Virus record (IMG/VR): IMGVR_UViG_3300034103_000544
Coordinates: 1 to 27,033 of that record
Length of the DNA stretch: 27,033 bases
Strand: one strand, 5' to 3'
From: a virus
Shown here: in pieces, positions 1 to 27,033 of the stretch
How positions within the stretch are numbered: the first letter of the stretch is position 1
Layout of the letters: every line of letters begins with the position of its first letter
Program-made: the position numbers and the translations under genes
Notes under the pieces: model-generated
Told to the model about the DNA's origin: nothing
What the model saw: only the letters and a program-made list of their open reading frames with translations
Databases searched by the model: none

Positions 1-12
1 ATAATATATTTA

Positions 13-1518
13 TTAAACTAGGTTGTAACGGAAATCCACTACTTTTGTTGGATCAGTAATCATCATTCCACCCCACATCATTCTGTGAATTTCATAACCA
101 TCAGATCTAGATACTGCCATTGAAGGAGAACCTTTACCTGCAGGTGTGAATGGATCACGCATACCTGGGATATAACGGAATACAGATGGTTGACCTTTTA
201 CAGATACTCTCTTAATTCCTGATTCACCACCAAAATCCATAGCAATCATTCTACGAGATTCAGTAGTTCCACCTTCTGGGTGAGTTTCAGGGAAAAGAAC
301 TTTATCATCAAACATTGGACAATACATTAATTCAAATGTAATACCATTGATTGAGTAGTACTTAGTAAACTGGAAACCAGCAGAAAGTGGCTTAGGAATA
401 CCTGTAAGTTTTCCACCATTTTCTTTATGGATTGTAGTATCATTACTACGACCAGGACCACCAGCACCAATCATTAATTCAGTACCACCTTTAGCAAGTA
501 CAGCTCTGTGGAAATCACGGATACCATATTCACCTGTACACAAAGTAACAACTCTGTTACCCATTTCAATTCTACCAATAGATAGATCCAAGAATACTTC
601 AGTTAAGAAATCCAAGTCAAGAGTTGAGTAATAGTGAATGTTAGATGGTGCAATTTGCTCAAATAAACCAGCACCTGATTCCAATGGATACTTACCAGAA
701 GCATCTTTGTTTAAGAACAAATCTTTTTCTGTAAAGTTGTGTAGACCATAAAAGTGCATAACTACGTTAGCAACTTCAGCTTGGTACATAGCTACCATAT
801 CAAGGTAGTTAATCCAAACTTTTTCTTGCTTACCATCAAGTCCTGGGAAAGAGAATTCTAATGGATAGTTTTTACCTTCGTTAATCATGTTACCAGGAAC
901 TTCATACTCAAAACGCTGCATAGTAATTCTGTTACGCATTCTGAATGGTGAAGTGAAATTAGGCTTCTGACCTCTATTAGAAAGTGTAGATGGTGCTACG
1001 TTGAAAAACTTAGCCCAACGCTGACCAGCTTCAAGTTCTTCTGCAGGAACAGAAAGAGTTGGATCTGATGTCAAAAGTTCTACTTCATACTCATAGTTAG
1101 TACCTTTAGGCTTAACAGAAATTACACGAAGTAAGTATTCTGCTTTATTACCTTTTAGGATATTGTCTGCTTCAAAATACTCTTCTCCAAATACCATATA
1201 GAAAGCAGCAACACCACCACCTAGTTCACCTAAACTAGCAGCAGAATTATTACCAGCATCATAAGCATCTAGTAAAGGAATATTTTTATCATGTTGACCT
1301 TGGAGCATCCACTCATAGTAGTTATTTTCTTCAACTTCCACAGTTGGAAATTGGTTAAGGAAGTCAAACATCGCATTCTTCAAATTAGTTCTAAAAATCT
1401 GGTGAATGGTGTTAGTTACAAGCTGAGGTCGCTTCATGTATAAAGCTCCCAAGTTATTTGCAGTTACTAGACCATTGTAGTCTTTGGCTGCGTATTTCTG
1501 TAGTTGAAATAATTGCAT
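13..1518 (-). CDS. Major capsid protein (crAss-like HK97-fold MCP)
   Basis: Predicted main shell subunit of the icosahedral head. The 501-residue product has the length and character of crAss-like major capsid proteins, including an N-terminal stretch starting MQLFQLQKYAAKDYNGLV and a glycine-rich segment near residues 343-357 (KGGTELMIGAGGPGRS). The assignment rests on overall resemblance to the family and on position at the end of a portal-scaffold-MCP series. It starts 8 nt after the stop of the upstream gene, so the two are probably co-transcribed. Codon choice is less AT-biased than in neighbouring genes, with several CGT/CGC arginines and GGT glycines, as expected for a very highly expressed protein. 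The gene ends with TAA 12 nt from the window edge, so any terminator lies outside. Confidence 0.9.
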   Translation of the reverse strand: MQLFQLQKYAAKDYNGLVTANNLGALYMKRPQLVTNTIHQIFRTNLKNAMFDFLNQFPTVEVEENNYYEWMLQGQHDKNIPLLDAYDAGNNSAASLGELGGGVAAFYMVFGEEYFEADNILKGNKAEYLLRVISVKPKGTNYEYEVELLTSDPTLSVPAEELEAGQRWAKFFNVAPSTLSNRGQKPNFTSPFRMRNRITMQRFEYEVPGNMINEGKNYPLEFSFPGLDGKQEKVWINYLDMVAMYQAEVANVVMHFYGLHNFTEKDLFLNKDASGKYPLESGAGLFEQIAPSNIHYYSTLDLDFLTEVFLDLSIGRIEMGNRVVTLCTGEYGIRDFHRAVLAKGGTELMIGAGGPGRSNDTTIHKENGGKLTGIPKPLSAGFQFTKYYSINGITFELMYCPMFDDKVLFPETHPEGGTTESRRMIAMDFGGESGIKRVSVKGQPSVFRYIPGMRDPFTPAGKGSPSMAVSRSDGYEIHRMMWGGMMITDPTKVVDFRYNLV

Positions 1519-1526
1519 GGTTTTAT

Positions 1527-2723
1527 TTATTTATTTTTAAGGAAATGTTCAAGTGAGGATAACACATCAGATTCTTTTTCAGATATATTATTACTCAAGT
1601 TTGAGCCTGATCTAAATGCAGCTTTTTTTAATCTGTCATCTATTGATCTTGAAACTTTAGTTTCCGCTAATCTCATGAGTTTAGTTAAGTCAGGTTTAAG
1701 ATTACCTCTTTCATCTGTATTAAATAAACCAAGTTCAGTCAGATAATGCAACTGCATTCTAAAGGCTTCAGGATTTTTTCTTGACAAGGCTGCTACTTTG
1801 TTTAATGGTTGTTTATTTTCATCATAGGCAACTGTTTCTGTCATTGACTTATACAGTTGGTCTTTCATTTTATCTGTAAGAGCAACTCCTTTGAAAATCT
1901 CTGGAGTTTGTGTTATTGCTGCTTTTAAAGCTTGAAGTCTTTGACTAGCTTCATGTTGTCTTTTTTGAGTATTATATTGCTCTTCTTGTTTTTTAAACTC
2001 AATTTGTTTTTGAGCTTCTTGATTTAATGACTGAGCTGCTTCTAAACCTTCATCAGCTAATTCATCTAAATCTCTAGCTCTTTCTACATACTTATTAATT
2101 TTCTCATTAGAAAACCCTTTAGTTCTAAGAAGTTCTCTGTAAAGCTGTTCTGCTTTTGCAGGATTACTTTCAAGATCTTCTTTAGTAACATTAGAATAGT
2201 CTACTAATTTACTACCAATATCAGATGCTGAATCTTCATCTAACCCATCCATAAATAACTGGAATTGAGTTCTCATTTTAGCTGGCATTTCAGATACAAC
2301 TTCTTCAAAGATTTTTAATCCTCTTTTAAAGTCACGTCTTTCCATTAAGTATTTAAAACTCTCAGGAGAACCATCAAATTCAAAATCATCATCAGAAGCA
2401 AAATCTTCATCATCAAATAAACCTTCAGATTTTAACTGTTCAGCTAAAACCTTATATAAAGGTTCATCTTCTTTATCATCATTCAAAGAACTATCAGCAT
2501 CATTAGGAGCAAAATCTTTTGCTTTCTTTTCAATGCTTTTTTCTTGGTCAATATCATCGTCTTCTGAATCACTAATCAGATTAGACAATTCTGTATCAAA
2601 ATCAAAATCACTGCTTTCAGCAACATCCTTTATTAAGTTCTTGTCTGAAGAGTTGTCAATTGTTTCTATTCCATCACCATCTGGTTCACCAAATTCGGGG
2701 GAGTAATACTTATTTACTTTCAT
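1527..2723 (-). CDS. Acidic coiled-coil head protein, probable scaffold
   Basis: A 398-residue product whose first ~130 residues are very rich in Asp, Glu and Ser. The rest is predicted to be helical, with a Gln/Lys/Glu-rich coiled-coil-like stretch around residues 225-265, and it ends in a basic tail. I see no enzymatic motif. Its place between the portal and major capsid genes, and its acidic, helical composition, match scaffolding proteins of tailed phages, which fill the procapsid during assembly and leave before DNA entry. This is inference from position and composition; an internal head protein is the main alternative. It follows the portal gene by 72 nt and has its own promoter-like element (TAATTTTG on the minus strand, 2740-2747). 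Confidence 0.55.
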   Translation of the reverse strand: MKVNKYYSPEFGEPDGDGIETIDNSSDKNLIKDVAESSDFDFDTELSNLISDSEDDDIDQEKSIEKKAKDFAPNDADSSLNDDKEDEPLYKVLAEQLKSEGLFDDEDFASDDDFEFDGSPESFKYLMERRDFKRGLKIFEEVVSEMPAKMRTQFQLFMDGLDEDSASDIGSKLVDYSNVTKEDLESNPAKAEQLYRELLRTKGFSNEKINKYVERARDLDELADEGLEAAQSLNQEAQKQIEFKKQEEQYNTQKRQHEASQRLQALKAAITQTPEIFKGVALTDKMKDQLYKSMTETVAYDENKQPLNKVAALSRKNPEAFRMQLHYLTELGLFNTDERGNLKPDLTKLMRLAETKVSRSIDDRLKKAAFRSGSNLSNNISEKESDVLSSLEHFLKNK

Positions 2724-2739
2724 TTTTCTTACTTGTTTA

Positions 2740-2747
2740 CAAAATTA
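2740..2747 (-). promoter_or_regulatory. Candidate late promoter -7 element (TAATTTTG)
   Basis: On the minus strand this reads TAATTTTGTAAAC, matching the Bacteroidota -7 consensus TAnnTTTG, 17 nt before the scaffold-candidate ATG. The same TAnnTTTGTA core precedes the portal, the 127-residue helical gene and the GroES-like gene. No clear -33 TTTG is visible. Confidence 0.5.
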
Positions 2748-2795
2748 TGTTTATTAATTCTTATCTTATTGATATATAAGCTTATTCTATATAGC

Positions 2796-5330
2796 TTATT
2801 TTTTATCATATTTATTCTTATTTTCTTTAGCAATCTTTAGAGCAGTCTCTGCTTTAAGTTGCTCAGTTTCTTTTTTAGAAGAAATTTCTTTTTCTTTAAC
2901 AGCTAGCTTTTTTCTTTCAATTTCATTTTTTTGTCTATCTACAGAATATTTTAATTGATGTTCTTTATCTTTTTGTACTTGATCAAAAGTCATTTTTTGT
3001 TGTTGTAAAGCAATCTTACTTTGTTCTAATACATCAGGCACCATATTCTCATTGATATCTTGTTCTTGAGCAAAGCCCATAGCTTTAAGAGTTTCAACTT
3101 GGATTTTATTATCTCTATCTAATTGTCTATTGACATCTTCTCTATCAAGTTTAGCATATTCAAGTTGTAATGCTTGTTGTTGTAATTCAGCTTGTTGAGC
3201 TGCAAGTTCTTTTTGATGCTGTTGTTCAGCTTTTTGTTGTTCTTGCTGTTCTTGAGCCATTTTATCTTGAGCTTCTTCTAGATATCTAGCCAAGCTTGAT
3301 ATACTATCTTTTTTATAGATTTCAATAAGATCTCTAAACTTAATCTGACCTGTTTGCATACCTGCATGAGCCAATTGATTAAGTGCTTGCATAAGTTCTT
3401 GAGTATTTGGACCATCATCTATGTGGATATCATATTCAGATTCACAAAATTCATCATAACTATCAACTACTTCAACCATCATATCATCACCTACATACTG
3501 TACTTTCTTTGGATTATTTTTCCAAACATACTTAGCAACTTCTAATAATCTTTGCATACAATCTCTCTTAAATGAGTTGTGTAGTGCAAAGTATTTTTCA
3601 GTCATTGAGTTAGATGCTGACCATCCCATATTAGATGTACCTACATTGGCATCACCTTTAATATCACCTTGTCTGTATTCATTAACTCCAGATATTAAAT
3701 CCATCTGTGACTTAATAAACCCAATAAGGTTAACGTGTTGTGTAATATAGTTACCCATTTCAAGGTTAATACCTTGTGCTGACATTTGATTAAAAGTACC
3801 TGCAGATTTACCTTGCATTGGTCCTTTAATTACTTCATTAGTTGGGTCTAAGAATAAAATGTTAGTTGCTTCTGCATACTGCAACCACTTCAAAGGATCC
3901 CATTCTGATGGAATCATACTTACGTTGATTCCTAACATTGGGCCTTTGTACTTTGATAAGGCTAGGTTTAATCTGTGAAAATAAATATCATATAAATAAT
4001 CCATTGGTTTAATGTTGTCCATAAAAGACATTACCCTTGAATTATTAGTGTTACAGTAAATACCTACATAAGGTGGTTTACTTTCTGATAAATTAGACAT
4101 ACTCCTTGATTGATAAGGGATTGGTCTAATCTTTACATAAATATCGTTTGCTATCTTTGTTCCTTCCCACCACTCATTAATCCATAAGTAGTCTACTACC
4201 TCTCCTGCTTCTTTATCTATCTTGTAATACTCGTCTACAATCTTTTCTTGTTGGCTACCATCTTCATCGTAGTACTTTACCTTACCAATCTTTCTTCTTG
4301 ATTTCCAGCACACTCTCATTATTCTCACATTACCACGTTGGTCATAAGCACCACCAAAATAATGTGTAGCAATTTGATTAGGTACAAACAACTCCCCTGC
4401 TGTATACCCAAATCTCTCTTCTACTGTAATATCCCTATTATAAGCCATTTGAATACCACCAGTTTTCATACTGTTGTATTCCTTGCTTTGCTCTAGTGTA
4501 TCTATCTCATCCTTAGTAAGTTCATTGTGATAGTAATCTACTACTTGACCTACTGACATCATTGTATATTCTACAATCCAATCTGCATCTTCAAGTTTGT
4601 AAGTCTCAGGAGATTGTATAGTAAACAAATACAAAGGGTTAACCTTTCTAAATACTATATCATTACCTAATTCCTCAATACACACTACTTCTTCACCACA
4701 AACTAAGAAATCTTCCCAACATCTTAGGAAAGTATCTGATACATCAAGTCTTTTATATTCATACTTAAGTATCTTATTAGCAGTCATTTCTTTTAAATCC
4801 TGATAACTATATTTAAGATACTTGTCATATTTAGCAATTTCTTTTTGCATTTCTTCTTCCATAGCTTTTGGGTCAATTTGTTGACCTTCTACAGAAGCTT
4901 CTAATTTTTGTACTGCAATATCTACTAATTTCTTATGCCACATATCTCTGATATTCTCCTCTTTAGAAGAAATACCCATTTGGTCATCAGATGATATATA
5001 AGCTTTAAATGGATACCTAGTTAATCTCTTTGCTTCTTCACCTACTAAAGTGTTAATCTTAGAGTTACCTAATCCAATATGCTGCATACTTTTAGGAGCA
5101 GCAGAAAACTCTACTCCATAAGGCTCACAAATCTGTTGTATATCTTTATCTGTAAGCATGTTGTTCCTAAGTCTGTAGTTAACTTTTTTATTATAAAAAG
5201 TCTGTCTTACTACAGAGGAATCAAACATCAATACATTCTCCCCAGCATCTACGCATCTCATTCCCCACTCTAAATCCTTTCTGGAATCTGGTAAAGCTTG
5301 TTCTGGTACTTGTATTACTAAATTATTCAT
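2796..5330 (-). CDS. Portal protein
   Basis: An 844-residue product resembling crAss-like portal proteins, which form the dodecameric DNA channel at one head vertex, contact TerL during packaging and later connect to the tail. A long mixed body (residues about 1-660) carries family-like segments, such as the region reading RQGDIKGDANVGTSNMGWS near residue 555. A C-terminal helical tail (about residues 680-844) is extremely rich in Gln, Glu and Lys and probably forms a coiled coil or the barrel/internal crown. It lies directly after TerL (40 nt gap) in the order TerL-portal-scaffold-MCP. The start at 5330 is supported by a promoter-like TAAATTTG 11 nt upstream. Confidence 0.85.
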   Translation of the reverse strand: MNNLVIQVPEQALPDSRKDLEWGMRCVDAGENVLMFDSSVVRQTFYNKKVNYRLRNNMLTDKDIQQICEPYGVEFSAAPKSMQHIGLGNSKINTLVGEEAKRLTRYPFKAYISSDDQMGISSKEENIRDMWHKKLVDIAVQKLEASVEGQQIDPKAMEEEMQKEIAKYDKYLKYSYQDLKEMTANKILKYEYKRLDVSDTFLRCWEDFLVCGEEVVCIEELGNDIVFRKVNPLYLFTIQSPETYKLEDADWIVEYTMMSVGQVVDYYHNELTKDEIDTLEQSKEYNSMKTGGIQMAYNRDITVEERFGYTAGELFVPNQIATHYFGGAYDQRGNVRIMRVCWKSRRKIGKVKYYDEDGSQQEKIVDEYYKIDKEAGEVVDYLWINEWWEGTKIANDIYVKIRPIPYQSRSMSNLSESKPPYVGIYCNTNNSRVMSFMDNIKPMDYLYDIYFHRLNLALSKYKGPMLGINVSMIPSEWDPLKWLQYAEATNILFLDPTNEVIKGPMQGKSAGTFNQMSAQGINLEMGNYITQHVNLIGFIKSQMDLISGVNEYRQGDIKGDANVGTSNMGWSASNSMTEKYFALHNSFKRDCMQRLLEVAKYVWKNNPKKVQYVGDDMMVEVVDSYDEFCESEYDIHIDDGPNTQELMQALNQLAHAGMQTGQIKFRDLIEIYKKDSISSLARYLEEAQDKMAQEQQEQQKAEQQHQKELAAQQAELQQQALQLEYAKLDREDVNRQLDRDNKIQVETLKAMGFAQEQDINENMVPDVLEQSKIALQQQKMTFDQVQKDKEHQLKYSVDRQKNEIERKKLAVKEKEISSKKETEQLKAETALKIAKENKNKYDKK

Positions 5331-5340
5331 ATTAAGTTTA

Positions 5341-5348
5341 CAAATTTA
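5341..5348 (-). promoter_or_regulatory. Candidate late promoter -7 element (TAAATTTG)
   Basis: The minus strand reads GTAAATTTGTAAAC, with TAnnTTTG 11 nt before the portal ATG. The gap between TerL and portal is only 40 nt, so most of it is this element. A CAA (TTG on the minus strand) lies about 16 nt upstream at 5365-5367, a weak -33 candidate. Confidence 0.5.
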
Positions 5349-5370
5349 CGTTTATTTAGTTTACCAATTG

Positions 5371-7413
5371 TTATTTAGTAAACATATTATTAAAAAAAGC
5401 ACCACCCTCACTATAGCTATTATCAGCAAATGGGTCATCACTGTGTTTTAAAAATCCTCTTTCTTTAAAGAAATCAGATTCTAAAAAATTCTTGGTACTT
5501 CTTGTCTCAGCTTGTATTGCTTGTTTGTTCAAAGTTACATCTAAAATCAATACAGCAATTAAGGCTGATACCCTATCAAAGTTTCCATCTTTATTCCACT
5601 TAATCAATTCTTGTATTAAACCTGTAGAACGGAGTCTATTTACATTAAGTATTTCTGAGTTAGGTTCAATTGGTTCTAATAACCACTCTCTAATTAACTC
5701 TCTACCCCATGTATTTGTTCTCTCTGTTGCTTTAAAACCATAAGACGTATTTAAATTAGGTTTCCACTCAATCTTATCTCTAAGTTGCATTGGAGTCTCT
5801 GCTAGCATGTGTAAACACTTTCTATGTTCCATGTAAGTAACAAAACCTAACTTATTAATCTCGGGAAATCCTGCAGCATTGTAGTACACTATTAATTTTC
5901 TACAGTTTTCATAGAAATCTTTGGCTAATTGTGGTCTACCTGTGTACTCAGCTACTATTCTTCTAGTAAATCTATCAAATACAAAGGCACAACCTACTGA
6001 ATCTGTAGTAGAATAGTCATCATCATAGGGGTCAATACCTACAACATACCTTCTAACAAACACTTTTCCATCACTATCTTTCTGTGGTTGCTCATAAATC
6101 TCTATACATCCTACAATACTATCATCAGGTCTTCTTTTAATAGGATAATCTCTAAGTGGATGTAAATTATCCATAGTAGTAAACCTTAATTCTCCATCTT
6201 CTGAAGGTGCAATTACACCAAGCCAGTTACTCTCAATATATTTTTGAGAATTTACTTTAATATCAGCTAATCTTTCATTAAGTAGCATAGTAGGAAACAT
6301 ATTTCCTGATGTTACTAAAAATGCTTCTGATGGTGTAAGTGGATACTGTGTCACTGCATCTCTATAAGCTGATGGATTACCTTTTTTAGTTTCTCTGTAA
6401 GCCATAATTGACTTTAAAGCATACTCTTCATTGGAATTACCATCATTATCTACTAATGGTACAGTTTTTTTAGTTTCTTTATCTGTGTGTACTCCAAATC
6501 TTTGCTTAGTAGACGGTAAAAACCACCCACATTGTTGGTTTCCTTTTTCAGGTTCCCACTCATTAGGAAATGCTAATAGATTAAACCTTTCTGGGTCATA
6601 ATACATTTCAGAAAATGCAGCAGTTCCACCACCCATGTCTCCACCTGTACCATAAATAATAGGAATACCAATAACATCATCACCATCTTTCCAGCAAGGC
6701 TCAGAAATATTGTATGATTCTATGATATTACTAAAGATACCTGCTTCCTCAAATAGGAAAATAGAACTACTCATACCTGCAGATGCAAATGAGTTGTCTT
6801 TAAATGTAATCTTTCTAATATCAGATTGGTAACCTACCCATACATCTCTACCATCTTCCATCTTTTGTTGATGTCTAGACTTCACATAGTCCTGAGTATT
6901 AGGGTTTCTAGGTTTATACCATACAGTATTCTGATCTAGAAAGTTAATATTATTCAATGTCATAGCCATTGTGTTATCAGAATACTTATTTTCATAAGCA
7001 GAGATAATACACTTGGCATTTCTAAAGAAGTTATATTCATGTACAACTAGTGCAGCATTTTTGTAAGAAAATCCAGTTCTTCTTGGCTTAACCATGATAA
7101 AACCTTTTTTCTCTTTTCTTGCTTGCTCAATTAACGTAAAGAATTCTAAATCTACATCTGTAAATCTAGGGAATCCTTCAGTCTTTCTCCCAGTCTTTTC
7201 ATCTTTTAAAAGCATCCTAGTGTAGTTCAGGTAGAAATAATATGTCCCAGGTATTGTAGTATTACCTATAGTTACACCTTCCATACACTTTCTTACTTCC
7301 TCTTTCCAAAACTCATTATATTGGTATGTACCAATAAGAGCTTTAGTATAAAATCCCGTAGTTTCAAACTCTGTTCTAGCCTCTAGGAATGCTTTTGTAT
7401 TACTTAATATCAT
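5371..7413 (-). CDS. terL: Terminase large subunit (TerL)
   Basis: The 680-residue DNA-packaging motor: an N-terminal ATPase drives DNA into the prohead and a C-terminal RNase H-like nuclease cuts the concatemer. Visible motifs are a Walker A-like P-loop at residues 109-116 (KPRRTGFS), a Walker B with catalytic acid at about 217-225 (SIFLFEEAG), and a nuclease motif with Asp461 in VVGIDPYDDD. Further acidic positions lie around Glu529 and the late DRVSALIAVLILD segment. The length fits crAss-like TerL. The ATG overlaps the stop of the upstream gene as ATGA, suggesting translational coupling to the TerS candidate. The assignment is firm; the exact third nuclease acid is inferred. Confidence 0.95.
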   Translation of the reverse strand: MILSNTKAFLEARTEFETTGFYTKALIGTYQYNEFWKEEVRKCMEGVTIGNTTIPGTYYFYLNYTRMLLKDEKTGRKTEGFPRFTDVDLEFFTLIEQARKEKKGFIMVKPRRTGFSYKNAALVVHEYNFFRNAKCIISAYENKYSDNTMAMTLNNINFLDQNTVWYKPRNPNTQDYVKSRHQQKMEDGRDVWVGYQSDIRKITFKDNSFASAGMSSSIFLFEEAGIFSNIIESYNISEPCWKDGDDVIGIPIIYGTGGDMGGGTAAFSEMYYDPERFNLLAFPNEWEPEKGNQQCGWFLPSTKQRFGVHTDKETKKTVPLVDNDGNSNEEYALKSIMAYRETKKGNPSAYRDAVTQYPLTPSEAFLVTSGNMFPTMLLNERLADIKVNSQKYIESNWLGVIAPSEDGELRFTTMDNLHPLRDYPIKRRPDDSIVGCIEIYEQPQKDSDGKVFVRRYVVGIDPYDDDYSTTDSVGCAFVFDRFTRRIVAEYTGRPQLAKDFYENCRKLIVYYNAAGFPEINKLGFVTYMEHRKCLHMLAETPMQLRDKIEWKPNLNTSYGFKATERTNTWGRELIREWLLEPIEPNSEILNVNRLRSTGLIQELIKWNKDGNFDRVSALIAVLILDVTLNKQAIQAETRSTKNFLESDFFKERGFLKHSDDPFADNSYSEGGAFFNNMFTK

Positions 7414-7931
7414 ACATTAAAAGATGTGTTTACAATTTTATCTCCTCTATTCTTAATAGCAGTAGTTTCCTTTTCAGATTTAACTGCTGATTCCAATGTC
7501 TTGTACTGTGAGATTACCTTACTAATAGAATCCATTATCTTTAATACTGGTGTAACTGATTCACTATCAAGGGTATTCTCTTTCAAATAGTCTGACATCT
7601 CTTCTATCTTATCCTTAACACTATTAAACAACCTTTCAATAGGTGTTTCCTTTAGTCCTTTGTATATCTTACAAGCCTGCTGGACTTGCTCTGAAGCTTC
7701 ATATTCTTTTTTACCAATAACTTCCTCTTTGATTGCTTCAATTCTTTTTTCTTCTGAGTAGTTATTATATGGAGAGTTGAAATCACATAGATGGTAAATA
7801 TACTTAAAGTCGTTGTAAGCATTAATTTTATTTTTACTCTTATCACTCTTCCAAAGAGTCTCAAAACACTCAATAGTCAAGATCTCTGGTGAGATGGTAA
7901 TCTCATTATCCTTTAGATCAAAAATCTTCAT
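7410..7931 (-). CDS. Possible terminase small subunit
   Basis: A 173-residue, mostly helical, charged protein directly upstream of TerL, with a 4-nt ATGA overlap. A small subunit that binds packaging-site DNA commonly sits here, and the size fits. However, I do not recognise a clear helix-turn-helix, and small terminases diverge very fast, so this is inference from position. The N-terminal half (ECFETLWKSDKSKNKINAYN and the YIYHLCDF segment) is distinctive and could mark a crAss-specific family. Its start overlaps the preceding stop by one base (TAATG). An unrelated packaging or head-completion protein is the alternative. Confidence 0.4.
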   Translation of the reverse strand: MKIFDLKDNEITISPEILTIECFETLWKSDKSKNKINAYNDFKYIYHLCDFNSPYNNYSEEKRIEAIKEEVIGKKEYEASEQVQQACKIYKGLKETPIERLFNSVKDKIEEMSDYLKENTLDSESVTPVLKIMDSISKVISQYKTLESAVKSEKETTAIKNRGDKIVNTSFNV

Positions 7932-8314
7932 TACTTAAGGTATGTTAGTTTATAAATTGTAGAGTATGCTAGTGATGCAATTTCATCAACTTGGTTTTTT
8001 AAAAACTCATCTTTAAATACATCTCTTGAGCTTTCTACATACTTAGCAAACTCTTCAAGAAAAGTTAAGAAATTATCTGGCTTTGTGTATTTAATATCAA
8101 TGTTAACAATACCATGTTTACCTTGGTAGCTTTCTACAAAGCCATCAGTTAAGTCTAATAACTCATCATAGAATGTGTTTAAGGCATTGTGTGCAGCAAA
8201 GCTTCTAGTTTTTAAATGCTCAACATGAGCAGCATCCCTAAGTTCAAATAATCTTCCTATAAACCTAAGTGGAGAGTTCATTGGATTGTCTCTCAATCTT
8301 TTTGTTAATTCCAT
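7931..8314 (-). CDS. Helical DUF5856-like / ferritin-like candidate protein
   Basis: A 127-residue predicted helical bundle. Residues about 41-68 (AAHNALNTFYDELLDLTDGF and on) have the spacing of a ferritin/Dps-type helix: His, then a run of acidic residues on one helix face (FYDELLDLTDGFVE). I associate this pattern with a phage family of unknown function (DUF5856, from memory). If it is ferritin-like, it could bind metal or protect DNA, but not all four metal ligands can be assigned by eye. It lies between the HU/IHF-like gene (50 nt overlap) and the TerS candidate (1 nt overlap), among head-assembly genes. A promoter-like TAAATTTG is 28 nt upstream. Confidence 0.45.
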   Translation of the reverse strand: MELTKRLRDNPMNSPLRFIGRLFELRDAAHVEHLKTRSFAAHNALNTFYDELLDLTDGFVESYQGKHGIVNIDIKYTKPDNFLTFLEEFAKYVESSRDVFKDEFLKNQVDEIASLAYSTIYKLTYLK

Positions 8315-8528
8315 ATCTTTTTAATTTACTTTTATTTACTACAAATTTACCAAAATTTTTGACAATACAGTTACTATTCCAAGTTTCTGGGTTATTGTCA
8401 TTGATTTTACTAAACTCTTCTTCTAAGAAAACAAACACATCACAGTAGATACTCTTAGCATCCTTGTATGATATATTATGTCTCTTACTTATTTCTGTTA
8501 GTACCTTTACTACCTCTTGCTGCAGCAT
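8265..8528 (-). CDS. HU/IHF-family DNA-binding protein
   Basis: The 87-residue product fits one subunit of the HU/IHF family, small dimeric proteins that bend and compact DNA. The N-terminal half is helical (QEVVKVLTEISKRHNISYKD), followed by a turn and the family-typical core VKNFGKFVVNKSKLKRYG, equivalent to the xxxGFGxFxxxxR region. The DNA-binding arm is shorter or atypical. IHF-like genes next to the packaging genes are a recurring feature of crAss-like phages. Its ATG lies inside the upstream gene (44 nt overlap) and its 3' end overlaps the downstream gene by 50 nt, an unusually compressed arrangement. The start is fixed because the first helix needs the residues after Met1. Confidence 0.75.
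   Translation of the reverse strand: MLQQEVVKVLTEISKRHNISYKDAKSIYCDVFVFLEEEFSKINDNNPETWNSNCIVKNFGKFVVNKSKLKRYGINKKIERQSNELST
8342..8349 (-). promoter_or_regulatory. Candidate late promoter -7 element (TAAATTTG)
   Basis: The minus strand reads GTAAATTTGTAG, a TAnnTTTG match inside the 3' part of the HU/IHF-like gene and 28 nt before the ATG of the 127-residue helical protein. It shares the TTTGTA core with other late leaders. No good -33 element is seen. Confidence 0.4.
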
Positions 8529-8808
8529 ATAATCCTTTTATTATTACTCTTTGTGGTGTATTCTTCATCTCCATTAACTGCTCAAAAGAATGCTTAACAG
8601 GTAACCAACCATCTATAGTCCTAAGTAGGCATCTAGTTTTGTATGGCTTGTTAGTTCTCTCATTAATAATTTCTGAAAATTCTATTACTTCATGAATCTC
8701 AACTCTCTTAACTATAAACTTTCCTGGAATCTCAAGAGTGACTGGTTCCCCATTCTCATCTTTAGAGTTTTGTATTGTGAAAGTTTGTTCAAGAGCTTTG
8801 ATTATCAT
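8485..8808 (-). CDS. Hypothetical late-region protein (107 aa)
   Basis: I do not recognise this family. The 107-residue product is predicted to be mainly beta-strand in its first half (EQTFTIQNSKDENGEP, TLEIPGKFIVKRVEI) and ends in a basic Gly/Arg/Lys-rich tail. That mix would suit a small nucleic-acid-binding or structural protein, but nothing proves it. It starts within ATGA at the end of the upstream gene and its last 44 nt overlap the HU/IHF-like gene, so it belongs to the same translationally coupled late operon. Confidence 0.7.
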   Translation of the reverse strand: MIIKALEQTFTIQNSKDENGEPVTLEIPGKFIVKRVEIHEVIEFSEIINERTNKPYKTRCLLRTIDGWLPVKHSFEQLMEMKNTPQRVIIKGLYAAARGSKGTNRNK

Positions 8809-9095
8809 CCTATTATAAAGTGGTTTAAGTAATTAATCCAAAGTTCTCTTTTGCTCCCTTCTACAATCCTATTATATTCCTTAATAGATTCATGATTAGA
8901 TGGCAGTACTTTAAAAACCAGGACCCATTTACCATCAGGAAGTTTCTCCACATGTTTGATATACTGATACCTTTTATTTCTCTTAATAAATTTCTTAGCA
9001 AGTTCTGTGTATACACCTAGTTTTTCTATTACTGCATCAAATTCTTTGTGAACAAACACTACTGTATTTGACCCACATTTAGGATCTATAATCAT
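8805..9095 (-). CDS. Hypothetical late-region protein (96 aa)
   Basis: An unrecognised 96-residue protein with mixed helix/strand character and many Lys residues (KKFIKRNKRYQYIKHVEKL around residues 34-52). I chose the ATG at 9093-9095 (MIIDPKCGS). The frame extends to a TTG at 9122, but the extra residues look like leader sequence and contain promoter-like elements. The stop overlaps the next start as ATGA. A TATTTTTG element lies 17 nt upstream, the same distance as for the GroES-like and scaffold-candidate genes. Confidence 0.65.
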   Translation of the reverse strand: MIIDPKCGSNTVVFVHKEFDAVIEKLGVYTELAKKFIKRNKRYQYIKHVEKLPDGKWVLVFKVLPSNHESIKEYNRIVEGSKRELWINYLNHFIIG

Positions 9096-9111
9096 TATTA
9101 GAATCTTTAAA

Positions 9112-9119
9112 CAAAAATA
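9112..9119 (-). promoter_or_regulatory. Candidate late promoter -7 element (TATTTTTG)
   Basis: TAnnTTTG on the minus strand, 17 nt upstream of the ATG at 9095. A second match, TAATTTTG (minus strand of 9120-9127), abuts it. Either could serve. Both fall between the stop of the 69-residue gene and the 96-residue gene. Confidence 0.35.
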
Positions 9120-9124
9120 CAAAA

Positions 9125-9334
9125 TTAATCCTCATCATACACCACACTAATAGGTGTGATGACTACCCAAGATCCTTTTCTACCCATATTCCTATCATAT
9201 ATAAACCTGATGACATTGCCACCATGTTCTATATCTGCATCCATATGTTCAGTAAGCTGCTTATTTTTATGCAAGTGATTTACTGTAGTATACAACTCAT
9301 TGAGTTGGCTTGCATTTATCTCTATTCTTTTCAT
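9125..9334 (-). CDS. Hypothetical small protein (69 aa)
   Basis: I do not recognise this 69-residue protein. It has an N-terminal helix (NASQLNELYTTVNHLHKNKQ) and a C-terminal strand-rich part containing RKGSWVVITPISVVYD. It starts inside the end of the upstream 74-residue gene (38 nt overlap), like other genes of this compact minus-strand operon. No membrane segment or metal motif is visible. Confidence 0.6.
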   Translation of the reverse strand: MKRIEINASQLNELYTTVNHLHKNKQLTEHMDADIEHGGNVIRFIYDRNMGRKGSWVVITPISVVYDED

Positions 9335-9521
9335 GTCTATCTAAAGTTTTATTATATCCAGCCCTTACTCTATCATTAGGTAAAGTCCAAATCTCACCAT
9401 TATCCATAAATACAGTCCAATATAAATGATGCTCTAATCCATGGTTTTCAACAAAGTGAGCTAACCCATAGGCATTCAGTTCTGGAATGTATAACCATAA
9501 TGGTGGATTTAGTTGTATCAT
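9297..9521 (-). CDS. Conserved phage-type hypothetical protein (74 aa)
   Basis: A 74-residue protein with the pattern LNPPLWLYIPE, then YGLAHFVENHG, YWTVFMDNGEIWTLPND and VRAGYN. From memory, this resembles a small family common in large phages (LNPPL, a D/H-x-G turn, W-x-x-F-x-D/T-G-E-x-W, then N-x-x-V-R-A) whose function is unknown. It begins at an ATGA overlap with a short gene just upstream and overlaps the next gene by 38 nt. The clustered aromatic residues suggest a compact beta fold. Confidence 0.65.
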   Translation of the reverse strand: MIQLNPPLWLYIPELNAYGLAHFVENHGLEHHLYWTVFMDNGEIWTLPNDRVRAGYNKTLDRHEKNRDKCKPTQ

Positions 9522-9685
9522 TTTTCTTTAACTGTATTAACTATCAAATCTCTTTCTTGTGGAGTTAGATCTTTCATTAATTTATAATGGTCTACTTCCC
9601 TAATAATAGTTTGCAATTGATAGAAGTTAATTTTACCTTGAGCCAGATATATATTTAACTGCTGTCTAACAGTATTCTTGTTCAT
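9518..9685 (-). CDS. Short hypothetical protein (55 aa)
   Basis: A short frame on the minus strand from ATG at 9683-9685 to TGA at 9518-9520, encoding 55 residues that begin MNKNTVRQQLNIYLAQGKIN. It is flanked on both sides by 4-nt ATGA overlaps: its ATG overlaps the stop of the GroES-like gene, and its stop overlaps the ATG of the 74-residue gene. The product is predicted to be fully helical (QLQTIIREVDHYKLMKDLTP then QERDLIVNTVKEK). The coupled starts and stops on both sides are strong evidence that it is real. The function is unknown. Confidence 0.7.
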   Translation of the reverse strand: MNKNTVRQQLNIYLAQGKINFYQLQTIIREVDHYKLMKDLTPQERDLIVNTVKEK

Positions 9686-10005
9686 CACATTTTAACAGGA
9701 GGCTCAATAATGTTTGGTAGACACTTACAGCAAATATCAGCTTCTCTAAACATTTGATACTTGTGTTTTACACCATCAGATGTTTTACCTTGAAAAGATG
9801 TAGGAATAGAATGAGGAAAAAACATAACTGTATCTCCTACTTTATAAAGTTCAACATCTTTACCAACGGCTATAATGATATCTCCATTATAGTCATCTAA
9901 TTCAAAATTCTGCATTCCATCAGGAAGGTAAACTCCAGTAGATGTTTTTACTGCTTCCTTGTACTCAATTAAAATACCCTTAGGGTGTGGTTCATACATA
10001 ATCAT
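9685..10005 (-). CDS. GroES/Cpn10-like co-chaperonin
   Basis: A 106-residue protein with the order of elements seen in GroES-type co-chaperonins: PHPKGILIEYKEA, then STGVYLPD, GDIIIAVGKDVELYKVGDTV and the terminal READIC. Compare the family's RVLVKxxE, GGIxLPD, GxVxAVG, VGDxVLF and RExDIL. Co-chaperonins form a heptameric lid on GroEL; phages encode their own (T4 gp31 and others) to fold capsid protein. A mobile-loop-like segment lies around residues 19-33. It is the first gene of the minus-strand late block, followed by head genes, which suits a role in MCP folding. A TACATTTG promoter element is 17 nt upstream. I see no phage GroEL, so it would work with the host chaperonin. Confidence 0.75.
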   Translation of the reverse strand: MIMYEPHPKGILIEYKEAVKTSTGVYLPDGMQNFELDDYNGDIIIAVGKDVELYKVGDTVMFFPHSIPTSFQGKTSDGVKHKYQMFREADICCKCLPNIIEPPVKM

Positions 10006-10021
10006 ATCTTATAGTTTTTTA

Positions 10022-10029
10022 CAAATGTA
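10022..10029 (-). promoter_or_regulatory. Candidate late promoter -7 element (TACATTTG)
   Basis: The minus strand reads TTTTACATTTGTAAAA, with TAnnTTTG 17 nt before the GroES-like ATG. A TTGC (minus strand of 10048-10051) sits about 18 nt upstream as a possible -33 element. This would start the whole late transcript close to its first gene. Confidence 0.5.
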
Positions 10030-10332
10030 AAACCATAATTTAGATATGCAATAAAAAAAGTTAGATTATAACTTAACTACTTGTTACTGAGTAGGTATAA
10101 TTTTCCCCTTGAGGTTTGAATGTTAATTTTGAATTTCCTGTAGTTGGTTTTTAGCCCCTAGCCTACTCTTTCCCTTACACGTTGGTGGTAGTCCTACAAT
10201 TATATCAAAATCATTTTTGTAACTATCGGAGAAACTTAGTTTACTATTTGCAAACCTTTGATCCAACTTCTAACCCACTTTTACTTATGGGTGGTCTAAC
10301 TTTAAGAGGTGTATTAAAATTAGGTTACATTG

Positions 10333-10340
10333 CAAAGGTA
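10333..10340 (-). promoter_or_regulatory. Candidate leftward host-type promoter (TACCTTTG, TTTG at -33)
   Basis: The minus strand reads TACCTTTG here, with TTTG at 10363-10366 some 22 nt upstream, close to the Bacteroidota -33/-7 arrangement. Transcription from it would give the late block a leader of roughly 320 nt. Confidence 0.4.
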
Positions 10341-10424
10341 AATAAAAATTTTTTATAAAAAACAAAAATGTTTTGTGGGTATGTGAGTGGTGACCTATTC
10401 CTCAATCCCACCCCACCTAAACTT

Positions 10425-10444
10425 TACGGGGGCTGTTCCCCGTA
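10425..10444 (+). promoter_or_regulatory. GC-rich leader hairpin before first plus-strand gene
   Basis: A perfect 7-bp stem, TACGGGG (10425-10431) and CCCCGTA (10438-10444), with loop GCTGTT, ends 16 nt before the ATG at 10461. It is much more GC-rich than its surroundings. It could be an mRNA leader element or a protein-binding site; no T tract follows, so a terminator is unlikely. Confidence 0.5.
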
Positions 10445-10460
10445 CTAAAAATTTAAAGCC

Positions 10461-10700
10461 ATGAGTAAATTAATGCAACTTTCAGTAACACAATTTAAGG
10501 CAGATTTTAAATGCGATGCATTTACAGTATTACGTAACCCTAAAACAGGCAAGCTGTTTGTTAGTACTGACAACGGATTAACATTCCGCTGTCAGGGTAA
10601 CATTTCACTGGCTGCGCCAGTTCAATTTATTGGTGAAGACAAAGATAACCTTTGTCTTGTCAACATTGGACAGGGTGCTGAAGTCCTTGCAACTTTTTAA
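10461..10700 (+). CDS. Hypothetical first plus-strand gene (79 aa)
   Basis: A 79-residue unrecognised protein with beta-rich character (KLMQLSVTQFKADFK, KTGKLFVSTDNGLTFRCQG). It is the first gene right of the divergent region and stands alone, followed by two hairpins. Codon use is less AT-rich than downstream genes (GCG, TGC and CTG codons are present), which could mean strong expression early in infection. Its stop codon lies inside a 9-bp hairpin (TTGCAACTT/AAGTTGCAA). The function is unknown. Confidence 0.7.
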   Translation: MSKLMQLSVTQFKADFKCDAFTVLRNPKTGKLFVSTDNGLTFRCQGNISLAAPVQFIGEDKDNLCLVNIGQGAEVLATF

Positions 10701-10741
10701 GTTGCAATAAAAGAGTGAAGAGCTTAGGCTCTTCCTCTTTT
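10687..10741 (+). terminator. Double hairpin terminator after first plus-strand gene
   Basis: There are two adjacent hairpins. The first is TTGCAACTT (10687-10695), loop TTT, AAGTTGCAA (10699-10707), overlapping the stop codon. The second is AAAAGAG-T-GAAGAGC (10709-10723), loop TTAG, GCTCTTC-CTCTTTT (10728-10741), a 14-bp stem with one bulged T that ends in a T run. The second has the form of an intrinsic terminator and would isolate the first transcript. Confidence 0.75.
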
Positions 10742-10891
10742 AATATATATTGAATTATATATTGACTTAGACATGAAGTTATATGGGTTACTATAACTAC
10801 ATCCACATTATCACCATTTTCCAACTACGTGCTATTGTTGGACTATTATTAAATATATAGCACATAGTTTATTCACTAATTCTCAAATAAA
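10742..10891 (+). promoter_or_regulatory. AT-rich spacer with inverted repeat
   Basis: 150 bases with no gene. They contain AT-rich near-repeats (TATATATTGA twice around 10745-10764) and an inverted repeat, CTACGTGCTAT (10825-10835) and ATAGCACATAG (10857-10867), matching at 10 of 11 positions around a 21-nt loop. It may carry the promoter or an operator for the small membrane-protein genes; I cannot assign a promoter. Confidence 0.35.
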
Positions 10892-11101
10892 ATGCAAACT
10901 TCAGACAAACAAATTCTCCGTATTTTTGTGGTATTACTTATAATGCCAATCATTACAGCATTAATTGGTTCAGGTATGAATCTAATGATTAGCTATGTGT
11001 TCATGACACCATTTAGTGAGATTCAATTATCTCCTGTTTGGTTCTTTCATTGTTTACTTGGCTTATTTTTCACTGTTGCATTGTTAACTGATAATTCTTA
11101 A
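10892..11101 (+). CDS. Small membrane protein (69 aa)
   Basis: A 69-residue protein with two predicted membrane helices: residues about 8-32 (ILRIFVVLLIMPIITALIG) and 46-65 (VWFFHCLLGLFFTVALL). Only short charged ends lie outside the membrane. I recognise no family. It is followed after 4 nt by another two-helix membrane protein, so the pair may form an inner-membrane unit. Small phage membrane proteins of this kind often act in superinfection exclusion or membrane remodelling, but nothing in the sequence decides this. Confidence 0.65.
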   Translation: MQTSDKQILRIFVVLLIMPIITALIGSGMNLMISYVFMTPFSEIQLSPVWFFHCLLGLFFTVALLTDNS

Positions 11102-11105
11102 AAAC

Positions 11106-11291
11106 ATGCTTAGATTTCTTGAAATTCTTTTAAAAGTAATTCTCACCATTGTATTGGTGGGAGTTACTTTGGTAATTATGTCATTTGCTGTTAATGAACC
11201 TGAAATAGCATTAATGCTTGCAGGTATAACATGTTATACAGTATTACCACTATTAATCATTGCAGTTGCAATTGATGTTAAGATTAACTAA
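11106..11291 (+). CDS. Small membrane protein (61 aa)
   Basis: A 61-residue protein with two predicted transmembrane helices (about residues 6-28, LEILLKVILTIVLVGVTLVI, and 34-57, LMLAGITCYTVLPLLIIAVA). It starts 4 nt after the previous membrane-protein gene and probably shares its transcript. I recognise no family. The function is unknown. Confidence 0.65.
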   Translation: MLRFLEILLKVILTIVLVGVTLVIMSFAVNEPEIALMLAGITCYTVLPLLIIAVAIDVKIN

Positions 11292-11361
11292 TCATTTAAA
11301 AACTATTGCTCTGAAGTTCCTATATATTATAGGTTTTGTAAGATGCACAACACTATTTATC

Positions 11362-11631
11362 ATGAAGATATTTGGAATCAAATCAATTAATATCAATGAC
11401 ACTATAGTACACACTTACAGTGTTATGGTTAAAAAGTCACACACTAATATGACTATCATTAATCAGCATGGATTAAAAGCAGTAACAGCTGGCAATAATG
11501 GTAATAGACTTAAATTAACTTTCACATCATTAAATGTAAAAGAATTTGGTGTTGAAGCTGCTAAATTAGGCAAAGTACTCAAAGAAATAGCACAAAATAA
11601 TCTTGATGCTAAATATCATTGGGTTAAATAA
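11362..11631 (+). CDS. Hypothetical protein (89 aa)
   Basis: An unrecognised 89-residue protein starting MKIFGIKSININDTIVHTYS, predicted strand-rich first and helical at the end (FGVEAAKLGKVLKEIAQN). I chose the ATG at 11362. The frame can be extended to 11260, but the extension overlaps the membrane-protein gene and reads through the inverted repeat CCTATA-TAT-TATAGG (11319-11333). The gene is followed within 6 nt by a strong hairpin. The function is unknown. Confidence 0.55.
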   Translation: MKIFGIKSININDTIVHTYSVMVKKSHTNMTIINQHGLKAVTAGNNGNRLKLTFTSLNVKEFGVEAAKLGKVLKEIAQNNLDAKYHWVK

Positions 11632-11636
11632 TATGG

Positions 11637-11685
11637 CAGGTACGGAAAGCATCCACTTTATAGTGGCTCTGCTTTCTCCTGTTTT
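11637..11685 (+). terminator. Three-tier hairpin with T tract (terminator or 5' domain of RNA)
   Basis: Stacked helices CAGG (11637-11640)/CCTG (11678-11681), GAAAGCA (11645-11651)/TGCTTTC (11670-11676) and CCAC (11653-11656)/GTGG (11663-11666), loop TTTATA, followed by TTTT. It lies 5 nt after the stop of the 89-residue gene. It could terminate that transcript or be the first domain of the structured region that follows. Confidence 0.6.
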
Positions 11686-12112
11686 AAGTATAATACAATG
11701 TGTTGAGGTGTGAGGCTATACAGCTATACTCAATGCATTGTATTTTGTTAATGCACCACAACTCACGTAGATATATATAAAACTACCTAATTAACTAAAG
11801 ATGGAGATATCAAATTCTCTTATTGCTTGTGAAAACTTGCAGTATCTTCTAAATCTAGGATATTAGTTAATTAGTTCCAAAGGGTGAGCAATTGTAATAA
11901 TGAGTGACAAATCTTGCACCAACCTCTTCCAGGTATAATGCTAAGAACTCTATCAGTGAAATTCTGTATTACAACTGAGTTGCAGATGGGCAAAAAAACA
12001 ACAAGAACAAGCAGGGGTTAGTATAAAACGTATGTTATACTATGTAACCATTGGATTTCACCTACCTGCAAATGGGTGCCACTTGTTATTATTTCTTTGT
12101 ATTAGTTGTAAT
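11637..12112 (+). ncRNA. Structured non-coding RNA candidate, class unknown
   Basis: About 480 bases without a convincing gene but with many consistent helices. Besides the 5' hairpin there are: ATACAATG (11693-11700)/CATTGTAT (11736-11743) with inner TTGAG/CTCAA; a perfect 12-bp stem CTAATTAACTAA (11787-11798)/TTAGTTAATTAG (11863-11874); and a 3' domain closed by ATTACAACTGA (11968-11978)/TTAGTTGTAAT (12102-12112). Nested inside the last are AACAA/TTGTT (12006-12010, 12083-12087), GCAGG/CCTGC (12011-12015, 12065-12069), GGTTA/TAACC (12016-12020, 12045-12049) and GTATAA/TTATAC (12021-12026, 12035-12040). Five nested helices are hard to explain by chance. Size and phage context recall large phage RNAs such as GOLLD or ROOL, but I cannot match it to either. 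Confidence 0.55.
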
Positions 12113-12228
12113 GGTAAAAAGTAATCTGTCAAGCGTGACTTATGAAATCTATCTCACTGGAGTTAACCAGTATAGACCATTGCAACTATACAAAGATTTT
12201 CTCTCGTAACCAATTAAACTTAAATATA

Positions 12229-12474
12229 ATGACCAAATTAGAAGCAATGTCTCAAACTAGTAAACGGTTTACTAATCTAATAGATGGTAATATATTACCA
12301 AGTGCAAGTGTATTAGCTATAATTAATTACTACGAGTTTTTAATTGACAGTAATTCTGCTGAAATTAAATATCAATCGAATATTGAAGCAAGTTTTGCTG
12401 AAGCAGAGATTGAAGAACAGCTTAGTGAAGCTGACTATTGGGATGGAGATGAATCAGATAAATTCTTACAATAA
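12229..12474 (+). CDS. Hypothetical acidic protein (81 aa)
   Basis: An unrecognised 81-residue protein starting MTKLEAMSQTSKRFTNLIDG, helical with a strongly acidic C-terminal third (EIEEQLSEADYWDGDESD). I prefer the ATG at 12229, preceded by an AT-rich leader (AATTAAACTTAAATATA) like that of the next genes. The frame also allows an ATG at 12142 (110 residues), but the extra segment reads unlike a phage protein and abuts the structured RNA region. The function is unknown. Confidence 0.55.
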   Translation: MTKLEAMSQTSKRFTNLIDGNILPSASVLAIINYYEFLIDSNSAEIKYQSNIEASFAEAEIEEQLSEADYWDGDESDKFLQ

Positions 12475-12496
12475 TTATTAACTAAAAACAATTAAA

Positions 12497-12631
12497 ATGA
12501 AAGAAGCAATTTCAATTTTCGTAGTAATGTGTATAGTAGCTGCAATGACTAGCTGTGCATCAAAAAAACATCATCATTGCAAAGGGTTATCAGCTCACCC
12601 TAATTATAAAACGAGCTGGTCTAAACACTAA
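12497..12631 (+). CDS. Tiny lipoprotein (44 aa)
   Basis: A short frame (ATG 12497, TAA 12629-12631) encoding 44 residues. It has a basic/acidic start (MKEA), a hydrophobic run (ISIFVVMCIVAA) and a lipobox-like MTSC with Cys20, followed by ASKKHHHCK. The pattern fits a lipoprotein processed by signal peptidase II at Cys20, leaving a mature peptide of about 25 residues with a His/Lys cluster. The leader AAAAACAATTAAA matches neighbouring genes. Phage lipoproteins often block receptors against superinfection; that role is inferred. The charged residue at position 3 is acidic, which weakens the signal slightly. Confidence 0.65.
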   Translation: MKEAISIFVVMCIVAAMTSCASKKHHHCKGLSAHPNYKTSWSKH

Positions 12632-12636
12632 AACCT

Positions 12637-12882
12637 ATGTATATAGGAGAAATAGTAAGCATTGGTAATTCACATTTTGTGTATCTACCATCAGTACCAT
12701 TCAAACAAAAAGTGTATCCAATATCAAGTATATCAGCAATGAATATACTTGATAATCAGGATAGCAGAATTGTTGAAGTAGAACTGATATCAAAACATGA
12801 AGAACTGGATGAGCAACCAGAATATACTGCTCGTATTATTAATCCTTTAAATCCTACAGAAAATGAGAAAGACTCTCAGTAG
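12637..12882 (+). CDS. Hypothetical protein (81 aa)
   Basis: An 81-residue unrecognised protein, beta-rich (GEIVSIGNSHFVYLPS, VYPISSISAMNI) with an acidic tail. It ends with TAG, one of the genes showing that TAG is a true stop here. It overlaps the Myb/SANT-like gene by 20 nt and starts 5 nt after the tiny lipoprotein gene, so it is part of a packed operon. The function is unknown. Confidence 0.65.
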   Translation: MYIGEIVSIGNSHFVYLPSVPFKQKVYPISSISAMNILDNQDSRIVEVELISKHEELDEQPEYTARIINPLNPTENEKDSQ

Positions 12883-13135
12883 AAATGCATGGTCAGAAAA
12901 AGAAGACCAAACACTATTAAAAATAGTAAAGCAATATGACCAATACATATTAGAGTATGGTCTAAATATGGCTTCTAATAAACTGCATAGAAGCTTAAGT
13001 GCTATAAGGCAGCGTTATTATAAACTGTGTGCTAAACAGAATGAAGAATTATTAAAACGTCAATTTATTGATGCTGTAACATCAAGTGATTTTAAGATTG
13101 TTAAACGTAAAAACCAATTTATTGTAACACTATGA
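12863..13135 (+). CDS. Myb/SANT-like DNA-binding protein
   Basis: A 90-residue protein whose first 60 residues fit a Myb/SANT helix-turn-helix repeat: WSEKEDQTLLKIVKQYDQ, then a second helix, then RSLSAIRQRYYKL as the recognition helix, with aromatic core residues Trp10 and Tyr53. Such domains bind double-stranded DNA, and phage members are thought to be small regulators. A basic tail (FKIVKRKNQFIVTL) follows. Its location just upstream of replication genes suits an early or middle transcription regulator, though the target is unknown. Its stop overlaps the next start as ATGA. Confidence 0.6.
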   Translation: MRKTLSRNAWSEKEDQTLLKIVKQYDQYILEYGLNMASNKLHRSLSAIRQRYYKLCAKQNEELLKRQFIDAVTSSDFKIVKRKNQFIVTL

Positions 13136-13227
13136 CAAGATTAATTAGAAGGCATCCACTTGCTACAATATCAATATTGTATTTATTAGTAACTCTAATC
13201 TTTTGTATTTATGCAAACACCTTTTGA
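13132..13227 (+). CDS. Very short membrane peptide (31 aa)
   Basis: A 31-residue frame starting in an ATGA overlap with the Myb/SANT-like gene. It begins MTRLIRRHPLAT, followed by one hydrophobic helix (ISILYLLVTLIFCIYA). The positive N-terminus predicts that end stays in the cytoplasm. The ATGA coupling and the clear membrane segment support it, but at this length it stays tentative. Confidence 0.5.
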   Translation: MTRLIRRHPLATISILYLLVTLIFCIYANTF

Positions 13228-13384
13228 AAGGTTAAGAATAAAATTAAGCTCTCTGGTTAATAAAAAATCAGAGAGCACATTTATCTCAAAACCAATGAAA
13301 CTAACAAAAATTAAAGCCTATAATGATAATTTAGACTTTAATTCTCAAGCTATTCACATTTTCAAACAAATTAAAAACTTATGA
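13211..13384 (+). CDS. Short hypothetical protein (57 aa, start uncertain)
   Basis: A 57-residue frame starting MQTPFERLRIKLSSLV that ends in ATGA shared with the next gene. It is basic and partly helical. A shorter version from the ATG at 13295 (29 residues, MKLTKIKAYND) is possible, because a strong 8-bp hairpin lies inside the longer frame at 13248-13276. I cannot choose between the two. The end coupled to the downstream start favours some translation here. Confidence 0.4.
   Translation: MQTPFERLRIKLSSLVNKKSESTFISKPMKLTKIKAYNDNLDFNSQAIHIFKQIKNL
13248..13276 (+). other. 8-bp perfect hairpin inside small ORF
   Basis: GCTCTCTG (13248-13255) and CAGAGAGC (13269-13276) form a perfect stem with a 13-nt loop, GTTAATAAAAAAT. 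Only ACATTTAT follows, so it is a weak terminator at best. It could be an attenuator or a translation-control structure for the gene starting at 13295 or 13381. Confidence 0.5.
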
Positions 13385-13629
13385 GCAATTTCACAATGCC
13401 AGTACGCTGGAACAATTATGATATGACAGAAATAGATATTCTGCATAAAAACTTACAGATGAACTTTATGTGGTCTGATTATTATATTACTAATGGTAAT
13501 GTGGTTATGTTTAACCAATGCCAACAGGATATTAATAACATTAGACTTGAAATTAAAAAGATTAAAGAGAAACAACAACTCCGTAATAACAACAAAAACA
13601 ATCAAAAACAATTTAAAAACAAAAACTAA
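13381..13629 (+). CDS. Hypothetical protein (82 aa)
   Basis: An unrecognised 82-residue protein. The first 50 residues contain several aromatics (VRWNNYDMTEIDILHKNLQM and FMWSDYYITN). The last ~30 residues are a basic, Asn/Gln/Lys-rich low-complexity helix or tail. It starts in an ATGA overlap and is followed by the ssDNA-binding candidate after 12 nt. The function is unknown. Confidence 0.6.
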   Translation: MSNFTMPVRWNNYDMTEIDILHKNLQMNFMWSDYYITNGNVVMFNQCQQDINNIRLEIKKIKEKQQLRNNNKNNQKQFKNKN

Positions 13630-13641
13630 AATTTAGAAAAC

Positions 13642-14127
13642 ATGAGTAATGTAATCATTAAAACAGCAGAATCAGAAATTAAGAATGACAAAAATGGTCG
13701 TAAATACAAAACAGTATCTTTTGGAGAAGTTAAGTATATTGACACACCATTTGGTAAAATGCTAGTACCTGCAACACAGGCTAGAACAACAAAAACAAAT
13801 TGCTATGAGCTTAACTATTTGGGTAAACCAGATTCAGGTTACTCTGATGCATTGTTCAACTCAGCTAATCCAACCAATGGAGGTTGGTTCATGGGGTCTA
13901 TTGAGACACGTGAAGTTATGCCATATGACATTACAGCTGCTGATGGTTCAGTTAGAACAGTAAATACTTACACAACTGTTGTGTTTAGTGATACTGATTC
14001 TCCTGCACATGAAAACGCAGTTAAGTCTGCATTTGCATCTAAAGGTCATGAAGTAATGACTGGTAATGTTAGTGTAAACAAAACTGCATCTGCTTTAGAA
14101 GCACTTCGTGCTGAAATTGGTGGATAA
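13642..14127 (+). CDS. Candidate single-stranded-DNA-binding protein
   Basis: A 161-residue protein, strand-rich over residues 15-125 (GRKYKTVSFGEVKYIDTPFG, TNCYELNYLGKPDSG, VNTYTTVVFSDTDS) with a helical C-terminus. The size, predicted beta-barrel character and less AT-biased codon use (an abundant protein) suit a phage OB-fold ssDNA-binding protein, which would coat replication intermediates near the polymerase and helicases. I see no acidic SSB tail and no clear motif, so the name is inference. It is the last gene of its transcript, followed by a strong terminator. Confidence 0.4.
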   Translation: MSNVIIKTAESEIKNDKNGRKYKTVSFGEVKYIDTPFGKMLVPATQARTTKTNCYELNYLGKPDSGYSDALFNSANPTNGGWFMGSIETREVMPYDITAADGSVRTVNTYTTVVFSDTDSPAHENAVKSAFASKGHEVMTGNVSVNKTASALEALRAEIGG

Positions 14128-14129
14128 TT

Positions 14130-14177
14130 ATTAATGAGTTGTTGTCATTAATGGGGGTGTAATAGCCCCCATTTTTA
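14130..14177 (+). terminator. Intrinsic terminator with overlapping alternative stem
   Basis: ATGGGGG (14151-14157), loop TGTAATAG, CCCCCAT (14166-14172) followed by TTTTATT is a classic intrinsic terminator. A second stem, ATTAATG (14130-14136)/CATTAAT (14146-14152), shares two bases with the first. It closes the operon ending with the ssDNA-binding candidate and separates it from the RNA operon. Confidence 0.85.
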
Positions 14178-14186
14178 TTAAAAAAA

Positions 14187-14257
14187 CCATATAACCTATT
14201 TTAAACATAAAACTAAACAGTTTTACATCGACAAAATAAATGTTAGTTTTTATATGG
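14187..14257 (+). repeat. Long imperfect inverted repeat upstream of tRNA
   Basis: CCATATA (14187-14193) pairs with TATATGG (14251-14257), and inside it AAAACTAAACA (14209-14219) pairs with TGTTAGTTTT (14241-14250) with one bulged A. The two right arms are contiguous; a 15-nt bulge separates the left arms. It lies between the terminator and the tRNA and could be an RNA leader, a promoter-associated site or a processing signal. No promoter consensus is visible in 14178-14290. Confidence 0.45.
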
Positions 14258-14290
14258 CTTTCTAATATTTATTTTTTAATTTTACATATT

Positions 14291-14364
14291 GGTTCTGTAG
14301 CTCAGCTGGATAGAGCAACAGCCTTCTAAGCTGTGGGTCTTTGGTTCGAATCCAAACAGGATCA
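14291..14364 (+). tRNA. tRNA-Arg (anticodon UCU)
   Basis: A full cloverleaf is visible. The acceptor GGTTCTG pairs with CAGGATC, allowing two G-U pairs. The D arm is GCTC-AGCTGGATA-GAGC and the anticodon arm is ACAGC-CTTCTAA-GCTGT with anticodon TCT. The variable loop is short and the T arm is TTTGG-TTCGAAT-CCAAA. The discriminator is A and CCA is not encoded. It reads AGA/AGG, the dominant arginine codons in the plus-strand genes. It lies 8 nt before the tmRNA and was probably transcribed with it. Confidence 0.95.
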
Positions 14365-14372
14365 CAATAATT

Positions 14373-14751
14373 GGGGGTATCATGGTATTGATCAGAATAC
14401 AAAGAGTAAGTATGTAAGCAAGTAGTCCCTTGTCTAATAATGTGAGGACTTTAAATATTAGTAGATAATAATAGCTGGAAACACTATTGAAACAGGTAAG
14501 GTTGCTGACGTAGTTGGTAAATCTGCCATCGCTGACTTAACTGCATCATTTTATGATGTTGAAGCTCCTGTACTTGAGCTTGTCTAATTAAGTACAAAAA
14601 CCTTGTTCTAAAGGCATATAGAGGATAATAGAATCCACAATCTATCTGATAGTTGTAAGACTATTAAAACCTGCTAGTAGGTATCTAGATAAACTTGTAG
14701 AAAACAATTGAAATTTATTTTGAGACATGGGTTCGACTCCCATTACCTCCA
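14373..14751 (+). ncRNA. ssrA: Phage tmRNA (ssrA) with a long, non-canonical tag
   Basis: A transfer-messenger RNA that would rescue stalled ribosomes. The tRNA-like ends are present: 5' GGGGGTA (14373-14379) pairs with TACCTCC (14744-14750), with T arm ATGGG-TTCGACT-CCCAT (14727-14743) and discriminator A; CCA is not encoded. CAGAATA (14393-14399) pairs with TATTTTG near 14716-14722, as in helix P2. Pseudoknot PK1 is explicit: AGTCC (14424-14428)/GGACT (14446-14450) with CTAATA (14434-14439)/TATTAG (14456-14461). The resume codon GCT at 14474 is preceded by TAATA, keeping the conserved U-5, A-4 and U-2 of E. coli UAGUC. The tag frame, GCT to TAA at 14585-14587, is 37 codons (AGNTIETGKV to APVLELV). 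Downstream repeats fit further pseudoknots. About 379 nt in total. Confidence 0.88.
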
Positions 14752-14752
14752 C

Positions 14753-14833
14753 ACTAATGGGGATTAGTTGGTGGAGTCCATCATAACTGTGATGGTCCTA
14801 ATGGGTGGTAGTTAATAGCTATCACCCATTTTT
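14753..14833 (+). terminator. Terminator and small hairpins after the tmRNA
   Basis: ACTAAT-GGGG-ATTAGT (14753-14768) and CCATCA-TAACTG-TGATGG (14778-14795) are followed by a strong stem: AATGGGTGGTAG (14800-14811), loop TTAATAG, CTATCACCCATT (14819-14830) and a T run. The last is a clear intrinsic terminator with one G-T pair. The first two may help 3' processing of the tmRNA. Confidence 0.8.
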
Positions 14834-14855
14834 AACAATACTAAAAACTTAGACA

Positions 14856-15059
14856 ATGACAGCAAAAGAAAAAGCTAAAGAGTTGTTAGATAAAATGACA
14901 ACAAATGCACATAGTCTTATTTATAAGAATCTATATGCTAAAGAATGTGCATTGATTGCAGTTAATGAAATATTAGATAGTCTTGACTATGATTATATAC
15001 TTTTTAAACAACAGTCAGAATATTGGAATGACGTTAAACAAGAACTTGAAAAACTATGA
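14856..15059 (+). CDS. Hypothetical helical protein (67 aa)
   Basis: A 67-residue all-helical protein beginning MTAKEKAKELLDKMTTNAHS. It resembles small phage proteins with an ELLDKM...AKECALIAVNEI pattern that I have no function for. It is the first gene of the ATGA-linked chain that runs to the polymerase; its stop overlaps the start of the radical SAM gene, so the two are translationally coupled. Confidence 0.7.
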   Translation: MTAKEKAKELLDKMTTNAHSLIYKNLYAKECALIAVNEILDSLDYDYILFKQQSEYWNDVKQELEKL

Positions 15060-15889
15060 TTAAGATACAAAAAACTAAAACATTAGTAACTAAACCTAAT
15101 GACAACAGTGCTAATTGTATAGCACCTAATGTTATATATGGTTGCTTTGGTGGTTGTGTTAATACATATTGTTATATGTCTAGACACAATGATACTAGAG
15201 TATTTGTAAATAGCAATGTAGATGATGTATTTAATTCTGTTGTAGAATGGGAGAAATCATATACTAAAGTACCAGATCAACAAGATCCTGTGTATACTAT
15301 GGTAGATATAGCTTGTAATAGTGATTTAGTTCTTATGCAAAAGCATATGCCTGAACCACTATTAGACTATCTTAAAAGATATGATGACCATCCTAGATTA
15401 AATAGTACAATGGCTACTAAATATCCAGGACTATTAAAGCTAGATGTTAATCATTTTATTAAGAAGCCTAGAGTTAGAGTTAGTCTAATGCCACAGAGAT
15501 TCTCAAATATATTAGAACCTAATATGCAAAAAATATCTGATAGAATACAAGACATCAATAGGCTTAAAGATTTAGGTTGGGAAGTACATATTAACTATAG
15601 TCCATTGATATTCTATCCAAGTTGGACTGAAGCATATGCTTATTTATTTGCTGAAGTTAAACAGATGGCAGGTGAGAATAAGTGTGAAATTATAGCTCTT
15701 ACTAATCATCCTAATCAAATGGCTAAGACTACTGATGAAGCTAGAGAGATTATGAGATATAGTTCTGAAGTTAAGAATGCATCAGGAGTAATGAGATATC
15801 CATTAGAACACAAAACAAGACTATTAAAAGAATTTAAAGCATTATATGCTGAATTTTTTGATTTATCAACAATAAGATATATTTTTTAA
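15056..15889 (+). CDS. Spore photoproduct lyase-like radical SAM protein
   Basis: A 277-residue protein matching SPL (SplB)-type radical SAM enzymes, which reverse the thymine dimer called spore photoproduct using S-adenosylmethionine and a [4Fe-4S] cluster. Visible features are a cysteine cluster (C30, C34, C39) in GCFGGCVNTYCYM; IACNSDLV (C87), which aligns with the ACTSDIV segment carrying the hydrogen-donor cysteine of SplB (from memory); and residues 139-195, VRVSLMPQRF...EPNMQKISDRIQ...GWEVHINYSPLIFYPSW, matching the conserved C-terminal half of the barrel. The spacing C-x3-C-x4-C differs from the family's C-x3-C-x2-C. The protein is somewhat shorter than bacterial SplB. It is coupled to the upstream gene by ATGA. 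A repair role is inferred; another radical reaction on nucleotides is possible. Confidence 0.75.
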   Translation: MIKIQKTKTLVTKPNDNSANCIAPNVIYGCFGGCVNTYCYMSRHNDTRVFVNSNVDDVFNSVVEWEKSYTKVPDQQDPVYTMVDIACNSDLVLMQKHMPEPLLDYLKRYDDHPRLNSTMATKYPGLLKLDVNHFIKKPRVRVSLMPQRFSNILEPNMQKISDRIQDINRLKDLGWEVHINYSPLIFYPSWTEAYAYLFAEVKQMAGENKCEIIALTNHPNQMAKTTDEAREIMRYSSEVKNASGVMRYPLEHKTRLLKEFKALYAEFFDLSTIRYIF

Positions 15890-15890
15890 C

Positions 15891-16187
15891 ATGATAAAAG
15901 TTAGAGCAATTTATATAGCTTGTGATTTTGATGAAAAGTTTCCAGTAATTTCTGCAGACTCATTTGACAATATGAGAAAAGCATTAGATAATTACTGCGG
16001 TGCTGATGAAAGAAACTCAGGTAAATTTATAGCATTTGTACCATATAATTCTAAATATCCTAGTGATTATGAAGGTTATTATGAATATGAATGTTGTACA
16101 AATGGTAACAATTGGGATAATACATATACAGATAAATTTAGAATTTACTGTATAGAATTTTACCCACCAACAATAGATAAAATATGA
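15891..16187 (+). CDS. Hypothetical protein (98 aa)
   Basis: A 98-residue unrecognised protein, acidic and aromatic-rich (YPSDYEGYYEYECCTNG), with an N-terminal strand/helix pattern (KVRAIYIACDFDEKFPVISA). It starts 1 nt after the radical SAM gene and overlaps the next gene by ATGA. Five cysteines are present but do not form a recognised metal motif. The function is unknown. Confidence 0.65.
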   Translation: MIKVRAIYIACDFDEKFPVISADSFDNMRKALDNYCGADERNSGKFIAFVPYNSKYPSDYEGYYEYECCTNGNNWDNTYTDKFRIYCIEFYPPTIDKI

Positions 16188-16399
16188 AAAAACAGACAGC
16201 AGTTGAGTGTTTAATGCAAATACTTGAACAAAATAATATAATAGATTTAGATATAATAGATAGTGATAAATATTATACTATTATTGACCAAGCCAAAGCA
16301 ATGGAAAAAGAGCAGATAATAAATGCTTTTTATGATGGATGCTTTGATACTAATAGTTGGAGAGCAGAACAATACTATAATGAAACTTATAACAAATGA
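16184..16399 (+). CDS. Hypothetical protein (71 aa)
   Basis: A 71-residue helical protein. Its C-terminal half, AMEKEQIINAFYDGC then ending AEQYYNETY, resembles short phage and prophage proteins often seen in Bacteroidota phages; I know of no function. Both ends are linked to neighbours by ATGA overlaps. Confidence 0.65.
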   Translation: MKKQTAVECLMQILEQNNIIDLDIIDSDKYYTIIDQAKAMEKEQIINAFYDGCFDTNSWRAEQYYNETYNK

Positions 16400-16650
16400 A
16401 AGCAATATTAACATTATTACTGTTTATAACTATTAATAGTTATTCACAAAGAAACATACACATAGTATATCAGGATTGTGTAATGATAGTAATTACCAAT
16501 GATACTTTAGTAGCAAGAACATTAGATAAACGTAAAGACTTAATAGAATATTCTCCAGGTTGGAGTACTAATTATGGTAGAAGTGTTCATATGTATTGGT
16601 TTGCTATTGAAAACAAAAAAACAATATTAAAACAACTAAATGAGTTATGA
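16396..16650 (+). CDS. Small secreted/periplasmic protein (84 aa)
   Basis: An 84-residue protein with an N-terminal signal peptide: MK, a hydrophobic core AILTLLLFITI, then NSYSQ, a typical Bacteroidota cleavage region ending in Gln. The mature part (about 66 residues) is beta-rich with several aromatics (GWSTNYGRSVHMYWFAIEN). No lipobox is present. A phage protein exported early could alter the envelope or guard against other phages; this is inferred. ATGA overlaps occur at both ends. Confidence 0.6.
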   Translation: MKAILTLLLFITINSYSQRNIHIVYQDCVMIVITNDTLVARTLDKRKDLIEYSPGWSTNYGRSVHMYWFAIENKKTILKQLNEL

Positions 16651-16841
16651 AAAATATATTTTTTAAGTTAAGTTTGCAATCACATGATGATGGTATATAC
16701 ATTAGTTTAAATCACATTGTTAGTTTACATCAATTAGCTGGTTGTACAGCAGTAGAAACAACAAACTCTGTATATAGAGTAACAGAATCTGTAGAAGAGA
16801 TTATGGAAATTATAAACAAAGCTCAACAAAAATGGTTATGA
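16647..16841 (+). CDS. Hypothetical protein (64 aa)
   Basis: A 64-residue unrecognised protein with strand-rich N-terminal part (FFKLSLQSHDDGIYISLNHI) and a C-terminal amphipathic helix (ESVEEIMEIINKAQQKWL). It starts in an ATGA overlap. The function is unknown. Confidence 0.6.
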   Translation: MKNIFFKLSLQSHDDGIYISLNHIVSLHQLAGCTAVETTNSVYRVTESVEEIMEIINKAQQKWL

Positions 16842-17038
16842 AGAATAAAATCATAAATATAAAAGACAGAGAAAAGTTACATGAATTACCTAATCCAAGA
16901 ACTCATCAAGTTATTAGCTTTATGAAATCTATGATTAGATTTGGTGCATGTACATTTTTAGGATGTAATATGTTAGTATCAGCAGCAGTTGCTTTTGGTA
17001 TAGCTGAAGTATTAGGTATAATAGAGGAGATATTCTGA
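16838..17038 (+). CDS. Small membrane-associated protein (66 aa)
   Basis: A protein of 66 residues (starting MKNKIINIKDREKLHE) with one hydrophobic segment near the C-terminus (FLGCNMLVSAAVAFGIAEVLGI). I prefer the ATG at 16838 because it forms the ATGA overlap found throughout this operon; an ATG two codons earlier (16832) is also in frame. The stop overlaps the start of the DUF3310 gene by one base. The function is unknown. Confidence 0.6.
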   Translation: MKNKIINIKDREKLHELPNPRTHQVISFMKSMIRFGACTFLGCNMLVSAAVAFGIAEVLGIIEEIF

Positions 17039-17253
17039 TGGAAACAGTAAATAACCCAGACCACTATAAGGGTAAAGACAATCCTTATGAAGCTATTAAA
17101 GTAATTGATGCTTGGGAACTTGGATTCTCATTAGGTAATGCTGTAAAATATATTGCTAGAGCAGGTGCTAAAGGAGATAAAGTTGAAGATTTGCAGAAAG
17201 CAATATGGTATATACAACATGAGATAGATGGTCTACTTGATAACTACAAATAA
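17038..17253 (+). CDS. DUF3310-family protein
   Basis: The 71-residue product matches the DUF3310 family, found in many phages near replication and nucleotide-metabolism genes: N-P-x-HYK, then EAIKVIDAWELGFSLGNAVK, YIARAG-KGD, and EDLQKAIWYIQHEI. The protein covers the whole domain. Its biochemical function is not established as far as I know; the helical HxxxK/E-rich layout recalls nucleotide-binding or phosphohydrolase-associated folds. The polymerase gene starts within its last 26 nt. Confidence 0.8.
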   Translation: METVNNPDHYKGKDNPYEAIKVIDAWELGFSLGNAVKYIARAGAKGDKVEDLQKAIWYIQHEIDGLLDNYK

Positions 17254-19075
17254 TGAGCTGTTTAAGAGTGATACTTATACTATCATTAGTAAAGAAGAAG
17301 CATACAATAAAATAGCAAAGTGTGGAGTAATTGAATTAGATACTGAAACTACAGGTCTTGATCCACATACTTGTCAGATATTAACTCAGCAGTTTGGTAC
17401 AGAGAATGATCAGTTTGTTATTGATAACAAAACTATTGATCCTATGTACTTTAAACCAATACTTGAGAGTAATAGGCTATTTGTATTGCAAAATGCTAAG
17501 TTTGACTTAAAGTTCTTCTTAAAGTTAGGTATTAATATTAGGAATGTATATGATACATTTTTAGTAGAATGTATATTAACTACAGGATTAGAAGATAGAA
17601 AACTAGGATTAGATGCATTAGCAATGAAATATTGTGGTGCAGTACTAGATAAATCTATTAGAGGTGGAATACATAGAGAAGGATTAACTACAAGAGTTGT
17701 AAAATACTGTGCTGATGATGTTACATATCTTAAACAGATTATGGATAAACAGATGGAACAAGTTAGAAAATACAACTTAGAAAATGTAGTTAGACTTGAG
17801 AATCAAGTAACAAGAGTATTTGCTAGAATGGAATATACTGGTATATCTATCAATAAGATTAAATGGTTAGAGATAGCAGAAATTACAGGAAAAGGTACTC
17901 TTGAGATTGAAAGTAAATTAGATAGCATTCTTAAAGCAGAACCTAAGCTTAGTAAGTATATACCAAAGTATGTACAAACTAGTTTATTTGATTATGAAGT
18001 AAGAGAGCTAGGTATTAACTGGGGTAGCCCATTGCAAAAACTAAACATATTAAAAGACTTAGGATTTGATACTGATAGTACTGGTGATAGATTCTTACAA
18101 ACTAACAAGGATAAGCATCCATTAGTTAAAGAATTGATTAACTATAATAGATATAGTAAATTAGAATCAGCATTTGGTAAAGAGTTTCTAAAGTTTGTTA
18201 ATAAAAACACAGGTAGAATCCATTATGATGTATGGCAAATTTTATCTACAGGCAGAATATCAGTTAGTGAACCTAATCTAAATCAAATTCCATCTAAAGG
18301 TGAACTTGGTAAACAGATTAGAAATTGTTTTATACCTCAACAAGGTTATAAGATAGTTGGTGGTGACTATAGTGGTATGGAATTAAGAATCATAGCTGAA
18401 TTTAGCAAAGACTCATTGTGGGTTAATGCTTTTAATGATGGTCAAGATTTGCATTCTGTATTATGTGCAGCAACATTTGATATACCTATTACTGATGTTA
18501 AACAAGAAACACCATTTAAAAAAGGTGTAGCTTACAGAGATATTCAGAAGACTATCAATTTTGGTTTAGCTTATGGTATGTCAAAGTTTAAACTTGCAGA
18601 TACTATGCAGATTCCTGTAGGTGAAGCTGATAAGATTATTAAAAAGTTCTTTAAAGTAGTACCTGATGTAGAAAAGTTTCTTAATGTATTAGGTGAACTA
18701 GCTAAAGCTAGAGGTTATATCAAAAGTGGTCAACCTTATGGTAGAATTAGATGGTTTGCTGGTTATGACAATAAAGAGAACTTTATTAGACAAGGTGAAA
18801 TTGAGAGAGCAGGTAAGAATACTCCCATACAAGGAACTAATGGTGATATTATTAAAGCAGCATTAGTTAAAGTACAAAGGTTTATTGATGCTAGAGCATT
18901 GCCTATCAACATATTACTATCAGTTTATGACGAGATACAAACAGAATGTCCTGAAGACTTATCTGAATGGTGGAAGTTAGAACTAGATAAATTAATGGTA
19001 GAATCTGCTCAAGAAGTTATTAAATCTGTGCCTATTGTAGTAGACTGTAAGATAGCTTCATACTGGGATAAGTAA
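17228..19075 (+). CDS. polA: Family A DNA polymerase with 3'-5' exonuclease
   Basis: The 615-residue replicative polymerase. The exonuclease has DTET (Asp38, Glu40), NAKFD (residues 89-93) and YCADD (160-164), so all three Exo motifs are intact. The polymerase has motif A GDYSGMELR (Asp380), motif B R437...KTINFGLAYG (441-450), and motif C SVYDE (566-570) with Asp568-Glu569. Motif C has Tyr where most PolA enzymes have His. There is no 5' nuclease domain, as in T7-like and crAss-like phage polymerases. The start at 17228 overlaps DUF3310 by 26 nt and is the only ATG before the exonuclease. An HNH gene lies 47 nt downstream. Confidence 0.95.
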   Translation: MVYLITTNNELFKSDTYTIISKEEAYNKIAKCGVIELDTETTGLDPHTCQILTQQFGTENDQFVIDNKTIDPMYFKPILESNRLFVLQNAKFDLKFFLKLGINIRNVYDTFLVECILTTGLEDRKLGLDALAMKYCGAVLDKSIRGGIHREGLTTRVVKYCADDVTYLKQIMDKQMEQVRKYNLENVVRLENQVTRVFARMEYTGISINKIKWLEIAEITGKGTLEIESKLDSILKAEPKLSKYIPKYVQTSLFDYEVRELGINWGSPLQKLNILKDLGFDTDSTGDRFLQTNKDKHPLVKELINYNRYSKLESAFGKEFLKFVNKNTGRIHYDVWQILSTGRISVSEPNLNQIPSKGELGKQIRNCFIPQQGYKIVGGDYSGMELRIIAEFSKDSLWVNAFNDGQDLHSVLCAATFDIPITDVKQETPFKKGVAYRDIQKTINFGLAYGMSKFKLADTMQIPVGEADKIIKKFFKVVPDVEKFLNVLGELAKARGYIKSGQPYGRIRWFAGYDNKENFIRQGEIERAGKNTPIQGTNGDIIKAALVKVQRFIDARALPINILLSVYDEIQTECPEDLSEWWKLELDKLMVESAQEVIKSVPIVVDCKIASYWDK

Positions 19076-19122
19076 AGTGTTGTTGTTGTATTTTACACTT
19101 AAATTTTTTATATATTTACTAT

Positions 19123-19644
19123 ATGAAAAAATGTACTAAGTGTAAAATAGAAAAATCTTTTGAATCATTTTCTAAATGGGCTAAAAGTAAAGATGGATTA
19201 CAAACAGCTTGTAAAAACTGTCAAAGTAATTATTTTATAGACAACAAAGAAAGGATATATGCTAATAAAAATAAAAACAGAAAAGCATATTATTGGGAAG
19301 AAAAAGAAAAACACGATAGAAAAAAGTCTAGAATTAAAAATAGAGAAAAATATTTATTTTTAGCTGCTAAAAACAGAGCTAAAAAATACAATATTGAGTT
19401 TACTATAGATATTTCAGATATTTTAATACCAGAATTTTGCCCTTTATTAAAAGAAAGATTAAGTACTGAAATGCATATAGGTAATTCGTTTTCTCCTAGT
19501 TTAGATAAAATAGATAGTACTAAAGGATATGTTCCTGGTAATGTTTGGGTTATTTCTAATAAAGCAAATAGAATGAAATCTAATGCTGTAACTGAAGAAC
19601 TTATAATTTTTGCTAAAAGTGTTCTTGATTATTGGGATAAATAA
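19123..19644 (+). CDS. Free-standing HNH homing endonuclease
   Basis: A 173-residue mobile endonuclease. The N-terminal zinc finger is CTKCKIEKSFESFSKW...TACKNCQ (C-x2-C then C-x2-C), followed by a lysine-rich linker. The HNH-type domain then runs from CPLL through SPSLDKIDSTKGYVPGNVWV and ISNKANRMKSNA, typical of phage HNH enzymes that cut and spread into sibling genomes. It sits directly after polA, a common target for such elements. Its base composition is more A-rich than polA. It has an AT-rich leader with TATATTTAC, possibly its own promoter. The last four residues, YWDK, repeat those of PolA. Confidence 0.85.
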   Translation: MKKCTKCKIEKSFESFSKWAKSKDGLQTACKNCQSNYFIDNKERIYANKNKNRKAYYWEEKEKHDRKKSRIKNREKYLFLAAKNRAKKYNIEFTIDISDILIPEFCPLLKERLSTEMHIGNSFSPSLDKIDSTKGYVPGNVWVISNKANRMKSNAVTEELIIFAKSVLDYWDK

Positions 19645-19649
19645 TTCCG

Positions 19650-19657
19650 TATCTTTG
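19650..19657 (+). promoter_or_regulatory. Host-type promoter -7 element (TATCTTTG)
   Basis: TATCTTTGTAAC lies 7 nt before the ATG at 19665 and matches TAnnTTTG with the same TTTGTA core as the late leaders. A CTTG at 19624-19627 lies about 22 nt upstream as a possible -33. It is the only good rightward match I found, and it serves the secreted-protein gene. Confidence 0.5.
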
Positions 19658-19664
19658 TAACATT

Positions 19665-20555
19665 ATGTACCCTTATATAATTTTAATGCTGATTGTATCT
19701 TCATTATCATTACAAGGACAAGAATTTAAAAAGATTGAAGATAGCCTGTTTGATAGTAACCTCAGATTAAATTCTGCCTGTGACACATCAACATTATTGC
19801 TAAAAGAAATAAGCTATGTACCTGACTCTTATGAATTTCTTAGAAACAACCAATATTGTTATAGTATTGTTCCTGCTTCTAATTCTATTACCTATTCTTT
19901 CACATTTACTAGTGTGGCTGATAACTTCATTTATATTAACAGTGGTTATAGTGTACTTTCTTGTACAAATGTTAATTTTTTGTATACGGGATTATATGAT
20001 AACACCACTTGTCAATTTGTGGATGAAGGTTACTCCTTTCAAATATTAGAAGGACACACTTACACATGGACATTAACAGCTACTGCTGTTGGTAGATTTT
20101 GTCAAGGATTTAATGCTATATGCCCTTATTGGTTTGTAGATAATCCTTTAGTAATTGAACTATTGAGTTTTCAAGGTGAAACACAAGATGGTTTAATTAA
20201 CCTATGCTGGACTACAGCAACTGAAACAAGTTCTGATTACTTTGTAATTGAGAAATCTAGTGATGCTATTAACTTTAAAGAAGTTACTAGAGTTAAAGCT
20301 AGTGGTAACTCTACAAGAGCACTAAACTACAAAGCTATAGATGATAAACCTTATGAAGGTAATAATTACTATAGATTAGTAGAGTATGATTTTAATGGTG
20401 TGAGACATGAATACACAATTATTAGTGTTTACTATCCACATAAGTTACAGTACAAGATGTATGATATTATGGGATTACCAACAACTTTAAACACACCAGG
20501 ATTTAAGATTATCAAGTATGAGAATGGTAATGTAATTCGTAAATTTATTAACTAA
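19665..20555 (+). CDS. T9SS-cargo-like secreted protein
   Basis: A 296-residue exported protein. Residues 1-19 are a Sec signal (hydrophobic YIILMLIVSSLSL, then QGQ). Residues 20-160 form a Cys-containing beta-rich N-terminal domain of unknown type. Residues 162-256 match a module common in Bacteroidota secreted proteins: VIELLSFQG...INLCWTTATETSSDYFVIEKSSD, then GNNYYRLVEYDFNG. Residues 261-296 (LQYKMYDIMG...GFKIIKYENGNVIRKF) resemble a type IX secretion C-terminal sorting domain of the YDxxGR...GxYxxxxxxG type. If so, the phage protein would be exported through host T9SS and placed on the cell surface. A host-like promoter lies just upstream. Superinfection exclusion is a possible role (inference); a tail or virion part is an alternative. 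Confidence 0.7.
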   Translation: MYPYIILMLIVSSLSLQGQEFKKIEDSLFDSNLRLNSACDTSTLLLKEISYVPDSYEFLRNNQYCYSIVPASNSITYSFTFTSVADNFIYINSGYSVLSCTNVNFLYTGLYDNTTCQFVDEGYSFQILEGHTYTWTLTATAVGRFCQGFNAICPYWFVDNPLVIELLSFQGETQDGLINLCWTTATETSSDYFVIEKSSDAINFKEVTRVKASGNSTRALNYKAIDDKPYEGNNYYRLVEYDFNGVRHEYTIISVYYPHKLQYKMYDIMGLPTTLNTPGFKIIKYENGNVIRKFIN

Positions 20556-20572
20556 CAACTAACAAAAAAAGA

Positions 20573-20833
20573 ATGAAAGTAGATTATTACAACAGATACG
20601 GAGATATTATAGTTTTTGAGAAAATCAATAGTAACACAATTAAAATGTCTGGTTTTGAATATTCAAGAACTGGATATAATACAGATAATGAAACTATTGA
20701 TTTTATAGATCCATCAGGTGGACCATATATTGGTGTAGGTATGAATCTAAATACTTACTTCAATACAAAAAAGAATATGATTATCAAAGCAATTGAATTT
20801 GAACCTGAGAATGGATTAGTACTAAAAATCTAG
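20573..20833 (+). CDS. Hypothetical protein (86 aa)
   Basis: An 86-residue beta-rich protein. The central IDFIDPSGGPYIGVGMNLN looks like a recurring motif (D-P-S-G-G-P) of small Bacteroidota phage proteins with no assigned function. It ends with TAG. It starts 17 nt after the secreted-protein gene, with an AACTAACAAAAAAAGA leader. The function is unknown. Confidence 0.6.
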   Translation: MKVDYYNRYGDIIVFEKINSNTIKMSGFEYSRTGYNTDNETIDFIDPSGGPYIGVGMNLNTYFNTKKNMIIKAIEFEPENGLVLKI

Positions 20834-20877
20834 TACAAAATAAGAATTTGTAATAAAGAAGTTTAAAACTTTACTTT

Positions 20878-21087
20878 ATGAAATTCTTAATCTTAATTCT
20901 ATTAGTATTTTTACTTAGCTGTAACCCTGACTTTGACCACCCACACTATAAAAGAAAATCTTTAAGTGGGTGGAAGAGGAAACCTGTTAGTGTCTTTAAA
21001 CAAGGTACTTATAGGAATCCTCTTGTTAAGAAAGAAGCTAGACAGAAATTAATTAGACCAACAAACATAAACTTAGACAAATGGTAG
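20878..21087 (+). CDS. Small basic lipoprotein (69 aa)
   Basis: A 69-residue lipoprotein: MKF, hydrophobic LILILLVFL, lipobox LLSC with Cys15, then a mature part of 54 residues that is strongly basic (HYKRKSLSGWKRKPVS, EARQKLIRP). Asn follows the cysteine. The basic mature chain could lie on the periplasmic membrane face or at the cell wall. It ends with TAG and overlaps the next gene by 7 nt. Together with the 44-residue lipoprotein at 12497 it suggests envelope-directed early genes. Confidence 0.75.
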   Translation: MKFLILILLVFLLSCNPDFDHPHYKRKSLSGWKRKPVSVFKQGTYRNPLVKKEARQKLIRPTNINLDKW

Positions 21088-21392
21088 AACAAGAAAAACC
21101 TAAACAAATTAAATGCTATTGTGGTCATACAGATTATTGTGATTGTAGTCCATTAGAAGAACTTAAACAAGAAACAACAGCAAAAGAATTTTATGATAAG
21201 CATTATTCTGATGATGTAGTAGTTATAATGAGAGATTATGCTAAAATGCAAGATGAAAGAACAGAAGAAATTATAAGAAAAGCTTACTTTGATAGAACTG
21301 ATAATATTGATGTAGATGGTTATTGGATTAGTGATCCAGAAAAAGACCTTGAAATGTTAATTGAACAATTTAAAAAGCAAAAAGATGGGTAA
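21081..21392 (+). CDS. Hypothetical protein with Cys cluster (103 aa)
   Basis: A 103-residue acidic protein. Its N-terminus holds CYCGHTDYCDC, a cysteine/histidine cluster that could bind one zinc ion, followed by a helical region (DDVVVIMRDYAKMQDERTEE and KDLEMLIEQFKKQKDG). I recognise no family. It overlaps the preceding lipoprotein gene by 7 nt and the next gene by 8 nt. Confidence 0.6.
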   Translation: MVEQEKPKQIKCYCGHTDYCDCSPLEELKQETTAKEFYDKHYSDDVVVIMRDYAKMQDERTEEIIRKAYFDRTDNIDVDGYWISDPEKDLEMLIEQFKKQKDG

Positions 21393-21789
21393 TCTAAAAT
21401 CAAATAAGACAAAAGAAGAATGGGATGATTTAGTAGATAAGTCAAAACAACATTCAAGAACAGGTAATATGACAGGAGAACTAATCAAATCAGAACATGG
21501 TTGGATGATTTCTTATACTGAAAATGGAGAAGCAAAAGGTGTTTCATTACACTATGATGATGTAGACTATATTCGTGAACTTGAATTTACATTTGATAAC
21601 ATTGAAGCTAGAATAGCAGCTAATCCTATAGTAGAATTTGAAATTGTTGAGAACCAAAAAATGAGTGGTGTATCTAGATATGGTAAACTAGTCAATGAAA
21701 ACTCTAAATGCCCTATATGTGGGTTTAAAAAAGATCACAGTAAACATTGTAGAACTAAACAACGACACTTAAGAAATAAGAAATTATGA
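21385..21789 (+). CDS. Hypothetical protein with C-terminal zinc finger (134 aa)
   Basis: A 134-residue protein, start chosen at the ATG at 21385 (MGNLKSNKTKEEWD), just inside the upstream gene end; upstream codons have no better ATG. The middle is acidic and mixed (GWMISYTENGEAKGVS, LHYDDVDYIRELEF). The C-terminus has CPICGFKKDHSKHC, a likely C-x2-C-x8-H/C zinc knuckle, and a basic tail. That suggests nucleic-acid binding. An ATGA overlap links it to the next gene. Confidence 0.6.
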   Translation: MGNLKSNKTKEEWDDLVDKSKQHSRTGNMTGELIKSEHGWMISYTENGEAKGVSLHYDDVDYIRELEFTFDNIEARIAANPIVEFEIVENQKMSGVSRYGKLVNENSKCPICGFKKDHSKHCRTKQRHLRNKKL

Positions 21790-22091
21790 CAAGAGACACA
21801 GTAATTATTGAAATTGACCATGATGTAGAACTTGAAATATCAGGTATATATGATGAAGGAGAACCAGAAATATTATATCCTGTTGATGATGCTTATCCAG
21901 GTTCAGGAGAATCATTTGAGATTATGGAAGTTAGTATTAGAAAAGGTAATGCTTTAGATTTATTACACTTCTGTTCTGAAGAATTGTATTTTGCTAATGG
22001 GTATGCAACCAAAAAACCTAATAGTACTTTTGTAAATATCTTTGAGATATTACAACAAAGATGCTTAGACAGAATCAATGGTTCAAAATAA
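21786..22091 (+). CDS. Hypothetical acidic protein (101 aa)
   Basis: A 101-residue acidic protein with an N-terminal beta region (TVIIEIDHDVELEISGIYDE) and a helical C-terminus (FVNIFEILQQRCLDRINGSK). Its N-terminal pattern resembles small phage proteins that sit next to helicase genes, but I can give no function. Its last 14 nt overlap the start of the SF2 helicase. Confidence 0.6.
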   Translation: MTRDTVIIEIDHDVELEISGIYDEGEPEILYPVDDAYPGSGESFEIMEVSIRKGNALDLLHFCSEELYFANGYATKKPNSTFVNIFEILQQRCLDRINGSK

Positions 22092-23208
22092 GAAAAGTGA
22101 AATACAAGATGAAGCATTACAAACTTGGGTAGATAATAAATGTGTAGGTGCATTAGCTATGGCTACAGGCTCTGGAAAGAGTAAGGTGGCATTACTTGCT
22201 ATAGACTACATAATTAAGACCTTAAAAGTCAAGAAACCAAAGATATGCTTAATTGTACCAACAGAGAGTTTACGAGACCATAATTGGCTAGAAGAATTTA
22301 AGAAATGGAAGATGACAAAATACTACAAATATCTTGATAGATATTGTTATGTATCCATTAATAAAATCTTTGATGAAACTTATGATTTAGTAATACTTGA
22401 TGAATTGCATAACATTACTGAAAGCAACAGTAAGTTTTTTATGCAAAATGTATCCACTAGGATACTAGGGTTATCAGCCACACCACCAACAGATGAAACC
22501 AAAAAAATGTTACTCAAGATTCACTGTCCAGTGATATATGAGTACAGATTAGATTCAGCAGTTGAAGACAATGTAGTTGCACCCTATAAAATCAATCTAG
22601 TGGAAATTCAATTAAATAGTGTTGATAAGTATATAACAGCAGGCTCAAAGGATAAACCCTTTATGACTACTGAGTATAATCATTATCAATATCTATCTAA
22701 ATTGATAATGCAACATAAATATGGTGGCAGAATTAAAGCTGCTATGTTTGCACAATTAGCAAGACAACGATTTCTTGGGAATCTTAAATCCAAAATGGAT
22801 GTTGCCAAACTAATTAGAGATAAATATATGGTTGGTGAAAGAGCATTGTTCTTTTGTCATTCTATTGCTCAAGCTGAAGAGATATGTTCAGATACTTTTC
22901 ATTCAAAATCTTCAGATAAAGCATTAAAAAAACTAAGAGATAAAGAAATCAATCAACTTAGTTGTGTAAAAGCTTTAAATGAAGGTGAGAATATTCCAGA
23001 CTTGGATTCTGCTATTATCATTCAGATTAATAGTGTTGAAAGAAACTTAATACAACAGACAGGTAGAATTGTTAGGTGGAGACCTGACCATGAAGCTACT
23101 ATCTGGGTATTAGTTGCTGTAGGCACTCAAGATGAGGTATGGTGGACTAAATGTTCTGAAAACCTAGATAAACAAAAGATAACTTATTTAAATTCAAAAA
23201 ACTTATGA
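22078..23208 (+). CDS. SF2 DEAD/DEAH-like helicase
   Basis: A 376-residue superfamily 2 helicase. Motif I is ATGSGKS (29-35), motif Ia is around VPTESL, motif II is DELH (108-111), motif III is SATP (133-136), and motif VI is QQTGRIVRWRP (326-336). The N-terminal IQDEAL segment looks like a Q-motif region. Both RecA lobes are present but compact, as in phage UvsW-like and UvrB/RecG-related helicases. It would remodel recombination or replication forks using ATP. It starts inside the preceding gene and ends 4 nt into the next, between small genes of the replication operon. Confidence 0.9.
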   Translation: MVQNKKSEIQDEALQTWVDNKCVGALAMATGSGKSKVALLAIDYIIKTLKVKKPKICLIVPTESLRDHNWLEEFKKWKMTKYYKYLDRYCYVSINKIFDETYDLVILDELHNITESNSKFFMQNVSTRILGLSATPPTDETKKMLLKIHCPVIYEYRLDSAVEDNVVAPYKINLVEIQLNSVDKYITAGSKDKPFMTTEYNHYQYLSKLIMQHKYGGRIKAAMFAQLARQRFLGNLKSKMDVAKLIRDKYMVGERALFFCHSIAQAEEICSDTFHSKSSDKALKKLRDKEINQLSCVKALNEGENIPDLDSAIIIQINSVERNLIQQTGRIVRWRPDHEATIWVLVAVGTQDEVWWTKCSENLDKQKITYLNSKNL

Positions 23209-23426
23209 CAAGTACTTTAGAAAAAGATGAAATTGTTTTCTGTATCAATTGTGTACAAGCTATCTATCCTGGAATATGGAGTAATTCTCCATTGAAAGTT
23301 AGAGACTTAATACATGAAGTATATGATGAAGATATTCCAGTTGAAACTATTGAAGAACTAATTAATGAAAGGATTGTTGAACAGGATGAGTATTCAATAT
23401 TATACAACCAACATGGGTACAGATAA
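23205..23426 (+). CDS. Hypothetical protein (73 aa)
   Basis: A 73-residue acidic helical protein starting MTSTLEKDEIVFCINCVQAI. The helices, a short turn and the VETIEELINERIVEQDE end could be a small winged-helix or adaptor domain; this is guesswork. It starts in ATGA at the helicase stop and overlaps the next gene by 14 nt. Confidence 0.6.
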   Translation: MTSTLEKDEIVFCINCVQAIYPGIWSNSPLKVRDLIHEVYDEDIPVETIEELINERIVEQDEYSILYNQHGYR

Positions 23427-23832
23427 TATACAAGTGTTAGTAGGATTAGATGCTATTACAGATTATTCTGAAAACTTTAGAGATGGTAAAGAAGACCTTT
23501 ATGATGTTCTTAATGAAGTTAAAGAGAATAAAGATGTAATGACAATCTTTGATACTAAAGATGATAACATAGCATTTTTCTCATCAGGTAAAGATTCAAG
23601 TAGTTTAGATAAAGATTTTATTTTATTTATAGCACCAAGTGCTGCTGATTTACTTATATTCTTTCATGATAAATACATTGAATGTATGTTAGGTGGTTCA
23701 CCAGATATGGAGATGAGAGAAAAAGAATGTAATTCTATAGTTCTATTGTCAAAATGTTTAGTGCAACTAGCAGATTTAGATGAGGATACGTTATTAGATA
23801 AATTAAAACTATCAAATGATACTGACAATTGA
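23413..23832 (+). CDS. Hypothetical protein (139 aa)
   Basis: A 139-residue acidic protein beginning MGTDNIQVLVGLDAITDYSE. I chose the ATG at 23413, which overlaps the upstream gene by 14 nt; an ATG at 23365 would overlap by 62 nt and adds residues read in the wrong frame of the neighbour. The C-terminal half is helical (NSIVLLSKCLVQLADLDEDT). The function is unknown. Confidence 0.55.
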   Translation: MGTDNIQVLVGLDAITDYSENFRDGKEDLYDVLNEVKENKDVMTIFDTKDDNIAFFSSGKDSSSLDKDFILFIAPSAADLLIFFHDKYIECMLGGSPDMEMREKECNSIVLLSKCLVQLADLDEDTLLDKLKLSNDTDN

Positions 23833-24319
23833 TACTGATGAAGCTGCAAATTTAGGTATTACTCCTGTGGAGTATGCCTATTTACAATGCAAGAAATATA
23901 ATCTAGCTAATGATTTAGATATAGAAACTCTATTTGAGCTAGGTTTGATGAACACAGATGGTGACTTGACAAGCCATTGTGAACAAGTAATGTTTCCCAA
24001 AGCAGATGATGCTACCATGCTCTTTGTAAGAGTATATGATTTATATCCTCATAAGATAGGTAATCGTGTACTAAAAGCTAAGAGCATTGATTCTGGTGAT
24101 GGGAAACATTGCTTGACTAAGTACAGAATTTATCAAAGGCAAAATGTTAACATAGGTGCTAAAATGATGAAAGGTCTTCAGAATGAGATTCTTCTTAGAA
24201 AGAAAGGTAATAATGAAGCATTCTTTCAAGATATTAGAACCTGGTTTAATCAACAAACCTGGGATAAATATGCTGATTTGGATATTCAGGAAACTCAAGA
24301 AAGGGTGGAAAGAGTATGA
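23816..24319 (+). CDS. Probable replication accessory protein (helicase-loader-like position)
   Basis: A 167-residue protein directly upstream of the DnaB-type helicase and coupled to it by ATGA. Its C-terminal half has VYDLYPHKIGNRVLK, then MKGLQNEILLRKKGNNEAFF, then DIRTWFNQQTWDKYADL. From memory this resembles a phage family in which a YDLYPxKxG segment is followed by basic helices and a W/N-Q-x-x-W-x-x-Y end, often next to replicative helicases. A role as helicase loader or primosome partner is inferred from that position only. Confidence 0.5.
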   Translation: MILTIDTDEAANLGITPVEYAYLQCKKYNLANDLDIETLFELGLMNTDGDLTSHCEQVMFPKADDATMLFVRVYDLYPHKIGNRVLKAKSIDSGDGKHCLTKYRIYQRQNVNIGAKMMKGLQNEILLRKKGNNEAFFQDIRTWFNQQTWDKYADLDIQETQERVERV

Positions 24320-25359
24320 GTATTTTAACAAAAAGAATTAATGAAGGTCTGGAAGGTAAATTTCAAGGATTAGCTAATGGATTCAAAGATTTAAACAAGT
24401 ACACTTTTGGTGTTCAACGTGGAACCTACTATCTAATAGGTGGTTCTTCAGGTACTTATAAGACAACTCTGTTGGATTATATAGTCAGGAATGCTATGAA
24501 GTCTGCTAGTGATAATAACATTGAATGCAATGTCTTTTATTATTCCTTTGAGATTGACAAGCTAACTAAGATGTGCAATTGGGTATCATCTTTTGCTTAT
24601 CAATTACATGGAGTAGTAATACCACCAGAAAAGATTAAAGGTCTTGGAGACTTTAGATTAACACCTCAAGAAGTAGCAGTTATAGAACCTATCATAACAA
24701 TGGTAGAGGAGATGGCAGACAAAATTCATTTTAGATTTGAGTCTACTAATCCAACTGGTATCTTTAATGAGCTGTGGAAATTTGCAAGTCTTCATGGTGA
24801 AATCCAGTATGAAGAGTATAAAGACCATGAAGGTACTACTAAGCAAAGAATCTGTGGTTATAAACCAAAGAATCCTTATGCTTATAATATAGTAGCTTTA
24901 GACCACTTATACTTATTAAAAAAAGAAAGAGGATTTCAAACTAAGGAAGTGATGGATAAGATGAGTGAGTACTTTGTGATTTTGCGGAATATTTTTGGAT
25001 TTACACCCATTATACTTCAACAATTTAACCAAGGTTTATCTTCAGTGGACCGTCAAAAATTTAAGGGTGTAGATCTGTCTCCTTCACAAGGAGATTTTAA
25101 AGATACCACTAATCCTTATCAAGATGCTGACATAGTTTTAGGTCTAATGTGTCCTTATAAATTAGATATGGATACAAGTCTTGGCTATGACCTTAGCAAA
25201 CTTAAAGACAAAATGCTTATGCTTAAGATAATCAAAAACAGATTATCAAGAGATGGTATAGCAAAAGGTCTTTATGTTAAACCTGAATCTGGTAAATTCT
25301 TTGAATTACCTCAACCAGACTCATTAGAAATAAACAATTATTACAATCAACAAATTTAA
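24316..25359 (+). CDS. DnaB-type replicative helicase (SF4 ATPase)
   Basis: A 347-residue RecA-like ATPase of the DnaB/SF4 type, which unwinds DNA at the fork. The order is: a RGTYYLIGGSSGTYKTTLL P-loop (Walker A 42-50), then YYSFEID (75-81), Walker B NIVALDHLYLL (191-201), the sensor-like PIILQQFNQGL (231-241), and the final SQGDFKDTTNPYQDADIVLG. There is no N-terminal DnaB collar or primase domain, so it is only the motor core. The P-loop has Tyr before the catalytic Lys instead of the usual Gly. It follows the accessory gene by ATGA and precedes the last gene of the transcript. Confidence 0.85.
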   Translation: MSILTKRINEGLEGKFQGLANGFKDLNKYTFGVQRGTYYLIGGSSGTYKTTLLDYIVRNAMKSASDNNIECNVFYYSFEIDKLTKMCNWVSSFAYQLHGVVIPPEKIKGLGDFRLTPQEVAVIEPIITMVEEMADKIHFRFESTNPTGIFNELWKFASLHGEIQYEEYKDHEGTTKQRICGYKPKNPYAYNIVALDHLYLLKKERGFQTKEVMDKMSEYFVILRNIFGFTPIILQQFNQGLSSVDRQKFKGVDLSPSQGDFKDTTNPYQDADIVLGLMCPYKLDMDTSLGYDLSKLKDKMLMLKIIKNRLSRDGIAKGLYVKPESGKFFELPQPDSLEINNYYNQQI

Positions 25360-25371
25360 AAACAAATTAAA

Positions 25372-25863
25372 ATGACAAGAGAAATCTTTTATGTAGACGA
25401 CATCAATGTAGCAAGAGCATGTATTGCATTTGCACAACAATTAAATTGTTCAATATCTCCTAATATCTGTGATTTAGAAGAAGGTATGTATTTAACAACA
25501 GGCAGCAAGAAATTTGATGTAAATTGGATTAGAACAGATGAATTTGCTGCTAAAGAATCAAGTATGGTATTCGATTTATTAGAAGATGGTGGTGTTAATG
25601 ATTTCATTAGAAATCTAGTAGATGCTTATGTACCTGATACTGATAATGATGAAGTATCTTTACATGAGCCAGAACCAGAATTGCCACAAGTACCAGATGC
25701 TGATACTATTTGTGCTTTGTACAATAAAGTAAGAGGTCAGAAGAAATCACCAACACGTTACCATGTAACTTTGAAGGATGGTAACTGGGTTGCTACAACA
25801 ACTGATGCTGAATCTTATGGTAATCTAGCATTACTATTTGTAACTAGCCAACACAATAATTAA
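25372..25863 (+). CDS. Hypothetical acidic protein (163 aa)
   Basis: A 163-residue protein with an N-terminal mixed domain (FYVDDINVARACIAFAQQLN, VNWIRTDEFAAKESSMVFDL) and a proline/acidic linker (HEPEPELPQVPDADT). A C-terminal domain, TRYHVTLKDGNWVATTTDAE, resembles a small beta unit. I recognise no family. It stands 12 nt after the helicase gene and is followed by a strong terminator, so it ends this operon. Confidence 0.65.
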   Translation: MTREIFYVDDINVARACIAFAQQLNCSISPNICDLEEGMYLTTGSKKFDVNWIRTDEFAAKESSMVFDLLEDGGVNDFIRNLVDAYVPDTDNDEVSLHEPEPELPQVPDADTICALYNKVRGQKKSPTRYHVTLKDGNWVATTTDAESYGNLALLFVTSQHNN

Positions 25864-25869
25864 CAATTC

Positions 25870-25901
25870 AAGCCCCTACTATAAAAGGTAGGGGCTTTTA
25901 T
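25870..25901 (+). terminator. Strong intrinsic terminator
   Basis: AAGCCCCTAC (25870-25879), loop TATAAAAG, GTAGGGGCTT (25888-25897) and a T-rich tail form a perfect 10-bp GC-rich stem. It closes the replication operon just before the next gene. Confidence 0.9.
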
Positions 25902-25910
25902 ATTTTTAAT

Positions 25911-27033
25911 ATGGGAAAAATAATAATAACAAACCAACAAGGCGACGCAAAAATAAAATTTCCAGATGAACTGATTTTCCTGTTTAAACAATCTAAATCT
26001 AGAAGGTTTAAAGCTGCATTAGGTTATAATAATGATACTAGAGTATTGTATTTAACAGTTACAGATTTAGACTGGCATCATCTTACTGGTATAGGTTATG
26101 TAGATTCAAATGGGCGTTTTGTTGATAGAAGAAAAAGCCTCATAGTAGCAGATAGGTATATAAGTACTTATGTTAGCAGTATTAACAGATATCATGAAAA
26201 TGCTATGAATACTATATCTTTTTGTGTTGAAAAAGGTAAAGGTTGGACAATTTGTGAGAAAATAGAATTAGATTATACAGTATATCAAAATCCTGATGGT
26301 CAAATTGTAATTTCAGCTGCTATGTATGTAGGTAATTTACCTTTAAATCGTAATGAGCATAAAGTTAGAGTTAGTAAAAGTGCTTTATATTCAGAATTAC
26401 ATAGAATGGTACCTAGTATTAATAGTCATCGTTTTTATAGTGCTATAAATGAAGTAGGTGAGATATACTATTTTAAGGAGATAAATGAAAATAACATTGT
26501 TTATGTAACTAAAGAAAAATATGCTTATGCTGTTGCTAATGGAATTAGTGAAGAAGCACTTTCTTTACGCAGAACTATGGGTATAGGTAAATTCTTTAAA
26601 GACCATCTTCCAGAAATAACTGAAGCTACTATTAATGCTTATATAGAGTTTAATAAAATGCTAACATGTTTTGACTCTAATCTATTTTCAATAGTTAGTG
26701 GTGATGATATTATAAAATATTATGATAAAGATAGTTATTTTAAAATGTCTGGTGAGCTAGGTAATTCTTGTATGCGTGATAGTAGTAAAAGCCATGTTAT
26801 AAAGTTCTATGCTAAGAATTCTAAATTTAGATTGCTTATTATGAAAGCAGGTCAAACAGTTAGTATTATGGCTAGAGCATTATTAGTTACTACAACTGAT
26901 GGTACTGTATTTATGGATAGAATTTATACTGTAGATACTAAGATTATTACTTTATTCCATAGATATGCTAAAGAAAATGGTATTAAAAATATCTACGAGC
27001 ATAGAAAACCTTTAGGTAGTAATAGAATTCTAA
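25911..27033 (+). CDS. Large hypothetical phage protein, cut by window end
   Basis: An open frame from ATG at 25911 runs to the window end without a stop (374 codons visible), starting MGKIIITNQQGDAKIKF. The C-terminal part seen has SGELGNSCMRDSSKSHVIKF, then FRLLIMKAGQTVSIMARALL, then GTVFMDRIYTVDTK and LFHRYAKENG. From memory, this order (SCMR, RALL, FMDRIYT, YAKENG) recurs in large-phage proteins of unknown function. It starts only 10 nt after the terminator's T tract, so its promoter may overlap the terminator. Function cannot be assigned; its end is unseen. Confidence 0.8.
   Translation, partial: MGKIIITNQQGDAKIKFPDELIFLFKQSKSRRFKAALGYNNDTRVLYLTVTDLDWHHLTGIGYVDSNGRFVDRRKSLIVADRYISTYVSSINRYHENAMNTISFCVEKGKGWTICEKIELDYTVYQNPDGQIVISAAMYVGNLPLNRNEHKVRVSKSALYSELHRMVPSINSHRFYSAINEVGEIYYFKEINENNIVYVTKEKYAYAVANGISEEALSLRRTMGIGKFFKDHLPEITEATINAYIEFNKMLTCFDSNLFSIVSGDDIIKYYDKDSYFKMSGELGNSCMRDSSKSHVIKFYAKNSKFRLLIMKAGQTVSIMARALLVTTTDGTVFMDRIYTVDTKIITLFHRYAKENGIKNIYEHRKPLGSNRIL

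Follow-up and report, generated by a model that had tools for sequence, protein, structure and literature searches.

A phage tmRNA gene with a conserved 36-residue tag frame that lacks an AA end, in a crAss-like genome fragment

The sequence analysed here, called the window throughout, is a 27,033-nucleotide (27 kb) fragment of a crAss-like phage from IMG/VR. Its capsid, portal and terminase genes lie on the minus strand and its replication genes on the plus strand. The terminase is 31–33% identical to those of gut crAss-like phages over 90–100% of the sequence (tblastn). Judging by this relatedness of the terminase large subunit, the window belongs to a crAss-like phage (Crassvirales), and Bacteroidota are the likely host phylum. 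An SSB-like gene on one side and a spore-photoproduct-lyase-like gene (PF20903) on the other flank a small RNA island, in which a tRNA-Arg (UCU) gene is followed by a tmRNA gene (Table 1). The same tmRNA is present in four other contigs: L002, L009 and L086, with terminases 97–98% identical to that of the window, and L003, with an SSB-like protein 73% identical. Three further relatives (L015, L018 and L020; terminases 83–86% identical) have the tRNA-Arg at the equivalent site and no tmRNA there; thus the tmRNA gene appears to have been gained or lost among the relatives.

Several minor features surround the tmRNA gene. L002, L009 and L086 share the 3' flank seen in the window (14755–14827, CTAATGGGGATTAGTTGGTGGAGTCC...), which closes with a GGGTGGT...ATCACCC hairpin in L002 and L009 as well as in the window. 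On the stretch from its SSB-like gene to its tmRNA, L002 carries a tRNA-Arg-like gene with added sequence in the anticodon region (6539–6650), which ARAGORN does not call, and after it an HNH-like ORF (6714–7293). A tRNA-like stretch (AGTCAGGAGGTC...CCTGTTCTGACTA), also uncalled by ARAGORN, lies between tRNA-Arg and tmRNA in L009 (1000–1065) and L086 (2120–2170). Another related phage, L004, has a Hatchet ribozyme at 870–1001 (RF02678, 60.6 bits).

A first-pass annotation of this DNA had recognised a phage tmRNA by its acceptor stem, T arm, P2 helix and H-type pseudoknot PK1. An Infernal search with Rfam bears this out: RF00023 matches positions 14373–14754 of the plus strand over the full length of the model (1–374) with 71.6 bits at a gathering score of 47 (E = 3.1e-26). 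ARAGORN called no tmRNA in the window. By the acceptor stem, T arm, PK1, P2, tag frame and full-length RF00023 match, the predicted RNA belongs to the tmRNA family. In the Rfam alignment the posterior is good for both the 5' and 3' tRNA-like parts, P2 and PK1 and low for the post-tag region, which is too variable to confirm PK2–PK4.

Table 1. Features of the small RNA island (positions in the window)
Feature	Position	Strand	Details
tRNA-Arg (UCU)	14291..14365	+	ARAGORN; Rfam 66.7 bits
One-piece tmRNA gene (ssrA)	14373..14751	+	379 nt including discriminator A; CCA end unencoded; Rfam RF00023
Acceptor stem, 5' strand GGGGGUA	14373..14379	+	has G3 of G3:U70; 7/7 pairs with 14744–14750
P2 helix, 5' strand	14393..14422	+	Rfam alignment
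Pseudoknot PK1, H-type	14424..14461	+	AGTCC 14424–14428/GGACT 14446–14450; CTAATA 14434–14439/TATTAG 14456–14461
Resume codon GGA (most likely)	14477..14479	+	upstream UAGCU: A at −4, U at −5
Tag frame, 36 codons + TAA	14477..14587	+	GNTIETGKVADVVGKSAIADLTASFYDVEAPVLELV; stop TAA 14585–14587
Hairpin CATCAT/ATGATG within tag frame	14544..14558	+	in 5/5 phages; without covariation to test it
P5 hairpin, tag stop in loop	14570..14595	+	GTACTT 14570–14575/AAGTAC 14590–14595; invariant in 5/5 phages
Post-tag region, place for remaining pseudoknots	14588..14693	+	very divergent: 41% identity to L002
P2 helix, 3' strand	14694..14722	+	Rfam alignment
T arm ATGGG TTCGACT CCCAT	14727..14743	+	Rfam alignment; one compensatory pair in L003
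Acceptor stem, 3' strand UACCUCC	14744..14750	+	then discriminator A 14751

The G3:U70 pair is the one recognised by alanyl-tRNA synthetase. It is present, together with all seven acceptor pairs, in the window, L002 and L003. In L003 four of the acceptor pairs are swapped on both strands (GGGCCCG/CGGGUCC) with G3:U70 retained. PK1 has 5 + 6 pairs in the window and 5 + 5 in L003, where the first stem is intact and the second keeps five of six pairs. The stop of the tag frame lies in the loop of the hairpin at 14570–14595, which we take to be the P5 placement known from E. coli tmRNA. A decaying tmRNA, acquired from a host by chance and now drifting, would fit the low Rfam score (72 bits versus 106–198 for Bacteroidota cellular tmRNAs above the cut-off) and the sister phages without a tmRNA at this site. 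This explanation is nevertheless refuted by the compensatory pairs in the acceptor and T stems, the conserved tag and the selection on its frame (see below), and we give it almost no credence.

The first-pass annotation had read the tag from GCT at 14474 through 37 codons to the TAA that ends at 14587, with AGN as its first residues. The frame and the stop stand. The resume codon, in contrast, is most likely GGA 14477, one codon 3' of GCT in the same frame, which leaves 36 codons and a tag that starts with GN. We favour GGA because the UAGCU that precedes it fits the rule of A at −4 and U at −5. Before the resume codon GGC of Bacteroidota tmRNAs, A is found at −4 in 77 of 78 cases and U at −5 in 74 of 78, and A86 and U85, which match this rule, have a role in resume-site choice in E. 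coli tmRNA (PMC2481249). GGA is favoured also because the Rfam alignment sets it on the resume codon of the model, because L003 reads UAGUU before GGA (the alternative there being GUU after CAATA), and because most of the homologous tags described below begin GG(A/C)-AAY after (T/C)A.... The homologous frames of the relatives all begin at the corresponding place. Two observations had been named in advance as speaking against a long tag, namely a short ALAA-type frame and stops or frameshifts in related phages. Neither was found: no frame of the window tmRNA gives a short ALAA-type tag, and the tag frame has no stop or frameshift in any relative compared.

The sole other frame of normal tag length starts at CTG 14476 and encodes 12 residues, LETLLKQVRLLT, before a stop. 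The true tag could be this short one, or the long frame could be structural RNA only. The stop of the 12-residue frame is at the equal place in L003, and a hairpin lies within the long frame. However, CTG 14476 has no A at −4, the changes in its frame (frame 1) are unconservative (p = 0.077–0.10), conservation extends as far as the TAA within the P5 loop, and eight other phage contigs have homologous long frames. We therefore consider a short or purely structural frame very improbable.

The tag peptide is conserved in all five phages (window, L002, L003, L009 and L086), and all five copies end in LELV. At the DNA level the tag is 94% identical between the window and L002 and 77% between the window and L003, versus 41% and 34% for the post-tag RNA, which is 28–41% identical among the five phages. 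The tag was the best-conserved segment of the RNA in eight of the nine pairs compared. In a frame test, the observed substitutions were placed at random 4000 times and their conservativeness was scored in each frame. The tag frame gave p = 0.00075, and frames 1 and 2 gave 0.077 and 0.81. The tag frame (frame 0) is the only open one, and its changes include two separate CTT-TTA leucine swaps. Most of the weight of the test comes from a single diverged relative, L003, and the rest from small sets of more distant relatives with LELAA ends, among which the coding signal recurs (p = 0.003–0.06). From these substitution patterns we infer that the tag frame is selected as a peptide. AlphaFold predicts a helix at residues 3–26 or 8–26 of the tag with low confidence (mean pLDDT 65–72), and we do not count this model as evidence.

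The same pattern bears on another possible function, that of a decoy which ties up SmpB or obstructs the trans-translation of the host and adds no tag. Such a role was proposed for the RNA of mycobacteriophage DS6A, which has only a tRNA-like domain (PMC4131195). With this precedent, phages without SmpB could use a tmRNA in the same way. A decoy needs neither an mRNA-like part nor a tag peptide, yet these are the best conserved here, and a decoy role thus seems highly unlikely.

As a baseline for the host phylum we sampled 99 Bacteroidota genomes evenly, and 97 of them had a tmRNA match. The cellular tags (about 96) are all of 9–10 residues and nearly all end in (L/M)AA; the first-pass annotation had given about 10 residues and an ALAA end for Bacteroidota tags. 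The odd long or non-AA host tags of L246, L273 and L277 (3 of about 94 Bacteroidota cases) are ARAGORN mis-calls in the wrong frame; other frames of these RNAs give NDEYSYSLAA, NDNTSFALAA and GDNFGYRMAV. Compared with Bacteroidota tags, that of the window is therefore some four times as long and has another end; the claim of a long tag without an ALAA end holds, with 36 residues, LELV and a peptide conserved in relatives. A strict pattern of the window tag had no match in 84,980 cellular species, and a wider pattern of the tag family had none in 396 Bacteroidota genomes.

Homologues were found among viral sequences. Scanning IMG/VR twice with patterns for tmRNA 3' ends yielded at least 238 sequences, which are not a random sample. 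Among the listed matches, L394 has the tag GNTIISEVGSVADLTSKSAISALVADLAPAVVAEELELV. In a shuffle test the window tag scored z = 8.6 against L394, L394 scored 9.6 against L373, and the window tag scored 3.7–4.4 against L382 and L373; unrelated long tags used as controls reach 3.6 at most. The listed matches and a dedicated scan give as homologues L394, L373, L382, L546, L547, L550, L311 and, more weakly, L323 (z = 1.9 from the window side). The tags of this family have 36–42 residues (39 in L373 and L547, 41–42 in L382, L546, L550 and L311) and follow the pattern GN.I..E.G..AD..LEL. In the alignment E5, G7, A10, D11, L33 and L35 (window tag numbering) are invariant. In six or seven of the tag-bearing relatives the terminase is 32–40% identical to that of the window, compared with 97–98% in the close ones. 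As short queries are insensitive in tblastn, little can be read from the lack of a match to the window tag in 50,697 phage records or from the E = 9 matches within Microcystis phage proteins that were all a LELAA-type tag retrieved. The tag matched nothing in Pfam, PHROGs or PDB.

The members of the family differ in their ends. The window clade and L394/L552 have LELV; L373, L382, L546, L547 and L550 have LELAA, L311 has LRLAA and L323 has LALS. The five window-clade sequences with LELV thus lack the AA-type C-terminal end of ssrA degradation tags, (L/M/V)AA. On this comparison, the usual AA end of a long conserved tag is replaced by V in the window lineage. In the terminase tree L394, on a long branch, joins the LELAA phages apart from the window. 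The change from AA to V would then either have occurred twice, or the tmRNA would have been transferred between phages. Transfer or strong constraint is suggested also by L311 and L550, which have 78% DNA identity in their tags and terminases from different deep clades.

Phage-carried tmRNAs are known from mycobacteriophages Bxz1 and Wildcat, Bacillus phage G, huge phages (PMC7162821) and the OM43 phage Melnitz, and tmRNAs were reported in 402 of 18,146 phage genomes (PMC9004378). The tmRNA of Melnitz is two-piece, whereas that of the window is one-piece and belongs to a crAss-like phage. Phage tmRNAs have been little studied; the literature that we found assumes that they act like those of hosts, and long tag peptides are not described in PMC4131195, PMC7162821 or PMC9004378. 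In the open-access literature searched, no paper dealt with the tags of crAss-like phage tmRNAs or treated long phage tags as a group, an absence that is weak evidence. The stated range for cellular tags is 8–35 residues (PMC8012679), so the phage family lies just above it, and unlike long cellular tags it has a body conserved across distant phages. With the one-piece tmRNA of Bacteroidota (RF00023; tags such as GENNYALAA) the phage RNA shares the G3:U70 acceptor, P2, PK1, A at −4, a GG. resume codon, the stop in the P5 loop and the overall length. It differs in its tag (36 residues instead of 9–10, LELV instead of (L/M)AA) and in post-tag pseudoknots that are unrecognisable.

We think it somewhat probable that this gene encodes a complete, working tmRNA which frees ribosomes during infection, adds a two-part 36-residue tag and hands the products on differently from, and probably more slowly than, (L/M)AA-tagged products of the host. 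Host alanyl-tRNA synthetase would charge the phage tmRNA through G3:U70. Since SmpB was undetected in the five phage records searched, the host protein would presumably bring the tmRNA to stalled ribosomes. Translation would restart at GGA 14477 and add the phage-specific tag, which on many products might take the place of the host tag. Its conserved body (GN.I.E.G..AD..., predicted to be partly helical) most likely has a phage-specific job, and the short C-terminal end most likely sets how readily default AAA+ proteases take up the product. The change from the LELAA of relatives to LELV in the window lineage would then alter the fate of tagged proteins. A body with a job beyond reaching ClpXP, and an end that tunes decay, is the simplest account of 36–42 conserved residues.

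The tag may instead be an ordinary degradation tag that is merely long. Host proteases (ClpXP, ClpAP, Lon or one specific for C termini) would still act on the hydrophobic VLELV end or on the long accessible tail, and the tmRNA would only boost normal trans-translation. Because relatives keep LELAA, the tag family might be just such a long degron; the related ends LRLAA and LALS, and the small-residue ends of 152 of the 165 viral tags called by ARAGORN among the listed matches, fit with this. In vitro, E. coli ClpXP still degrades certain long tags that lack ALAA at the end, though less well, and a longer extension helps (PMC8512704). A conserved body of 36–42 residues is, however, needless for this purpose, as host tags manage with 9–10, and all five window-clade phages as well as L394/L552 retain LELV, an end without a final A or AA. 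We regard a long degron as quite possible, short of probable. For the window lineage we hold a body with its own job to be slightly likelier, because the AA end was lost and the body kept.

It is also conceivable, if doubtful, that degradation is not the main role of the tag. Through trans-translation crAss-like phages would then attach a conserved phage peptide of 36–42 residues to the products of stalled ribosomes, and the window lineage would have dropped the protease end, uncoupling rescue from decay or delivering the products to a phage or host receiver. Ribosome rescue requires just the tRNA-like part, SmpB and a translatable and terminable tag, and with protease-resistant tags rescue is still enough for survival (PMC8012679, PMC2584231). 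The LELAA ends of homologues and the degradation of non-ALAA long tags by ClpXP would count against a simple absence of decay. A tag peptide conserved across distant crAss-like phages, with an end that switches between LELAA and LELV, offers a direct way to ask whether phages alter the fate of rescued proteins.

The tag of the window had been taken for a single oddity, and it turns out to be one among many long phage tags. Among the listed matches ARAGORN called at least 165 viral tags, of which at least 31 have 25–33 residues; the small-residue ends mentioned above include those of long tags, most of which still close with A or AA. Its longest call there is 33 residues, presumably a limit built into the program. 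At least about 26 tags of roughly 31–42 residues were read by hand among the uncalled listed matches. ARAGORN also shortens long viral tags, for example to 11 of 42 residues in L311 and to 28 of 39 in L373. As many are missed or shortened in this way, phage annotations in print probably under-report long tags.

Dozens of other viral contigs among the listed matches have long tags of families unrelated to that of the window. Tags of the types AEDN..LLAA, AKAIT..LMAA, AKSKL..TAVA and AEDIMSIPTS..IAA are likewise long, conserved within their groups and often missed or cut by ARAGORN, but have no homology to the window tag detectable in the shuffle test. A second conserved family, AEDN.D..LAEA.Y...NADE......LLAA, with 33–34 residues and uncalled by ARAGORN, is found in L443, L470, L456, L463, L471, L479, L360 and L427; tblastn, insensitive with such short queries, gave no match to it in phage records. 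Further families are seen in L482, L506 and L544 (AKAITNAVKSVKSF..DELCLMAA), in L441, L509 and L517 (AKSKLVNGLLDRFNPSKRVA...TAVA) and in L410 and L415 (AEDIMSIPTSLTRG...ELAIAA).
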